From Bacteroidota bacterium (lineage in GTDB: Bacteria; Bacteroidota; JABWAT01), in the NCBI GenBank assembly GCA_023151185.1, contig JAKLJL010000006.1:1-64000 (forward strand): a DNA stretch of 64,000 nucleotides, read 5' to 3'. Shown here piece after piece: positions 1 through 64,000 of the stretch. The translations under genes and the position numbers were made by a program. The stretch's first letter is position 1. Every line of letters begins with the position of its first letter. The notes under the pieces were generated by a model that was given only the letters and a program-made list of their open reading frames with translations, was not told where the DNA came from and did no database searches.

Positions 1-513
1 GGAACCGTGGGAACAGGCCGGATTGAACGCGGAATCATCAAGGTTGGTGAAGAAGTTGAAATCGTGGGCTTTGGTCTGAAGAAGAAATCGACAGTAACCG
101 GAGTTGAAATGTTCCGGAAGCTTCTGGATGAAGGTCAGGCCGGTGACAACGTTGGACTTCTGCTGCGCGGTGTAGAGAAGGAAGAACTGGAACGCGGAAT
201 GGTTATCTGTAAGCCGGGATCCACAACCCCTCACAAACGGTTTACCGCCGAAATCTACGTCCTGAGCAAGGAAGAAGGCGGCCGTCATACACCGTTCTTC
301 AAGGGTTACCGCCCGCAGTTTTACTTCCGGACCACCGACGTGACCGGGGTAGTAGAACTACCTGAAGGCGTAGAAATGGTGATGCCTGGCGATAAGATCA
401 GCGTAACTGCTGAACTGATTACTCCGGTAGGGATGGAAGAAGGTCTCCGCTTCGCAATCCGCGAAGGTGGCCGTACCGTCGGTGCCGGTTTCGTAAACAA
501 GATTATTGAATAA
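1..513 (+). CDS. tuf: Elongation factor Tu, C-terminal part (5' end outside window)
   Basis: EF-Tu carries aminoacyl-tRNA to the ribosome as a GTP complex. Only about the last 170 residues are present: the frame is open from base 1, so the GTPase domain lies upstream of the window. Visible are the domain II start ([15 protein letters not shown]) and domain III ([20 protein letters not shown], then [13 protein letters not shown]), all typical of bacterial EF-Tu. rpsJ follows after 11 bases, the common fusA-tuf-rpsJ junction of the str and S10 operons. Identification is secure; only completeness is limited. Confidence 0.97.
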
Positions 514-524
514 GGTCGAAGACG

Positions 525-833
525 ATGGCTACTCAAAAAATCAGAATCAAGCTGAAATCCTACGATCACAACTTAATTGACAAGTCGGCAAAGCGGATCA
601 TTCAGACCGCAAAGTCAACTGGCGCTGTCATTTCAGGACCGATTCCGCTTCCGACCCAACGATCATTATATACGGTTCTTCGTTCTCCTCACGTTGATAA
701 AAAGTCACGTGAGCAGTTCGAAACCAGAAGCCACAAAAGAATCATCGACATTCTGAACCCTTCAAGCAAGACAATTGATCAGTTGCTGAAAATTGAACTT
801 CCTGCCGGCGTCGATGTTGAAATCAAATCCTAA
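525..833 (+). CDS. rpsJ: 30S ribosomal protein S10
   Basis: S10 is a 102-residue small-subunit protein that also serves as the NusE antitermination factor in many bacteria. The start [19 protein letters not shown] and the segments GPIPLPT and [13 protein letters not shown] are hallmark S10 sequences, and the length is normal. It opens the S10 operon, 11 bases after tuf and 21 before rplC. Confidence 0.98.
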
Positions 834-854
834 TTTAAAAAGTCAGGTTAAAAC

Positions 855-1478
855 ATGTTAGGACTTATTGGAAAAAAAGTGGGGATGACCAGCATCTTTG
901 ATGATAAAGGTCGTCAACAGAATTGCACTGTTATTGAACTTGGGCCCTGTACGGTTGTTCAGGTTAAGAAAAATGAGACAGACGGATACAATGCTATCCA
1001 GCTCGGATTCGGTTCCAAAAAGGAAAAAAATACAACAAAAGCACTTGCCGGTCATTTTAAAAAAGCTGGTGCTGATGTAAAGCAAATCCTGAAGGAATTC
1101 CGGGTTGATGAATTGCCGGAAGTTGGTGCTGTTCTCAATGTGGATCTTTTCAAAGAAGGTGAATTGGTTGACGTAGTCGGCAACTCAAAAGGCCGTGGAT
1201 TTCAGGGTGTTGTGAAACGCCATGGATTCAATGGCGTTGGTTCCAGAACACATGGTCAGCATGACCGGGAAAGAGCACCTGGATCAGTTGGTTCATCTTC
1301 CTATCCGTCCAGAGTTCTCAAAGGGCTCAGAATGGCCGGTCAACATGGTGATACACGGGTGACAACCAAAAATATTCAGGTTGTAAAAGTTATGCCGGAA
1401 TCAAATCTGATTCTCGTAAGAGGTTCAGTTCCTGGTGCAACAAATTCCTTTGTACAAGTTTTAAAAACTTCTAAATAA
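855..1478 (+). CDS. rplC: 50S ribosomal protein L3
   Basis: L3 binds 23S rRNA early in assembly and lies near the peptidyl transferase centre. The 207-residue product begins [15 protein letters not shown] and has the conserved [13 protein letters not shown] and [12 protein letters not shown] region that reaches into the rRNA core. It sits between rpsJ and rplD as in nearly all bacteria. Confidence 0.98.
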
Positions 1479-1494
1479 GAATAAGTGAAATCCG

Positions 1495-2121
1495 ATGGAA
1501 GTCAAAGTATTTAAAACCAACGGACAGGAAGCCGGAAGAAAGGTCACCCTTTCTGAAGAAATCTTTGCTGTCGAACCGAACGACCATGCAATTTACATGG
1601 ATATTCGTTCAATCAGAGCTAATGAGCACATGGGGCTTCACAAGGTCAAATCCAGACGCGAAGTCAATGGCGGGGGTAAGAAACCCTGGCGGCAAAAAGG
1701 CCGTGGAACAGCGAGAGCCGGTACAACCCGTTCAGGTGTTTGGGTTGGCGGGGGCTCGATTTTTGGACCTGTCCCTCATGATTATGTGATTGGTATTAAT
1801 AAGAAGATGAAAAGACTTGCTCAAAAGTCTGCTCTGTCCTATAAAGCTGCCGAATCATCACTGGTAGTAATTGAAGATTTCTCGGTTGATAAACCAAGCA
1901 CTAAATCGCTTGCATCCATTATTAACAATCTGGCTCTTTCTGCAAAGAAGGTCCTGTTGGTTACTACCGGTTCTGATAAAAATCTCTATTTGTCCGGCAG
2001 AAACCTCTCAAAAGCCAGTGTTAAACCGGTTACCGATTTTTCAACCTATGATGTTGTCAATGCAGATGTGCTTCTGATCCAGGAAAACGCACTTGCAGGA
2101 CTTGAAAGGCTGACAAAATAA
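1495..2121 (+). CDS. rplD: 50S ribosomal protein L4
   Basis: L4 binds 23S rRNA and lines the nascent-peptide exit tunnel. The 208-residue protein contains the tunnel-loop signature KPWRQKGRGTARAGTTRS (about residues 63-80) and the usual alpha/beta C-terminal part. In gammaproteobacteria L4 represses its own operon; nothing here tests that. rplW begins at the very next base after its stop, which suggests translational coupling. Confidence 0.97.
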   Translation: MEVKVFKTNGQEAGRKVTLSEEIFAVEPNDHAIYMDIRSIRANEHMGLHKVKSRREVNGGGKKPWRQKGRGTARAGTTRSGVWVGGGSIFGPVPHDYVIGINKKMKRLAQKSALSYKAAESSLVVIEDFSVDKPSTKSLASIINNLALSAKKVLLVTTGSDKNLYLSGRNLSKASVKPVTDFSTYDVVNADVLLIQENALAGLERLTK

Positions 2122-2415
2122 ATGAAGACAATTCTTATCAAACCCCTGCTGACTGAAAAGCTCACTCTACTTCAGGAAAAGCAAAACAAATACTCCTTCC
2201 AGGTTTCAAAAGATGCTAACAAAATTGAAATCAAAAAGGCAGTTGAAGAAAAATACAGTGTTACCGTTACCGGCGTAAACACTTCGCTGAAAGATGGAAA
2301 AGTTAAAATCCAAATGACCAAAAAGGGACTCCTTGTTGGGAAAAAGGATGATTTGAAGAAAGCAGTAGTAACCCTTAAAACAGGTGATTCTATTGATTTT
2401 CTTAAAAACACTTGA
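2122..2415 (+). CDS. rplW: 50S ribosomal protein L23
   Basis: L23 sits at the tunnel exit, where it docks trigger factor and SRP. The 97-residue product starts MKTILIKPLLTEKLTLL and contains VSKDANKIEIKKAVEEKYSV, normal for the family. Its TGA stop overlaps the upstream element of a candidate promoter (2412-2442), and a strong terminator follows, so it is the last gene of the first ribosomal transcription block. Confidence 0.96.
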   Translation: MKTILIKPLLTEKLTLLQEKQNKYSFQVSKDANKIEIKKAVEEKYSVTVTGVNTSLKDGKVKIQMTKKGLLVGKKDDLKKAVVTLKTGDSIDFLKNT

Positions 2416-2442
2416 CAAACAAGTATCCATTCCTTACCTTTG
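2412..2442 (+). promoter_or_regulatory. Bacteroidetes-type promoter candidate for rplB block
   Basis: A TTG at 2412-2414 is followed, after 20 bases, by TACCTTTG at 2435-2442. This exactly fits the Bacteroidetes pattern TTG-N(17-23)-TAnnTTTG. It overlaps the rplW stop codon and ends at the foot of the hairpin at 2443-2467. The start site should fall near 2446-2450, inside the hairpin's left arm. Promoter activity is inferred from the match only. Confidence 0.6.
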
Positions 2443-2472
2443 ATGCTCTTCCGAAAAGGAAGAGCATTTTTT
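2443..2472 (+). terminator. Intrinsic terminator between rplW and rplB
   Basis: The perfect 10-bp stem ATGCTCTTCC / GGAAGAGCAT has a 5-base GAAAA loop and runs into six T's (2467-2472), a textbook rho-independent terminator in the middle of the S10 operon. Transcripts starting at the candidate promoter just upstream would lack most of the left arm and so escape it. Bases 2473-2566 form the rplB leader, in which I see no further structure. Confidence 0.8.
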
Positions 2473-2566
2473 AGTACACATTTCGTAGCAGGTCCAGGAC
2501 AAAACGCTGCCTCAGCAAAACCTATCTGGATCGCAAATTAACAGTAAAATTCGCTGGAGTTTCTGA

Positions 2567-3391
2567 ATGCCTATCAAAAGTTTCAGACCAGTAACTCCGT
2601 CACTCAGGTACACTAACGTAGCTGCGTTTGACGAAATTACTACTGATAAGCCGGAAAAATCGCTGTTGGCCCCGAAAAAGAAAAGCGGGGGAAGAAATAA
2701 CACCGGTCACACGACTTCCCGATTTATGGGTGGTGGCCATAAGCAGCATTATCGTATTATTGATTTTAAACGCAATAAGGTTGGCATCGAGGCCAAGGTT
2801 GCAACTATTGAATACGATCCAAACCGTTCCGCGAGAATTGCTCTATTGAATTACGCAGATGGCGAAAAGCGGTATATTCTGGCTCCGGATGGCCTTAAAG
2901 TGGGTGATTCAATCGTTAGTGGTCCGACTGCCGAAATTAAGGTTGGAAACACTCTGCCTCTGAAAAATATTCCGGTTGGTGCTGTAATTCACAATATTGA
3001 ATTGAAAGCCGGTAAAGGTGGTCAGATGGCAAGAAGTGCCGGTACATCTGCTCAGCTTGCTGCAAAAGAAGGCGATTATGCGACTTTGCGGTTACCTTCT
3101 GGCGAAATGCGTATGGTTCGGAGCGAATGTTTTGCTACTATTGGTTTGGTGAGCAATGCAGATCATTTTAATATTTCGCTGGGTAAAGCAGGGCGCTCAC
3201 GCTGGCTGGGGAAGAGACCCCATGTTCGCGGTGTTGCAATGAACCCGGTAGATCACCCGATGGGTGGTGGTGAAGGAAAGACTTCGGGTGGTGGTCATCC
3301 TGTTTCGCCATGGGGACAAAAGGCTAAAGGTCTCAAAACCCGGAAGCGCAAAAATCAATCCAATCAGTATATCGTCAGAAGAAGAAAATAA
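2567..3391 (+). CDS. rplB: 50S ribosomal protein L2
   Basis: L2 is a core 23S-binding protein needed for subunit association and peptidyl transfer. The 274-residue protein starts [15 protein letters not shown] and has [18 protein letters not shown], the C-terminal [13 protein letters not shown] histidine loop and a basic tail. Length is normal. It begins the second block of the array behind a candidate promoter of its own. Confidence 0.98.
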
Positions 3392-3411
3392 TAGACGGAA
3401 TCGGATAGAAT

Positions 3412-3675
3412 ATGGCAAGATCGCTTAAAAAAGGTCCATTTATCAGCGAAAAGCTTCAAAAAAAGGTAGATGAACTGAATTCAACGGGTTCCAAAAAGGT
3501 AATTAAAACCTGGAGCCGCGCCAGTATGATTTCACCTGATATGGTCGGGCATACTTTTGCTGTTCACAATGGAAATAAATTTATTCCGGTTTATGTTTCG
3601 GAAAATATGGTTGGTCATAAACTAGGTGAATTTGCACCAACCAGAACCTTCCGCAGTCACGCTGGCAACCGGTAA
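3412..3675 (+). CDS. rpsS: 30S ribosomal protein S19
   Basis: S19 lies in the head of the small subunit, next to S13. The 87-residue product begins [15 protein letters not shown] and has the conserved [21 protein letters not shown] and [15 protein letters not shown] segments. Length and position between rplB and rplV are canonical. Confidence 0.98.
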
Positions 3676-3694
3676 GATCAAAGGATTTTGAAAC

Positions 3695-4039
3695 ATGGAA
3701 GCAAGAGCCATTTGTAGAAATGTAGGCAGCTCGCCTAGAAAAATGCGCCTGGTGGTTGATCAGATCAGGGGTAAAAAGGTAGAAGAGGCGCTGAATCTTC
3801 TGCACTTCAATCCGAAACATGGTGCAAAAGTTGTAGAAAAGGTACTTCGCTCTGCAATTGCCAATTTTGTCAACAAGTCAGAGGGTACACGAGTTCAGAC
3901 TGAAGAACTGATGGTTGTCACTGCATTTGTTGATGCAGGCTCGGTGGCGAAGAGAGTGCAGCCTGCACCTCAGGGTCGTGCTTACCGCAAGCGTAAAAGA
4001 TCAAACCATGTCACTATTATCGTTGCAGATAAAAACTAG
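3695..4039 (+). CDS. rplV: 50S ribosomal protein L22
   Basis: L22 extends a beta hairpin into the exit tunnel. The 114-residue product shows SSPRKMRLVVDQIRGKKVEEA near the N-terminus and the tunnel hairpin region VQPAPQGRAYRKRKRSNH near the C-terminus, then ends TIIVADK-N. It lies between rpsS and rpsC as expected. Confidence 0.97.
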   Translation: MEARAICRNVGSSPRKMRLVVDQIRGKKVEEALNLLHFNPKHGAKVVEKVLRSAIANFVNKSEGTRVQTEELMVVTAFVDAGSVAKRVQPAPQGRAYRKRKRSNHVTIIVADKN

Positions 4040-4048
4040 GAGTTTACT

Positions 4049-4690
4049 TTGGGTCAGAAAACTAACAGCGTAGGCCTGAGACTTGGGATTACCACAAACT
4101 GGGAATCTCAATGGTACGACGAAAAAGAATTTGCCGAAAAGCTTCACGAAGACGAGAAGATCAGAAAATATGTGAAGGCCCGTCTGAAAAAGGCAGGAAT
4201 TGCCAGAATTCAGATTGAAAGAACAGCAAAGCGGATTGGCTTGACAATTTCGACTTCCAAGCCCGGAGTGGTTATTGGTAAGCAAGGGTCTGAAGTTGAT
4301 AAGCTGAAAGAAGAAATTAAAAAGCTGACCGGAAAAGAAATTAATATTTCAATCAATGAAATCAAAAGGCCTGAGCTTGATGCTGCCCTGGTTGGTGACA
4401 ACATTGCCGCTCAACTCGAAAACCGGGTCGCATTCAGAAGAGCAATGAAGACTGCAATCTCATCAACAATGAGAATGGGTGCCGATGGAATCCGGATTAT
4501 TTGTTCTGGACGGTTGGGTGGAGCCGAAATGGCCAGAACTGAACAGTATCGTGAAGGCAGAGTGCCTCTTCATACACTCAGAGCAGATATAGATTATGCC
4601 CGGTCAACCGCTCATACCATCTACGGTGCAATCGGGGTGAAAGTCTGGATTTGTAAAGGCGAAGTTATCGGAAACCGGCAGGATCGGTAA
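4049..4690 (+). CDS. rpsC: 30S ribosomal protein S3 (TTG start)
   Basis: S3 is at the mRNA entry site and contributes to mRNA unwinding. The 213-residue product begins (M)[19 protein letters not shown], which fixes the start at a TTG codon preceded by AGGAG. The KH domain motif [17 protein letters not shown] and the C-terminal domain ([21 protein letters not shown]) are intact. It is the first of five ribosomal genes here that start with TTG. Confidence 0.97.
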
Positions 4691-4712
4691 TCAGTAATAG
4701 GGAATTTGCGTT

Positions 4713-5150
4713 ATGTTAATGCCAAAAAGAGTTAAGTATAGAAAAGCCATGCGTGGCAAGATGAAAGGTAATGAAACCCGCGGGGTTGAAATTGCCTTTG
4801 GATCTTTCGGTATCAAGTCCCTTGAGACAGCCTGGATTACAAGCCGGCAGATTGAGGCTGCGCGGGTTGCAATGACCAGAAGAATGAAGCGGGATGGGAA
4901 AGTCTGGATTAAGATTTTTCCTGATAAGCCTGTAACTAAAAAGCCTGCTGAAGTCCGGATGGGTTCTGGTAAGGGAGCTCCTGAATTCTGGGTTGCCCCG
5001 GTTAAACCAGGACGTATTCTTTTTGAAGTGGACGGCGTGTCTGAAGAATTAGCACGTGAGGCACTTGCACTGGCTATGGCTAAGTTGCCTATCAGAACCA
5101 AATTTGTGGCACGCCATGATTATGTCGCAGCCGAAAGTGAAGGTAAATAA
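4713..5150 (+). CDS. rplP: 50S ribosomal protein L16
   Basis: L16 helps shape the A site of the large subunit. The 145-residue protein begins [19 protein letters not shown]; the family normally starts MLxPKR, so the first ATG is kept over the in-frame ATG two codons later. The [21 protein letters not shown] core is highly conserved. rpmC starts at the base after its stop. Confidence 0.97.
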
Positions 5151-5336
5151 ATGAAAAAGCATGAGCTTAAAAACCTGGGCGAATCTGATCTGAAAGCCCA
5201 GCTTGCAGAGTCAAAAAAGCAATTGTTGGAATTGAATTTTCAAAAAACAATTTCACCTGTTGAAAATCCGTTGCGGATTCGCAACCTTCGCCGCGAGATT
5301 GCAAGAATTGAAACTATCCTTTCGGCAAAAAAATAA
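5151..5336 (+). CDS. rpmC: 50S ribosomal protein L29
   Basis: L29 is a small two-helix protein at the tunnel exit beside L23. The 61-residue product has the typical ELKNLGESDLKAQLAE start and the LRRxIARIETIL C-terminal helix. The gene abuts the rplP stop with no spacing, suggesting coupled translation. Confidence 0.94.
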   Translation: MKKHELKNLGESDLKAQLAESKKQLLELNFQKTISPVENPLRIRNLRREIARIETILSAKK

Positions 5337-5360
5337 TCAATATCAGGAAGTTTTGTTCTC

Positions 5361-5618
5361 ATGACTGAAAGAAACAGCAGAAAAGAAAGAATCGGGAAGG
5401 TCGTCAGCAATAAAATGGATAAAACCATTACCGTTGCAATTGAACGCCGTGTCAAACATCCGATTTATGGAAAATACTACTATAAGACCAAAAAACTGAT
5501 GGCCCATGATGAAGAGAATTCTGCTGGCATTGGGGATTTGGTAAAAGTTCACGAGACCCGGCCTCTGAGCAAACAGAAACGCTGGCGGCTTGTCGAAGTT
5601 ATTGAAAAAGCAAAATAA
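5361..5618 (+). CDS. rpsQ: 30S ribosomal protein S17
   Basis: S17 is an OB-fold primary 16S rRNA-binding protein. The 85-residue product shows [20 protein letters not shown] and [14 protein letters not shown], followed by the conserved [20 protein letters not shown] block. Length and order (rpmC-rpsQ-rplN) are standard. Confidence 0.97.
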
Positions 5619-5636
5619 AAAGTCTCAGGGGAAATC

Positions 5637-6005
5637 ATGATTCAGGAAGAATCCAATCTTGTTGTCGCCGATAACAGCGGTGCAAAAAAGGTACGCTGTA
5701 TCCGGGTTCTTGGTGGCAGCGATCGCCGTTATGCCTATGTCGGTGACCTGGTTGTTGTCTCTGTTAAATCTGCCATTCCAGGCGGAACCGTAAAAAAAGG
5801 TGATGTTTCCAAGGCAGTCATCGTGAGGACAAAAAAGGAATTCAGACGTCAGGATGGCTCCTATATCCGGTTTGATGAAAACGCTGCAGTTCTGATCAAC
5901 AATCAGAATGAACCCCGGGGAACGCGTATCTTTGGACCTGTTGCACGGGAACTGCGCGAAAAACAATTTATGAAAATTGTTTCTCTTGCTCCGGAAGTAA
6001 TTTAA
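5637..6005 (+). CDS. rplN: 50S ribosomal protein L14
   Basis: L14 forms part of the subunit interface. The 122-residue product starts [19 protein letters not shown] and has [20 protein letters not shown] and the end [20 protein letters not shown], all canonical. It opens the spc block, 18 bases after rpsQ, with no terminator between them. Confidence 0.98.
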
Positions 6006-6024
6006 AGAGAGTTGAGAATAATCC

Positions 6025-6363
6025 ATGTCAGTTAAATTGCACATAAAAAAGAATGACACTGTTCGTGTTATTACCGGGAATGCCAAAAAGACCTTAGGAA
6101 AAGTTCTGAAAGTTTATCCTGAGTCTGGCAGGGCGATTGTTGAAGGTGTGAATATCAGAATCCGGCACACCAAACCAAATGCTACCTACCCTCAGGGAGG
6201 TCGTATCGAAAAGGAAGCTCCTGTTCATATCTCTAATCTGATTTTGGTTTGTCCGAAATGCGGTGCGAATACGCGGGTTGGACACAAGATGGTTGCTGAA
6301 GAAAATACAGGGAAACTTAAAAGCCGCAGAGCATGCAAAAAATGCGGCGAATTAATTGACTGA
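6025..6363 (+). CDS. rplX: 50S ribosomal protein L24 with CxxC pairs
   Basis: L24 is an assembly initiator for the large subunit with a KOW motif ([20 protein letters not shown]). The 112-residue product carries the expected RHTKPN segment and, in its C-terminal extension, two cysteine pairs, CPKCG and CKKCG, able to form a zinc ribbon. E. coli L24 lacks them, but cysteine-bearing versions occur in other phyla. Zinc binding is inferred from the spacing. Confidence 0.95.
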
Positions 6364-6371
6364 GAAGGTTT

Positions 6372-6926
6372 ATGAAACCACGTTTAGCAGAAATGTATAA
6401 ATCGAAAGTTGTTCCTGATCTTATCAAGAAGAACAACTACAAGAATGTAATGGAAGTGCCTAAGATCACCAAAATCTCAATTAACATGGGCCTTGGTGCT
6501 GCAACTCAGGATGCAAAAATTCTGGAAAATGCAGTTAAGGAACTTGGCATTATTGCTGGGCAGAAACCGGTTGTGACTAAAGCTAAAAAGGCTATATCAA
6601 ACTTCAAACTCAGAGAAAATATGCCGATCGGGGCAAAGGTAACCCTCCGTGGTGATACCATGTATGAGTTTCTGGATCGCCTCATTAATCTTGCAATGCC
6701 AAGAATCCGTGATTTTCGCGGGGTTTCTGACAAAAGTTTTGATGGCTTTGGAAACTACACATTTGGCGTCAAGGAACAGATTATCTTCCCTGAAATCAAT
6801 GTAGATCAGGTTGACAGAATTGTTGGTATGGATATTACCATTGTTACCACTGCAAAAACTGATGCTGAAGCTCTTGAATTACTCAAAGCTTTTAGTTTTC
6901 CGTTTAGAAAAAGAAACGAAAATTAA
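6372..6926 (+). CDS. rplE: 50S ribosomal protein L5
   Basis: L5 binds 5S rRNA and contacts the P-site tRNA and S13. The 184-residue protein begins [19 protein letters not shown] and contains the conserved [38 protein letters not shown] and KEQIIFPEI segments. Position between rplX and rpsN is canonical. Confidence 0.98.
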
Positions 6927-6946
6927 TTCCTGTACAGAGGTACAAG

Positions 6947-7132
6947 TTGGCTACTAAAGCAATGGTTGCTAAAAGCAACAGAAAACCCAAATTCAGCACC
7001 CAGTCTTACAACCGGTGTAAAAACTGCGGAAGACCACGTGCCTTTCTGAGAGATTTCGGAATTTGCCGTATCTGTTTCAGAAACATGGCTTTGGATGGTA
7101 AAATTCCTGGCGTTAAAAAGGCCAGCTGGTAA
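6947..7132 (+). CDS. rpsN: 30S ribosomal protein S14, zinc-binding type (TTG start)
   Basis: S14 sits in the small-subunit head. The 61-residue size and two pairs RCKNCGRP and CRICFRNMA make this the short zinc-binding (type Z) form rather than the ~100-residue zinc-free form. The conserved end IPGVKKASW is present. The start is a TTG preceded by GAGG. No second S14 copy is in the window. Confidence 0.96.
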
Positions 7133-7156
7133 AAGCACAAAAAGGGGATTGAAAGA

Positions 7157-7555
7157 ATGTCAATGTCAGATCCGATCTCGGATTTTTTAACCCGGATCAG
7201 AAACGCACAAAAAGCCCGTCATCGTACTGTTGATACTCCGGCTTCCAATCTGAAAAAAGAAATTGCCAGAATCTTGTTTGAAAAAGGTTACATCCTTAAG
7301 TATGTGATCATTGAAGACGGGAACATGCAGATTATTCGCATTTTCCTGAAGTATGATTCTAAGAAAAACGGAACCATTACCGGTATCCAGAGACTTTCTA
7401 AACCAGGTCTCAGAAGATATGCCGGAGCAGATGAACTTCCGAAAGTATTAAATGGACTTGGGCTTGCAATTATTTCTACGTCCAAAGGAATTCTCACCGA
7501 CAAGGAAGCACGGCTTCAAAATGTGGGTGGTGAAGTGCTCTGTTACGTTTGGTAG
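7157..7555 (+). CDS. rpsH: 30S ribosomal protein S8
   Basis: S8 binds the central domain of 16S rRNA; in E. coli it also represses the spc operon. The 132-residue product has the family start [16 protein letters not shown] and the conserved RISKPG-like [12 protein letters not shown] and [12 protein letters not shown] segments. The end GGEVLCYVW is typical. The upstream region shows GGGG-rich SD-like sequence. Confidence 0.97.
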
Positions 7556-7564
7556 GAGATTTAC

Positions 7565-8104
7565 ATGTCACGTATAGGGAAAAAAATAATCAACGTACCC
7601 GCTGGTGTAACACTAAAAGTGGGAAAAGAATTAGTAGAAGTAAAAGGTCCCAAAGGACAACTAAACGTACCTTATGACCCTGCTATCAGCATTTCACTGG
7701 ATGGTTCGGTTGTGAGTCTTTCCAGGTCCTCTGAAGATAAAGATATCAGGGCAAAACACGGACTTTACAGAGCTCTTCTTCAGGGTGCTGTTACCGGGGT
7801 GACAGACGGATATACCAAAAAACTGGATATTGTAGGTGTCGGTTACAGAGCAGAAATTAAAGGTAAGTTCCTTTTCATGGCTGTCGGATACTCACATCCT
7901 GTGTATTTTAAGGCACCTGACAACGTTAAAGTCGAGGTCCCTGCACCCACTCAAATTGTGGTTTCAGGAATTGACAAGCAGCTTGTTGGTCAGGTTGCTG
8001 CAAAAATCAGAGCAATCAGAGAGCCAGAGCCTTACAAAGGCAAAGGAATTAAGTATGACAAAGAAGTCATACGCAGAAAAGCTGGTAAAACAGCCTCCAG
8101 ATAA
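7565..8104 (+). CDS. rplF: 50S ribosomal protein L6
   Basis: L6 lies near the sarcin-ricin loop. The 179-residue protein starts MSRIGKKIINVPAGV and has VEVKGPKGQL, GYRAEIKGKFLFMAVGYSHP and the end EPEPYKGKGIKYDKEVIRRK, diagnostic for L6. The 45 bases to rplR hold a perfect 7-bp hairpin. Confidence 0.98.
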   Translation: MSRIGKKIINVPAGVTLKVGKELVEVKGPKGQLNVPYDPAISISLDGSVVSLSRSSEDKDIRAKHGLYRALLQGAVTGVTDGYTKKLDIVGVGYRAEIKGKFLFMAVGYSHPVYFKAPDNVKVEVPAPTQIVVSGIDKQLVGQVAAKIRAIREPEPYKGKGIKYDKEVIRRKAGKTASR

Positions 8105-8111
8105 CAAAATA

Positions 8112-8132
8112 TTGAATGACCAGTCCATTCAA
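8112..8132 (+). other. Short hairpin between rplF and rplR
   Basis: TTGAATG and CATTCAA form a perfect 7-bp inverted repeat around a 7-base loop, with no T-tract after it, so it is not an intrinsic terminator. It may be an RNA processing or protein-binding site in the spc mRNA. Chance is also plausible at this length. Confidence 0.3.
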
Positions 8133-8149
8133 GTAAAACAGGTAGTATT

Positions 8150-8515
8150 ATGGCATCATTTTCCAGAATTACAAGAAGAAACCGTATTAAAGTTGCAGTC
8201 CGGAAAAAGGTTCGCGGAACTGAGGAAAGACCGCGACTCTGCGTTTTCAGAAGCAACAGTAACATTTACGTTCAGATTATTGACGATTCCAAAGGAGCAA
8301 CTCTTCTTTCAGTATCGAGTCTCTCTAAGGAATTAGAAGGTCAAATCAAAGGCAAGAAACCAGTTGAGGTTTCCCATCTGATCGGGACTGAGACAGCAAA
8401 AAAGGCTCTGGAAAAAAACATTAAAAATGTCGTTTTTGACCGGAATGGTTTTCTTTATCACGGCCGTATCAAAGCAGTTGCAGATGGTGCCCGTGAAGCC
8501 GGACTGAACTTCTAA
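8150..8515 (+). CDS. rplR: 50S ribosomal protein L18
   Basis: L18 binds 5S rRNA with L5. The 121-residue product has the conserved [23 protein letters not shown] start (here [18 protein letters not shown]), IYVQIIDD and the C-terminal [24 protein letters not shown]. The start ATG gives a normal family length. Confidence 0.97.
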
Positions 8516-8545
8516 TTAAATCTATCGAATTTCGGAGATAATGAC

Positions 8546-9049
8546 TTGAAAAAGTTAAAAGCAAATGAACTCACTCTGAAGGAAAAACTTGTCTACATTA
8601 ATCGTGTGGCAAAAGTAGTTAAGGGTGGTCGCCGGTTTAGTTTTACCGCTATTATCGTAGTTGGTGATGGGAATGGACACGTTGGTATTGGTCTTGGAAA
8701 AGCAAATGAAGTAACTGATGCCGTGGCAAAAGGTACTGAGGATGCAAAGAAAAACCTGGTAGCTGTTTCCTTGTATAAAGGAACTATCCCCCACGAGATT
8801 AATGCAAAATTTGGTGCTGCTAAAGTTCTTCTGAAACCAGCTACACCTGGTACAGGAATCATTGCAGGCGGCGCTGTCCGTGCTGTACTTGAAAGTGTTG
8901 GAGTTCAGGATATCCTTTCAAAATGCCTGGGCTCAACCAATCCGCACAACGTAACAAAGGCCACGCTTCAAGGCCTGCTGAGTTTGATGGATCCATCAGT
9001 GGTTGCAAGAAAACGCGGAAAAACATTAAAAGAAGTTTTCGAGGGTTGA
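8546..9049 (+). CDS. rpsE: 30S ribosomal protein S5 (TTG start)
   Basis: S5 is important for translational fidelity and mRNA unwinding with S3 and S4. The 167-residue product contains [19 protein letters not shown] and [18 protein letters not shown], and ends near [11 protein letters not shown]. The upstream ATG at 8541 meets a stop after one codon, so TTG at 8546, preceded by GGAG, is the start. Confidence 0.97.
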
Positions 9050-9052
9050 TCA

Positions 9053-9235
9053 ATGTCAAAAATTAAAATTACGCAGGTAAAAAGTGCAATTGACAGACCT
9101 GCCACTCAAAAGAAAACAATAACAGCACTTGGTCTTGGCAGAACAAATTATTTCAATATTGTTGAGGACAGCAAGGCTGTCCGTGGGATGATCGGGAAAG
9201 TTGCTCATCTCGTTAAAGTAGAACCGGTTAAGTAA
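9053..9235 (+). CDS. rpmD: 50S ribosomal protein L30
   Basis: L30 is a small non-universal large-subunit protein. The 60-residue product shows KITQVKSAIDRPATQKKTI and the family's central LGLGRTNYFNIVEDSKAVRGMI. The gene lies three bases after rpsE, the usual position before rplO. Confidence 0.96.
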   Translation: MSKIKITQVKSAIDRPATQKKTITALGLGRTNYFNIVEDSKAVRGMIGKVAHLVKVEPVK

Positions 9236-9249
9236 GTCTGGATAAGAAG

Positions 9250-9693
9250 ATGAAATTACATACGCTTAAGTTTGCAGATGGATCCCGTAAAAATCGTAAA
9301 CGCGTTGGCCGCGGACAGGGGTCTGGCCACGGTGAAACTGCATCCAAAGGGGTTAAAGGTGCCAGGTCCAGAAGCGGCGATGTTCAACGCGCCTGGTTTG
9401 AAGGCGGGCAAATGCCAATCCAAAGACGGCTTCCCAAATATGGGTTTAAGAACCGTCACCGGGTTGAATACTTACCGGTTAATATTAGCCGGTTCAATGA
9501 TTTTGTGGCTTCCGGAACTGAATTTACCCCAGATACCATGTATAACCTTGGTATCATTTCCCGGAAAAATGCAGTGATCAAAATTCTTGGTAATGGTGAG
9601 CTAAAGGGAAAAATCACTGTTTCTGCACATGCTTTCAGTGAGACAGCTAAAACCAAAATTGAAGCTGCCGGCGGTAAGGTAAATCAATTATGA
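9250..9693 (+). CDS. rplO: 50S ribosomal protein L15
   Basis: L15 is a late assembly protein with a long glycine-rich N-terminal extension. The 147-residue product has the diagnostic RKRVGRGQGSGHGETASKG and GFEGGQMP-type segment (here WFEGGQMPIQRRLPKYGF). The stop overlaps the secY start (ATGA), suggesting coupled translation. Confidence 0.97.
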   Translation: MKLHTLKFADGSRKNRKRVGRGQGSGHGETASKGVKGARSRSGDVQRAWFEGGQMPIQRRLPKYGFKNRHRVEYLPVNISRFNDFVASGTEFTPDTMYNLGIISRKNAVIKILGNGELKGKITVSAHAFSETAKTKIEAAGGKVNQL

Positions 9694-11018
9694 GCAAGTT
9701 TACCGACGGAATAGTCAATGCATTCAAAATCCAGGAATTACGGGACCGTATCCTTTACACTCTGGGAATGGTTGTTGTATTCCGGATTGGTTCCCATATT
9801 ACCCTGCCTGGGATTGATGGGTCTCTAATTGCACACCAAAACAATGGTGCCGCAAACGATCTTTTCGGTTTGTTTGATATGTTTGTTGGCGGAGCTTTTT
9901 CACGGGCTTCAATTCTCGCATTGGGTATTATGCCCTACATCTCAGCATCAATTATTATTCAATTGATGGGTGCTGTTGTTCCTACTATTCAGAAAATGCA
10001 GAAGGAAGGCGAAGAGGGCCGAAAAAAGATTACTCAATGGACCCGGTACGGAACTGTAATTATTGCTGCTCTGCAGGCCTGGGGTATGAGTGTTCAGCTG
10101 ACATCCAGAACCGGTATCGGCGGGTCCTCTATTGTTGTTGATCCGGGTGTTTTGTTCACTGTATCAACCGTTGTCCTCCTGACTGCAGGTACTGTATTTG
10201 CCATGTGGATTGGTGAAAGAATCACTGACCGCGGAATTGGAAACGGAATATCCCTTCTGATTTTCGTTGGTATCGTGGCTCGGATGCCGGTCAATATTTA
10301 CAATGAATTTCAGATTATTGGATCTGGCGGACAAAACCTTCTTATCGAAATTATCATGGTTGTTTTGCTGGTGTTTATCACTGCTGGTGTCATCGCAATG
10401 ACTCAGGGTACAAGGAAAATACCGGTTCAATATGCCAAAAGGGTTGTGGGCAAACGAACCTATGGCGGTGTAACACAGTTCATTCCGCTGAAAATCAATA
10501 CTGCCGGGGTAATGCCAATTATCTTTGCTCAATCCATCATGTTTATTCCCAGTACGATTATTTCGTTTTTTCCTGAAAATGAAGCCTTTCAAACTATGGC
10601 AGTTTATTTTCAGCATGATGGTCTTGTATATAATGCTGCTTTCGCCCTCATGATTATCTTCTTTACATATTTCTATACCGCAATCGCTTTCAATCCAACT
10701 GATGTTGCTGAAAATATGAAGAAGCAAGGTGGTTTTATTCCGGGGATTCGTCCGGGTACTCATACAAGTGAATTTATTGACGGTATTTTATCAAGAATTA
10801 CCTTACCGGGATCTATTATTCTTGCTCTGATTGCCATTCTTCCGGCAATTGTCATTCAATTCAATGTAACACCTGGGTTTGCTCAGTTTTTTGGCGGAAC
10901 CAGTTTGCTGATCATGGTTGGTGTTGCATTAGATACCCTCAAACAAATTGAAAGCCATCTTTTAATGCGCCATTACGACGGACTGATGAAGTCCGGACGG
11001 ATGAGGGGCCGTAAATAA
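9690..11018 (+). CDS. secY: Protein translocase subunit SecY
   Basis: SecY forms the protein-conducting channel of the inner membrane with SecE and SecG. The 442-residue protein has the expected ten hydrophobic segments, the plug/TM2 region FVGGAFSRASILALGIMPYI, and the conserved cytoplasmic loops GERITDRGIGNGISLLIF and NPTDVAENMKKQGGFIPGIRPG. It is the last gene of the spc block, overlaps rplO by four bases, and map follows at once without adk between them. Confidence 0.98.
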   Translation: MSKFTDGIVNAFKIQELRDRILYTLGMVVVFRIGSHITLPGIDGSLIAHQNNGAANDLFGLFDMFVGGAFSRASILALGIMPYISASIIIQLMGAVVPTIQKMQKEGEEGRKKITQWTRYGTVIIAALQAWGMSVQLTSRTGIGGSSIVVDPGVLFTVSTVVLLTAGTVFAMWIGERITDRGIGNGISLLIFVGIVARMPVNIYNEFQIIGSGGQNLLIEIIMVVLLVFITAGVIAMTQGTRKIPVQYAKRVVGKRTYGGVTQFIPLKINTAGVMPIIFAQSIMFIPSTIISFFPENEAFQTMAVYFQHDGLVYNAAFALMIIFFTYFYTAIAFNPTDVAENMKKQGGFIPGIRPGTHTSEFIDGILSRITLPGSIILALIAILPAIVIQFNVTPGFAQFFGGTSLLIMVGVALDTLKQIESHLLMRHYDGLMKSGRMRGRK

Positions 11019-11022
11019 ATAA

Positions 11023-11781
11023 ATGATTGCCATATATACGGATGAGGAAGTTTCCCTTATCCGTGCTTCTGCAAGGTTGGTGGCAAAGACCTTAGATTTT
11101 CTGGAACCTCATATTTTACCTGGGGTTTCAACCTTGTTCCTTGACAAATTGGCTGAAGAGTTTATCAGGTCCAATCAGGCCATCCCTGCATTTTTGGGAT
11201 ACGGTGGACCAAGAAATCCTTATCCGGCAACCTTATGTGTTTCTGTAAATGATGAGGTTGTTCATGGTATTCCCGGGGGACGGTACTTGCGGGATGGAGA
11301 TATTGTTGGGATTGATTGCGGCACGATACTGGATGGTTTCTATGGAGATCATGCGAAGACTTATCTGGTTGGTCATTGCGATGATAAGGCAAAAAAACTT
11401 GTTGAGGTTACTCAAAAATCGCTAGAAATTGGAATTTCAAAGGCGATTGAAGGAAACAGAGTAAATGATATCGGATCCTCTGTTCAAAGTTATATTGAAT
11501 CGTTTGGGTACTCTGTTGTAAGGGATTTGGTCGGACATGGAGTAGGCAAAAAACTTCATGAGGATCCGCCGGTTCCAAATTATGGTAAAGCAGGAACCGG
11601 AGCTGTTTTAAAAGCTGGGATGGTTCTTGCAATAGAGCCGATGATCAATGAGGGAACCTGGCGTGTAAAAGTTCAGCGGGATGGCTGGACAATTGTGACA
11701 GCAGACAAAAAGCTTTCAGCCCATTTTGAGCACACTGTTTTAGTGGGCAAGGAAAAACCAGAAATATTATCACAAACATAA
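11023..11781 (+). CDS. map: Methionine aminopeptidase, type I
   Basis: Removes the initiator methionine from nascent proteins. The 252-residue product has the pita-bread fold signatures: metal ligands in [19 protein letters not shown] (two Asp), the His of [12 protein letters not shown], the Glu of AIEPM and the Glu of HFEHTVLV. No N-terminal zinc-finger extension is present, as in short type Ia enzymes. secY-map-infA order is common in bacteria. Confidence 0.97.
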
Positions 11782-11786
11782 GTAAT

Positions 11787-12005
11787 ATGGCAAAAGAAGG
11801 TCACATAAAGGTAGATGGAGTAATTGAAGAAGCACTCCCAAATGCCAATTTCAAAGTAAAACTTGAAAATGGACATGAAATTCTTGCACACGTATCCGGC
11901 AAGATGAGAATGCACTTCATTAAGATTCTTCCCGGAGATAAAGTCTCAGTTGAATTGTCTCCCTATGATTTAACTAAAGGCCGTATTGTTTATCGTTATA
12001 AATAA
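11787..12005 (+). CDS. infA: Translation initiation factor IF-1
   Basis: IF-1 occupies the A site during initiation. The 72-residue OB-fold protein has the signature [26 protein letters not shown] and ends [23 protein letters not shown], normal in length and order for the family. It begins 5 bases after map. Confidence 0.98.
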
Positions 12006-12016
12006 CAGGATGAACC

Positions 12017-12130
12017 ATGAAAGTCAGAGCTTCTGTAAAGAAAAGATGTGATAAATGTAAGGTTATTCGCCGGAACGGGGTAATTCTTGTTATCTGCGAA
12101 AACCCAAAACACAAACAACGTCAGGGATAA
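12017..12130 (+). CDS. rpmJ: 50S ribosomal protein L36, zinc-binding type
   Basis: This 37-codon gene encodes [19 protein letters not shown] and continues to NPKHKQRQG. Cys11, Cys14, Cys27 and His32 are the CCCH zinc site of the C+ form of L36, a protein of the large-subunit 23S rRNA core. It sits between infA and rpsM, where rpmJ is almost always found. Confidence 0.97.
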
Positions 12131-12153
12131 AATAAAGAGAGAGGAGAATAACT

Positions 12154-12531
12154 TTGGCTCGTATAGCTGGGGTTGATTTACCTAAAAACAAAAGAGTTCT
12201 CATCGGTTTGACGTATATCTTTGGTATCGGCAAAACCCGTTCTGAGCAAATTCTTGCCAAGGCAGGGGTAAATGAAAGTAAACGGGTTCACGAACTCACC
12301 GACGATGATGTCAACAAGATAAAAGAGATCATCAACAATGAATACAAGGTTGAAGGACCCCTCAGAAGTGAGGTTCAGCTAAGTATCAAACGGTTGATGG
12401 ATATCGGTTGCTATCGTGGTATCCGGCACCGGAGAAGTCTGCCTGTCCGTGGTCAACGGACAAGAACCAATTCCCGTACCAGAAAAGGTAAGCGGAAGAC
12501 GGTTGCCAATAAGAAGAAAGCTACCAAGTAA
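12154..12531 (+). CDS. rpsM: 30S ribosomal protein S13 (TTG start)
   Basis: S13 is at the top of the small-subunit head and contacts the P-site tRNA. The 125-residue product begins (M)[14 protein letters not shown], fixing the TTG start behind the strong ribosome site [30 protein letters not shown] is the invariant C-terminal block. It opens the alpha-operon block. Confidence 0.98.
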
Positions 12532-12552
12532 TCGTTAATCGGGAGAAACATT

Positions 12553-12939
12553 TTGGCTAAGCAAACCAAAAAAGTTAAGAAAAAAGCTTCCGTCGAAGCT
12601 AATGGGCAGGCTCATATTCAGGCTACCTTTAATAATGTGATTGTTACTCTGACCGACAGCTATGGGAATACAATTTCCTGGTCCAGTGCAGGTAAAAACG
12701 GATTCAAGGGTTCTAGAAAGAACACACCCCACGCTGCACAGGTGACTGCAGAAGCTGCTGCCAAAGAAGCTTATGCACTTGGGCTTCGCAAGGTTGAGGT
12801 TCTGATCAAAGGTCCTGGTTCAGGACGTGAAGCGGCTGTTAGAAGTCTCCAGACTTCTGGCCTTGAGATTCAGGTGATCAAGGATATCACTCCGATTCCT
12901 CATAACGGCTGCCGCCCTCCCAAAAAGAGAAGAGTCTAA
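12553..12939 (+). CDS. rpsK: 30S ribosomal protein S11 (TTG start)
   Basis: S11 forms part of the platform at the E site. The 128-residue product has [34 protein letters not shown] and the conserved end [19 protein letters not shown]. The start is TTG behind a GGGAGA site; no better ATG is present. Confidence 0.98.
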
Positions 12940-12954
12940 ACAAATATCTGTAAA

Positions 12955-12972
12955 CCTTTCAGCCATGAAAGG
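12955..12972 (+). promoter_or_regulatory. Hairpin just upstream of rpsD
   Basis: CCTTTCA and TGAAAGG form a perfect 7-bp stem with a GCCA tetraloop in the 61-base gap before rpsD, with no T-run directly after it. S4 is a known autoregulator in other bacteria, so a leader-binding role is possible but untested. Confidence 0.35.
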
Positions 12973-13000
12973 GAAGAAGGATTTTTAATTCGGAGAAAAA

Positions 13001-13630
13001 ATGGCAAGATATACTGATGCAGTATGTAAGTTGTGCCGTAGAGAAAAACAGAAACTGTTTTTAAAAGGCGCAAGATGTTTTACTGCCAAATGTGCAATTG
13101 AGAAAAGAAATTATGCACCTGGCCAGCATGGTCAGTCCCGCAGATCTAAATTTTCTGAGTACGCACGTCAGCTTCGGGAAAAGCAAAAGCTTAAAAGGAT
13201 TTACGGTCTTTTAGAGCAGCCTTTCAGATTGATTTATGAAAAATCAAACCGTCAGAAAGGTATTACCGGAGAAAACCTGATTGTAAACCTTGAAAGAAGG
13301 TTAGACAATGTTGTTTATCGTCTCGGGCTGGCTCCATCCAGAAATGCTGCCCGGCAATTGGTTCGTCACCGTCATTTACTTGTGAATGACCAGCTTGTCG
13401 ACATCCCGGCATTTTCAGTTAAACCAGGGGATGTAGTAAAGGTGAAGGAACAGTCAAAAAAGATGGCTTCCATCCATGATTCTGTTTCCAAGATTAAAGA
13501 TTCTCAGCTGCCTGCCTGGCTAGAAATTGACAAAGCCAATCTGACAGGAAAATTCCTTTCTCTGCCCACCCGCGCAGAAGTTCAGATTGAGGTTAATGAG
13601 CAGCTGATCGTTGAATTGTACTCCAAATAA
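13001..13630 (+). CDS. rpsD: 30S ribosomal protein S4
   Basis: S4 nucleates 16S rRNA folding. The 209-residue product has the N-terminal [15 protein letters not shown] and [11 protein letters not shown] cysteine region, capable of zinc binding, then [16 protein letters not shown], and the S4 RNA-binding domain [20 protein letters not shown] with [16 protein letters not shown]. Start at ATG behind CGGAG. It sits in its usual place before rpoA. Confidence 0.98.
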
Positions 13631-13668
13631 GACCTGACCCGGTCAAGAGCCAGAAAGGACATGGTTTT

Positions 13669-14679
13669 ATGAGTCAAAATTATTTGCAAATGCCGGATGG
13701 GATTCAAATTGATGATTCCAGCCGTACTGCGACTTATGCCCGGTTTGTAGTCCAGCCTTTGGAAAGAGGTTTTGGAGTTACGATTGGGAACAGCCTTCGC
13801 AGAGTGATGATATCCTCCCTGCAGGGTATTGCTATCTCGAGTGTAAAATTTGAGGGAGTTTCCCACGAATTTTCTACAATTCCGGGTGTAGTTGAGGATG
13901 TTACGGATATTGTTCTTAATCTTAAGCAGGTCAGATTCAAATCCGAACTGCAAAAATTCAACAAGATTTTTATCAAGGTTAAGGGTCCCTGCACTGTTAC
14001 AGCGGCTGATATTCAGAAAGTAACAGATGAGGTTGAAGTATTGAATCCGGGACAGGAAATTCTTACTCTTAATACTGAAAAGGCCATTGAATTCGAAATC
14101 AGGCTTTCCAAGGGAAAAGGATACGTATCAGCTGAAGAGAATAAAACTCCCGATCAGTCAATCGGAGTTATTGCAGTTGACTCTCTTTTCTCACCGGTAA
14201 AAACAGTTACTTACTCGATTGAAAATACCCGTGTCGGACAAAGAACGGATTATGAAAAACTGGTCCTCGATGTTCATACGGACGGAAGTGTAAGTCCTGA
14301 AGATGCCTTAGCACAGGCTGCAAAGATCATTAAGGACCATCTTGCCTTTTTCCATGGGTTTGACAAGGGTTCTGATGAGAACGTTAAGAAAGAAAAAGTC
14401 TATGACGAGGAATTTCTTAATATCAGAAGAATCCTTAAAACGCCCGTCGATGATCTGGAATTATCAGTCCGCTCCCATAACTGCCTGAAAGCTGCAAATG
14501 TTAAAATCCTTGCAGACCTTGTCAGGAAGGATGAAAGCGAAATGCTTAAGTTCCGGAATTTCGGAAGGAAATCTTTAGCTGAACTGACAGAACTGGTTCA
14601 TGTTAAAGGCTTGTCTTTTGGGATGGATGTTGACAAGTACCTTGAAGATGACGAAGATTATAAAGCAGGAATTAAATAA
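13669..14679 (+). CDS. rpoA: RNA polymerase alpha subunit
   Basis: Alpha dimerises to start polymerase assembly, and its C-terminal domain contacts upstream promoter DNA and activators. The 336-residue product has both domains: the N-terminal part with FVVQPLERGFGVTIGNSLRR and the C-terminal domain with VDDLELSVRSHNCLKAANV and FRNFGRKSLAEL. Length is normal. rplQ starts at the base after its stop. Confidence 0.98.
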   Translation: MSQNYLQMPDGIQIDDSSRTATYARFVVQPLERGFGVTIGNSLRRVMISSLQGIAISSVKFEGVSHEFSTIPGVVEDVTDIVLNLKQVRFKSELQKFNKIFIKVKGPCTVTAADIQKVTDEVEVLNPGQEILTLNTEKAIEFEIRLSKGKGYVSAEENKTPDQSIGVIAVDSLFSPVKTVTYSIENTRVGQRTDYEKLVLDVHTDGSVSPEDALAQAAKIIKDHLAFFHGFDKGSDENVKKEKVYDEEFLNIRRILKTPVDDLELSVRSHNCLKAANVKILADLVRKDESEMLKFRNFGRKSLAELTELVHVKGLSFGMDVDKYLEDDEDYKAGIK

Positions 14680-15057
14680 ATGAGACACAGAGTTTCTGGA
14701 AAAAACCTTGGTCGTAAAGCCAGTCACCGCAAGGCAACTTTAAATGCTTTATGTACTTCATTGTTTTTGCATAAAAGAATTACCACTACCGTAACCAAGG
14801 CAAAGGAAGCCCGCAGGTTTGCTGAGAAGTTGATAACAACTGCAAAAGCTAATGACCACAATGCTTACCGCGAAGTCTTTAAATCAATTAGAAACAAAGA
14901 GGCTATCAAGCAATTGTTCTCTGAAATCGTGCCGAAAGTTGGCAGCAGACCAGGTGGATACACCCGGGTTGTCAAGCTGGGGCAACGGTTGGGAGACAGC
15001 GCCGAAGTTGCTGTTCTGGAACTGGTCGATTTTAATCAGACCGAAACAAAAGCCTGA
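14680..15057 (+). CDS. rplQ: 50S ribosomal protein L17
   Basis: L17 is at the tunnel exit region. The 125-residue product has MRHRVSGKNLGRKASHRKA and FLHKRITTTVTKAKEARRFAE, diagnostic of the family, and the end VAVLELVDFNQTE. It closes the ribosomal array and is followed at once by a strong terminator. Confidence 0.97.
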   Translation: MRHRVSGKNLGRKASHRKATLNALCTSLFLHKRITTTVTKAKEARRFAEKLITTAKANDHNAYREVFKSIRNKEAIKQLFSEIVPKVGSRPGGYTRVVKLGQRLGDSAEVAVLELVDFNQTETKA

Positions 15058-15062
15058 TTTTT

Positions 15063-15090
15063 AAACCCGTCTTCTGACGGGTTTTTTTTT
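15063..15090 (+). terminator. Terminator of ribosomal array
   Basis: AAACCCGTC and GACGGGTTT pair as a 9-bp stem with a TTCT loop, followed by a T-tract to 15090. This is a strong rho-independent terminator ending the transcript that covers rpsM-rplQ or more. A weaker 5-bp repeat (TCGGG/CCCGA, 15094-15109) follows in the short gap to the next gene. Confidence 0.92.
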
Positions 15091-15154
15091 GTTTCGGGGA
15101 ATATCCCGACGTCTCACTCCTTTTTTCTTATTATGAGAATCCGTATTTTACGCA

Positions 15155-15754
15155 ATGGATTCTTTAAACCTGCAACTGGAATTATTAACTGCAACACCCC
15201 GCACAGTAAAACTTGAGCCGTTTTGTCAAATTGGATTTATCGGAAGATCCAATGTTGGAAAATCTTCCCTGATCAATCTTCTTACAAAAAAACAACAGGT
15301 CGCTCATACCTCCTCCAATCCGGGAAAAACCAGGACCCTGAATTTCTACAGAACACAGTATCCCCTATACCTGGTTGATATGCCTGGATATGGCTACGCC
15401 AAGGTTTCCAAAACCGAACGGGAAAAATGGGGAAGAATGCTTGATGAGTACTTTAGTTTGTATCAGGAAAGACTCCTTCTTTTTATTTTACTTGATTCCA
15501 GGCACCCACTTCAGCCAGCTGACAGAGAATTTCTGCTTTACATCCGGTCCTTTTCAATGTCTAAAGTTATTTGTTTTACCAAGATTGATCAGTCCGGACA
15601 AAAGGACCTGGCTGTAAGCAGGAAAAGTCTTGCCCAGTTTTTTGCCACAACAGGGACTGAGTATCAGGTACTTGAATCCTCATCAAAAACTTCAAAAGGT
15701 AAAAAAGAACTGTTAAGTATTATTTCTGATTTTCAGACTAATTATAAAGGATAG
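15155..15754 (+). CDS. engB: Ribosome biogenesis GTPase EngB (YihA/YsxC)
   Basis: An essential GTPase for 50S assembly in many bacteria. The 199-residue protein shows G1 GRSNVGKSS (about residues 30-38), the switch/G2 region PGKTRTLNFY, G3 DMPGYGYAKV and G4 TKID. Length is typical. It follows the ribosomal array but is separated from it by a terminator, so it must have its own promoter; no clear consensus is seen in the 64-base gap. Confidence 0.95.
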   Translation: MDSLNLQLELLTATPRTVKLEPFCQIGFIGRSNVGKSSLINLLTKKQQVAHTSSNPGKTRTLNFYRTQYPLYLVDMPGYGYAKVSKTEREKWGRMLDEYFSLYQERLLLFILLDSRHPLQPADREFLLYIRSFSMSKVICFTKIDQSGQKDLAVSRKSLAQFFATTGTEYQVLESSSKTSKGKKELLSIISDFQTNYKG

Positions 15755-15758
15755 AGAA

Positions 15759-16907
15759 ATGAAACCAAGATTATTTACTCCTGGGCCAACACCTGTTCCT
15801 GAGAACATTCAACTGCTTATGGCCCGTCCGATGATTCACCACCGGAATGAAGATTTTCAGGAATTTCTTTCTGCCTGCCACACCAAGCTGCAATATTTGT
15901 TTCAAACAACCTCTCCGGTTGTTATTCTTTCCGGTAGTGGTACATCCGGGATGGAGTCCCTGGTAAGCTCAGTTTTTGGTCCGGGTGAAGAAGCCGTCTT
16001 TGTTAACGGGGGAAAGTTTGGCGAAAGGTGGGGTGAGCTTCTAGTTCATTACCAGATTCCAACCTATGAAATAACCAAAAACTGGGGAACGCCCGTTACT
16101 TCTTCTGAAATTATATCAGTTCTAGAGGCCCATCCGAAGGTATCAACGGTTTTTCTGACCCATTCTGAGACATCTACCGGAACCTTTACTGATATTAAAA
16201 CAATTACCCTTGAGGTAAAGCAAAAATTTCCAGAGGTAAAAGTAATCGTGGATGGCATTACTTCAGTTGGATCTCACGAGTTAAAAATGGATGAGTGGCA
16301 ACTGGATGCGGTTGTTACCGGATCGCAAAAAGGTCTTATGATTCCTCCGGGATTGGCATTGGTTGCAGTCAGAACTTCTCTGGTTGAAAAAATCAGCACG
16401 TTCAAATCAAAGTCCTTTTATTTGAGTTTACAGGATGCACTTAAGGCTCATTCTGCAAATGATACTCCCTGGACACCTGCTGTTTCTCTGATCATCGGAT
16501 TAAAATATGCACTTGAGATGATTGAGGAAGAGGGTATCGAAAAGGTTTGGGTCCGGCATCAGATTCTTGGGGAAAGCGTGAGAAGGGGGGTAACAGCGCT
16601 TGGTTTGAAATTATTCTCTGAATCCCCTTCAAATGCTGTGACTCCTGTTTTTCTTCCGGAAGGAATTGAGTGGAAAAAATTCAATTCACATCTGAAAAAG
16701 AAAGATGGAATTACAATTGCCGGGGGGCAAGGGCCATATACCGGTAAAATTTTCCGCCTGAGTCATCTGGGTTATTATGATGCGTTTGATATGATAACCA
16801 TCATGGCAGCCATTGAAAGAGCTTTATCTGCATCGGGGTACAAATTTACAATCGGGGCCGGAGTTGCAGCAACCCACCACTTTTTATTGGAAAATCTGGA
16901 GAAATAA
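15759..16907 (+). CDS. Class V PLP aminotransferase, probable serine-pathway enzyme
   Basis: A 382-residue fold-type I PLP enzyme of the alanine-glyoxylate / serine-pyruvate transaminase group: TPGPTPVPENI at the N-terminus, SGSGTSGMES phosphate-binding loop, DGITSVG with the ring-contacting Asp, and the PLP lysine in TGSQKGLM (Lys191). Its TAA overlaps the ATG of serA by one base, so the pair is translationally coupled. The context suggests it makes phosphoserine from the SerA product in place of a standard SerC; sequence alone does not exclude serine-glyoxylate or alanine-glyoxylate activity. Confidence 0.82.
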   Translation: MKPRLFTPGPTPVPENIQLLMARPMIHHRNEDFQEFLSACHTKLQYLFQTTSPVVILSGSGTSGMESLVSSVFGPGEEAVFVNGGKFGERWGELLVHYQIPTYEITKNWGTPVTSSEIISVLEAHPKVSTVFLTHSETSTGTFTDIKTITLEVKQKFPEVKVIVDGITSVGSHELKMDEWQLDAVVTGSQKGLMIPPGLALVAVRTSLVEKISTFKSKSFYLSLQDALKAHSANDTPWTPAVSLIIGLKYALEMIEEEGIEKVWVRHQILGESVRRGVTALGLKLFSESPSNAVTPVFLPEGIEWKKFNSHLKKKDGITIAGGQGPYTGKIFRLSHLGYYDAFDMITIMAAIERALSASGYKFTIGAGVAATHHFLLENLEK

Positions 16908-18496
16908 TGAAAGTACTAATTGCGGATGCGGTTGATCAGCGGGTAGAAGGCCTCTTCAAGTCTGCCGGAATTGACTGTGACTATAAGGCCGGAATAAAAA
17001 AGGAACAACTCTTAGACATTATCGGTAACTACGATGGCCTTGTGGTCAGGAGTTCAACGCAGGTTACACCTGATGTAATTGACCGTGCTGGTAACTTAAA
17101 GATCGTTGGCAGGGCAGGGGCAGGTGTAGATAATATTGATGTCAAGGCCTGTTCGAAAAAGGGGATTCTTGTTATGAATACCCCGGGCGGGAACACCATT
17201 TCAACGGCTGAACATACCTGTGCACTGATTTTAAGTGTAGCAAGATGGACCCCTACCGCATTTCACGATATCCGGTTGGGAAAATGGGAGCGCAAAAAAT
17301 GGACCGGAACGGAGCTTGATGGGAAAACCCTTGGGATCATCGGGTTGGGTAAAATCGGTAAGGAAGTCGCCTCAAGAATGCAGGCATTTGGAATGAAAAC
17401 CATTGGCTATGATCCGTTTATGAGCAAGGAGTCTGCCACGGGAATTGGTATTGAATTGTTTACTGTAGACGAAATATATTCAAAGGCCGATTTTATCACT
17501 TTCCATACCCCTTTAAATGCAGAAACAAAATATCTGTTTAATGAGAAATCGCTGCAGTTGGTAAAAAAGGGTGTAAAAATTGTGAATTGTGCCCGTGGGG
17601 GAATTGTTCAGGAACAGGCAATTGTATCCGGACTGAAATCTGGACTACTGGGCGGGTATGCTGCAGACGTGACCGAGACGGAGCCGCCAACCTTTCAGGA
17701 ACCGCTTTTTTCAGAAGAACGGGCTATTGTAACTCCGCATCTTGGGGCATCAACTGAGGAGGCCCAGGAAAAAGTTGCCATTCAAATTGCAGAGCAAATG
17801 ATTGACGCCTTTGCCCAAAAGGATATAAAGGGGGCCGTCAATGGTCTTGCTCTTCAATTTGCCTTTGATCCGGATTCCAAACCCTATGTTGAACTTGCCG
17901 AAAATATCGGTCAGATTCTGGGTCAGATTGAAAACAGTTCTTTCCGGAAAATTGAGTTTATTTATGGCGGAAAGTTGCCCTCCAAATTTTCTGAAATTCT
18001 GCTGAATGCAGCATTGAAAGGAATTTTTTCCAACAAAACAACTGAACCTGTTAATTATATCAATGCCCGGCTTTTTGCTGAGGAAATGGGGATCCGCTTT
18101 TCTGAATCACGCCAGACATTGGGAGTGAAGGATTACACAAATAGTCTGCAGGTATCCGTGGAGTATGGAAATGGCAAGACCAGGTCTGTTGTTGGCTCTG
18201 TGTTTAATGATACAGAAGGCCGACTGGTTCGGATCGATGATTACGATATGGAAATCAAGTTTGAAGGCGATTTTCTTTTTTATGAAAATGAAGACCGCCC
18301 GGGAATGCTGGCTCAGGTTGGAGCAATATTAGCCGAAAGTCAGGTCAATATTGGGTCCCTGGTCCTTGGACGGAAAAAAGAAAATAAAAAGGCTCTCACT
18401 GTTTTAACGGTTGATTCAGGACTTGATGAAACAATTCTCAAACGAATTAATCAGGTACAGGGCGTTATTTCTTCAGTTTACGTCCGCCTGAACTGA
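16907..18496 (+). CDS. serA: D-3-phosphoglycerate dehydrogenase (long, ACT-containing)
   Basis: Oxidises 3-phosphoglycerate, the first step of serine synthesis. The 529-residue form has the catalytic and NAD-binding parts (GRAGAGVDNIDV, GIIGLGKIGKEVASRM, CARGGIV, TETEPP, TPHLGAST), then the intervening ASB domain (about 315-450) and a C-terminal ACT domain (FYENEDRPGMLAQVGAILAE) usually used for serine feedback. One-base overlap with the preceding aminotransferase ties both to the same pathway. Confidence 0.94.
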   Translation: MKVLIADAVDQRVEGLFKSAGIDCDYKAGIKKEQLLDIIGNYDGLVVRSSTQVTPDVIDRAGNLKIVGRAGAGVDNIDVKACSKKGILVMNTPGGNTISTAEHTCALILSVARWTPTAFHDIRLGKWERKKWTGTELDGKTLGIIGLGKIGKEVASRMQAFGMKTIGYDPFMSKESATGIGIELFTVDEIYSKADFITFHTPLNAETKYLFNEKSLQLVKKGVKIVNCARGGIVQEQAIVSGLKSGLLGGYAADVTETEPPTFQEPLFSEERAIVTPHLGASTEEAQEKVAIQIAEQMIDAFAQKDIKGAVNGLALQFAFDPDSKPYVELAENIGQILGQIENSSFRKIEFIYGGKLPSKFSEILLNAALKGIFSNKTTEPVNYINARLFAEEMGIRFSESRQTLGVKDYTNSLQVSVEYGNGKTRSVVGSVFNDTEGRLVRIDDYDMEIKFEGDFLFYENEDRPGMLAQVGAILAESQVNIGSLVLGRKKENKKALTVLTVDSGLDETILKRINQVQGVISSVYVRLN

Positions 18497-18505
18497 ATTT
18501 GTATA

Positions 18506-18535
18506 ACCCCAGGGGGTTACACAGCTCCCTGGGGT
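18506..18535 (+). terminator. Hairpin after serA, without a T-tract
   Basis: ACCCCAGGG (18506-18514) and CCCTGGGGT (18527-18535) pair over 9 bp around a 12-base loop. No T-run follows, so termination would be weak or need help. The left arm can also fold on itself with 18514-18519 (TAACCC/GGGTTA), giving two mutually exclusive hairpins. Confidence 0.45.
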
Positions 18536-18863
18536 AATTACCTTCCTTCATCCTGCCCTCCCACTCACTCACCCGATAGGGTTTCTTCCGAAACTGATCG
18601 TACAAAAAAAATCAAGGACGAAATTTTTACGAAAAAGTTTCATTGATTTCAAGTGCCCTCTGAAATATGGAAGGGGTTTTCCTGTTCTTTGGTATCATTA
18701 AGTTTTACTTTTTATTGATGTCAAGGATATAAATTCTACTGAAAGTGCAGGATTTTAAAAGAAAAGGAGGTTAAAAGATTTAGGAGTGGGTTAGGTAATT
18801 GTTGCAAATGTAAGGCCAAACTTCAAATTAGTCATTATTGAGTAACAAAAAGCCAAACATGGA

Positions 18864-18880
18864 GAAAAATGCCATTTTTC
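18864..18880. repeat. 17-bp inverted repeat in intergenic region
   Basis: GAAAAATG-C-CATTTTTC is a perfect palindrome around one central base, about 40 bp upstream of the promoter candidate at 18918. It could be an operator for a dimeric regulator or a short hairpin. Its role is unknown. Confidence 0.4.
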
Positions 18881-18917
18881 CCCAAATGTACTTGATAAAG
18901 TTCTCTTTTCAGGTTAA

Positions 18918-18948
18918 TTTGACTCCGATTAACATTTGATTAAATCTT
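18918..18948 (+). promoter_or_regulatory. Promoter candidate for the surface-export operon
   Basis: TTTG at 18918-18921 and TAAATCTT at 18941-18948 are 19 bases apart, fitting the Bacteroidetes TTTG-N19-TAnnTTTG pattern except for two mismatches in the -7 box. The start would be near 18953, leaving a leader of about 30 bases that includes AAAGGAGG. Confidence 0.45.
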
Positions 18949-18982
18949 ATGTTGATAGATTCTAAAGCTCAAAGGAGGAACA

Positions 18983-19897
18983 ATGATTAGAAAATTAGTA
19001 CTACCCGCAGTTGCAACACTTGGAATTGCAGTTGCAGGTTGTGAGGAATACGAAGCACCTGAAATACCAAATTCAGGTCCTACGGTAACGGTTGACGGTA
19101 TAACTGCCGGAGCATCTGTTTCAGATTCAATAAAGCTGGAAATTACAGCTTCTGATGATAAATACACCAATTCTCTTGGAATTTTTCTTTATAATAAAGA
19201 TGAAGAAAATTCACTTGAATATGGGTATGGTTTTGCCAGAACGTCTATTAACAAACCTGAAGTTAAGTTGAATCATAAACTGTCAGTTTTGACAAAACGG
19301 GTGGTTGATGGAAATTATGATCTGGTTGTTGAATCAGTTGATGTTCAGGGTTTGTCTGACAAAAAAGTCTTTCCGATAACAGTTGCCGGCGGAGCTTCGA
19401 ATGTTGATACCATCACAACCTTTAAAATTGAAGTTTGGGATTCGTCAGCTCACAAGGCATTGTCACCGTTTTTCAGTATCAAAGACATGAAGCCCTATTC
19501 ACAGGCATCGTTAAGAAGTGCAACCAATCTTCCAAAGATTGACATTGTTCTTGCACGTATTAATGGTACTGCGAAGTTTTTCTCACAGGCAGAGGCAAAA
19601 AAAATCAATGCTGCTGAAAAATTTACTGCAAAAGATTCTCTTGGTACAAAGGAAGTCAGTTTTGTTCTGACTACTCTGACCCCCGCACAGGTTGGAGCGG
19701 TAAAGACCTCGACTGAGATCAGGAAAATTTATAACGACCAGATTGCATTGACTCCTGCAACTTCCGCTGTTGATGTTTCAGGCGGAAAAGTCTATGCATT
19801 AAAAACCGAAACCGGGGTCTATGCTTTACTTCATGTTGGCTTTATCAGCGGGACCAAATCCAAAATCACCGGATATTTCAAGAGATTTTATCCCTGA
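18983..19897 (+). CDS. Lipoprotein of unknown function (beta-sandwich type N-terminus)
   Basis: 304 residues. The N-terminus has a lipoprotein signal with lipobox VAGC (Cys20) followed by EEYEAPEIP, so it is an outer- or inner-membrane-anchored lipoprotein. Residues 30-135 look like an Ig-like domain often found in FCB lipoproteins (DSIKLEITASDD, DGNYDLVVESVDVQG). The C-terminal half is unrecognised. Strong ribosome site AAAGGAGG. First gene of a run with the TonB-receptor-like, T9SS-type and PorV-like genes, so it may be a surface partner of that export set. Confidence 0.7.
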   Translation: MIRKLVLPAVATLGIAVAGCEEYEAPEIPNSGPTVTVDGITAGASVSDSIKLEITASDDKYTNSLGIFLYNKDEENSLEYGYGFARTSINKPEVKLNHKLSVLTKRVVDGNYDLVVESVDVQGLSDKKVFPITVAGGASNVDTITTFKIEVWDSSAHKALSPFFSIKDMKPYSQASLRSATNLPKIDIVLARINGTAKFFSQAEAKKINAAEKFTAKDSLGTKEVSFVLTTLTPAQVGAVKTSTEIRKIYNDQIALTPATSAVDVSGGKVYALKTETGVYALLHVGFISGTKSKITGYFKRFYP

Positions 19898-19948
19898 GTC
19901 GGATTGGTTAGCTATCCAACAAAGAAAATTTAAACTGGAGGAAGAAAT

Positions 19949-22750
19949 ATGTTAAAAAAATTAGTGCTTCTGGGGTTAGCCGCTTTACTGGTTGCTCCTG
20001 TAGTAACGATGGCCGGAGTTACCGGTAAAATTACGGGCCGGGTTACTGATAAAAAGACCGGTCAGCCGCTTGAACTTGCCAATGTTGTTCTGCTTGGAAC
20101 TCAATATGGCGCCTCTACAAACCGAAATGGACAATACACAATTCTGGGTGTTCCTGCCGGTAAGTATGATATCAAGTTCGCCTATCTGGGTTACAGTGCT
20201 GTTACCGTAAAGGAAGTCATGGTTGCAGCAGACCTTACCAAAACCGTTGATATGGCATTAAGTGAGCTTGAAATTGAAGTTGGTGAAATCGTGGTTCAGG
20301 CAGAACGTCCCCTGTTTGAGAAGGGCGCAACCAACTCAGTAAAAGTTATTGACAGCGACCAGATTGCCAATCTGCCCACAAGAGGGATTGAAAACGTTGC
20401 CGCTCTTTCTGCAGGCGTTGCAAAAACTGATAACTCGGGCGGAGAAACCCGAAATGCAACACTGAATATCAGAGGTGGGCGTGGAAATGAAACTGCCTAC
20501 ATCATCGATGGGGTCATGGTAAACGACGCCGGGTCCGGTGGTGCATCCGGGCAGATTGCTCAAAGTGCCATTGATCAGATTTCTCTTCAGGTTGGGGGAT
20601 TTGATGCAAAGTACGGACAGGCAATGTCCGGGGTTGTTAATACAGTAACCAAAACCGGTTCTGACAAATATGCTGTGGGTGCCGAGGTGATTACCTCAGA
20701 ATTCACAGATAATTTTGGTTATAACCTTTACAGTTTAAATGCAAGCGGTCCGGTATATGGGATAAAAGATCTCAGTTTCTTTGGTTCTATTGAAAGAACC
20801 TGGGTTAAGGACTCCAACCCCCGTTTCCCGCAGGAGACTGCACGTAGAGATATGGAAGGTGCTATTAACAAGTACTCTGCAAAACTGAATTATAACTTTT
20901 CTTCCGGCCTCAGGTTTACGACCTCTTTCCATGGTTCTAACCGGCTTGACAGAAATTATATTCACACCTATTCCAAAAATAACTCGGCTCATAATCCCCG
21001 TGTAATGAATAATGAGTGGCTTTTAAATCAAAAGATCAGTTATACTCTTGATGAAACCACCTTTCTTTATCTGGATGTTCATATGAGATATAATGAAGCC
21101 AAGCGTGGTGATGGGGTTTGGTTTGACAACATTGATGCCTATGGGGATACTACTCTTGGTCTTCAATATTTAAGACAGCTTGCACAAACCCATCCTGCAC
21201 AAGGAGGGAATTATTCCCTGGATAATGGTGGTGTCTTCCATGAATTAAACAGAATTAATAACGGGTTTGTTTTAAGTGCATCCGATTATATTGGCGGTGC
21301 TCTTAATATAACGTCCCAATTGGAAAACCACATGATTGAAGCCGGTGCTGATTATAAAGTTTACACTTTCCGGACTTACGGACTTTCCCCTGTTGGCTAT
21401 GCCCTGGATAAGGATACCAAAAGCCCGACGCTTCGCTTTTATGAAAATTACGGACGTGCATACGGATACGATATTTATGGAAACAGAACTGATAATGGCG
21501 ATGGGGTAAATACCTTTAACCCACTTTATCCTGTTGAAGCATCCGGTTATATTATGGACAAAATCGAGTTGAAAGATCTTATCTTCAGCCTTGGGTTCCG
21601 GGTAGACTACTTCGCACCAAATGGAAAAATGGTGAAAGATGTCAACGATCCGCTTGGTTCCGAAAATAAAATGGACCCATCAGATTTAGTCGATCAGGAT
21701 GATTTCCTATATGTTTCTCCTCGTCTGGGGATTTCCTTCCCTGTAACAGAGAACATGAAATTTCATGCCCAATATGGTCGCTTTGTGGCCCGTGCTCCTT
21801 TGTTTGATATCTATGCTTTTGAGCCACGCCTCCGACTTTTGGAAAATGATGCCAAACTGGAAGCTAACAACGGGCATGTCAAACCAGAAAATACGATTCA
21901 ATATGAAGCTGGTGTCAATTATGCTTTTGCCAATGTTGCATCAACAGATATCACCTTCTTCTATAAGGAAGTCAGAGACCTGGTGAATGAGACGATATTC
22001 AGATCTCCAAAAGGTGATTATTATTCGACCAGCAATATTGACTTTGCGACTATCAAAGGAGCAAGTGTTTCCCTGAACACGAGGCGGTTTGCTGATTATC
22101 TGATGTTTTCTTCGAGCTATACCTACCAGATTGCTGAAGGAACAGGATCTTCATCCAATTCCAACTTTGTGGCTGCCTTCCGGTCAAATGTTATTCCGAG
22201 ACAGGTTAACCTGCTTGATTTTGATCAACGCCACACCTTCTCAGCAGGTATGGATGTCAGAACCAAGAAGGATGACGGGATGGAAATTGCCGGATTTAAA
22301 CCCTTTGCCAATCTGGGCGCAAACCTTGTTATGACCTTTAACAGCGGTCGTCCTTACACCCCTATTGAGGCTTATGATGTTTACAATGGCGGTGGTGCTC
22401 CAATTACTAAAACTGTAGGCACTGTTAACTCTGCGGTAGGTCCCAGCAGTTTCAGACTGGATGCCAAGATTGACAAATCATTTACGCTCGATTTTGGTGC
22501 TACTTCCGCAAAGCTGAATTTTTACGTTTGGGTGCTGAACCTGCTTAACAATGAGAACGCTATTACAGTTTACCGGGCTACTGGTAGTCCTGAGGACAGT
22601 GGTTTTCTGCAAACACCTACCGGCCAGGATGCAATTTTGCAAAATGCCAATCCTGAACTCTATCAAGCTGACTATAAGAAATGGGAAAAAGACCCAGAAA
22701 ATTATGGTGCAGCCCGGCAGATTCGTCTTGGTCTGAGACTGGACTGGTAA
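19949..22750 (+). CDS. TonB-dependent receptor-like outer membrane protein with carboxypeptidase-regulatory domain
   Basis: 933 residues. A signal peptide (about 1-22) is followed by a CarboxypepD_reg-like domain (about 25-110: GRVTDKKTGQPLELANVVL, GVPAGKYDIKFAYLGY), a plug domain (about 115-230: NIRGGRGNETAYIIDGVMVND) and a long beta-barrel ending in LGLRLDW, the aromatic end of outer-membrane proteins. FCB receptors of this form usually import polymers or chelates; the substrate is unknown. It sits 52 bases after the lipoprotein gene and 29 before the T9SS-type cargo gene, so it is probably co-transcribed. Confidence 0.88.
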   Translation: MLKKLVLLGLAALLVAPVVTMAGVTGKITGRVTDKKTGQPLELANVVLLGTQYGASTNRNGQYTILGVPAGKYDIKFAYLGYSAVTVKEVMVAADLTKTVDMALSELEIEVGEIVVQAERPLFEKGATNSVKVIDSDQIANLPTRGIENVAALSAGVAKTDNSGGETRNATLNIRGGRGNETAYIIDGVMVNDAGSGGASGQIAQSAIDQISLQVGGFDAKYGQAMSGVVNTVTKTGSDKYAVGAEVITSEFTDNFGYNLYSLNASGPVYGIKDLSFFGSIERTWVKDSNPRFPQETARRDMEGAINKYSAKLNYNFSSGLRFTTSFHGSNRLDRNYIHTYSKNNSAHNPRVMNNEWLLNQKISYTLDETTFLYLDVHMRYNEAKRGDGVWFDNIDAYGDTTLGLQYLRQLAQTHPAQGGNYSLDNGGVFHELNRINNGFVLSASDYIGGALNITSQLENHMIEAGADYKVYTFRTYGLSPVGYALDKDTKSPTLRFYENYGRAYGYDIYGNRTDNGDGVNTFNPLYPVEASGYIMDKIELKDLIFSLGFRVDYFAPNGKMVKDVNDPLGSENKMDPSDLVDQDDFLYVSPRLGISFPVTENMKFHAQYGRFVARAPLFDIYAFEPRLRLLENDAKLEANNGHVKPENTIQYEAGVNYAFANVASTDITFFYKEVRDLVNETIFRSPKGDYYSTSNIDFATIKGASVSLNTRRFADYLMFSSSYTYQIAEGTGSSSNSNFVAAFRSNVIPRQVNLLDFDQRHTFSAGMDVRTKKDDGMEIAGFKPFANLGANLVMTFNSGRPYTPIEAYDVYNGGGAPITKTVGTVNSAVGPSSFRLDAKIDKSFTLDFGATSAKLNFYVWVLNLLNNENAITVYRATGSPEDSGFLQTPTGQDAILQNANPELYQADYKKWEKDPENYGAARQIRLGLRLDW

Positions 22751-22779
22751 TCAGTAAATCTACATTTGAGGAGTAAACA

Positions 22780-25700
22780 ATGAATTCTAAATTTTTCAAT
22801 ATCAAGAAACTGCTGGGTTTTTTGCTGTTGATTCTTTTTGCGGTGTCTGCACTGGCAAATAAAGGATCTGAAGGCACATCCGGCAGTAAGAAACTTTCCA
22901 AAACAAACGCATACGTGAATTTTCAGTCACTGGATATCAACAATATCCTGATCTATTTTGAAAATTCCGGAAATATACAGGATCCGTCTGGAAACTGGTC
23001 AATCGAATTTCCTAAAGGATCCGGCAAACACCCGATTTTTGCTGCAGGGTTTGCCCTCAGCGGCTATATTGACGGGGATTTGAGTACTGCCTGGATGGCT
23101 TCTGCATCCCGGATCGAGGAATGGCAGCCAGGTCCAATTATTAACGGTCATCCGGATGATCCGAATAACAACCGGTACCGGGTTTACAAATATACCAAGG
23201 GCGACAGCCCGGCTGCGAACGGGGACATCGCCCAATGGCCGGTTGATCTGGGGGCTGAATACGACGACCTCAATAACAATGGTGTTTATGACCCGGCAAA
23301 TGGTGATAAACCGAGATTATTGGGAGATCAGATGGTTTGGTATGTCATTAATGATGGCATTGCACCCTCTGCCCGTCTGAGCGGCTCCAAACCAATGGGA
23401 ATCGAAGCTCAGGTAACTGCGTTTGCCTTCCAGCAGTCCAATGATCTTGGAAATGTGGCCTATGTTATTTACAAGTTCATCAACAAGGGAAGCAAAACAG
23501 TTGAAAACGCCATCTTTTCTGTTTGGTCGGATCCTGATCTTGGAGACGCCGAAGATGATTTGGTTGGCGTTGATTCTTCCAGATCACTTGCTTACTGCTG
23601 GAACGAGGGAAATAATGATAAAACCTACGGGGCAGCCCCTCCGTCCTCGGGTTATGACTTCTTTCTGGGACCCAAGGTATTTACCGGAAATCCTTCTGAT
23701 ACAGTAAAAATTCTGGGAAAACCGTATGTTGGCTATAAACAATTGGTTATGGACTCCTTCGTGAAATACGTCAGGGGTCGGGTTGATCTGCCAGATCCGG
23801 GTACGATTGACGAAGCCAGATACTATCAGGAAGGCTTGCGCTATGATGGCCGCCCATTTGAACCGTTAACCGAAGGTATCGGGGGTACTGCCAATGACAA
23901 TCCCAGAATTGTGCACCCGGGTTATCCTGAGTTTGCATCTGGCTGGAGAGACTCAAAAGGTCAGGACAGACGGATGATGATCAATACCAAACCCTTTACA
24001 CTTGCAGAAGGTGATACTCAGGTTATCGTTGTGGGGTATATGGTTGGTCAGGGATCTGATAATGCTCAATCCGTTGCTAAACTCAGAGTGGTGGATGATT
24101 TCGCCCAAAAGGTATTCAACGCAAACTTTAAAGTTGCCGGCCCTCCCCCTGCACCCAAAGTAGTGTCATCCAGAATTGATCATGAAGGAAACATCAATCT
24201 TACCTTCCTAACCCCGGAATCTTATAATGATGTTCAAACCGATGATCTTGGAAATAGAAAAGTTTTCAAGGGCTACAAGATTTATCAATACAGAACCGGA
24301 GAATATTCGGATGTTGTCGACGGGGTTGCCAATAAAAAATTACTCCTTCAGGTCGATAAATCAGATGGTTTCGATTTGATTTATCAAACTAGTCCGGATG
24401 GAATTACTGCAAGCCAGGTTTACCAGTCGAAAACCAAATTCTTAAAGGATACAGATTATACATCCCAAGATGGATATTATAACTTTACCCTTACCCGTGA
24501 TGCTTTTACAACGAACAGATTTATTGAAGGAGAGACCTATTATTTTGGCTTATCCTCCTTCAATGTCGAGGTTAATAAAATAAAGGCAATACGTGATTCC
24601 AAGGATTCAACTAAAATTCTGGGCTGGAAACACCCGGAAGAGCCAATAAATGAATCAGGGGAGTTCAAGTATTCTGTAATCTATAAAAATATGGTTACAG
24701 CTCCATTTTTTATTTCCGCAAATGACAGCAGCCAATTTGTTAAAAAGGATGCTGGAAATGGTACAGGATTAGTTTATGTAGATGTTATTACTCCTGATTC
24801 AGTAAAGGATAATGAAATTTACAAACTGGATTTTTATTACCTGTCCAAAGACAGCCTTGTTTGGCGGGTAAAAAATTCTGCAGGGGACACATTGCTGGAT
24901 AAACGAGCCTATTTTTCCAGCGCAATGACCAATCCAATTGTTGATGGACTTTCAATTCGTGTTGATGAACCTGTTCATAAAGTGAAATTAACCGAATATA
25001 ATAATCCATCGAACCCTGGAACGGCTTCCTGGGTTAGCCAAAAAGCATACCGGACGCTCACAGGAGCTGCTGTTCTGACTGAAAGCGCTGTAGCCCAAAA
25101 CGGTGGATTTATCAAACCAATCGAAGGATCGTCTCCGGTTGAATACACTAAAGTAATTTCAAAGCTGAAGTCTAATTTGGTACGGGATATTCAGATTGAA
25201 TTCACCAAGCAAAATCCTTCTCTGGCCTACAGATATCTGGCCGGCGTCAGTCAGGTTGCCCAAAATTTCACACCTCCAGCCTACCAACCTAAATCTCTGG
25301 TAAAAGGGGCTGCTGATTCAGCCGTATGGGCAGGATTCACAAAAGGAACGACTGATGCACCCAACACTGGACGTCTTAAAGCTACAAGAAAACCGGGTGT
25401 AGGAATTGTTTCTCTGCCATTCAGAGTATGGGACAAAACCGGAGGAACCCCCCGACAATTGAAAATCGGTATTCTTGAGTCATTTGCATTAGGGACTCAG
25501 GCTGATTTTGTAAATGGTAAATGGGACGGAAAAGCAGATGCAAAGGAAGTATTATTAATATCTTACGATGATTATGATGCCAACCTTGCCATGCCTGCAG
25601 ATTCAAACCATCTGGATACCTACATGACTTACCTGTTCAGAAATAATTCTGTAACCGGTAATTTTATGATTGCCTGGGAAGGAATCGGGGATACAACTGC

Positions 25701-26133
25701 TTTTGTTGAAGGATCTACCTTAACTCTTAAAACAACGGCATTTGGCCCTGAAGACAAATACACCTTATCTGGTTTCACCAGTGAAGCAACTTATTATGAA
25801 GAAAACAAAAAGTCATCCTTTGAGAAAATGACCATTTATCCTAACCCATACATGGGAGACAATTATCAGGAAGTTAGTTCAAATGAACGGTTTGTTTCCC
25901 TTCTTAATGTTCCACGCAAGGCCACAATCCGGGTTTATAACCTTGCCGGAGAGTTGGTCAGAAAACTTGAAAAGGATGATGCATCCTCCTTATTCCGCTG
26001 GGATTTGAAAAACTCTACAGGTTTATTTGTCGCATCCGGAGTTTACCTTATCCATATTGATGCACCGGGCGTTGGTTCAAAAGTTCTGAAATTCGCCCTG
26101 GTTCAACGTCAAGAACAAATCGGAATCTACTAA
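22780..26133 (+). CDS. Large secreted protein with T9SS-like C-terminal sorting domain
   Basis: 1117 residues with a Sec signal peptide (about 1-26, cleavage after SALA). Residues about 163-174 hold DDLNNNGVYDPA, a calcium-loop-like DxNxNG motif. The last ~100 residues begin KMTIYPNPYMGD (from 1016) and contain RVYNLAGELVRKLEKDD and GLFVASGVYLIHI, the T9SS type A / FlgD-like sorting-domain pattern, so the protein is likely exported to the surface or medium. The central region is unrecognised and has no enzymatic motif I can see. Flanked by receptor-like and PorV-like genes. Confidence 0.78.
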   Translation: MNSKFFNIKKLLGFLLLILFAVSALANKGSEGTSGSKKLSKTNAYVNFQSLDINNILIYFENSGNIQDPSGNWSIEFPKGSGKHPIFAAGFALSGYIDGDLSTAWMASASRIEEWQPGPIINGHPDDPNNNRYRVYKYTKGDSPAANGDIAQWPVDLGAEYDDLNNNGVYDPANGDKPRLLGDQMVWYVINDGIAPSARLSGSKPMGIEAQVTAFAFQQSNDLGNVAYVIYKFINKGSKTVENAIFSVWSDPDLGDAEDDLVGVDSSRSLAYCWNEGNNDKTYGAAPPSSGYDFFLGPKVFTGNPSDTVKILGKPYVGYKQLVMDSFVKYVRGRVDLPDPGTIDEARYYQEGLRYDGRPFEPLTEGIGGTANDNPRIVHPGYPEFASGWRDSKGQDRRMMINTKPFTLAEGDTQVIVVGYMVGQGSDNAQSVAKLRVVDDFAQKVFNANFKVAGPPPAPKVVSSRIDHEGNINLTFLTPESYNDVQTDDLGNRKVFKGYKIYQYRTGEYSDVVDGVANKKLLLQVDKSDGFDLIYQTSPDGITASQVYQSKTKFLKDTDYTSQDGYYNFTLTRDAFTTNRFIEGETYYFGLSSFNVEVNKIKAIRDSKDSTKILGWKHPEEPINESGEFKYSVIYKNMVTAPFFISANDSSQFVKKDAGNGTGLVYVDVITPDSVKDNEIYKLDFYYLSKDSLVWRVKNSAGDTLLDKRAYFSSAMTNPIVDGLSIRVDEPVHKVKLTEYNNPSNPGTASWVSQKAYRTLTGAAVLTESAVAQNGGFIKPIEGSSPVEYTKVISKLKSNLVRDIQIEFTKQNPSLAYRYLAGVSQVAQNFTPPAYQPKSLVKGAADSAVWAGFTKGTTDAPNTGRLKATRKPGVGIVSLPFRVWDKTGGTPRQLKIGILESFALGTQADFVNGKWDGKADAKEVLLISYDDYDANLAMPADSNHLDTYMTYLFRNNSVTGNFMIAWEGIGDTTAFVEGSTLTLKTTAFGPEDKYTLSGFTSEATYYEENKKSSFEKMTIYPNPYMGDNYQEVSSNERFVSLLNVPRKATIRVYNLAGELVRKLEKDDASSLFRWDLKNSTGLFVASGVYLIHIDAPGVGSKVLKFALVQRQEQIGIY

Positions 26134-26152
26134 GTTGCAGGAGACTTATACC

Positions 26153-27187
26153 ATGAAAAAAATAACAACATTCTCACTCATCCTGACACTGGTAGTTTCT
26201 ATTGCCAGTGTCAGTTTTGCTGGCAATAAAGCCAGAACCGGTACTGCCGGCGGAACTGAGGTATTGATTCCGGTAAGTGCTAAAAATCTTGCACTTTCCA
26301 ATTCCTTTACTTCCAGCCTGCAGGGGATTGATGGCGTTGCTATTAACCCTGCCTCAATTGGCCTGATGGCAAAAAATGAAGCCATTTTCAGCTCTTTAAA
26401 CTATGTTGCCGATATCAATTTATATTATTTCGCAGCAGGTTTAAATTTTGGAGATGCCGGGAATTTTGGATTTTCAATACGTTCTCTTGATTTTGGAAAA
26501 ATCGATAAGACAACGAATTCAAATCCGTATGGTACCGGGGAAACCTTTTCTCCAACTTTTGTTACACTGGGTGTTTCTTATGGACGCGAGTTAACCGAGA
26601 ATATTCAATTCGGTACAACGTTTAAATATGTTCATGAGAGTATCCTGAATGCAAAAGCTGGAGGTATTGGTCTGGATATTGGTTTTCAATATTCAGGATC
26701 TGGTATTTTGCCCGGGCTGAATTTTGGAATTGCTATCAAAAATCTTGGTCTGAATAAAATGAATTTTGATGGACAAAGTTTAGCCAATACTGAAGCAAGA
26801 ACAACAGGTGCACCAGCAAATGCTGCAAAGGAGAATTACAGGACTCCGACCGAGTATTTTGACCTTCCGTCCTCATTTGAATTCGGCTTGTCTTATGCGG
26901 TTGAACTTGATGACCTCCAATCGGTTACATTCGGAAGTAATTATATAAACAATAACCTCTCGAATGATGCCTACAATTTTGGTGGGGAATATAATTTCCA
27001 GGACATGCTGTTTCTTCGTGGTGGGTACAGTCATTTACCAACTGCTGTTGACCATCCGTTTGGAGCCACCTTTGGAGTTGGGTTAAAGTATAATGTCGGT
27101 TTTGATCTGACTCTGGATTATGCTTACCGTCAGGTTGAGTATTTTACGGATGCAAACCAACTGATTTCGGTTAAAATCGGTATTTGA
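26153..27187 (+). CDS. PorV/PorQ-family outer membrane protein
   Basis: 344 residues from the ATG at 26153, which is preceded by CAGGAGA; an in-frame TTG six codons upstream is less likely. Signal peptide (to about SFAG), then the family pattern GTEVLIPVSAKNLAL and GVAINPASIGLM, and repeated beta-strands typical of a FadL-like barrel. PorV shuttles type IX substrates to the cell surface. Its place just after a protein with a T9SS-type C-terminal domain suggests a dedicated pair. The exact paralogue (PorV, PorQ or other) cannot be told. Confidence 0.8.
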   Translation: MKKITTFSLILTLVVSIASVSFAGNKARTGTAGGTEVLIPVSAKNLALSNSFTSSLQGIDGVAINPASIGLMAKNEAIFSSLNYVADINLYYFAAGLNFGDAGNFGFSIRSLDFGKIDKTTNSNPYGTGETFSPTFVTLGVSYGRELTENIQFGTTFKYVHESILNAKAGGIGLDIGFQYSGSGILPGLNFGIAIKNLGLNKMNFDGQSLANTEARTTGAPANAAKENYRTPTEYFDLPSSFEFGLSYAVELDDLQSVTFGSNYINNNLSNDAYNFGGEYNFQDMLFLRGGYSHLPTAVDHPFGATFGVGLKYNVGFDLTLDYAYRQVEYFTDANQLISVKIGI

Positions 27188-27197
27188 TTTCTGAATT

Positions 27198-27225
27198 ACC
27201 GGGTGGGATGCTCTCACCCGGTTTT
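27198..27225 (+). terminator. Terminator after PorV-like gene
   Basis: ACCGGGTG and CACCCGGT form an 8-bp stem extendable to 10 bp with a G-T pair, 5-base loop, then TTTT and a pyrimidine-rich run. It ends the surface-export operon. An open frame starting inside this hairpin is not used: the following gene starts at 27260. Confidence 0.82.
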
Positions 27226-27259
27226 CCTGCCTTTTTCTGCAAAATCCTCTGAGTACGTT

Positions 27260-28558
27260 ATGAAACCCTTCTTTCCGCTTATATTATCCCTGTTTTGTTT
27301 TACCCCTACATTTGCACAGAATTTTGTGATTTTACCTGGCATGACGGTGACTGAAATGTCTGATTCTGTGCTGACTCTCGTCTCGGAAGATCAGGTTTTG
27401 GCAGACTTAACTGCGAACGACTCTCTTCATTTGTCTTTAACCGCTCTTAACGGACCGGGTGAATTTCTTAAAAAGGAGAAAATCTCAGTTCCTGGTCAAA
27501 TAGGGAGCAATAATTTCCTTTCCAAGAAGGAAATGGAATTGAAATGGCCAAAAACAGCTTCTCAGGTTCAACTCAAACTCACCAAAGACCTTTCGGTACC
27601 CGGCAAAACCTACTCCACATTCCAGAACCTCTGGGCATCCAAATCAGATTTTGGCATTGCTGCCCTTGATTTCTTCTCAGTTCGGGTTATTGAAAAAAAA
27701 GAATTTATTTTTTTTCGTGATCTGTACGACTTTGCCGAAGACTCCCTCCTTTTCAGAGTTTTCTTTAAACCCAATACAACAGAATCAGGAAAAATCACTT
27801 TATTGATCCGCCTTACGATGGGAGAAGATGTTGTAAAAGCCAAGAAAACATATTTATCGTATAGTACAGGGGTATCTCAATTTAAACTTCCTTTGGGTAA
27901 ATTTCCGGATGAAATTGAATCCGGCGGCAGACTTTCATTTTCTGCAGAAGGATATGACCAAAATAAAAACTTAGTTTTTTCATTTGACCAGATTTCCATT
28001 TTTGTAAAGGGTTTGCCCAAAAAGGGAGAAAGAACAGTAAATGCTGATGATCCGTACTATCTTGCTGCATATACCGATCCTGAGTTAGAGAATTTTGGAG
28101 AAATTTCACTGTTATTTTCCAATTCAACTGAAAGATCACTCTACAAAGGGTTAAATTCCCAAACCGGAAAGCGAAAATTCCTTACAGCTTTCTGGCAAAA
28201 AAGAGAACAGCCTGAAGAAAAATATTCACCTAATTTTGAGGTGCTGCAATACCGAATGAAAATTGCAGCCGTGATGAAGCTGGAGTATTTAGGGACAAAA
28301 TACTGGAATACGGATCGGGGAAGGGTTCTCCTGCAATACGGAATTCCGGATGAGATCGAGAAAATGCCATTCGGACAATCCAATTACCCGGTACAATCCT
28401 GGACATATAATGATATCGAAGAGGGAGTTAGTTTCTTTTTCATTGATTACCAGCGAAATGGAGAATACCGTCTGGTGCACAGTACCAAACGGGGAGAGAT
28501 TTACAACCCTGACTTTAATTCATCCAGGGAGAATACTGACGTTTTGGAGCAGCGGTGA
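27260..28558 (+). CDS. GWxTD domain protein 1
   Basis: 432 residues from the ATG at 27260, which gives a good signal peptide (KPFFPLILSLFCFTPTFAQ) and avoids starting inside a terminator. The last 100 residues carry the GWxTD pattern (YWNTDRGRVLLQYGIPDEI, then FFFIDYQRNGEYRLVHSTKRGEIYNP). The domain is widespread in FCB and related phyla with unknown function; the protein is predicted to be periplasmic or surface-exposed. The second GWxTD gene follows 112 bases later. Confidence 0.85.
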   Translation: MKPFFPLILSLFCFTPTFAQNFVILPGMTVTEMSDSVLTLVSEDQVLADLTANDSLHLSLTALNGPGEFLKKEKISVPGQIGSNNFLSKKEMELKWPKTASQVQLKLTKDLSVPGKTYSTFQNLWASKSDFGIAALDFFSVRVIEKKEFIFFRDLYDFAEDSLLFRVFFKPNTTESGKITLLIRLTMGEDVVKAKKTYLSYSTGVSQFKLPLGKFPDEIESGGRLSFSAEGYDQNKNLVFSFDQISIFVKGLPKKGERTVNADDPYYLAAYTDPELENFGEISLLFSNSTERSLYKGLNSQTGKRKFLTAFWQKREQPEEKYSPNFEVLQYRMKIAAVMKLEYLGTKYWNTDRGRVLLQYGIPDEIEKMPFGQSNYPVQSWTYNDIEEGVSFFFIDYQRNGEYRLVHSTKRGEIYNPDFNSSRENTDVLEQR

Positions 28559-28670
28559 TTTTTTCAGGAGAAGCTGGTATGAGACCCATTTTTGCCTGAA
28601 TTTAAAGTAAACTGTGTTGGTTTTTAATCCTTAAGTGCAGACTTTTAGTCATCATAAACGGATTAGCTCC

Positions 28671-29936
28671 ATGAAACTTTCCTGTCTATTTTTTCTTTTC
28701 CTTCCTTCATTTGTTTTTTCACAGGTTCCAACGGGGCAGCTTTTTATAGTTCAGGACAGTTGGGGAAGGTCTGGGGTAACTCATACCTGTTACGGATTCA
28801 TCAGTCAAACTCTTGCCCAACCGGATACAGCCGATTTATTTCTATTTTCCAGATTGGTTCAGGTTGATAAAAAGTTACTTCTTCTGCAACCAGTACCTCT
28901 ATCCCTGATCCAATTCTCAAAAGTTTTTTCCCCTGATGTACACATCGATTCCTGTATCATTAAATTGAGATCCGGCAGAAATCTTCAGTTCAGGGTTACA
29001 CAATACATCCGTACTCAAACTCCTCAGATTAATTTTTCTCCTCTACTTACTTTTCAGCAAAAGCGGACACCGGGGCAACCTGTTTACAAAATTCCTGCAA
29101 ATTATTTTAACCCAGATGCCGACTCACTTTTTATAACATCTTCATCTGAATTTTTTCCTGGCGGGAAGGGTAACCGGCTTGGATATCAGATTAATATGCT
29201 GTCTTCAAATCAGGATACAGTTCTCCGTTTTTACCAGAAAATTCCAGATTCAATACTTCGGATAAATTCAATTGCCTTATCACTAAAGAAAATTCCATCC
29301 GGGAAATATGATCTCAGGCTAAATTATTTAATTAATAACACTGTTGTGGCTCAAACATCGGCAGGCCCAATATTTATACTGACCACCGAAGCCAACAGGG
29401 AAAATCCTGTGTCTGCACAATCAAAAACAGAAACAAAATCGATTTTCAGCTCCTATACTGAAGAAGAACTGGACATGCTGGCAGACAAGGCAAAATATAT
29501 TGCGACAATTGAAGAAAATCAGTTGTACTCGAATCTGAGTTCAATTTCTCAAAAACAAAAATTTATGACTACATTTTGGGAAAAGAGAGAAGGGGATGTC
29601 CAGAATAATTTATATAACTACCTGGAGAAAATTTCCTATATACAATCGGCATATGGAATCTCTGGAAAGCAGGGATATAAAACAGACAGAGGCAAAATAT
29701 TTCTGAAGTATGGGCATTGTGACGATGTTTTTGTTTCAACCTCCAAAATGGGGGTCAAACCATTTGAAGTTTGGTATTACCCTTATTTAAACGGGCAAAA
29801 CAGTGTCTATTTTTACTTTGTTGATCAAAATGGATTTGGTGATTTTCAATTGGTTCATTCAACTGCACTCAATGAAGTTTATAACCCTGAACTACTGAAA
29901 CGGTTGGGTATCGACCCTACAAGCTACCGGGAATAA
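28671..29936 (+). CDS. GWxTD domain protein 2
   Basis: 421 residues from the ATG at 28671 (KLSCLFFLFLPSFVFSQ signal); an upstream TTG-type start is less likely. The C-terminal GWxTD block is GYKTDRGKIFLKYGHCDDV and FYFVDQNGFGDFQLVHSTA, with an end YNPELL matching protein 1. The two have the same layout but little identity outside the domain, so they are old tandem paralogues. An acyltransferase gene starts 3 bases after the stop. Confidence 0.85.
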   Translation: MKLSCLFFLFLPSFVFSQVPTGQLFIVQDSWGRSGVTHTCYGFISQTLAQPDTADLFLFSRLVQVDKKLLLLQPVPLSLIQFSKVFSPDVHIDSCIIKLRSGRNLQFRVTQYIRTQTPQINFSPLLTFQQKRTPGQPVYKIPANYFNPDADSLFITSSSEFFPGGKGNRLGYQINMLSSNQDTVLRFYQKIPDSILRINSIALSLKKIPSGKYDLRLNYLINNTVVAQTSAGPIFILTTEANRENPVSAQSKTETKSIFSSYTEEELDMLADKAKYIATIEENQLYSNLSSISQKQKFMTTFWEKREGDVQNNLYNYLEKISYIQSAYGISGKQGYKTDRGKIFLKYGHCDDVFVSTSKMGVKPFEVWYYPYLNGQNSVYFYFVDQNGFGDFQLVHSTALNEVYNPELLKRLGIDPTSYRE

Positions 29937-29939
29937 CAG

Positions 29940-30848
29940 GTGTTTACTTTTTTATCTGCATTTTTCAGGGATGTTTCTCTTGCAGAAACGGGAGTTTTTG
30001 GAGCAAGGGCAGGTGAGGCTTTATTCCGTATCTTCCCTTTCAGGAAGAAAATAATCCGGGAAAACATTGATCATTTCCTGGTATGGGCTGGTCGGGGTCA
30101 AATGGATACAGACTCTTTGATTCTCGAAAATTACCGGCACATGGGGATGATGTTTTTTGAAAATTTCTGGTTAAGAAATTTTCGAAAGGAAACCTACACG
30201 CATTCCGTTCAAACGGATTTCCCGCCAGATCTCGAGACCGGCCTGAAAAGTGGAGTCCCGGCTGTCATTCTTATCGGACATTTGGGGAATTGGGAGCTAC
30301 TGGTAGCCGGGATGCCGCTTTTAACCGGTCACCCGGTTACATTTATCTCAAAGAAAATTAAAAACCGTTCTGTGAACTGGTTTATGCACGCACTCCGGGA
30401 ACAGAATCTGAACCGGATGGTGCCGACGGCAATGGCACGTGAGGTCATCAATCAGGAACTGGCTGCCGGGAAACCAATCGGGCTTGCAGCAGACCAGAGT
30501 GCACCATTAAAAAGTTACTGGAGTTATTTCCTTGGCAGACCTGTCCCGATTTTCTTAGGTCCGGCCTCATTTGCTCTGAAACACCGGGTCCCCATTTTTT
30601 TTCTTGCTCCAATCAGGACGGCTCCAGGAGAATTTACAATCAAAGGCGAAATCATCCGAACAGATGATTTAAACCCTGCAGACAGAGAAAGCCTTTATAT
30701 TCTGACCGAACGCCACACCCGGATCCTGGAAACCTACATCAATAAATTTCCAGAGCAATATTATTGGATTCACAAACGCTGGAAACACTCAGAAAAAGCA
30801 TCTGATTATTTACCTGCCTATACAGCATTTCACACCACTGGATATTAG
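29940..30848 (+). CDS. Lipid A biosynthesis acyltransferase, LpxL/HtrB family (GTG start)
   Basis: 302-residue membrane-associated acyltransferase. The HxxxxE motif (HLGNWE) with the following KKIKNRSVN and the block GKPIGLAADQSAP, then RVPIFFLAPIR, are typical of the LpxL/M/HtrB group that adds secondary acyl chains to lipid A. GTG start right after the GWxTD gene stop. It suggests an LPS-bearing outer membrane, although some family members act on other lipids. Confidence 0.85.
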   Translation: MFTFLSAFFRDVSLAETGVFGARAGEALFRIFPFRKKIIRENIDHFLVWAGRGQMDTDSLILENYRHMGMMFFENFWLRNFRKETYTHSVQTDFPPDLETGLKSGVPAVILIGHLGNWELLVAGMPLLTGHPVTFISKKIKNRSVNWFMHALREQNLNRMVPTAMAREVINQELAAGKPIGLAADQSAPLKSYWSYFLGRPVPIFLGPASFALKHRVPIFFLAPIRTAPGEFTIKGEIIRTDDLNPADRESLYILTERHTRILETYINKFPEQYYWIHKRWKHSEKASDYLPAYTAFHTTGY

Positions 30849-30915
30849 AAAAACAATATATCATCCGGCTCGGTACTGTACTTCCAACTTATTTATTTAT
30901 TTTTGTAGACACGGC

Positions 30916-30943
30916 TTGATTTGATGTTCCTTTTGTATGTTTG
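30916..30943 (+). promoter_or_regulatory. Bacteroidetes-type promoter candidate for DUF3108 gene
   Basis: TATGTTTG (30936-30943) matches the TAnnTTTG -7 box exactly; a TTG at 30916-30918 lies 17 bases upstream. The start would be about 30948, so the leader before the ATG at 30954 would be only about 6-8 bases and lacks a ribosome site, a near-leaderless transcript. Confidence 0.5.
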
Positions 30944-30953
30944 AAAAGCCCCT

Positions 30954-32057
30954 ATGAAAAAAAATCTCCTTTCCTTTCTCCTTTTCTTTTTCATTTTTTC
31001 CTGCGGAAGCGAAACTGATATCAGTGAAACTCCCATCCCCTACTCGAAGGGAGTGGATAGCTTGACTCAGGAACCATCAGACACTCTTCCCGGCGAAACC
31101 CTGCAGGACTCCGCTGTGGTTGTCCGGCTGGATTCAGTTGTGACCGACTCGACAGAGGATGGCTCAGAGGAAGAGACAGACCAGGTGGAAACTGAAAGTC
31201 AGACTGATACAATAAAAGTTTCGGTTTCTGATGACAAGAAAACAGATTCTGCGCCAGTTGTTAAACCTGAGTCCAGACCTGTTAAGCCAACCACTGCAAA
31301 ACCCACCGGCCCGGCTGTGCCCGATCAGAAAAAAGAGGCGGGTTTCAGGAAACTCAGCTCAGATGCTTACAGGATGGGTGAAAAGCTTTCCTTTGATATC
31401 CGATATGGGATCATTCTGGCAGGAACGGGTATGATGACGGTTGACCGGGAATTTTTTTACCAGAACCGAATTGTTCAGCGGGTTTTGTTTGAAGCAAAAT
31501 CAACTCCAGCCTATTCCTGGATTTATAAAGTTGAAGATCAGTATGTGACCTATCTGGATAAACACGGAATTTTCCCCTGGAAATTTATTCAGAAAATCCG
31601 GGAAGGCAGTTATAAAAAAGATAATGAAGTTGAGTTTGACCAGTTAAACGGCGTAGCGGTTGAAAAAGGGAAAACCTACAAAATACCTCCCTATACCCAT
31701 GATATTTTAAGTGCATTTTATTATTTCAGAAACATTGATCTGAAAAATGCAAAACCAGGAACTTATCTGAAACTCAGTAATTACTCGAAGGGAAAAGTCC
31801 ACCCGCTTGATGTACGGATAGTCGGTTGGCAGAAAGTAAAGGTGCCTGCCGGTACCTTTAATTGTGTTGTCCTTGAACCTTTGGTAAAAGCCGGCGGTCT
31901 CTTTAAAAATGAAGGGACACTTTTTGTCTGGCTGACCAATGATCAGCTCAAAATCCCGGTTAAAGTGGAAACCAAAGTTCTCATTGGTTCCATCACCGTT
32001 GAACTCTCAAAAGTAGAAGGGGTTAACCGCCCGATTCCGGCAAGGACAGATAAATGA
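30954..32057 (+). CDS. DUF3108 family lipoprotein
   Basis: 367 residues with lipoprotein signal (FIFSCGS, Cys near residue 17). A low-complexity acidic and Pro-rich spacer (about 20-125, TDSTEDGSEEETDQVE, KPESRPVKPTTAKPTGP) precedes the DUF3108 part (about 130-355: GEKLSFDIRYGIILAGTGMM, PPYTHDILSAFYYFRN, GTFNCVVLEPLVKAGGLF). The family is a periplasmic beta-barrel-like fold of unknown role. The stop overlaps the next gene by four bases. Confidence 0.8.
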   Translation: MKKNLLSFLLFFFIFSCGSETDISETPIPYSKGVDSLTQEPSDTLPGETLQDSAVVVRLDSVVTDSTEDGSEEETDQVETESQTDTIKVSVSDDKKTDSAPVVKPESRPVKPTTAKPTGPAVPDQKKEAGFRKLSSDAYRMGEKLSFDIRYGIILAGTGMMTVDREFFYQNRIVQRVLFEAKSTPAYSWIYKVEDQYVTYLDKHGIFPWKFIQKIREGSYKKDNEVEFDQLNGVAVEKGKTYKIPPYTHDILSAFYYFRNIDLKNAKPGTYLKLSNYSKGKVHPLDVRIVGWQKVKVPAGTFNCVVLEPLVKAGGLFKNEGTLFVWLTNDQLKIPVKVETKVLIGSITVELSKVEGVNRPIPARTDK

Positions 32058-32932
32058 GTCAGCCCGAAGTTCAAACTCAAACCTGGTTTGGTTTAGCCGA
32101 ACAAAAACTGATTTCCCCCAAACTGCTGGCGTGGATTAGTTTACCTTTGATTTTTGTTGTCTACCAGGGCCTTGGAGCAGTTTTAATGCTGCTGACTGGT
32201 GGGGGTAACCTTTTGGAAACAATTTTCCTTACCCGATTAAATCAGGGGCTTTCACAGATTTTTTTTCTGATACTTCCGGTTTTCTTTTTAATCAGGCTTC
32301 ACACCCGGTCCGTTTTGGAATTCACCTTCCTGAAAAAGGGAATTCCGGTACAGGCTACAATTTTAATCCCGCTGAGTATTGTGTTTGTGCAGCCTCTTGT
32401 CCTCTCGATAGGTGCTGCTGAACGGCTGATTCCCTGGCCTGATGCCATGATTCAGTTCAGAGATCAGCTTGATACCATGATGAAAGCTCTGGTTGGCAGC
32501 CAGTCTGTTTCCGAATTTCTTTTTGTAGCCCTTATTGTTTCGGTCATTCCCGCCTTTGCCGAAGAATTTTATTTCAGGGGTTACCTGCTCAGAAATTTTT
32601 CACGGGTTTACCGGGGCTATTCTGCTGCGGTTCTTACCGGTGTTCTTTTCGGGTTGTTTCATTTCAATCCGTTTCAGATAACCGGATTAATTTTATTGGG
32701 TATTTATTTTTCCCTGATTGTATGGTATTTTCAATCATTATGGGCTGGAATCCTGGCTCATTTTACCCAGAATTTCCTTGCTGTGCTGGTGTATTTTTTA
32801 GCAGAGCAATCTACCCTGGCCGTACCATTGGATGACCCGGATTATCAGTTTCCTCTTCCTGTACTTCTGGTGTCGGTATTTTTGACATCAGGATGCATCT
32901 GGGGGCTTTTCAAACTCAGAAAAAGCAACTAA
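32054..32932 (+). CDS. CPBP-family intramembrane metalloprotease
   Basis: 292 residues with about eight hydrophobic segments. The CPBP/CAAX-protease motifs are present: AEEFYFRGYL (EExxxR), the FHxxxF region as FGLFHFNPF, and a final His in ILAHFTQN. Substrate is unknown; such proteases act in protein processing or bacteriocin immunity. ATGA overlap with the DUF3108 gene suggests co-translation. Confidence 0.85.
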   Translation: MSQPEVQTQTWFGLAEQKLISPKLLAWISLPLIFVVYQGLGAVLMLLTGGGNLLETIFLTRLNQGLSQIFFLILPVFFLIRLHTRSVLEFTFLKKGIPVQATILIPLSIVFVQPLVLSIGAAERLIPWPDAMIQFRDQLDTMMKALVGSQSVSEFLFVALIVSVIPAFAEEFYFRGYLLRNFSRVYRGYSAAVLTGVLFGLFHFNPFQITGLILLGIYFSLIVWYFQSLWAGILAHFTQNFLAVLVYFLAEQSTLAVPLDDPDYQFPLPVLLVSVFLTSGCIWGLFKLRKSN

Positions 32933-32944
32933 GCCGGAGGATAT

Positions 32945-33493
32945 ATGCGTTACTGTCCTGAATGCGGATATGAATACAAGCCGGAAATCAGGGAATGCCC
33001 CGATTGCGGGACTGAAATCCTGGAATTTGAAAGCGAAACCTGTGAGGCGTGCCAGGAAGAAACGGCAGATCACCAGACGTTTTGCACGCATTGCGGAAAT
33101 TTCGTAAGTGGCCCCAGAAAACTGCAGTTCGTGATCAAGACACAGGAACGGGATGTTGTGGCCGCCTGCTGCATTTGCGGAGATTGGATTCATGAAGGCC
33201 ACGGCAAAAAGGAAGGAACACACTGGTTTTGTGATGCCGATGACCATTACCAGGTTTATGAAGACTGGGTTGTGCTAAAGGTTACCTCACAGGATTTCCA
33301 GGCTCATTTTTTAAAGGCCGCACTCGATTCAGCCTCGATACCTGCCATGATTTTCAATCAGAAAGACAGCAGTTATGTGACGACTGCCGGAGATCTGGCC
33401 ATTATCAAAATCATGGTCCCCAAAGACCACCTGGCCGAAGCCGAAGAAATTCTAACAGAGTTAAATCAACACGAGTCTGAACAGGAAGAATAA
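32945..33493 (+). CDS. Zinc-ribbon and DUF2007 protein
   Basis: 182 residues. The N-terminus has two consecutive zinc ribbons: CPECGYEY with CPDCGTE, and CEACQEE with CTHCGNF, plus a further cysteine group (CCICGDWI). The C-terminal half (about 100-175: VVLKVTSQDFQAHFLKAALDSASIPAMI, VPKDHLAEAEEIL) resembles DUF2007, proposed to have signalling roles. Good ribosome site GCCGGAGG. Abuts cdsA. Confidence 0.72.
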   Translation: MRYCPECGYEYKPEIRECPDCGTEILEFESETCEACQEETADHQTFCTHCGNFVSGPRKLQFVIKTQERDVVAACCICGDWIHEGHGKKEGTHWFCDADDHYQVYEDWVVLKVTSQDFQAHFLKAALDSASIPAMIFNQKDSSYVTTAGDLAIIKIMVPKDHLAEAEEILTELNQHESEQEE

Positions 33494-34321
33494 ATGAGTA
33501 ATCTGGTCACGCGGATCCTGACGGCGATTGTTTTGGGTCCGCTTGTTCTTGCGGGAATTTTTCTCGGGGGATATTTTTTGTTCGCAATTGTTATCCTCAT
33601 CAGCACAATTGCAACGTTTGAATTTTTCACCATGGGAAAGGCAAAATCCATCCATCCGAACTTTCTGGCCGGACTTATTTTCTCGGTCTTATACCCGGCC
33701 AGCTTTTTCTTCGGGGAATTTCCGCTTACTCCGTTTGAACTTGCCGGGTTTTCTGTTTTTCTGGTAGCCCTTTCAGAGTTGTTCAGAAATAAACCCAATG
33801 CGATGCTGAATTCGGGATTTACGGTATTTGCATCAGTCTATATTGGGATCGGAATCGGCAGTTTTCTGGGATTAAGGCACCTGATTGCCGGTCCGGTTTT
33901 TGACAGTCCTCTGGCCTGGCTTTGTCTTTCCGTAATTGCCAGTATCTGGATGTGCGACTCCTTTGCCTATTTTGGCGGTCGCCTCCTGGGTAAACGGAAA
34001 CTGTTTGAACGGGTCAGTCCAAATAAAACCTGGGAAGGTGCCATTTCGGGCCTGATTGCCTCTGTACTGACGAGTTGGGTAATGGGGGAGTACACACCGC
34101 TTTCCGGTTTAAATCTCACCACTGCCGAACTTCTTATTCTTGGGCTGATTCCGGGAATATTCGGCCAGGCAGGGGATCTGGTTGAAAGTCTTTTCAAGCG
34201 GGATTCCGGGGTGAAGGATTCTTCTCATCTCATTCCCGGTCATGGCGGAATGTTTGACCGGTTCGACAGTTTGCTGGTTACGGCACCGGTCGTTTTCGCC
34301 TATATCAACACCATTATCTGA
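33494..34321 (+). CDS. cdsA: Phosphatidate cytidylyltransferase
   Basis: Makes CDP-diacylglycerol from CTP and phosphatidic acid at the inner membrane, the branch point of phospholipid synthesis. The 275-residue polytopic protein has the family signature at the C-terminus (SPNKTWEGAISGL, and KRDSGVKDSSHLIPGHGGMFDR with the metal-binding Asp residues). The start follows the preceding stop directly. CheW begins 13 bases later, so chemosensory and lipid genes may share an mRNA. Confidence 0.94.
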   Translation: MSNLVTRILTAIVLGPLVLAGIFLGGYFLFAIVILISTIATFEFFTMGKAKSIHPNFLAGLIFSVLYPASFFFGEFPLTPFELAGFSVFLVALSELFRNKPNAMLNSGFTVFASVYIGIGIGSFLGLRHLIAGPVFDSPLAWLCLSVIASIWMCDSFAYFGGRLLGKRKLFERVSPNKTWEGAISGLIASVLTSWVMGEYTPLSGLNLTTAELLILGLIPGIFGQAGDLVESLFKRDSGVKDSSHLIPGHGGMFDRFDSLLVTAPVVFAYINTII

Positions 34322-34334
34322 TACCGGGGAGATT

Positions 34335-34859
34335 ATGTCTAAGCAAACCAATCTGGATGATCTGATTACCCGACTCGAGGAAAAAGAGAAGGAAGCCTCG
34401 ATAATTTATGCCGATGAGGAAACCGAACAGGTTGTCATTTTTGAATTGGATGGGGCACTTTTTGCTTTTCCGGGGCGGCATGTCATTGAAATTGTTCCTT
34501 TTGAATCCCTCACCACCATCCCGGGATTACCTCCGTATTTTTCCGGACTGATTACCCTCAGAGGTACTGTTGAGGCAGTTATCAATCTGAAATTTCTTTT
34601 GGGGCTTCCTGCCGAATCGGCTGTTTACGGATCCCGGATTTTATTTCTGAAATATGACGAGCAGATACTTGGTGGACTTGCAGATGTGGTGTTTGATGTT
34701 GTTTCAATCCCCAAAAGCGGAATTCATCCGCCTCTGGAAACTCTGGATGAAAAAAAGGCGGAGTATATTATCGGAGAATTTGACTATCGGGATAAACAGG
34801 TGGTTCTGATCAGCGGCGCCAAACTTTTTGCCAAAATCACAGAGTTGAGCAAAGTGTGA
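34335..34859 (+). CDS. cheW: CheW-like coupling protein 1
   Basis: 174 residues from the ATG at 34335, behind a GGGGA site; an upstream in-frame start inside cdsA is rejected. A 30-residue acidic/lysine-rich helix precedes the CheW domain (QVVIFELDGALFAFPGRHVIEI, FSGLITLRGTVEAVINLKFLLG). CheW links receptors to CheA. First gene of the chemosensory run. Confidence 0.9.
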   Translation: MSKQTNLDDLITRLEEKEKEASIIYADEETEQVVIFELDGALFAFPGRHVIEIVPFESLTTIPGLPPYFSGLITLRGTVEAVINLKFLLGLPAESAVYGSRILFLKYDEQILGGLADVVFDVVSIPKSGIHPPLETLDEKKAEYIIGEFDYRDKQVVLISGAKLFAKITELSKV

Positions 34860-34860
34860 A

Positions 34861-35319
34861 ATGAGTAACTCTTTCCTGGTTTTTAAGGTTTACTCGGGGG
34901 TTTACGCCATCAGTACGGGAGATATTTACCGGATTGAACGGTTTGACCGGGAAAATGTTGAATTCAATGGAGAGGTTCCCTCTTTTTACCGGGTTGGAGA
35001 TTATGTTATTACGCTTGACTGGCTGACAGAAGCCGCCGTCAGCAAAGAAAATCTATTTGACCCGGACCGGCTGATCCTTTACCGGACTGCTTCAAAAATC
35101 AGGGGAATTCCGGTTACAGAACTGCAAAAAGTAGAGACTTTGGATGAAGTAAGTTCCTATTCGCTTCTGCCCAGGTTTTTCAGGCGGGCAAAGGTCCTGA
35201 GCTGGATCAACCTGTTTCTAACCTCAGGAGAACGGATTGTTCCTGTATTAAACCTGGAAAAGCTGCCGGAACATGATTTCCGGACCGCAGATGCTGCACG
35301 GAAGAAGGAGAGTGTATGA
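34861..35319 (+). CDS. Divergent CheW-like protein 2
   Basis: 152 residues with CheW-like length and pattern (SFLVFKVYSGVYAISTGDIYRIERF, then RGIPVTEL and RIVPVLNLEKL) but weak agreement with the family consensus in the middle. It begins one base after the first CheW gene and overlaps the MCP1 start by four bases, so it is read as a second coupling protein. It could also be a specialised adaptor to a certain receptor. Confidence 0.65.
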   Translation: MSNSFLVFKVYSGVYAISTGDIYRIERFDRENVEFNGEVPSFYRVGDYVITLDWLTEAAVSKENLFDPDRLILYRTASKIRGIPVTELQKVETLDEVSSYSLLPRFFRRAKVLSWINLFLTSGERIVPVLNLEKLPEHDFRTADAARKKESV

Positions 35320-37304
35320 TCCGGACCAAAAGTATACAAACAACCCTGCTGGCCACCATTTTATTCCTGACCGTTATTCTGATTGCGGCGGTTTCCTTTT
35401 TTGCACACCGGGCAGCAACCCAGATCATCAATGACGAGGCCGATAAACTTTATTCCCAGAAGGTACAGAGTTTTTCTTTACAGACCGATACTTACCTTGA
35501 GGGATACAGGAAACTGCTCGAACATCTTGCCGAAAATAAACTGACCCGTACTATTCTGGCTTCCCATGATATGACCGATTACCAGAACCGCCGGTCCGAC
35601 CCGGACTGGGTTGCGTTAAGAACACAGGTCATGATTCCGTTCGTTCAAAAAAACCGGGAATCCATCCATCTTTTATATGCCGGCAGCGAAAAGCATGGTG
35701 AAAACTACCGTCATAATGATACAACCTACAAAACCAAATATGATGCACGGCTACGGGTTTGGTACAGGACGGCTCTCAAAAAGGATGGCATTGTTTTTAC
35801 CAATTACCCGTCAGCAAACAGGAAACGAATTGATGTCACGATTTCAACACCGGTAAAGGCGGATGACGGCCGGTTGCTGGGTGTGGCAGGAATGGACCTG
35901 ATCACTGAAAAAATTTTTCAAAGTCTTAGCCAGGGATTTCTGGATTCGGCCTCCTTTGCTTTGGTTCTGGATTCAGCCGGTGCCATTTTGTTTCACCCTG
36001 AGCAGCGGATTCTTTTAAAAAACATATCGGACTCTTCATTGGGAATGGGGGGATCTTTTGTGGAAATGGGACAGACTCTGATCAGAAACAAATCAGGGAA
36101 GGTTTCTTACACAGATTCCCTGGGAACAGAGTGGATTACTTACTTTTCACCGGTGGGCACTACAGGCTGGATTGTTGGGATCGGGGTCCGGATGGATGTA
36201 CTTCATGCACCGATACAAAGCCTTGTCAGAAACATTCTGATTATTGATTTCATTGTTCTTGCACTGGTTCTGGTATTTTCGTGGTTTATCACCCGGCGTC
36301 TGACCTCCTCACTTGGATTAATTGTTGAAAACCTGAGGGTCATTGCGACAGGAGAAACCAGTCATCACCAGAAACTAACCATCAATACCCATGATGAATT
36401 TGGTGATCTGGCTCATTGGTTCAATACATTTGCAGATCGCTATGAGGCTATGTTTGAGGAACTCAGAAAAAAGGGAAGTGAAATATCGGCTCTTTCTGCA
36501 CAACTGAATCAATCGATGTCGCAATTAAATGCTGCTACCGTCGAGCAATCTGCCGCTGTTGTTGAAACGACCAGCACAATGGAAGAAATGTTCCATGCCA
36601 GCACCCGGATTTCTGAAAGTTCTGATTCTACTCTTGAGGCTGCAAACCGAAATCAGGATACGGCCCGTGAAGGGGTTGAACTCATCCGGACCTTCGTGAA
36701 GAAAATGAGTGAAATTGACCGGCTGAATCAGGAAAAAACTCATGACATTCTTCAAATGAAGAAGAAGGTGACCCGGATTAATGAAGTTATGGGGATGATC
36801 AGAGGTATTAATGAACAAACCAAGCTGATCAGTTTTAATGCCTCTCTCGAAGCTTCAGGAGCCGGTGAAGCCGGAAAGCGGTTCACTGTAGTCGCAAATG
36901 AAATCAGACGGCTGGCCGATACAGTTCAGGAATCCATGGAAGAAATCAGGGTGATGACTGATGAAGTCCAAAGCCAGACTCAGTTGCTGATCAAAGGGGC
37001 AGAAGAAAGTAACCGTATGGTGGCATCAGGGGTTCAGTCATCGAGAGATGTTGAACAGCACTTCAATTCAATCTTTACCGAAGCACAATCGGTAACTTCA
37101 AACTCACGGCAAATTTCCCAGGCAGCCAACCAGCAAAAAGTAGCTTCTGAGCAAATTGTGAAAACATTGCATGATATTTCACAGGCGATCAACCATGTCG
37201 TCGGTATGACAACCGAAGTCGGACAAATATCCAGAGAACTGGAATTGATTTCTTCTGTATTTTCCAATTTTGGCGCCGAAGATAAAGCAAGGAACCAGGC
37301 ATGA
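35316..37304 (+). CDS. Methyl-accepting chemotaxis protein 1 (dCache sensor)
   Basis: 662 residues. TM1 (about 10-30), a periplasmic dCache-type domain (about 35-300, with ARLRVWYRTALKKDGIVFT and LLGVAGMDLITEKIF), TM2 (about 304-326), HAMP, then the cytoplasmic signalling domain. The hairpin tip is INEQTKLISFNASLEASGAGE, with Gly where canonical receptors have Arg (EAARAGE). Double-Cache sensors often bind amino acids or amines; the ligand is unknown. ATGA overlaps on both sides. Confidence 0.92.
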   Translation: MIRTKSIQTTLLATILFLTVILIAAVSFFAHRAATQIINDEADKLYSQKVQSFSLQTDTYLEGYRKLLEHLAENKLTRTILASHDMTDYQNRRSDPDWVALRTQVMIPFVQKNRESIHLLYAGSEKHGENYRHNDTTYKTKYDARLRVWYRTALKKDGIVFTNYPSANRKRIDVTISTPVKADDGRLLGVAGMDLITEKIFQSLSQGFLDSASFALVLDSAGAILFHPEQRILLKNISDSSLGMGGSFVEMGQTLIRNKSGKVSYTDSLGTEWITYFSPVGTTGWIVGIGVRMDVLHAPIQSLVRNILIIDFIVLALVLVFSWFITRRLTSSLGLIVENLRVIATGETSHHQKLTINTHDEFGDLAHWFNTFADRYEAMFEELRKKGSEISALSAQLNQSMSQLNAATVEQSAAVVETTSTMEEMFHASTRISESSDSTLEAANRNQDTAREGVELIRTFVKKMSEIDRLNQEKTHDILQMKKKVTRINEVMGMIRGINEQTKLISFNASLEASGAGEAGKRFTVVANEIRRLADTVQESMEEIRVMTDEVQSQTQLLIKGAEESNRMVASGVQSSRDVEQHFNSIFTEAQSVTSNSRQISQAANQQKVASEQIVKTLHDISQAINHVVGMTTEVGQISRELELISSVFSNFGAEDKARNQA

Positions 37305-39058
37305 CCCTCAGGACCAGAATTCTTTTTTCTTTTACAGGACTTACGGCTGTCATTCTGTTGACAGTTTCAATTCTGGTCAATCAGGCCGCCACCACCCTTA
37401 CGCATGATTCCCTGGATAAATACAGGGCTTTGAAAACAGAGCTGGCAGGAACCGTAGCAGAACGGGAACTCGCTTTCCGATTGGAGCAGGTCAGGCTGAA
37501 TGGGATGCCTGGAGCAGAATCAGAACAGGCCGGAATTCCAATTTTTCAGGTTTTTTCTCCCGAAAAAGCACTTCCGGTTGGTTCAGACGGATGGCTGTTT
37601 GATTCAGTTTCTGGCAAATGGCTGTATCCTTTTTACCCTCAAAAAGACGGCCCCGGTGCATCATTTCTTGCCTTTAACCCGGAGAACCTGATCCGGTTCT
37701 GCGAACCGTTTCTGACTGATACGTCTCTGAAACTTCAGATTCTCGGGCCGGGGAATCTGGTTTTAGGTGCCCGGGATACACTTTTTTCCCGGTTCCTGGG
37801 CCGGGATCTGCAAACCCCGGATTCATCTCAGGTTGATTTCGGGGCCTATATTCACCATACCCGCGGACGGGTTCAGAACCTGGATGACTGGAATGACCGG
37901 TCTCTTTTTATCTTTCCGCTGGACGGAACTCCTTTCCGGATTCTGGTGTCGGTTTCCAGTTCAGAAGAAACTGAAACTGCAGAGAATCTGTTTTATCTGA
38001 TCGCCCTTATTAACCTGGTCCTGTTTCTCCTTTTAACGCTTTCAGGATTTTATGTCATCCGGATTGTAACTGGCCCGGTGAAGGCTGCAACCTTGTTTAT
38101 CCGGGATATTACAACAGGCAGATCCAAATTATCCGACCTCAGCAGCACAGGAAAAGATGAAGAATTTAAATTACTGGACCAGTCGGTCAGCGACCTGTAT
38201 CTGTCACTTTCCTCTTCGGTTGATCTGATCAAGAAAAACGGGATTGAACTGAGCATGATGACAGAGGAAATCAGAACGAACCTGAATACCTTTTCTGAGT
38301 CTGCAGTTTCCCTTTCTGCTGCCGTAACGCAAACCACCAGTGCCATGGAGGAAATGACAGCCTCGAGCCGAAATATTTCATCCACGTCATCCGAAGTGGT
38401 TCTGATTGCAAAAAATTCGCAAAGCCGGGCTCTCGACGGGCTCGACGGATTCAGGCAGTTTGTGAAAAAAATGGAAGACATCCGCCAGAAAAATGAACTC
38501 AGGTCCCAGGATATCGGTACTCTGGCAAAAAAAGCTGCACGGATTACCGAAATCATGACCATTATCAATCATATCAATGAGCAGACAAAACTTATAGCCT
38601 TTAATGCAGCACTCGAGGCGTCGGGTGCTGGCGAAGCAGGAAAACGGTTCTCGGTCGTTGCAAATGAAATCAGGCGCCTTGCCGACAACGTTCAGGAATC
38701 GACTGAGGAAATAAAGTTGATGATCAGCGAAATTCAGCATTCTGCTGTTGAATTGATGAAGGGCACTTCAGAGGCAAGTGGTTCTATTCAGTCAGGGATC
38801 GTGCATATCAACGGAATGGTTGGGACAATGGAGACCTTCGTTAACGAAGCTTCGAATACAACTGAAGCTGCCCAGCAGATCAGTTATTCAACCCAGCAGC
38901 AATTAAGTGCGGCCGAAGAAATCGTTACAACTCTTCATGATGTATCGGTTACTGCAACCCGGTTTGCCGAAATCAGCAACTCATTGGCCAGGACTGCCGA
39001 AAGGTTAAATGCAATGTCGGTTCAGTTGGTCGAAATGACAATCGTAAACGTTCAATAA
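37301..39058 (+). CDS. Methyl-accepting chemotaxis protein 2
   Basis: 585 residues. TM1 about 7-27, a ~200-residue periplasmic part of unclear fold, TM2 about 228-250 (LINLVLFLLLTLSGFYVI), HAMP-like linker, then an MCP signalling domain with tip NEQTKLIAFNAALEASGAGE. Nearly the same cytoplasmic half as MCP1 but a different sensor, so it probably reads a different signal into the same CheA. Four-base overlap with MCP1. Confidence 0.9.
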   Translation: MTLRTRILFSFTGLTAVILLTVSILVNQAATTLTHDSLDKYRALKTELAGTVAERELAFRLEQVRLNGMPGAESEQAGIPIFQVFSPEKALPVGSDGWLFDSVSGKWLYPFYPQKDGPGASFLAFNPENLIRFCEPFLTDTSLKLQILGPGNLVLGARDTLFSRFLGRDLQTPDSSQVDFGAYIHHTRGRVQNLDDWNDRSLFIFPLDGTPFRILVSVSSSEETETAENLFYLIALINLVLFLLLTLSGFYVIRIVTGPVKAATLFIRDITTGRSKLSDLSSTGKDEEFKLLDQSVSDLYLSLSSSVDLIKKNGIELSMMTEEIRTNLNTFSESAVSLSAAVTQTTSAMEEMTASSRNISSTSSEVVLIAKNSQSRALDGLDGFRQFVKKMEDIRQKNELRSQDIGTLAKKAARITEIMTIINHINEQTKLIAFNAALEASGAGEAGKRFSVVANEIRRLADNVQESTEEIKLMISEIQHSAVELMKGTSEASGSIQSGIVHINGMVGTMETFVNEASNTTEAAQQISYSTQQQLSAAEEIVTTLHDVSVTATRFAEISNSLARTAERLNAMSVQLVEMTIVNVQ

Positions 39059-39072
39059 CTTTAAATTAAACC

Positions 39073-40113
39073 ATGACTTCAAAACGAACCCGGGTTCTGA
39101 TTGTAGATGATTCGCCAACCGTGCGGGATATCTTCAGAGCCATTTTTGAATCAGATCCGGATGTTGACGTTATCGGCGAAGCTTCAAATGGAGAAGAAGC
39201 CATTGCTTTTGTCGGGAAAACCAGACCCGATATTATCACAATGGACGTCTTCATGCCAAAAATGAACGGCCCTGATGCAATTCAGGCAATAATGGCAACA
39301 AAAGCAACCCCGATTCTGGTTGTCACAACTGCGAAAGATGCCACCACTGCCTTCCAGTGTCTGAACAAAGGGGCACTTGAAGTTATTGAAAAACCGGATT
39401 TTGCCTACATCCAGAATGAACAGAAAAGAAAATTTCTGATCAGCAAACTGAAATCCCTTTCTGCTGTACCGGTGGTAACACATCTGGCCGGTAAATCCAA
39501 AATCAAAAAGGAATTTGTAAAACCTGATTCGGGAAACCGGCGGATTCTCGCCATTTGCTCCAGTACCGGCGGACCCAAAGCCCTTTCAGTCCTGCTGAGT
39601 CAGCTTCCGGCTGATTTCCCCTGTCCGGTCGTGATCACCCAGCATATGTATGAGGGATTTATTGCAGGCTTGGTCGAATGGCTTCAGACTACAACTCCGT
39701 TAAAAGTGAAGGTAGCTGAACAGGGTGAAGTTCTGGCACCGGCAACAGTTTATGTAGCCCCAACCGGGAAACACCTTGAAATTACCCTGGCCGAATCCGT
39801 TAGGCTGACCGAAGATCCGCTGGTTGAAGGACACCGTCCGTCCGGCGAGAAATTATTTTCAACCGTGGCCAATGTGTACGGTTCCCGTGCGGTTGGGGTT
39901 ATCCTGACCGGCATGGGGGGTGACGGAAGCCATTCACTCGGGATGATCAAAAAAGCCGGCGGGCTGACCATTGCCCAGGATGAGAAATCCTGTGTGGTTT
40001 TTGGTATGCCGCGGGAAGCCATCCTGAAGGGAAATGCGGTCCAGATTCTGACACTCCAGGATATTGCGCCTGCCGTTCTTCGGCACCTGGCCCATCAGAA
40101 AGCAGGTGTATAA
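39073..40113 (+). CDS. cheB: Chemotaxis response regulator / receptor methylesterase CheB
   Basis: 346 residues: receiver domain with phospho-acceptor Asp58 (ITMDVFMPKMNG), linker, and methylesterase domain with the catalytic Ser164 (CSSTGGPKA), His191 (QHMYEGF) and Asp284 (MGGDG). It removes methyl groups from MCPs in opposition to CheR. Start at the ATG after a 14-base gap; length is normal. Its presence with CheR indicates an adapting system. Confidence 0.95.
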   Translation: MTSKRTRVLIVDDSPTVRDIFRAIFESDPDVDVIGEASNGEEAIAFVGKTRPDIITMDVFMPKMNGPDAIQAIMATKATPILVVTTAKDATTAFQCLNKGALEVIEKPDFAYIQNEQKRKFLISKLKSLSAVPVVTHLAGKSKIKKEFVKPDSGNRRILAICSSTGGPKALSVLLSQLPADFPCPVVITQHMYEGFIAGLVEWLQTTTPLKVKVAEQGEVLAPATVYVAPTGKHLEITLAESVRLTEDPLVEGHRPSGEKLFSTVANVYGSRAVGVILTGMGGDGSHSLGMIKKAGGLTIAQDEKSCVVFGMPREAILKGNAVQILTLQDIAPAVLRHLAHQKAGV

Positions 40114-40116
40114 ATC

Positions 40117-41667
40117 ATGCTGACGGCTGTTCAGATCCAGAAATTTGCAACCCATATTACCGACCGGTATGGCATTGTGGTTTCCCGTGAACAGCAGGGA
40201 TCTCTTCATAAGTACATCGATGACCGGATGGCTTATCTCGGATATCAGTATTTTGATGACTATCTGTCCTGGCTCATGTTTAAGGCAAATGAAACTGAGT
40301 GGGAGCAATATATCAGTCTGATCACCAACAATGAAACCTATTTTTTCAGGGAACCGAATCATTTCCGTGTTTTGGATACCCAGATTCTGGACGAACTTCA
40401 CCGTCAGGTTCCACCTGACAGGAAAATCAGGATCTGGAGCTGTGGTTGCTCCTCGGGTGAGGAAGCTTATTCAATTGCTACTTTGATTAAAGACAAATTT
40501 GGTCTGCCGGCTTTGATGAACCGGTTTCAGATCCTTGCCTCTGATCTGGATCAGAAAATTCTGCAGGCTGCTCGGGTTGCTGAATACGGGCGCAATTCCT
40601 TCCGGGTAAAGGAGCACGCCTATATACTTTCCAACTTTGAAGAGTTACCAAGCGGGCGGATGAGACTGAACCAAGAATTGAGCTCCCGGGTCGAGTTTTT
40701 CAGGTACAACGTTTGTGAAGATACTGATAAAATTGCACAGCTTGAGGAACCGGTCGATCTGATTTTTTTCAGAAATGTTTCGATTTACTTTACATCAGAA
40801 ACACTCCGAAAAGTTCATAACCGGCTTCAGGATCGTCTTACACGGAACGGTTACATGTTTGTTGCAAGCTGCGAAACCATGCTTCACGATCTGGGACAGC
40901 TAAAACTTATTGATCTTGGCGGCGCATTTCTTTTTAGAAAATCGGCAGGTTTTCAGGTTCAGGAGCCAACCAGGCAATCCCAGAAATCAGGGTCCGCAAG
41001 TGCCGGGCAGCCCCAACCAGGCAAGGAAAGTTATGAGACCCTTCTTGCCAGAATCCGGGATCTGATTGACCACCGGAAGCCGGGAAAACATACAACTGAA
41101 ATAAGAGCAGTGACCGAAGTTATTGATACGGTGAACCAGGCCATCAGTCAGAATCAGGAACAAATTTCTGGCCTGGCACTGCTTCGCCTTCAGGAAGATT
41201 TATTTGAAGAGGCTGTCAGACTTCTTTCTGCAAGAAAGGATGCCTCATTTACTGACCTTTCAGTTCTGGCGTATTCTCTTATCTCGCTTGCCAGATTCAC
41301 TGAGGCTGAAAAACCGATAACAGAAATGATCCGGCGCGAGGAATTTAATCCGGTTGGGTACCTGCTTGAAGGTCTTAATTATAAATACCAGGGAAAAACG
41401 GATGCCGCAATTGTTGCCTTCAGGCGGTCAGTTTATCTTGACCTGAACTTTCCGACACCGCATTTTCATCTGGGAAATATTTACCAGCAGACCGGCAAAT
41501 GGACTGTAGCCAAAAGTGAATATGAGCTGACTGTTAAACTGATTGGGAAAAAACCAGCTCAACTGGTTGCCTTTAACAAGCCAGATGTTTCTCTGGACTA
41601 CATTTTATATGCCTGTCAGAAAATACTGAAAAATTACTCACAAGAAGTGAATCAAAAGGTGAACTGA
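40117..41667 (+). CDS. cheR: CheR methyltransferase with C-terminal TPR
   Basis: 516 residues. N-terminal CheR domain (about 1-270: SAM-binding IRIWSCGCSSGEEAYSIA, FRNVSIYFTSETLRKVHNRL) methylates MCP glutamates. The C-terminal ~200 residues hold TPR-like repeats (LLEGLNYKYQGKTDAAIVAFRRSVYLDLNFP and PHFHLGNIYQQTGKWTVAKSEYELTV), as in CheR proteins of alternative (non-flagellar) systems. Stop TGA overlaps the start of the next gene by one base (TGATG). Confidence 0.92.
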   Translation: MLTAVQIQKFATHITDRYGIVVSREQQGSLHKYIDDRMAYLGYQYFDDYLSWLMFKANETEWEQYISLITNNETYFFREPNHFRVLDTQILDELHRQVPPDRKIRIWSCGCSSGEEAYSIATLIKDKFGLPALMNRFQILASDLDQKILQAARVAEYGRNSFRVKEHAYILSNFEELPSGRMRLNQELSSRVEFFRYNVCEDTDKIAQLEEPVDLIFFRNVSIYFTSETLRKVHNRLQDRLTRNGYMFVASCETMLHDLGQLKLIDLGGAFLFRKSAGFQVQEPTRQSQKSGSASAGQPQPGKESYETLLARIRDLIDHRKPGKHTTEIRAVTEVIDTVNQAISQNQEQISGLALLRLQEDLFEEAVRLLSARKDASFTDLSVLAYSLISLARFTEAEKPITEMIRREEFNPVGYLLEGLNYKYQGKTDAAIVAFRRSVYLDLNFPTPHFHLGNIYQQTGKWTVAKSEYELTVKLIGKKPAQLVAFNKPDVSLDYILYACQKILKNYSQEVNQKVN

Positions 41668-42044
41668 TGCAATTGAACCAGGCCATGTTCATTGATAAAT
41701 TCTGCAATGAGGCAACCCAGGTCAAAGAGAAAATTGAAACTGCTTTGGCCGCATTAAATGAAAACCCGGAAAATACCGATGAAATTCTGGTGATCAAACG
41801 GGCCAGTCACAGCCTTAAAGGTCTGAGTCTTATGCTGAAATTTACTGCAGTCGGGCAGTTAATGGCAGCATCTGAACAAACCAGTGAAAAATATGCAAGT
41901 GCAGGAAAGGGTGCCGACCCCGATTATCTTTATCTTGAAATGGAAGTATTGACTGCCCTGGATGAATCTATTGACAAAATCAGGGCAGGTTCAGGAAATG
42001 ACCTGAATTGGGATGAACTGACTGAAAAGCTGAAACAACTGTGA
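41667..42044 (+). CDS. Stand-alone histidine phosphotransfer (Hpt) protein
   Basis: 125 residues forming one Hpt-type helical bundle; the acceptor histidine is His48 in RASHSLKGLSLMLKF. Its layout and the position of the histidine match the first Hpt domain of the adjoining CheA (also His48, VHSLNGVANMLKF), so it looks like a duplicate. It may serve as a phosphorelay intermediate between CheA and the receiver proteins. Confidence 0.85.
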   Translation: MQLNQAMFIDKFCNEATQVKEKIETALAALNENPENTDEILVIKRASHSLKGLSLMLKFTAVGQLMAASEQTSEKYASAGKGADPDYLYLEMEVLTALDESIDKIRAGSGNDLNWDELTEKLKQL

Positions 42045-42054
42045 GGCCGATTTC

Positions 42055-45000
42055 ATGGCTGGAATAGACACGTCCAAATTTGCCCTGCGGTTTTGTGCTG
42101 AAAGCCGGGAAAAAGTTTCCGGAATTCGTGCACAACTGCAAACAGGCCCGCTTCCTGACTATCCGGATGCACTCGATCAGATCAGAAAGCTGGTGCATTC
42201 GCTGAATGGTGTTGCCAATATGCTCAAATTCAGCACAATCGGGCAAATGGCTTCAGAACTGGAAGGCATTCTGAAGGCAATGGTAGAGAAAAAAACCGAA
42301 ACCAAAGCCTGGGCAAACTCTCTGGTTGATAAATTTGCAGACATTGTGTCTTCTGAAATTGACCGGATCTCTGCAGATCCGAAAGCTGAGCAGTATTCGC
42401 ACCCGTTTCTTGAAACTCTGCGGAAAATCAGTTCAGGAGAAGAGTATTCTGGTGAAGCACAGGCTCCCCGGACTGAAGACCAGAGATTCAGCAAGGAACG
42501 GTTCCTTAAAAAATTCATTCAGGAGGCAGAAGGGTACATTCAGGACCTCAAAAAAATTCTGGACTCGGTGAACTCAACACAGGATCTGGAGCAAAAGCAA
42601 ACCGAACTAAAAAACATCGTTCATGCTTTTAAAGGATCTTCCAGATTGCTGGGTTTTAATGACCTGCATCAGAATCTCGAAAAACTGGAGGAGTTTTTCA
42701 TTGAAAATATCAATAGCGGACGGGTACTCCCTTCAGGGTTCAGGGCAGAATTCAGGGAAGTTGTTGACAACCTGAACGCCTCTCTGATGCGGATTGCCGG
42801 CGGAGAAATTGAATCTGTATCCAACCCCGATCTTACTGCCAGTGTCAGCCGGGTAATTTCCCGTGAACCGGCAGCACCTTCAAAACCGGTTGTTCCGGAA
42901 GGACGGGTGAGTCCGTTTATGAAACCTGCTGAACCCCAGCAGGAAAAACCCCGGCAGCAGGCAGACATTTCACAGGCGCCGGCCAAGAAATTTGACAGGT
43001 CCATTTTTATAGCCAAGTTTGTTGATGAATCCCTTGAGAACACTGACCTGCTTTCTGACGTCCTGGTAAATTTTGAAAAGGCTCTTGAAGATCTGAATCT
43101 TGCCAAAGAGTGTATGCGCCTTGCCCACGTTCTGAAAGGCTCTGCCCGGATGATCGGGTTTAAGTATCAGGGCGGACTCCTTCACAAGATGGAAGATCTT
43201 CTCAACGAATTTGTAAACGGGGCAATCAAACCAACCGATTTTCATATTGAACTTCTTCTGGTTACAACCGATCACCTCAAGGAAAACCTGCAGACTATTA
43301 AACGGGAGCAGACCGAATTACCAGCCCATGCCGGAATTTCTGAATCGTTGGACAATGCCATTGCACAAAAGCCCTTTGCCATCCCCAAAATTGAAAAACC
43401 GGATAGTCAGGCTGTTCAGCTTTCTGATGAAACTGCCGCCAAACCGGCAGAAACAGGACCAAAACCAGTTTCTCAGCCAGAAAAAAGAGACTACCCGGAT
43501 CGCCGTGACCGCCAGGAAGACGGTGGTGACGGGATCAACGTCAGGAAAATGGGAGATACTATCCGGGTTAATACGGGTAAGCTGGATGAAACCATTAAAC
43601 TGGTTGGCGAACTGTTGATCAACCGGCAGCGGTCCCAGATCCGCCTGAATGAGCTACAGCATCTGAGACGGTTGCTGAAGGGATTTGTTTACCAGATGAC
43701 CTCCCATGTTCAGGGGTTGGAAGATGAACAGTCGCGGGATCTGTTGCGGCAGTCTGAACGGATTCTCTCCATGCTTGAAGGGCAGGCTCACCGGCAACGG
43801 GAAGATATGGCTTTTCAGGATTTGATTATCAATGAACTTCAGGGTAATACCATCAAAATGAGGATGGAGCCTCTGAGTGTTATTTTTAACGCCTTCCCCA
43901 GAGCCATCCGCGATATCAGCCGTAGTCTGAACAAACAGGTCGAACTCGTCATTCAGGGCGATGAGACTGAGCTTGACCGGAAAATGATTGAAAAGCTGAC
44001 CGATCCGCTAATTCATCTGGTCCGGAATGCTATCGATCACGGAATAGAATCGCCGGAAGAACGGCAGGTCCTGGGCAAGCCCATGAAGGGCCTTCTCAGA
44101 ATCAGGGCCCTTACCGAGGGCAGTAATATTGTTCTGATGCTTCAGGATGACGGACGGGGAATTGACCTCGAAAAGATCAAGGAAAAGGCACTGGCGAAAA
44201 AACTGTTCGAAACGCCGGAAGAACTTGATGCCCTGAATGAAGTTGAAGTGATGAAACTCATCTTCCTTCCCAATTTCTCGACAGCGAAAATCATTACAGA
44301 CCTTTCTGGCCGGGGTGTCGGTCTGGATATTGTCCGGAAAAACATCGAAGACCTGAAAGGATTTATTTCGGTGGATTCCATCCCCGGAAAAGGAACCACA
44401 TTCACTATCAAGCTTCCGTTAACCCTGACAACCCTGCGGTCTCTGATCTGCCAGGCCGGTGGTCAGAAATGGTCCATCCCGATCAATTCGATCAAACGGA
44501 CTCTGGTCATCAGGAAGTCAGAGGTGATCAGTGTCGTCGACCGGGATGCGATCCGTCTGGATAATCAGATCATTCCGCTTGTCCGGCTGTCAAAAACCCT
44601 CGGGTTGAACGATCCTGACGGATTTCCGGAAAAACTGATGGTCATGGTCGGCTATTTCGGTAAGGAACAGATTGCTTTTATTGTCGATGATATCCAGGAA
44701 GAGACAGAAATTGTCATCAAACCGATTCCTGCCCTGATCAAAAAAATCAGAAACATCAGTTCGGTAACTGTTTCACTGAACGGTGAAATCATCCCGATCC
44801 TGTTCATGCCCGAACTGATTGCCAGTGCCAAACTGGTACAGGAAGGCCTCAAAGAACCGGTAATTATCAGCCGGGGTAAGGAAAATACCCGGACTGTTCT
44901 GGTTGTGGATGATTCGCTGAACACCCGTGAGATTGAGAAAACCATCCTCGAAGCCTACGGATATAAAGTCGAAACTGCCCGGGATGGTTTGGATGGTTAT

Positions 45001-45252
45001 GAAAAGGCAATGGAAGGTACTTACGACATCATCGTGAGTGATCTTGAAATGCCGCGCCTGAACGGATTCGGATTTATTGAAAAGTTGCGGCAGCAGGAAA
45101 AATATAAGCATATTCCGGTCATTATTGTGACCAGCCGAGAAAATGAAAATGATAAACGGAGGGGAATTGAAGTTGGGGCCAACGCCTACATCATCAAGGG
45201 ATCCTTCGATCAGACCAGTCTGATAGATACAATTGAAAGTCTTTTAGCCTAA
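42055..45252 (+). CDS. cheA: Hybrid CheA kinase with three Hpt domains and a receiver
   Basis: 1065 residues. In order: Hpt1 (His48, VHSLNG), Hpt2 (His190, VHAFKGSSRLLGF), a Pro/Glu-rich linker, Hpt3 (His358, AHVLKGSARMIGF), linker, dimerisation region, kinase ATPase domain (HLVRNAIDHGIESPEER, DDGRGIDLEKI, GRGVGLDIVRKNI), CheW-like P5 domain, and a C-terminal receiver (VLVVDDSLNTRE, Asp996 in SDLEMPRLNG). This is the core kinase. Multi-Hpt hybrid CheA are typical of twitching or other non-flagellar systems. Confidence 0.94.
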   Translation: MAGIDTSKFALRFCAESREKVSGIRAQLQTGPLPDYPDALDQIRKLVHSLNGVANMLKFSTIGQMASELEGILKAMVEKKTETKAWANSLVDKFADIVSSEIDRISADPKAEQYSHPFLETLRKISSGEEYSGEAQAPRTEDQRFSKERFLKKFIQEAEGYIQDLKKILDSVNSTQDLEQKQTELKNIVHAFKGSSRLLGFNDLHQNLEKLEEFFIENINSGRVLPSGFRAEFREVVDNLNASLMRIAGGEIESVSNPDLTASVSRVISREPAAPSKPVVPEGRVSPFMKPAEPQQEKPRQQADISQAPAKKFDRSIFIAKFVDESLENTDLLSDVLVNFEKALEDLNLAKECMRLAHVLKGSARMIGFKYQGGLLHKMEDLLNEFVNGAIKPTDFHIELLLVTTDHLKENLQTIKREQTELPAHAGISESLDNAIAQKPFAIPKIEKPDSQAVQLSDETAAKPAETGPKPVSQPEKRDYPDRRDRQEDGGDGINVRKMGDTIRVNTGKLDETIKLVGELLINRQRSQIRLNELQHLRRLLKGFVYQMTSHVQGLEDEQSRDLLRQSERILSMLEGQAHRQREDMAFQDLIINELQGNTIKMRMEPLSVIFNAFPRAIRDISRSLNKQVELVIQGDETELDRKMIEKLTDPLIHLVRNAIDHGIESPEERQVLGKPMKGLLRIRALTEGSNIVLMLQDDGRGIDLEKIKEKALAKKLFETPEELDALNEVEVMKLIFLPNFSTAKIITDLSGRGVGLDIVRKNIEDLKGFISVDSIPGKGTTFTIKLPLTLTTLRSLICQAGGQKWSIPINSIKRTLVIRKSEVISVVDRDAIRLDNQIIPLVRLSKTLGLNDPDGFPEKLMVMVGYFGKEQIAFIVDDIQEETEIVIKPIPALIKKIRNISSVTVSLNGEIIPILFMPELIASAKLVQEGLKEPVIISRGKENTRTVLVVDDSLNTREIEKTILEAYGYKVETARDGLDGYEKAMEGTYDIIVSDLEMPRLNGFGFIEKLRQQEKYKHIPVIIVTSRENENDKRRGIEVGANAYIIKGSFDQTSLIDTIESLLA

Positions 45253-45264
45253 CGGAGGTTTACG

Positions 45265-46434
45265 GTGACCTTACGAAAATTTTTAATCTGGGCGCACAAA
45301 TACGGTGCCTTCAACATTTCGGCTATTTATTATTTTTCTGCCTTTTTTCTGTTTACGGCAATTTCTGTCGTTACAGCATTTCTCATTTTCGGTATCGGTG
45401 TCATCAGCATCCTGTTTACTTTTGGCGTTTCATTTTTTACCGCCTGGGCGATGACTGTTTTTTACAGAAAAATCACAGGTTTGGTTCACACAGTCTTTTC
45501 GGAATATCAGCGGGATGAAACAACCCGGATCCAGATCTCAGGGACCAATGAAATCGGGCAGGTGGTGGCTCTGGTTAACGATATGCTTGAAAGAAATTCC
45601 GGCCTGAAGAGCCAGCTTGTTCTTGCAAACCGGAAAATCAATAACCTGATCGAAGCCCTCAGCGGGCAGCTCAGAGAAAATGCAGAGGTTTCTGCTACCC
45701 AAAGCAGTTCTATTGCCGAAACAACCGCAACGATAAAGGAACTGGCGACATCAGCAGAAAAAATTGTTCAGGAAACCTCGACTGTTGTTGGTCTGGCAGA
45801 AGCAACCCAGAACTCGGCACAAAAGGGGACTCTGGCAATTGCGAATATGCTGGAGCGGATGAGTGAAATCCAGAATGAAAATCAACGCCGGATACATGAA
45901 ATAGTCATTCTTGGCCGGAAGGCTCAGGAAATTGAAAAGGTTATGGATATAATCAATGACATAGCCTCAAACACAAAAATCATTGCATTCAACGCCGGAA
46001 TTGAAGCTGCTTCTTCGGGGGAGGAAGGGAAAAGATTTGGAACAGTTGCCTCCGAAATCAGGAAATTAGCCAATACGGTGGCGAATTCGACCAATGAAAT
46101 ACGGGATAAAATCAAGGAAATCCAGAAAACGACCAATGAACTGGTTATTGTATCCGAAGAAGAAACCAAAAAAATTCAAAGCGGGGTTGATACGGCCCAG
46201 ACAATGGTTAAAGAACTGACCGAAATTCTGGATAAAGCAGACCGGACACTTGATTGGGTGAAGCAGATTTCACTTGCAACCCAGCAGCAGTTAACTGCAA
46301 GTGAACAGGTGGCCCTTGTTCTTCATGATATTTCTGACGGGGTGAAACGGTTTTCTCATGCAGTTAATCAGTCAAAAGAAACGTCTGATCAGCTTAGGGT
46401 GTTATCGGATGATCTGAAGGGAATGATCCGGTAA
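45265..46434 (+). CDS. MCP-like protein 3 lacking a periplasmic sensor (GTG start)
   Basis: 389 residues, GTG start behind CGGAGG. Two adjoining hydrophobic segments (about 21-41 and 45-66) with no space for a periplasmic domain, then a short linker and a full MCP signalling domain (NTKIIAFNAGIEAASSGEEGKRFG). It must sense an internal or membrane signal or act as a structural receptor. Sits between CheA and the receiver-GAF genes. Confidence 0.85.
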   Translation: MTLRKFLIWAHKYGAFNISAIYYFSAFFLFTAISVVTAFLIFGIGVISILFTFGVSFFTAWAMTVFYRKITGLVHTVFSEYQRDETTRIQISGTNEIGQVVALVNDMLERNSGLKSQLVLANRKINNLIEALSGQLRENAEVSATQSSSIAETTATIKELATSAEKIVQETSTVVGLAEATQNSAQKGTLAIANMLERMSEIQNENQRRIHEIVILGRKAQEIEKVMDIINDIASNTKIIAFNAGIEAASSGEEGKRFGTVASEIRKLANTVANSTNEIRDKIKEIQKTTNELVIVSEEETKKIQSGVDTAQTMVKELTEILDKADRTLDWVKQISLATQQQLTASEQVALVLHDISDGVKRFSHAVNQSKETSDQLRVLSDDLKGMIR

Positions 46435-46479
46435 CAGGATGATTCCAGGCAAATTCAATAATAATCCGGTTAAAACGGT

Positions 46480-47592
46480 ATGCTGAAACCCATTAAGCCA
46501 TCCAAAAAACAGGCCCCGGTCAGAGAACGGCCGTTGGTTCTTATTGCGGATGACAGCCCGACCGTTCTGGATATCCTGAAATTCATTCTGGAAACAAACG
46601 GGATGGATACCCTTCTGGCTACCAATGGTGTTGAAGCCGTTCAGGTTATGTACCGCGATCTGCCAGATCTGGTGATTCTGGATCTTGAAATGCCGAAAAT
46701 GAGCGGGTATCAGGTTTGCAGACTTTTAAAATCGGATCCGACTGTTTCGTTTGTTCCGATTATTATTCTGACGTCGAAATCGTATAAACAGAATAAGTTC
46801 TGGGGCCTTTATTCAGGTGCTGATGACTACCTGACCAAGGACTTTGAAATTGACCAGTTGGTCAGCCGGGTTAACTTTCATTACAATAACCGGGGTAAGC
46901 TGGTAGAGATTAAACCGGTTCAGTCAAAGACGATCAAAGAAGAAGAGATTATCGAGAATGTGAATGAGGCGCTTGATCAGAAGCTATTTGAAACTACGAT
47001 AACTTTTGAAATTGCTCAGGTGGCTCTTTCTGCAGGAACACTGGAAGAAAAAATCGGTAAGGTTCTGAACCTGATGAACCGGGTGTGTGATTTTACAGTG
47101 GCCAGTATCTTTGTCGTTGAAATGGGCCAGGGCCGGTTGTTTCTTGAAAACCCCGGAATGGCGAGTGAATCCTATATTTTCAGTCACGTAGAAGCGGTCA
47201 TTTTGGAATCGCAGAACCACGACATGAAATTTGATACCCAAAAGGTCATGATCAACCAGTGGGAGACCGGAAAAGACAGGGGAACCCAGTACAATAACAT
47301 CCAATCGCAGGTTTCCTTTCCGCTTAAAATAAGAGGAGTGACACAGGGTCTGGTCACTTTCACTCACTTTTCATCGGGTATGTTTCCTGATGTTGTGTTT
47401 CACCTGCTGAAACGGGCAGCAGACCAAATGGCTCTACTTGTTGACGAAGCAATTTTATTTAATGAGTACAGTAAACTGAGAAGTGATCTTTTAACCCATG
47501 CTACGAAAGTCTTTTCCGAGGTGATGGCGAACGGACGGGAAGTAGAGAAGCTGCTGAATAAAAAATTAAACTCCATCTCACCCTGGATTTAA
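46480..47592 (+). CDS. Response regulator with GAF-like C-terminal domain
   Basis: 370 residues. N-terminal receiver (VLIADDSPTVLDILKF; phospho-acceptor in VILDLEMPKMSGYQVC; Lys in LTSKSYK), a short linker, and a GAF-like region (about 165-345). No DNA-binding, GGDEF or cyclase domain. It has the same opening layout as the next gene, so they are tandem paralogues. It is one of two candidate outputs of the CheA phosphorelay; no lone CheY is present. Confidence 0.8.
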   Translation: MLKPIKPSKKQAPVRERPLVLIADDSPTVLDILKFILETNGMDTLLATNGVEAVQVMYRDLPDLVILDLEMPKMSGYQVCRLLKSDPTVSFVPIIILTSKSYKQNKFWGLYSGADDYLTKDFEIDQLVSRVNFHYNNRGKLVEIKPVQSKTIKEEEIIENVNEALDQKLFETTITFEIAQVALSAGTLEEKIGKVLNLMNRVCDFTVASIFVVEMGQGRLFLENPGMASESYIFSHVEAVILESQNHDMKFDTQKVMINQWETGKDRGTQYNNIQSQVSFPLKIRGVTQGLVTFTHFSSGMFPDVVFHLLKRAADQMALLVDEAILFNEYSKLRSDLLTHATKVFSEVMANGREVEKLLNKKLNSISPWI

Positions 47593-47603
47593 GGAATTCT
47601 GTT

Positions 47604-49775
47604 ATGGCAAGAGAAATACCCAAAATATTGATTGCGGATGACAGTCCGACCATTGTGGATATCATGAAATTCATGCTTGAGGCAAGTGGTTATGAAGTTG
47701 TGACTGCTACCAACGGACTCGAAGCCATTATTGCGGCTTTCAAGGAAGATCCGGATCTGGTCCTTCTGGATGTGGAAATGCCGAAAATGAACGGCTACCA
47801 GGTTTGCCGTTACCTGAAAGAAGACCGGCACCTCAAGCAAACTCCCATCATTATTTTAACCTCTCACGCCCAGAAGAAAATGCGGTTCCTTGGCGTCTAT
47901 ACCGGGGCTGATGAATATATGATCAAAGATGATGATCATGAGCAGCTTCTGAACCGGATCGAATATTACATTAACCGTAAGAAATCGGGAGCCGGACATT
48001 TACGGGAGCCCCGTTCCCTTCAGGTCTCCGATGTTTCGGTGATGGAAACAGTCAATTCCATCCTCGATAAAAAACTCATTGAGTCGACCATCATCAATCA
48101 GGTTGGCCGGCTTGCAGCCAATCTGGACCGCTTCGACCTGGTAATCAATTCCATTTTCGGACTGATTGAAAAAATGGAAGAATTTGATTTTTCCGCAATC
48201 CTGGTCAATGAAGTGGGTGGTGCTCAGCTTTACATCCAGACCCAGCGGTCCATCCCGCCAGAACTGGTCGAAAAATTCCAGGCGAAAGTACTCCAGAGTG
48301 CCCTTCACAATGAAGTGATCATGGATTCTGCAAAGGTGACCACCAAATTAATCCCCAGGACAGAAAAAGGTGAATTTAATCTGGGCGATAAACGGGCCAC
48401 TGCTGCAAAGGAAGGAAATCTGAAATTTCAGGATAACGTTCTCAGAAGCCGTCAGGAACCGGTGGGCATTCTGGCAATCGGAAATTTCTCTGAAGAACCT
48501 CTGCATAACGACATTGTTGAAACAGTATCCATCCTGTCGAATCATGTCGCCATGCTGCTCGATAACTGGCTTATCTGGAAACGGTTCAATGATGTCAACC
48601 TGACCCTGAACGTACGGCTTCTTGAACTGAATGTCGAAATCCTTCATGAACTTCAGCTTCTTGCTGCCAACCTGACCAAATGCCGGAATCTGGAGGAAAT
48701 AACCCAGACTGTTATCCGCCAGGTCCCCAGAATCATCAGAAGCAATAAAATCAGTCTGATCATCCGCCGGAAATCGGGCAACGATTTTAAAATTGAATCT
48801 TTTGGAAAATGGGGCGAAGATTCCAACAGTCTCATTTTTGATATTATTGTGGAATGGCTGGTTAATGAGCAGCTCAATAAAATCACCAATCAATCCATTA
48901 TCAATGATCTTGGCAAAGTCAGGTTTTTCAAGGAACACAATCTGGATAAGAACCTCTGTTCCAACATCCTGACGGTACCTTTATTTATTGGTGATGAAAA
49001 AACAGGATTGATTACTCTGTTTGACCGGATGGAAACCGGTCAGTTCAGCCAGCAGGATCTTGAAATTCTGAAATTTATTTCCGGCTTAATTGCCCTGAGC
49101 CTGAAGGGAACCCTTGATCAGGATTATCAGGCGCCGGACAGCATGATGACCAACGTTTACAAACGGTTTATGCCCGATGAAATGGCCACAACAGTCATTC
49201 TGAATCCGGAACTTCTGGATATGGAAGGTTCGGTCATGCACTCAACCGTTCTGTTCATTACAGTTACCGGCGGAACTTCTCTGCTTGAACATCCGGATAC
49301 CAAACGGGTGGTTCAGTTCTACAATGTATTCCAGAATATGATGACCACACAATCCTTCAATTTTCTTGGCATTGTGGAAAAATACAAGGCAACCGGGATG
49401 AAATGCCTCTTCGGGATTCCATTTTCACAGAAGGACGACGCCGAGCGGGCGATTCAGTGTGCCATTCAGATGACTCAGGATTTTTCGCGCCTGAAAGAAC
49501 AGTTTTCTGATCTTCCTGTTGAAGATACCGGCCTCCGCATTGTTATCCATTCGGGAGATGTGAGTTTTGCCTACATGGGCAATGAGCATCTGAGTGACTT
49601 TGTCTCATTCGGTAAGGAAATTCATGCGGGATGCCAGCTTTCAGACCTGATTCAGACTGAAGGGGTTTATATCACCGAAAGAACCATTATCGAAATTGAA
49701 CATCCGTATGGTCTGAATCCGGTAGATCTGACCACCGATGCTGGTTTTCAGGTTTATCAGCTTGCAGAATCCTGA
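47604..49775 (+). CDS. Response regulator with GAF domains and degenerate class III nucleotide cyclase domain
   Basis: 723 residues: receiver (IADDSPTIVDIMKF; VLLDVEMPKMNGYQVC), two GAF-like regions (about 150-335 and 355-510), and a C-terminal fold of class III cyclases (about 540-720). The catalytic residues are replaced: metal Asp 1 is Thr553 (FITVTGG for FADIRGF), Asp 2 is Met599 (ATGMKCLFGIP for IGDAVMAVFG), and the VNxAxR site is IHAGCQ (His674, Gln678). Thus no cyclase activity is expected; it may bind a nucleotide or proteins. Likely output of the chemosensory system. Ends in overlap with the convergent ytxJ gene. Confidence 0.8.
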   Translation: MAREIPKILIADDSPTIVDIMKFMLEASGYEVVTATNGLEAIIAAFKEDPDLVLLDVEMPKMNGYQVCRYLKEDRHLKQTPIIILTSHAQKKMRFLGVYTGADEYMIKDDDHEQLLNRIEYYINRKKSGAGHLREPRSLQVSDVSVMETVNSILDKKLIESTIINQVGRLAANLDRFDLVINSIFGLIEKMEEFDFSAILVNEVGGAQLYIQTQRSIPPELVEKFQAKVLQSALHNEVIMDSAKVTTKLIPRTEKGEFNLGDKRATAAKEGNLKFQDNVLRSRQEPVGILAIGNFSEEPLHNDIVETVSILSNHVAMLLDNWLIWKRFNDVNLTLNVRLLELNVEILHELQLLAANLTKCRNLEEITQTVIRQVPRIIRSNKISLIIRRKSGNDFKIESFGKWGEDSNSLIFDIIVEWLVNEQLNKITNQSIINDLGKVRFFKEHNLDKNLCSNILTVPLFIGDEKTGLITLFDRMETGQFSQQDLEILKFISGLIALSLKGTLDQDYQAPDSMMTNVYKRFMPDEMATTVILNPELLDMEGSVMHSTVLFITVTGGTSLLEHPDTKRVVQFYNVFQNMMTTQSFNFLGIVEKYKATGMKCLFGIPFSQKDDAERAIQCAIQMTQDFSRLKEQFSDLPVEDTGLRIVIHSGDVSFAYMGNEHLSDFVSFGKEIHAGCQLSDLIQTEGVYITERTIIEIEHPYGLNPVDLTTDAGFQVYQLAES

Positions 49776-50125
49776 CTGCTAAATTCGGATACTCTTTTCT
49801 GAAGGTTTGCTGCCGTTATCGCATGATGAGAGCAGTGCCAGACCGGTTCCCCGTTTTTAAACAGGATAACCTGTGGTGATTCATGACGGATTCCGGTTTC
49901 TGCAGCAATTTTTTGACTCAGCGGTCTCGAATCCAGTACATCGACCAGTAATACTTCCGGAAAGCCCTGGGTTTTTTCTGCAAGCTGAATTTCTTCCTCT
50001 GCCATGGCGCTGATTCCGCAACGGGGTGAGTGTTTAAACAGCATCAGGATCCCTCCTGCCCGAACTTCCGCCTCGAACAATTCCCAATTAACAACCGGTC
50101 TCATCTGTTCTGCCTTCCTGCTCAT
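49757..50125 (-). CDS. ytxJ: YtxJ-like monothiol bacilliredoxin-type protein
   Basis: 122-residue thioredoxin-fold protein of the DUF2847/YtxJ family, with the single active-site cysteine in KHSPRCGIS and a following EVLLVDVLDSRPLSQKIA and PQVILFKNGEPVW pattern. YtxJ proteins are associated with bacillithiol redox chemistry, suggesting bacillithiol use in this organism. Minus strand; its end overlaps the cyclase-fold gene by 19 bases, tail to tail. Confidence 0.82.
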   Translation of the reverse strand: MSRKAEQMRPVVNWELFEAEVRAGGILMLFKHSPRCGISAMAEEEIQLAEKTQGFPEVLLVDVLDSRPLSQKIAAETGIRHESPQVILFKNGEPVWHCSHHAITAANLQKRVSEFSSQDSAS

Positions 50126-50369
50126 TATAAGTCTATCCGACTAAAATCAGGATTTAAAAGTCAAATCCCAACTGAATCCTGGCTGAATACCAAAAAAGAG
50201 ACAAACGGGGCATTAAATCCAATAATTCCAAAATGTTCGGTAAAATGGGTTCATTAGAAATTTCTTTCGGGCTGTAGTTGCCTTATGAAAAAATTTAATC
50301 TAATTTTAACGATGGTGGCCTCTGTCCAAGACCTGTCAAGCATTCAAATCTGTTCAAATTTCACAACAC
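50126..50369. promoter_or_regulatory. Divergent intergenic region between ytxJ and SCO1
   Basis: 244 bases without a credible gene: a small open frame spans 50030-50257 but overlaps ytxJ in antisense and lacks a ribosome site. It should hold divergent promoters for ytxJ and the respiratory operon. The candidate for the latter is listed separately; none is clear for ytxJ. Confidence 0.5.
50278..50308 (+). promoter_or_regulatory. Promoter candidate for respiratory operon
   Basis: TTG at 50278-50280 and TAATTTTA at 50301-50308, 20 bases apart, match TTG-N20-TAnnTTTG with a single mismatch (last G to A). The start would be near 50314, leaving a leader of about 55 bases before SCO1. Confidence 0.45.
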
Positions 50370-51173
50370 ATGATAAAAATTAGTCTAACAGCACTGGTGT
50401 TTTTGGTTTCAGTTGCTGTCCTCCGGGCCAATGAAAGCACCATCCCTGATACAACCTCCCTACCCATCGGAATAACCGAAAAAACCGGTCAGTTTATTCC
50501 CGATTCCCTTTGGTTTGTTACCGAAAACGGAGATTCAGTCAATCTGAAGTCTCTGATTGATAAGCCAACCGTTCTGGCTTTTGTCTATTTTGACTGTCCG
50601 GGAATCTGCAGTCCGTTGCTGGATGGTGTTTCGAAGGTGGTTTCCAGATCAGATATGGAAATCGGCAAAGAGTATCAGATCATAACCATCAGTATTGATT
50701 CGATGGATACACCAGCCAAGGCAAAACAGAAAAAGCATAACTTTGCAGAAAAAGTGAACAAACCGGGAATTGCCGATGGCTGGCATTTTCTCACCGGAAG
50801 AAACTCTGAAATTCAGAAAATTACCCATGCGGCCGGTTTCGGATTCCGTCGCCAGGGGAAGGATTTTGTCCATTCTGCGGCCATTATAGTTGTTTCACCC
50901 CATGCGAAAATCACCCGGTATCTGTTCGGAACTTATTTTCTTCCGTTTGACCTGAAAATGGCGGTCGTTGAAGCTGAAGGTGAACAAACCGGTCCGACAA
51001 TCAATAAAGTGCTTCAATTCTGCTTTAATTACGATCCGAGCGGCAGAAAATATGTTTTGGATATAACCCGGATTACCGGCACCGTTATCATTTCACTGGT
51101 ATCACTCATGTTTGTGATACTGATCTTCAAACCGAAAAAGACTAAACCAGAGGAAAACAAGGAAAAACTATGA
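50370..51173 (+). CDS. SCO1/SenC copper chaperone for cytochrome oxidase
   Basis: 267 residues. N-terminal signal or anchor (1-22), thioredoxin-like SCO domain with the copper ligands Cys76 and Cys80 (CPGICSP) and His168 (FVHSAA), and a C-terminal membrane helix (about 234-256). SCO proteins load the CuA centre of oxidase subunit II, fitting its place as the first gene before the oxidase. Overlaps ctaD by four bases. The C-terminal helix is a less usual feature for the family. Confidence 0.92.
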   Translation: MIKISLTALVFLVSVAVLRANESTIPDTTSLPIGITEKTGQFIPDSLWFVTENGDSVNLKSLIDKPTVLAFVYFDCPGICSPLLDGVSKVVSRSDMEIGKEYQIITISIDSMDTPAKAKQKKHNFAEKVNKPGIADGWHFLTGRNSEIQKITHAAGFGFRRQGKDFVHSAAIIVVSPHAKITRYLFGTYFLPFDLKMAVVEAEGEQTGPTINKVLQFCFNYDPSGRKYVLDITRITGTVIISLVSLMFVILIFKPKKTKPEENKEKL

Positions 51174-52819
51174 GTGACTCCGTGTTGACAGCCGGTTCTC
51201 CCGGACACAAAAGAGAGCCCAGTTATCTTGAAATGGATACCGGGCACAAGGGAATTTTTGCCTGGATTCTGGCAACAGACCATAAGCGGATTGCCCAGCT
51301 TTACTTTTATTCCATGATGGTCATGTTCCTGGTCGGGGCATTGATCGGGGTTCTGATCCGTCTTGAACTGATGGCACCGGGCCGTACCATTATGGATGCC
51401 CAGACTTACAACGGCTTTTTTACCCTGCACGGCATCATCATGATATTCATGTTTGTCATTCCGGGGCTTCCGGCCGTTTTCGGTAACTTTGTGATGCCGA
51501 TTATGATCGGTGCCAAGGATGTGGCGTTCCCGAGAGTGAATCTGCTTTCCTGGTACCTGTATGTGGCTGGCGGGATTATCGTTTTGGTCTCTCAGTTTGT
51601 TGGGGGTGGTCCTCCTGATGGCGGCTGGACCTTTTATGCACCTTATTCTGTGAAATCTGCTACCAATATCGGGATGGCGGCACTTGGTGCCTTCATGCTG
51701 GGGTTCTCTTCGATCCTGACCGGACTTAATTTTCTGGTCACCATCCATAGACTAAGAGCCCCCGGGATGGATTTCTGGAAAATGCCGCTTTTTGTCTGGT
51801 CCCTTTATGCAACCGGCTGGATTCAGATTCTGGCAACACCCGTCGTCGGAATTACTCTGGTCCTGATTGTATTTGAACGGGTATTCCAGCTCGGGTTTTT
51901 TGATCCTGCCTTTGGCGGCGACCCGATTCTGTTTCAGCACCTGTTCTGGATTTACTCTCACCCGGCTGTTTATATCATGATTCTGCCGGCAATGGGCGCA
52001 ATTTCAGAGATTATTCCCACCTTTGCCCAACGGACAATTTTCGGATACAAAGCCATCGCCGTTTCCTCAATGCTGATTGCTTTTGTGGGATATTTTGTCT
52101 GGGGCCACCACATGTACACCAGCGGGATGAGTGAAACAGCCAAATGGGTGTTTTCCTTTATCACGTTTCTGGTAGCCATCCCGTCTGCAATTAAGGTTTT
52201 TAACTGGATAGCAACCCTGTATAAAGGCTCAATCAACATAGATACGCCTTTACTCTATGCAGTTGCGTTTATTTTTACTTTTATGATTGGCGGATTTACC
52301 GGCCTGATCATCGGATCGGTTGCACAGGACATTCACCTGCATGACACAACCTTTGTAGTTGGTCATTTCCACTACATTGTATTCGGCGGTGTTGGTTTTG
52401 CCTTTTTTGGTGCTCTACATTACTGGTTCCCGAAGATTTATGGAAAAATGTACAATGCAAAGCTGGCGAACATCGCCTGGGGACTCTTCTTCTTCGGATT
52501 CAATGTCCTTTATTTCCCGATGTTCATTGCAGGATATATGGGTATGCCCCGCCGGTATTTTGATTACCTGCCAGATTTTTACATTCCGAACCTGATTTCT
52601 ACTATGGGAAGCTGGTTCCTTTATGCAGGAATTATCCTCATGATTTATAATCTGGTTAAAGCCAGAAGATCAGGGCCGCCGGCACCAGCCAATCCCTGGA
52701 ATGGTGTGACACTTGAATGGCAGATTCAGTCACCGCCGACCTACGAAAATTTTGATGAAATTCCTGTTATTAAAGACAACCCTTACACGTTTAAAAAGGA
52801 AAGTGCACGTCATGAGTGA
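51170..52819 (+). CDS. ctaD: Cytochrome c oxidase subunit I, A2 type
   Basis: 549 residues, about 12 helices. Heme a and heme a3-CuB ligands are present: the early HGIIMIFM His, His264 and the cross-link Tyr268 in YSHPAVY, the WGHHMYTSG pair and GHFHYIVFGG. The D-channel Glu of A1 oxidases (HPEVY) is replaced: Tyr262-Ser263 precede His264, the A2 hallmark known from Rhodothermus caa3. Reduces O2 to water while pumping protons. Gene order I-III-IV-II follows. Confidence 0.95.
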   Translation: MSDSVLTAGSPGHKREPSYLEMDTGHKGIFAWILATDHKRIAQLYFYSMMVMFLVGALIGVLIRLELMAPGRTIMDAQTYNGFFTLHGIIMIFMFVIPGLPAVFGNFVMPIMIGAKDVAFPRVNLLSWYLYVAGGIIVLVSQFVGGGPPDGGWTFYAPYSVKSATNIGMAALGAFMLGFSSILTGLNFLVTIHRLRAPGMDFWKMPLFVWSLYATGWIQILATPVVGITLVLIVFERVFQLGFFDPAFGGDPILFQHLFWIYSHPAVYIMILPAMGAISEIIPTFAQRTIFGYKAIAVSSMLIAFVGYFVWGHHMYTSGMSETAKWVFSFITFLVAIPSAIKVFNWIATLYKGSINIDTPLLYAVAFIFTFMIGGFTGLIIGSVAQDIHLHDTTFVVGHFHYIVFGGVGFAFFGALHYWFPKIYGKMYNAKLANIAWGLFFFGFNVLYFPMFIAGYMGMPRRYFDYLPDFYIPNLISTMGSWFLYAGIILMIYNLVKARRSGPPAPANPWNGVTLEWQIQSPPTYENFDEIPVIKDNPYTFKKESARHE

Positions 52820-53438
52820 TCATTCAGCTTCACCCGCACACGCACACGTTCACCGGGATGATACCGGCTCAAAGCTGGGGATGTGGTTTTTTATCTTTAC
52901 AGAAATCCTCCTGTTCGGTGCCCTGTTCATCGTTTATTCGGTTTACCGGTTTAAAAACCAGGATGCCTTTCATGCTGCCGCATTGAATCTCGATACGGTA
53001 ATCGGAACCATCAATACAGTTATTCTGCTTGTCTCTTCTGCAACCATCGCCATGGCAATTTCGGCTCTGCAGCAAAAAAATAAAAGACTGGCTATAATTC
53101 TGATGATCGCCACACTGGCGCTTGCCGGTGGGTTTCTGGTTAATAAGTACTTTGAATGGGGTGCAAAATTCCATCATGGTCTTTACCCGGGCGCTGAGCA
53201 TTTGGTTTCTCTTGGGCCAGGGCAGAATCAGTTCTTCTTTCTCTACTTCTTTATGACAGGCCTCCATGCTTTTCACGTTATTGTGGGTATGGGATTCATC
53301 ATTTTCGTGATGCGCCAGGTCATGCGGGATCAACTGACGTTTGACAACTACACCCGGCTCGAAAATGCCGGACTGTACTGGCACCTGGTCGATCTGATCT
53401 GGATTTATCTGTTCCCATTATTCTATCTCATTCATTGA
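52812..53438 (+). CDS. ctaE: Cytochrome c oxidase subunit III
   Basis: 208 residues from the ATG at 52812, which overlaps ctaD by 8 bases; a longer in-frame extension within ctaD is rejected because it would add a basic, non-homologous leader. Five or so helices, with GSKLGMWFFIFTEILLFGALF, FYFFMTGLHAFHVIVGM and ending ENAGLYWHLVDLIWIYLFPLFYLI, diagnostic of the five-helix subunit III. It supports stability and proton uptake of subunit I. Confidence 0.94.
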   Translation: MSDHSASPAHAHVHRDDTGSKLGMWFFIFTEILLFGALFIVYSVYRFKNQDAFHAAALNLDTVIGTINTVILLVSSATIAMAISALQQKNKRLAIILMIATLALAGGFLVNKYFEWGAKFHHGLYPGAEHLVSLGPGQNQFFFLYFFMTGLHAFHVIVGMGFIIFVMRQVMRDQLTFDNYTRLENAGLYWHLVDLIWIYLFPLFYLIH

Positions 53439-53457
53439 ATTCCCGGAGTTCTTACCT

Positions 53458-53751
53458 ATGAGTCATGATTCGCACGAAGAAATTCACGTTACTCCTTACA
53501 GCACCTACGTTATTATTTTAAGTATATTGCTGGTGCTGACTGCAATAACAGTCGGGGTTATTCTGCTGGACCTGGGAGTCTTTTCCGTTACCGTTGCCCT
53601 GGTGGTTGCTACCATCAAGGCAGCACTGGTTCTGCTGTATTTTATGCACCTGAAGTTCGATAACAAGTTGTTTATTTCGCTGGTCGCAATTGTTTTTGCA
53701 ATCTACACAACCGTTATCGCCATTACATTCATTGACTATCTTGCAAGGTAA
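53458..53751 (+). CDS. ctaF: Cytochrome c oxidase subunit IV
   Basis: 97 residues with three hydrophobic helices (about 15-37, 41-62 and 75-95), matching the small bacterial subunit IV. The central KAALVLLYFMHLKFDNK is characteristic. It lies between subunits III and II. Confidence 0.88.
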   Translation: MSHDSHEEIHVTPYSTYVIILSILLVLTAITVGVILLDLGVFSVTVALVVATIKAALVLLYFMHLKFDNKLFISLVAIVFAIYTTVIAITFIDYLAR

Positions 53752-53756
53752 ACCTT

Positions 53757-54659
53757 ATGTTCAATGGTACATCTCCCTTTGTTGACGGTGTTGATAACGC
53801 CTTTCTGTTTATAGTTGTTATTTCACTGATTCTTCTGGTTGGCCTCACTTTCCTGATGGTCTACTTTATTTTCAGGTACCGCAAGGAAAGAAATCCGGAA
53901 GCCAGTCAGATTGAAGGAAACGTAACTCTCGAGGTTCTCTGGACAGTAATTCCCGGTATTTTGGTTTTGCTCATGTTCTGGTATGGCTGGAAGGCTTATA
54001 CACCGATGAGAGAAGTCCCCGAAAATGCTATGGTTGTTAAAGCTGTAGCCCGGATGTGGGCCTTTTCTTTCGAATATGACAATGGCCGTAAATCGGATAA
54101 ACTGGTAGTTCCGGTTAATAAACCCGTCAAGGTTGTTCTTGAAGCTCAGGATGTTCTGCATGCCTTTTACATCCCGGCATTCCGGGTTAAACAGGATATG
54201 GTACCGGGTAACCCCCAGTTCGTCTGGTTTTCTTCCGGAAAAACCGGTTCCTATGATGTTTTTTGTGCGGAATATTGCGGAATGCTTCACTCTGCGATGA
54301 TCACCAAGGTTGAGGTTGTAGAAGAAGCCGATTTTAACGGCTGGTACAATGGAGAAACCCTGGCATCAGATGAACCGGCTGGTCTTAAATTGCTGAAGGA
54401 AAATGGCTGCATAAGCTGCCATTCAACGGATGGAAGTGCACTGGTTGGGCCGTCGTTTAAAGGATTGGCTGGATCTCAGCGGAAGGTTACTGCCGGTGGT
54501 AAGGAAACAGAAGTTACTGCCGATGATGCCTACCTGATCAGGGCAATCAGAGAACCTTCTGCGGAAGTTGCCAAAGATTTCCCGCCGATCATGCAACCCT
54601 ACTCCCTGACAGATGAACAGATTGCTGCAATTACCGACTTTCTGAAAACACTCAGGTAA
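53757..54659 (+). CDS. ctaC: Cytochrome c oxidase subunit II, caa3 type
   Basis: 300 residues. Two N-terminal helices (about 13-37 and 58-78), CuA cupredoxin domain with C170, E172, C174, H178 and M181 (CAEYCGMLHSAM) plus an upstream His (LHAFYIPAF), and a C-terminal cytochrome c domain with the heme site CISCH (218-222) and the Met-containing end PPIMQPYSLTD. The fused c domain defines a caa3 oxidase. Being last of the four subunit genes is unlike the usual II-I-III-IV order. Confidence 0.95.
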   Translation: MFNGTSPFVDGVDNAFLFIVVISLILLVGLTFLMVYFIFRYRKERNPEASQIEGNVTLEVLWTVIPGILVLLMFWYGWKAYTPMREVPENAMVVKAVARMWAFSFEYDNGRKSDKLVVPVNKPVKVVLEAQDVLHAFYIPAFRVKQDMVPGNPQFVWFSSGKTGSYDVFCAEYCGMLHSAMITKVEVVEEADFNGWYNGETLASDEPAGLKLLKENGCISCHSTDGSALVGPSFKGLAGSQRKVTAGGKETEVTADDAYLIRAIREPSAEVAKDFPPIMQPYSLTDEQIAAITDFLKTLR

Positions 54660-54662
54660 AGC

Positions 54663-55544
54663 ATGATCCGCAAGTTAAAAACTGCACTTGTCCTGCTGGC
54701 TGAACTGGGGAAGGTCAGAATTACATTTGCAGTCTCCTTTACCACAATCACCGGGTATGTGCTTGCTGCCGGCGGGTTTAATTCCGGGATGGTTCTGCCA
54801 ACTTTCGGGATATTTCTGCTGGCCTGCGGATCTTCTGCCCTGAATCATTTTCAGGAACAGACCACCGATGCCATAATGGAACGGACCAAACACCGACCTC
54901 TTCCCTCTAAACAGGTAAGCCCCTTGGCCGTGATCCTGATTGCGTTAGTCTGGGTCATTTCCGGCAGTTGGATTCTGGCTGAAACTACCGGTTTTATCGG
55001 ACTTCAGCTTGGGTTGCTGGCACTTTTGTGGTATAACGGCATTTACACGCCATTAAAGAGAAAATCAGCTTTTGCTGTAGTTCCCGGTTCTGTTATCGGG
55101 GCCATTCCGCCTGCTGTCGGTTGGGTTGCAGCCGGCGGTTCCGTTTCGGATCCCAGAATTTTACTGATCAGTTTTTTCTTTTTTATCTGGCAGGTTCCGC
55201 ACTTTTGGTTACTTTCACTGAAATATGGCCATCAGTATGAAAAAGCCGGACTCCCATCTGTGACTTCACTTTATTCTGAATCCCAAATTAAAAGAATGAC
55301 CTTTGTCTGGACTGCTGCCACAGCAGTCACAGCCACCATGATTCCATTTTTTGGTGTAGTTTCGACACTTTACCCGATTTTATTCATCTTACTGGCTGCT
55401 CTGTGGCTGATCGGGACGTTCTCTGTTCTGATATTCAGAACCGCATCTGAACTGAATCCGGGAAACTACTTTATGAAGATCAATTATTTTGCACTTCTGG
55501 TCATGGTTTCCCTGATTTTGGATTCGGTTTTAAAGGCGGTATGA
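54663..55544 (+). CDS. ctaB: Protoheme IX farnesyltransferase (heme O synthase)
   Basis: 293 residues, about nine helices. UbiA-family motif NHFQEQTTDAIMERTKHRPLP matches the NxxxDxxxDxxMxRTxxRPL pattern. Makes heme O, a precursor of heme A, for the neighbouring oxidase. No ctaA is in the window, so heme A synthase must be elsewhere, or the enzyme uses heme O in part. Starts 3 bases after ctaC. Confidence 0.94.
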   Translation: MIRKLKTALVLLAELGKVRITFAVSFTTITGYVLAAGGFNSGMVLPTFGIFLLACGSSALNHFQEQTTDAIMERTKHRPLPSKQVSPLAVILIALVWVISGSWILAETTGFIGLQLGLLALLWYNGIYTPLKRKSAFAVVPGSVIGAIPPAVGWVAAGGSVSDPRILLISFFFFIWQVPHFWLLSLKYGHQYEKAGLPSVTSLYSESQIKRMTFVWTAATAVTATMIPFFGVVSTLYPILFILLAALWLIGTFSVLIFRTASELNPGNYFMKINYFALLVMVSLILDSVLKAV

Positions 55545-55613
55545 AGGTCCGGGGTTTATTTTTTCATTTCTCCTGCTTAACTTTACACTTCTATACTGAA
55601 AAGGAAATATCTT

Positions 55614-55970
55614 ATGAAAAAAATGCTTCTGGTTGTGACCTCGCTTGTCCTGATTTCGGCAGTTTCTCTGGGTCAGTCAAAAGATAAAAAAGCAGCACCT
55701 GCTGATGAAGGAAAAGGCAAGGCTCTGGTTCAAAAACACAATTGTGTTGCCTGCCATGCGTCAAAAGGGGTGGTTGCTCCAGAGTTCAAAGATGTTCTGA
55801 GTAAGTACACCGATGCAGATAAATTCCAGAAATATTTGGCAAAACCGGTAAAAAGCGGGAAGTTCCCAGGTGCCATGCCTCCGGTTACCGTTTCGAAAGA
55901 AGAAGCAAAACAAATGCTGACCTATCTTCAGGACGACTTGAAAAAATCTGCAAAACCTGCCAAAAAATAA
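55614..55970 (+). CDS. Small cytochrome c
   Basis: 118 residues with a signal peptide (cleavage near SLGQ), one heme c site CVACH (about 44-48), and the axial Met in PGAMPPVTVS near residue 85. A typical mono-heme class I c-type cytochrome of ~11 kDa, exported. It may carry electrons between the bc-type complex and the caa3 oxidase. A terminator follows it. Confidence 0.9.
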   Translation: MKKMLLVVTSLVLISAVSLGQSKDKKAAPADEGKGKALVQKHNCVACHASKGVVAPEFKDVLSKYTDADKFQKYLAKPVKSGKFPGAMPPVTVSKEEAKQMLTYLQDDLKKSAKPAKK

Positions 55971-55992
55971 TCCAGCCGCCAGTTTACCCGGT

Positions 55993-56023
55993 TCCGGTGA
56001 TGAAGTCATTGCCGGATTTTTTT
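55993..56023 (+). terminator. Terminator after the small cytochrome c gene
   Basis: TCCGGTGATG and CATTGCCGGA form a 10-bp stem (two G-T wobbles) with an AAGT loop, followed by seven T's. It separates the oxidase block from the following CydA-like gene and so either ends the transcript or attenuates read-through. Confidence 0.8.
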
Positions 56024-56039
56024 CATTACGGAGGTTAAT

Positions 56040-57128
56040 TTGGATACCTTTTTCCCAGGGCAGGAATCGTTTGCCCTCCCTGCTGCTCCAGGTCTGTTTA
56101 AATTCCTGACCCTGCTTGCAGGGGCATTTCATCTTTTACCGGTCGGTTTGCTGATTGGTACGGGACTGCTTGCCATATTCTTTCTTTTTTTCAGATCTGC
56201 TAACCCGGATGTTTACCGCAAAGGAGTTCAGCTAACATCCACAGCCTTACCTGCCTTGCTGACCTTTTCAGTGGTTTCTGGTGTGCTTCCAATGCTGCTG
56301 GTTCAGGTTTTGTATATGCAGACGTTCTATCCCGCCGTAATCATTCAATGCAATATCTGGTTTTTAAGTCTGATCCTTCTGGTCATCGGATTCCTCGGTG
56401 CCTGGTATTTCAGAAAAAACCACCTGTCGGCCCCTGTTTTTTCAGGGTTAGCTGGAATTGTAGTGGTTGGCGGGGCAGTGGTTGTGTCTTTTTTCATGAC
56501 CCAGGCTTCAGTTCTGATGACTTTGCCCGAAGCGGTTAAATCGATGATTCTTGCAGGTCCCGGTCACCCGGCAGTTTATCAGGACTTACAGGTTACTGCC
56601 AGAATGACTGTTTACTTTGCTGTCAGCCTGGCACTGGGCGGACTTTTACTCAGCGGTTTCAGTCATTATTCCTCACAACCTGATGAAAACGAAAGCGGTG
56701 TACTTGGAAACATTGGATTCTGGACGTTCTCTGGCGGGTCTCTTCTTGCTGCACTAACCTGCGCATGGTGGATTTCAAGTCTTCCGGATGCAGCAGCAGA
56801 TAAAATCTGGAGCTCCCATTACTTCGAACTGTTTGTGACTGCTCTGGTTTTTGCTGTAGTGTTTTTAAAAGTCTCACTGGCAATTCGGGAAGCAGGGGTC
56901 TATGTAATGGCATTTATTTCCGCATTTTTTGCCCTTTTTACGTTTAACTGGATGAAACTGGTTGCCAAGGAAGCTGCACTTGAGCCGGTTTATGTTTCTT
57001 TTGATTCCGTAAAAGTGCAGACAGATTACGGAAATCTGTTGCTCTTTATTTTCCTTTTGCTGGCTGCAATCGGATATCTTTCCTTTCTCACCCGGGTTTA
57101 CTACCGGGCTTCACATTCAAACTCATAA
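56040..57128 (+). CDS. CydA-like polytopic membrane protein (short, TTG start)
   Basis: 362 residues with about nine hydrophobic segments. The N-terminal part GAFHLLPVGLLIGTG resembles the first helix of cytochrome bd subunit I (His31 where E. coli CydA has its heme b595 ligand His19), and a later helix (YFAVSLALGGLLLSGFSHY) resembles the CydA fourth region. No CxxCH. TTG start behind CGGAGG. It lies directly before the Rieske gene and so may be a subunit or partner of that complex. The CydA link is inferred from weak similarity. Confidence 0.5.
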   Translation: MDTFFPGQESFALPAAPGLFKFLTLLAGAFHLLPVGLLIGTGLLAIFFLFFRSANPDVYRKGVQLTSTALPALLTFSVVSGVLPMLLVQVLYMQTFYPAVIIQCNIWFLSLILLVIGFLGAWYFRKNHLSAPVFSGLAGIVVVGGAVVVSFFMTQASVLMTLPEAVKSMILAGPGHPAVYQDLQVTARMTVYFAVSLALGGLLLSGFSHYSSQPDENESGVLGNIGFWTFSGGSLLAALTCAWWISSLPDAAADKIWSSHYFELFVTALVFAVVFLKVSLAIREAGVYVMAFISAFFALFTFNWMKLVAKEAALEPVYVSFDSVKVQTDYGNLLLFIFLLLAAIGYLSFLTRVYYRASHSNS

Positions 57129-57150
57129 CAACTTAATTCGAAAGTTCAGT

Positions 57151-57642
57151 ATGTCAGAATCATCAACTCCTCAGCCTGAACAGGCAAAAAGAAGAAAGTT
57201 TCTCACGTATTCTCTTCGCACGCTTGCCGGCGTTTGGGCAGCAGCCATCTTTTATCCGATTGTGAAGTACCTTTCTCCGCATGCCAAAGAAGTTGTCAAA
57301 GAAGTTTCTGAGATCAATCTCGGTGCAAAGGATCTTGCCCCGGGCCAGTCAGAATCTTTTGCCTTTGGTTCAAAACCGGCAATTTTGTATAAAAATGGCA
57401 CAGGTGAATTAAAGGCAGTCAGTGCAGTTTGTACACACCTTGGCTGCACAGTAGTTCACAAAACTGATCTGTCGCAGGCCCCTGTGCCCGCCGGTCACTC
57501 TGGTGAGGGTTTTTTCTGCAACTGCCACCTCGGTGTTTACGACGCTGATGGTAAAAATATTGCCGGTCCTCCTCCCGCACCGCTTCCCCAGTACAAAGTA
57601 ACCGTTGCAGAAAACGGCGACATCACCGTTTCCAAATCTTGA
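57151..57642 (+). CDS. Rieske 2Fe-2S protein of a bc-type complex
   Basis: 163 residues. The N-terminus has a Tat-type KRRKFLTYS motif and a single membrane helix, typical of quinol oxidase Rieske subunits. Cluster ligands: Cys94 and His96 in CTHLGC, Cys123 and His126 in FFCNCHLG, with Cys99 and Cys125 for the disulfide. Accepts electrons from quinol in the bc complex. Cytochrome b gene follows 14 bases later. Confidence 0.94.
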   Translation: MSESSTPQPEQAKRRKFLTYSLRTLAGVWAAAIFYPIVKYLSPHAKEVVKEVSEINLGAKDLAPGQSESFAFGSKPAILYKNGTGELKAVSAVCTHLGCTVVHKTDLSQAPVPAGHSGEGFFCNCHLGVYDADGKNIAGPPPAPLPQYKVTVAENGDITVSKS

Positions 57643-57656
57643 CAGGAGAGTATAAA

Positions 57657-58751
57657 ATGTCTGAACACCAAACTGACCAAAAGACAACTGCTCCTTCAGG
57701 AGTTCTGGGCTGGCTGGCTGACAGGTACCAGATTCAGGGCCTGATCGATTACCTTGCCAAAAAAGAGGTTCCTTCTTACCGGCATTCTTTCTGGTATTAC
57801 ATGGGCGGACTTTCCCTCATGTTCTTCATCGTCCAGATCATCACCGGAATTTTACTTCTGTTCTATTACACACCTGGCAAAGAAGCCCATGCCTCTGTCC
57901 AGTTTATTGTAGAAAAAGTTTCTTTCGGATGGCTGATCAGATCGGTTCACAGCTATGCTGCCAACCTGATGATCTTCTTCGTTTTCGTCCATATGTTTTC
58001 AGTTATTTTCATGAAAGCCTACCGGAGACCCCGTGAACTGACTTATATCACCGGGTTTATCCTGCTGGCCCTTTCAATGGGAATGGGCTTCAGCGGTTAT
58101 CTGCTGCCCTGGGATGAATTGGCTTATTTTGCGACAAAAATCGGTATCAATATTACTGAATCCGTTCCTTTGATCGGACCTGTTCTTGGGGATATGCTGA
58201 AAGGCGGTCCGGAAGTTGGTTTTGACACAATCTCCAGGTTTTTTGCCCTCCACGTTTGGGGAATTCCGCTTCTGATGACCGGTGTACTTGGCGCACACCT
58301 GTTCTTCATCCAGGTTCAGGGGATTTCTGAACCGGATGGGTTTAAGGCACTTCCTGCTGAAAAGAAAAAATATGTAAAATTCTTCCCCACCTTTATGTAT
58401 GACGATTTGCTTGTTTGGCTGATCGCTATAAATGGTCTGATCGTTCTCGCCGTCTTTTTCCCATGGGAACTTGGTCCGGAGGCCAATGTTCTGGCTCCAA
58501 CTCCTGAGGGAATTCACCCGGAATGGTATTTTATGGCCATGTTCCAGATTCTTAAAATTCTTCCTAACCTCGGGCCGCTTGAAAGTGAGCACATCGGGAA
58601 CATTATTTTTGGTCTTACCGGCGTACTCCTGGCTGCGATTCCGTTTTGGGGAAGTAAAAATGAAAGACTTGTCACCTATTTTACCATCGCAGTTCTGGCC
58701 GGCCTGGTGATTTTTTCCATTCTGGGATATCACGCCGTCGGATCTATTTAA
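57657..58751 (+). CDS. Cytochrome b of a bc-type complex (b6-like heme spacing)
   Basis: 364 residues from the ATG at 57657 behind CAGGAGAG; an upstream TTG is rejected. The four heme His are 98/112 (HSYAANLMIFFVFVH, 13 between) and 199/214 (14 between), the spacing of cytochrome b6 rather than mitochondrial b. The quinol-site PEWY motif follows (PEWYFMAMFQ), so b6 and subunit IV parts are fused in one chain of about eight helices. Works with the Rieske protein; no c1 gene is seen. Confidence 0.92.
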   Translation: MSEHQTDQKTTAPSGVLGWLADRYQIQGLIDYLAKKEVPSYRHSFWYYMGGLSLMFFIVQIITGILLLFYYTPGKEAHASVQFIVEKVSFGWLIRSVHSYAANLMIFFVFVHMFSVIFMKAYRRPRELTYITGFILLALSMGMGFSGYLLPWDELAYFATKIGINITESVPLIGPVLGDMLKGGPEVGFDTISRFFALHVWGIPLLMTGVLGAHLFFIQVQGISEPDGFKALPAEKKKYVKFFPTFMYDDLLVWLIAINGLIVLAVFFPWELGPEANVLAPTPEGIHPEWYFMAMFQILKILPNLGPLESEHIGNIIFGLTGVLLAAIPFWGSKNERLVTYFTIAVLAGLVIFSILGYHAVGSI

Positions 58752-58766
58752 CCTGAGGATTTACAC

Positions 58767-60158
58767 ATGAATTACCCATTGTGGCAGGCCGGAGATTCTT
58801 TCTCCGGCTGGATTTATGTTCTGATCCATGCCGTTTTCACCGTCTCAACTCTGAGTGTGTTTGGGGGCGGAATTTATCTGGCACTTGCAGAATCAAGAAA
58901 AATCTATTCCCTGAGTCCGGAATACAGAGAATTTGTGAAACGGGCAACCGGTGCTGTGCTGTTTACCGTTACCGTTCCCGGCAGTCTGGCCTTTGTATCC
59001 CTATGGGTGATCTATATTCTGACGGCACCTGGAACTGCTGCAGTTCTTTCTGTACAGCTTTCCTGGATGTGGATCATTCAGGCACTGGCCCTGGCTCTTG
59101 AGGCTGCAACCGCTTTTGTATTGTATAAATCAGCAGGGAAAACTGAGAATGCCGGACATACTGATCTGGCCTGGAGTTTTGCTGCTCTTGGGTTTCTGAC
59201 TCTGATTGTAACCAATGCAGCTCTCAGTTTCCAGCAAACACCGGGAATTTGGACCGATACTCAAAAGGCGGCAGATGCCTGGTTTAATGCCTCCTATCTG
59301 GCCTCCCTGTTTCTCAGATCACTTGTCTCCATCCAGATGGGAGGGGTTCTCGGTTTTGTCGGGCTTTCGCTGGTAGAGAAGAGTTCTGCTAAGGATGAAG
59401 CCGCATCCTGGACGGCTTCCTTTGTTATGTATCCTTTCTTCTTTCTGCCTCTTGGCCTGATTTGGTACTACTTCACACTCGATGAAAAGGCAACTGCCAA
59501 CATCTGGACCGGATTCTCGGGTGTGAACACATCTGATTTTTCTATTCTGTCACGGTTGGTATTCCTTTCAGTTCTTGGAGCAGTATCCATTTTCTTCTTT
59601 GCGTTTGTAGGTGGAGCTCTGAATGCAACCGGATTTAAAAAGCCAATGGCTTTCTGGTTTATCGTCCTGGTTCTGCTAACTTCAGGAGTAACCGAATATA
59701 CCCGGACATTACTTAATCAGCCGTATTCAATTTCCGGGTTTGCGTTCAATAATGGAATTAAGATCAGTGATGCTGAAGAACTGAATTCGGGTTTTCTTGC
59801 AAAAGCCCGCTGGTCAGTTGTTAAAGAGGTTACTGATGAAAATATCCTGGCAGCCGGAAAAGAATTGCATGACCTGCAGTTTACCGGGAATCCCGTTTCT
59901 GCCGGATTTGTTTCGCTTGACACTTTCCTGAAAGAGGCCAAAACGGTTCAGGATTATCTGGATTTTATTTCAATTATCCGGTGGGGAAGCGAAAATAACA
60001 TTTATACCCAGAATCTTCCGCCGTTCTTTGGTTCGGATGCTGAAGCAAATGCACTTGCAACCTACCTGGCATGGAAAGCTGGGCAGTATGAGGCTACACC
60101 TGAGCAAACCGGCTTCTTTGCAAAATATTCAGCAAATCCGGCCTCGGTGGTTCAATAA
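58767..60158 (+). CDS. CydA-like membrane protein with a hemeless cytochrome c-like tail
   Basis: 463 residues. Eight or nine helices; the N-terminus IYVLIHAVFTVSTLSVFGGG with His21 again resembles bd oxidase subunit I, but the second-heme His of CydA (NPHAWHQF) has no counterpart at FNASYLASLFLR. From about residue 350 the sequence is soluble: AAGKELHDLQFTGNP (362-376) then LPPFFGSDAEANALATYLAW (417-436), the layout of a c-type domain whose CxxCH is gone. Follows cytochrome b by 15 bases. Function unknown, probably an accessory bc-complex subunit. Confidence 0.5.
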   Translation: MNYPLWQAGDSFSGWIYVLIHAVFTVSTLSVFGGGIYLALAESRKIYSLSPEYREFVKRATGAVLFTVTVPGSLAFVSLWVIYILTAPGTAAVLSVQLSWMWIIQALALALEAATAFVLYKSAGKTENAGHTDLAWSFAALGFLTLIVTNAALSFQQTPGIWTDTQKAADAWFNASYLASLFLRSLVSIQMGGVLGFVGLSLVEKSSAKDEAASWTASFVMYPFFFLPLGLIWYYFTLDEKATANIWTGFSGVNTSDFSILSRLVFLSVLGAVSIFFFAFVGGALNATGFKKPMAFWFIVLVLLTSGVTEYTRTLLNQPYSISGFAFNNGIKISDAEELNSGFLAKARWSVVKEVTDENILAAGKELHDLQFTGNPVSAGFVSLDTFLKEAKTVQDYLDFISIIRWGSENNIYTQNLPPFFGSDAEANALATYLAWKAGQYEATPEQTGFFAKYSANPASVVQ

Positions 60159-60216
60159 CTGAGTTCAGGAAGAGTTTTAATCCTGAGCTGGTCCTGCATT
60201 TTTTTACCTATAAGGC

Positions 60217-60249
60217 GGGCGGGAGCAGTCATTGCTTCTGCCCTTTTTT
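60217..60249 (+). terminator. Terminator of the respiratory cluster
   Basis: GGGCGGGAGCA and TGCTTCTGCCC form an 11-bp stem with two G-T pairs around a 5-base loop, followed by six T's. Bases 60250-60344 up to the next gene show no further feature apart from a short GGGG/CCCC repeat. Confidence 0.85.
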
Positions 60250-60344
60250 ATTACTGGGGTTTTTCCCCGGTATTCAGAAAAACCGGATCCTGAATTTTTC
60301 ACTGGATTTTTTTCGGAACAGAACCTGTCTTCTGACCAGCCCTG

Positions 60345-60980
60345 ATGTCTTATAAGCAAATCTCACATTTGATACCTGCATCTCACGGCCAGCTTGAGGC
60401 AATTACCTTTATGACAGCCGACCGTACCAGGGCGATGATTGTCACGCATCCCCACCCCTTATTTGGCGGGAATCTGCACAACAAAGTTTCCTATTCACTT
60501 GCAGATGAATCCCGAAAAGCAGGAATCAGTGCCGTCCGGTTTAACTTCAGAGGAGTTGGTAAAAGTACCGGGCTATATGACAGTACCATTGGCGAAACCC
60601 AGGATTTAAGAACAGTTATCCACTATGTAACCGAATCTGCACCGGTTACCCGTCTGTATCTGGCAGGGTTTTCATTCGGCTCCCGGGTTATTCTAAATCT
60701 GCTCGAGGAAGGGTACTCTCCAGATGGAGTAATACTTGCTGGTCTACCCGTTCGATTTTTTAACATTCAGCCCTGTACTGTACCTGCAGATTACCCGCTT
60801 TTGTGTATTCAGGGTGAAAATGACGACTTCACGTCCATTGCCGATACCCGTAATTTTTTACAGAATTCACGATTCGGAAAAGCAGAATCCGTAACTTTAC
60901 CGGAAACAGATCATTTTTTTACCGGCAAGATTCACCTGTTGAAACAACACGTTCAGACTTTTATTCAAACCCATTTTTAA
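60345..60980 (+). CDS. Alpha/beta hydrolase
   Basis: 211-residue single-domain hydrolase. THPHPLFGGNLHN with the oxyanion hole, nucleophile elbow GFSFGS (Ser about 118), acid in GENDDFTS and base in ETDHFFTGK form a full catalytic triad. It resembles small esterase-like (YkfA/PHP) hydrolases used in general ester or thioester cleavage. No pathway is suggested by the neighbours; 9 bases before the DnaJ-type gene. Confidence 0.82.
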   Translation: MSYKQISHLIPASHGQLEAITFMTADRTRAMIVTHPHPLFGGNLHNKVSYSLADESRKAGISAVRFNFRGVGKSTGLYDSTIGETQDLRTVIHYVTESAPVTRLYLAGFSFGSRVILNLLEEGYSPDGVILAGLPVRFFNIQPCTVPADYPLLCIQGENDDFTSIADTRNFLQNSRFGKAESVTLPETDHFFTGKIHLLKQHVQTFIQTHF

Positions 60981-60989
60981 GAGTGTGCT

Positions 60990-61745
60990 ATGCCATGGTT
61001 TTTAGGGCTTCTGGGCCTTATACTTTTTAGTTTACCCGGAGCCATAATCGGGTTCATTATTGGACTTGTGATCCAGCAAAATATTAAAGTGAACGTCAGC
61101 CGGGGCCCGGGGGGCAGCTATCAACCGATGATGGAACCCGGGAACGTATTTCCCTACCGGGTCGAGGTTATGATTGAAAGTCTGATTGCGCTTGCTATGT
61201 ACATTGCCAGGGCAGATCAGAAATTGTATCCGAAAGAGAAAGAAATTATCCGGTCCTTTATTCTCTCGGCCCAATTCGGACCGGAAGCTGCAGTTTCTGC
61301 CTATATTGATCAGGCAATTGACCGGTATAAAACTGAATTTATTGATGTTCATTTTCACGTCAGAAGACTTTCTCCTTTTCTGACGGCGCAGCACATTCAG
61401 GTTGTTGTTTTGCTTTGTGTGGATGTAGCCCAGGCGGATGGTAAAATTGATAAAGATGAGCTCAATTCACTCAGAGAAGTCTGCAGGGCATTCGGGCTGA
61501 ATGAAACCGTCCTGGATCAGTTTATCACGAAAAAAGGGTTCTCAGAGAAGGAAGCCTTTGAGCAGTTGGGCCTTCAGCAGGGAGCTACACTTGAAGAGGT
61601 CAAAAAAGCCTACCGGAAGTTGGCGTTGCAGTATCACCCTGACCGGGTTCCTTCAACCGCAACAGAAACCGAGAAAAAGGAAGCCAATGACCGGTTCATT
61701 CAAATTCAGAAAGCTTACGATTTTCTGACAGAACGCCTTTCCTGA
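60990..61745 (+). CDS. TerB and J-domain co-chaperone (DjlA-like)
   Basis: 251 residues: one N-terminal membrane helix (about 3-27), a TerB-like helical domain (about 60-170, [26 protein letters not shown] and [19 protein letters not shown]), and a C-terminal J domain (about 190-250) with the HPD motif (YHPDR). This is the order of DjlA, a membrane-bound DnaK co-chaperone. J domain recruits DnaK; substrate unknown. Confidence 0.85.
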
Positions 61746-61760
61746 TTGGGTTGTCTGAAG

Positions 61761-62468
61761 TTAAAGTAAAAAAGACAATGAGTCACCGGGTTCAATTTCC
61801 CGGACAGGGGTGTCTTTTCTGAATATCCGGACGGGTTTCGGCCCAAGAAGTTCAATTTTCAGGTCCTCAATATGCAGGGCACTTCCTTCCCGTAGTCCGG
61901 CTGCATAAACATCCGGGTTTTCTTCACAAAACTCGAGGAGCCTCTGCTCACGGGTTTCTCCCATGTGCGAATCTGGATGGGAATCCAGGTAATGCGGGTT
62001 GATCTGGAAGGGAACCAGATTCAGCGCACTGAAGGAAGCAGGCTGGATGATGGGCATGTCATTCGTGGTTTTGATCGTAGGGGATGCAACATTGCTGCCG
62101 GCACTCCAGCCCAGATAGGGTTTTCCTGCTACTACTTCCTTCCGGATCAAATCGAGTAACTTCTTCTCCTGAAGCATCGCCAAAAGTTTAAAAGTATTCC
62201 CGCCGCCAACAGCAATTGCATCTGAATCCATAATCAAAGCAGCCGGTCCCGGGACTTCATGAACGGAAACAATCCGGAATCCTAAAGGCTCTAAAGCCGT
62301 TCTGACTTTATAACAATAATCCTTGTAGGAAATGGTAACACCAGCCCAGGGAATAAAGGCAATGGTTTTGACTGACCCCGTGGTAAAGGAACTGATCCAT
62401 TTTTTTGCATGATTCAGATAGGAATCACCCGGGTTGGTGGAATTTGAAAGTAACAGCAACCTTGCCAT
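61761..62468 (-). CDS. pepE: Peptidase E (alpha-aspartyl dipeptidase)
   Basis: 235 residues from the ATG whose first base is 62468, preceded by AGGAG; an upstream in-frame start inside the next gene is rejected. Class I glutamine amidotransferase-like serine peptidase: the nucleophile Ser in GWSAGSNVA, and NPHYLDSHPDSHMGETREQR with the His and Glu of the family. Cleaves Asp-X dipeptides with an N-terminal aspartate. Cytosolic. Follows the ketolase gene after 17 bases on the minus strand. Confidence 0.93.
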   Translation of the reverse strand: MARLLLLSNSTNPGDSYLNHAKKWISSFTTGSVKTIAFIPWAGVTISYKDYCYKVRTALEPLGFRIVSVHEVPGPAALIMDSDAIAVGGGNTFKLLAMLQEKKLLDLIRKEVVAGKPYLGWSAGSNVASPTIKTTNDMPIIQPASFSALNLVPFQINPHYLDSHPDSHMGETREQRLLEFCEENPDVYAAGLREGSALHIEDLKIELLGPKPVRIFRKDTPVREIEPGDSLSFLL

Positions 62469-62485
62469 CGTAGGCTCCTGAGGGA

Positions 62486-63217
62486 TTATTCCGGGACACT
62501 TTTCTCCCGTTCTTTCCATAAAAGCCACCAGGGAATGAACGGTTTGTTATGATGTTCGTAATGATAACCAAAAAAGTAACAGGAAAAAAAAGCCAGCAAA
62601 TGGTTTTTTGGTAAACTGCGTGCCTTATGTGGATTATTTAACCTTCCCGGATTACGGTGCGGCAGGTAGGTGCCAAATACAAAGAGCTGAAATGTGCTAA
62701 GAACGGAAGGAACCACCCAGAATAGAATCAGGTTTTCCTGATTAAAAAAAACAGCCAGCAGGTTAAACAGAATGGCAACCCCCAGAATCTGCCAAACCGT
62801 AACATACTGCCGCAGGAACCTGAAATACCAGACCCAAAAAGACCCGGTTGAATAATCCGGATCTGAATCGGTAGCCGGGAAAAGATGATGCTGATGGTGT
62901 TTTTGATATAAAGTCCTGTAATTGTTGAACATGAATAAACTGGCGGCCAGAATGCCATACCCATGGTTGGTATTTCTGCTTGAGGAAATAAGGTGATGCA
63001 TACCATCATGGGCAGTGATAAACAAACCCGTAAAAAGGTGCATCTGTACCAGTATCTGGAGCCAAAGCCAGGTATCTGAAAAACTTACAGGCCTGAGGAG
63101 ACCGTATGCCAGGACTGAAAGCCAGCAGAGAATTATCCCGAGGGCAATCAGAGTTCCTTTGAACCGATAGGGGAGTTTAATTTTCTCAGGTCCCGGAAAA
63201 ACAGAATTTACTTTCAT
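62486..63217 (-). CDS. crtW: Beta-carotene ketolase-like membrane di-iron enzyme (CrtW)
   Basis: 243 residues, four or so helices. Histidine boxes: HDGMHH (70-75), HHQHH (107-111) and HYEHH (219-223). Around them are the CrtW-type blocks FTGLFITAHDGMHH, LFVFGTYLPHR and CYFFGYHYEHHNKPFIPWW, seen in CrtW carotenoid 4-ketolases more than in acyl desaturases. Product would be a keto-carotenoid such as canthaxanthin or a derivative. No other carotenoid gene is near. Confidence 0.78.
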   Translation of the reverse strand: MKVNSVFPGPEKIKLPYRFKGTLIALGIILCWLSVLAYGLLRPVSFSDTWLWLQILVQMHLFTGLFITAHDGMHHLISSSRNTNHGYGILAASLFMFNNYRTLYQKHHQHHLFPATDSDPDYSTGSFWVWYFRFLRQYVTVWQILGVAILFNLLAVFFNQENLILFWVVPSVLSTFQLFVFGTYLPHRNPGRLNNPHKARSLPKNHLLAFFSCYFFGYHYEHHNKPFIPWWLLWKEREKSVPE

Positions 63218-63256
63218 AAAACAACAAACAACTGCGGGAGTTAAATCGTTCTCGGG

Positions 63257-63286
63257 AAAAAAAGCCGGGCTTTTAGCCCGGCTTTT
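63257..63286 (-). terminator. Terminator between lipoprotein and crtW (two-way)
   Basis: AAAGCCGGGCT and AGCCCGGCTTT are an 11-bp perfect stem with a 3-base loop, followed on the minus strand by a T-run (A-run at 63257-63262 of the plus strand) and by T's on the plus strand too. It ends the upstream minus-strand lipoprotein transcript and lies about 40 bases before the crtW start. Confidence 0.88.
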
Positions 63287-63292
63287 GTAGGA

Positions 63293-64000
63293 TCAGGGAT
63301 TTTTGGTCCAGGTATAGGTGTTGGTTACTGCACCATTGTTGTCGTAATACGTCAGGGTTCCGCTGCCATCTGTTGCCCATTCTGCGTCAAAGAGCTTGAC
63401 AGCGTTTTCACTAAAAACCAAGGTCCCGCTTTTATCTGCTTTGGTTGTTGCAGAATAGGAATCCGGATTGGAATCACTTGCAGAATCGTAAGTTTTCAAT
63501 TCTCCGCTCAAGGTACCGGCTGTATTGGTTGACCATTCATAGGTAGTTTCAATAAAGCTGACTGTTGCACTTGTAAATTCATAAATCTTCCAGTTTCCGG
63601 ACTTTCCGTCTTTGGAATAGGTGCCTTCAAACCAAAGGGCATTGGTTACAAAAAAACCTCCCATTTCACCGGTTGTAAAAAATTGGGTTGTGTAGGTTGC
63701 ACCATTGTCTGTAACAACATATTTAATGGCTTCAGTGCCGTTGGTTTGTTGCCAGGTATAGGCGTTTCCGTTTTTAACCCAATTGTATCCTTCAAATCCG
63801 ATGTAAAAGTTGGTTAAAAGATTCCCAAGGGAATTCATGGATTCCACAGAATATTTTACCTGCATTGCGTAGGTATCTGTATTCTTGTCACTGATGGCAG
63901 TTTCCATCAACGGGATAGTAACTTTAGCAGGGCCAGAGGATGTGTCCTCATCTTCGGTGTCTTTGCAACCCGTTATTGAAACAAGTGAAAGTCCGCTTAC
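63293..64000 (-). CDS. Lipoprotein of unknown function (5' end outside window)
   Basis: The frame is open to the window edge: reading from the edge it gives VSGLSLVSITGCKDTEDEDTS, a signal-peptide end with lipobox ITGC, so the true start lies beyond 64000 and an internal TTG near 63910 is not it. At least 236 codons. The protein is Gly/Thr/Tyr-rich with repeated beta-strand-like motifs (NWKIYEFTSATVSF, GELKTYDSAS, GTLTYYDNNGAV), as in surface lipoproteins with tandem beta-hairpins. No function is recognised. Confidence 0.8.
   Translation of the reverse strand, partial: VSGLSLVSITGCKDTEDEDTSSGPAKVTIPLMETAISDKNTDTYAMQVKYSVESMNSLGNLLTNFYIGFEGYNWVKNGNAYTWQQTNGTEAIKYVVTDNGATYTTQFFTTGEMGGFFVTNALWFEGTYSKDGKSGNWKIYEFTSATVSFIETTYEWSTNTAGTLSGELKTYDSASDSNPDSYSATTKADKSGTLVFSENAVKLFDAEWATDGSGTLTYYDNNGAVTNTYTWTKNP

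Follow-up and report, generated by a model that had tools for sequence, protein, structure and literature searches.

What does a response regulator do with an output domain that keeps the fold of a nucleotide cyclase when the catalytic residues of that fold are gone? The question arises at the end of a chemosensory operon in the 64,000-nucleotide stretch of a Bacteroidota bacterium contig analyzed here (the window; JAKLJL010000006.1, positions 1 to 64,000). A sequence-only reading had described the product of the last gene as a receiver-GAF protein with a dead class III cyclase domain that might bind a nucleotide or a partner and so act as a switch. We compared this gene in four genomes, all those of the class in the genome collection used, that of the window (G000) together with G001, G002, and G003, and searched 395 genomes of the phylum for relatives.

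Domain organization and chemosensory context

The open reading frame at 47604..49775 (+) starts with ATG and encodes 723 aa in the order receiver (REC), GAF, GAF, helical linker, and class III cyclase homology domain (CHD). It is the last gene of the following operon, whose other members were assigned with Pfam:

34242..35319, +, CheW at 34242-34859 and a weakly matching second CheW at 34861-35319
35316..39058, +, two MCPs (35316-37304, dCache-HAMP; 37301-39058)
39073..40113, +, CheB
40117..41667, +, CheR with TPR repeats
41667..42044, +, free-standing Hpt protein
42055..45252, +, CheA carrying three Hpt domains plus a receiver at its C terminus, the probable phosphodonor
45265..46434, +, HAMP-MCP signaling protein
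46480..47592, +, REC-GAF paralog lacking a cyclase domain, separated from the next gene by 11 bases
47604..49775, +, REC-GAF-GAF-linker-pseudo-CHD response regulator, 723 aa, with orthologs (L009, L010, and L011) at 70-82% identity

The order CheW-CheW-MCP-MCP-CheB-CheR-Hpt-CheA-MCP-(REC-GAF)-(REC-GAF-GAF-CHD) is the same in all four genomes, so that the gene, as expected for a CheA-linked response regulator, stands with a full set of chemosensory genes whose order is conserved. The gene is present with an intact frame in each of the four, which rules out sequencing error or a pseudogene as the cause of its odd features. Its end overlaps by 19 bases an oppositely oriented gene for a BrxC-like bacilliredoxin (49757-50125, -). 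The REC-GAF paralog just upstream is 82-87% conserved, above the pseudo-cyclase protein, and has no recognizable output domain.

Within the 723-aa protein we delimited the following segments:

47625..47963, +, receiver domain, aa 8-120 (Pfam Response_reg, 1.8e-26)
48081..48584, +, weak GAF-like domain 1, aa about 160-327, common to the upstream REC-GAF paralog
48684..49103, +, GAF domain 2, aa 361-500 (Pfam GAF_2, 2.9e-8)
49131..49238, +, helical linker or cyclase-transducer region, aa 510-545, with block 520-534 conserved at 11/15 positions (AF2 model and ortholog alignment)
49239..49769, +, degenerate class III CHD, aa 546-722 (phmmer, alignments, AF2, and Foldseek)

Because D12, D13, D56, T86, and K108 (the acidic pair, phospho-Asp, Thr, and Lys) are invariant in all four orthologs, the receiver is probably phosphorylatable. 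The sequence-only reading correctly recognized the receiver and a GAF domain but left out the second, weaker GAF-like segment at about 160-327; residues 2-335 match the REC-GAF paralog at 34% identity, and that paralog has a Pfam GAF_2 match at its residues 194-321 (E of 0.02).

Together, the CheA and the Hpt protein of the operon exceed a standard chemotaxis kinase in their number of phosphotransfer modules. A further chemosensory locus in the window's genome (G000:C11:355951-358828) combines a CheW domain within a frame of 1795 aa with more CheW genes, and matching CheW-domain proteins were found in the other three genomes. Because these other CheW-domain proteins exist, one of them in the 1795-aa frame, the genome probably has more chemosensory systems than this operon, and for the same reason it is from operon position that we infer the role of the CheA at 42055-45252 as phosphodonor. 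A genome search found no flagellin. It identified SprA, a component of type 9 secretion/gliding, and one full T2SSE-type ATPase per genome. With five intact class III cyclases and 11 cNMP-binding matches encoded, cyclic-nucleotide signaling probably exists in this organism.

The C-terminal domain has a class III cyclase fold

The Pfam Guanylate_cyc model matches aa 547-694 at 20.0 bits, just below its cutoff of 21.9 (E of 5e-4). In phmmer searches against the PDB, the CHD matches 6fht at an E value of 7e-18 and 2w01 (Cya2) at 2e-12. An AF2 model of the domain reached a pLDDT of 91.5 and a pTM of 0.88, and the top 50 Foldseek hits obtained with it are all class III cyclases (best E of 4e-15). 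The alignment given to AF2 consisted mostly of active cyclases, and this helps in predicting the fold; the phmmer sequence matches do not depend on it. Since phmmer, AF2, and Foldseek all agree, the kinship is not a chance one, and the assignment of this domain to the class III cyclase fold family, as earlier proposed, is secure at the level of sequence matching and structure prediction. A full-length AF2 model from a four-row alignment (pLDDT of 39.5) was set aside in favor of the domain model.

Catalytic residues are missing from the fold

Alignment to active cyclases placed the catalytic positions as follows, with residues given in the order window/G001/G002/G003 (one alignment, which set the GAF domain of the REC-GAF paralog against the CHD, was excluded):

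49260..49262, +, Thr553, metal site 1 (Me1; Asp in active cyclases), T/G/G/D
49380..49382, +, Lys593, base-recognizing Lys, kept in all four orthologs
49392..49394, +, Thr597, metal site 2 (Me2; Asp in active cyclases), T/Y/Y/H
49623..49625, +, His674, transition-state Asn position, H/N/N/T
49635..49637, +, Gln678, transition-state Arg position, Q/Q/Q/L

Active enzymes have two metal-binding Asp residues, occupied here by T553 and T597, and a transition-state Arg, usually with an Asn, replaced here by Q678 and H674. The Gly that precedes the Me2 Asp and the C-terminal Lys-Gly are missing as well, leaving K593 as the sole survivor of the catalytic set in the window protein. The base-choosing Thr position is V667/I/I/A, so the substrate-specifying combination of Lys with Asp or Thr is absent too. 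The structure prediction and the alignments together thus return the class III fold with its catalytic set missing, much as first read from the sequence: Thr553, His674, and Gln678 were named correctly, and the second metal Asp is indeed lost, although the residue in its place is not Met599 but Thr597, two residues away, where "EKYKATG" aligns with "DKYIGDA."

These losses do not carry equal weight. The active cyclase Rv1900c has His at the transition-state Asn position (PMC4886424), and His for Asn alone is therefore compatible with activity and no proof of its absence. The metal aspartates of class III cyclases, by comparison, have been termed indispensable (PMC4886424). Activity is not expected, judging from the alignments, of a CHD without both metal Asp residues and the Arg. 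Functional aspartates placed elsewhere would have undone the earlier claim, but neither metal-binding loop has an Asp or Glu that all four orthologs share.

The losses are partly mosaic. All four orthologs lack the Me2 Asp, its preceding Gly, the Arg, and the C-terminal Lys-Gly, while G003 retains the Me1 Asp and G001 and G002 retain the Asn. Because Me2, Arg, and Lys-Gly are missing throughout, the simplest history would have the CHD inactivated before the four members diverged, followed by drift at Me1 and Asn. The fold positions G542, N574, G589, G604, P606, G651, G659, and G670 are retained in the orthologs.

The domain evolves rapidly under purifying selection

Toward the C terminus, identity to G003 declines from 94% in the receiver to 80% in GAF1, 75% in GAF2, and 46-47% in the CHD. 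Between G000 and G003, the dN of the CHD is 0.49, against 0.09-0.28 in the intact cyclases of those genomes, and overall its rate of change is some 2 to 7 times that of their intact CHDs. A dN/dS of about 0.056 for G001-G002, the only usable pair because the ratio is saturated for most others, indicates that the CHD is under purifying selection and not simply decaying.

The best-kept C-terminal parts are the transducer block 520-534 in the linker, which no other 15-residue stretch of the region matches in conservation, the central block 580-616, and segment 697-706. The nucleotide pocket is kept less well: the loop for triphosphate and metal differs even between orthologs, as do the positions that contact base and ribose, and 1 of 12 pocket columns is invariant, compared with 68 of 177 for the whole CHD (hypergeometric P of about 0.02, which is modest evidence, as we chose the pocket columns ourselves). 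Since the pocket drifts while fold positions stay, the pattern points to a structural role, dimerization, or the binding of a partner more than to conserved binding of a nucleotide.

A second degenerate family in the same lineage

The protein is the lowest-scoring full-length CHD in each genome of the class, and the full REC-GAF-GAF-CHD architecture had no further matches among the 395 genomes of the phylum. A search of genome contigs with the single protein returned two close MAGs and one receiver-only match, and viral contigs gave receiver matches only, with no CHD match. Both metal Asp residues, the Asn, and the Arg are present in most Bacteroidota CHDs (61 of 71 rows); among the 71 checked, the only equally degenerate domains belong to a second REC-CHD family from the same lineage. 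In an apparently membrane-bound family with a C-terminal CHD (L109, L110, L119, and L123; frames of 431-444 aa), the transition-state Asn is Ile and the base-recognizing Lys is Gln; because both metal Asp residues and the Arg are kept, we did not score such domains as dead.

The second family consists of a 354-aa protein found in G000 and G003 (L087:9337-10401 and L088:9209-10273) and not found in G001, G002, or the rest of the 395 phylum genomes searched. At Me1, Me2, Asn, and Arg it has H or R, D, T, and Q, and its CHD is strongly conserved (90%; dN of 0.066). The gene lies in a cluster (L087:5314-10401, corresponding to G000:C11 at about 392.3-397.4 kb, and L088:5175-10273) that encodes CheY, CheX, a kinase, and the REC-degenerate CHD protein. 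The kinase ahead of it is not a second CheA: Pfam identifies this 1060-aa protein as a fusion of an ammonium transporter (Amt) with PAS, Hpt, and HATPase domains. Possibly, to judge from its domains, the cluster is an ammonium-sensing phosphorelay with a second pseudo-cyclase.

Like the window protein, the second family (L006 and L102) joins a receiver to a degenerate CHD and is encoded beside an Hpt/HATPase kinase; unlike it, it keeps the Me2 Asp, has no GAF domain, has a partly degenerate receiver, and shares only 24% identity. A tree joins the two CHD families at 64/77, a weak value flagged as a meeting of long branches, and when the families are built apart their neighbors differ.

A proposed pseudo-cyclase output and its alternatives

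We hypothesize that 47604-49775 encodes a response regulator with a nonenzymatic pseudo-cyclase output that has been kept since a loss of catalysis predating the four members, a reading that we hold to be probable, if by no means assured, from the predicted fold, the domain order, the catalytic losses, the conserved operon, and the purifying selection. In this scheme, the CheA of the same operon would phosphorylate D56, and the resulting change would reach the CHD by way of both GAF domains and the conserved transducer helix, the same route as in active GAF-CHD cyclases. The readout would be the dimer state or an exposed surface of the CHD, engaging a putative protein partner instead of producing cAMP or cGMP.

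The rapid change of the CHD bears on a simpler view, that the protein functions through its receiver and GAF domains, with the CHD a leftover that is tolerated as long as it folds. It is the least conserved part of the protein (46-47% identity to G003 against 94% for the receiver, dN of 0.49 against 0.04), and its accelerated evolution also fits weakening constraint. We nonetheless consider a mere vestige unlikely: the CHD is never truncated in the four genomes, its dN/dS is well below 1, and blocks 520-534, 580-616, and 697-706 are conserved. Quite unlikely, in our estimate, is a dominant-negative subunit through which CheA would control cAMP or cGMP by having the pseudo-CHD pair with and inactivate an intact cyclase. 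Class III CHDs act as dimers in which one subunit supplies the Asp residues of each active site and the second subunit supplies Asn/Arg. A heterodimer containing the pseudo-CHD would therefore lack any complete site; the conserved central block 589-616 and the genome's intact cyclases and cNMP-binding matches would suit such an arrangement. The operon itself contains no cyclase gene, however, and several of the intact cyclases resemble membrane proteins with their own sensor regions.

The invariance of Lys593 in all four orthologs is what speaks for a switch that has retained binding of ATP, GTP, or a cyclic nucleotide, but with the metal ligands, the phosphate loop (553-558), base/ribose positions 667 and 674, and the Arg all variable and a single pocket column invariant, we regard it as rather improbable. 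Of the two options in the sequence-only reading, nucleotide or partner, the second therefore fits better, and a partner or dimerization output is what we infer; the core of that reading, a fold kept without catalysis in a CheA-operon response regulator, is well supported in all four genomes. Least credible of all is an active cyclase with relocated metal ligands. Migrated catalytic residues are known in some pseudoenzymes (PMC10211241), but here the lack of a conserved acidic residue in either metal-binding loop coincides with loss of the Arg and the Lys-Gly loop.

Relation to known systems and implications

Nonenzymatic GGDEF and EAL domains are well-known signaling effectors. PopA of Caulobacter has the order REC-REC-degenerate GGDEF, with the degenerate domain serving as effector (PMC10333796), and the window protein resembles it, by sequence prediction, as a response regulator with a degenerate, nonenzymatic cyclase-type output. 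A degenerate cyclase as response regulator output is thus already a known idea, and the present case places it in the class III fold. The claim that such an output has no standard name does not hold, the term being pseudoenzyme and PopA-like degenerate GGDEF outputs the direct analog. The two proteins differ in that GGDEF is an unrelated enzyme class and that PopA keeps its I-site and binds c-di-GMP (PMC10333796); the window protein has no GGDEF match in Pfam, its domain being class III, and no conserved ligand site was found in its CHD.

Among class III cyclases, Synechocystis Cya2 (2w01), Pseudomonas aeruginosa CyaB (3r5g), and Spirulina CyaC (1wc0) share with the window CHD the fold, the length, the structural glycines, and Lys593, and likewise place signal domains ahead of a C-terminal CHD; in contrast to them, the window CHD lacks both metal Asp residues, the Arg, and the Lys-Gly, and catalysis is not expected. 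The DUF2652 cyclase-like proteins are also from Bacteroidota, with class III kinship and deviating residues, but they keep both metal Asp residues, are predicted guanylate cyclases, and are described as single-domain proteins rather than response regulators (PMC4886424). Searches of an open-access library returned no description of a class III pseudo-cyclase output in a bacterial response regulator, a result that does not by itself establish absence; the one paper returned on an inactive adenylate cyclase domain concerned a two-hybrid reporter.

More tentatively, and with less confidence than we place in the single protein, the two degenerate families may mean that a class-level lineage turned class III CHDs into nonenzymatic outputs of Hpt kinases in two systems, a chemosensory operon and an ammonium-transporter kinase. 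If true, the degenerate GGDEF effectors would have a class III counterpart, one whose output, protein binding, has yet to be described. In a chemosensory bacterium that lacks flagellin, a pseudo-cyclase both conserved and linked to phosphorylation would be evidence that the class III fold, too, lends itself to reuse as a switch. It would also warn against annotating every class III cyclase-type domain as a cyclase.
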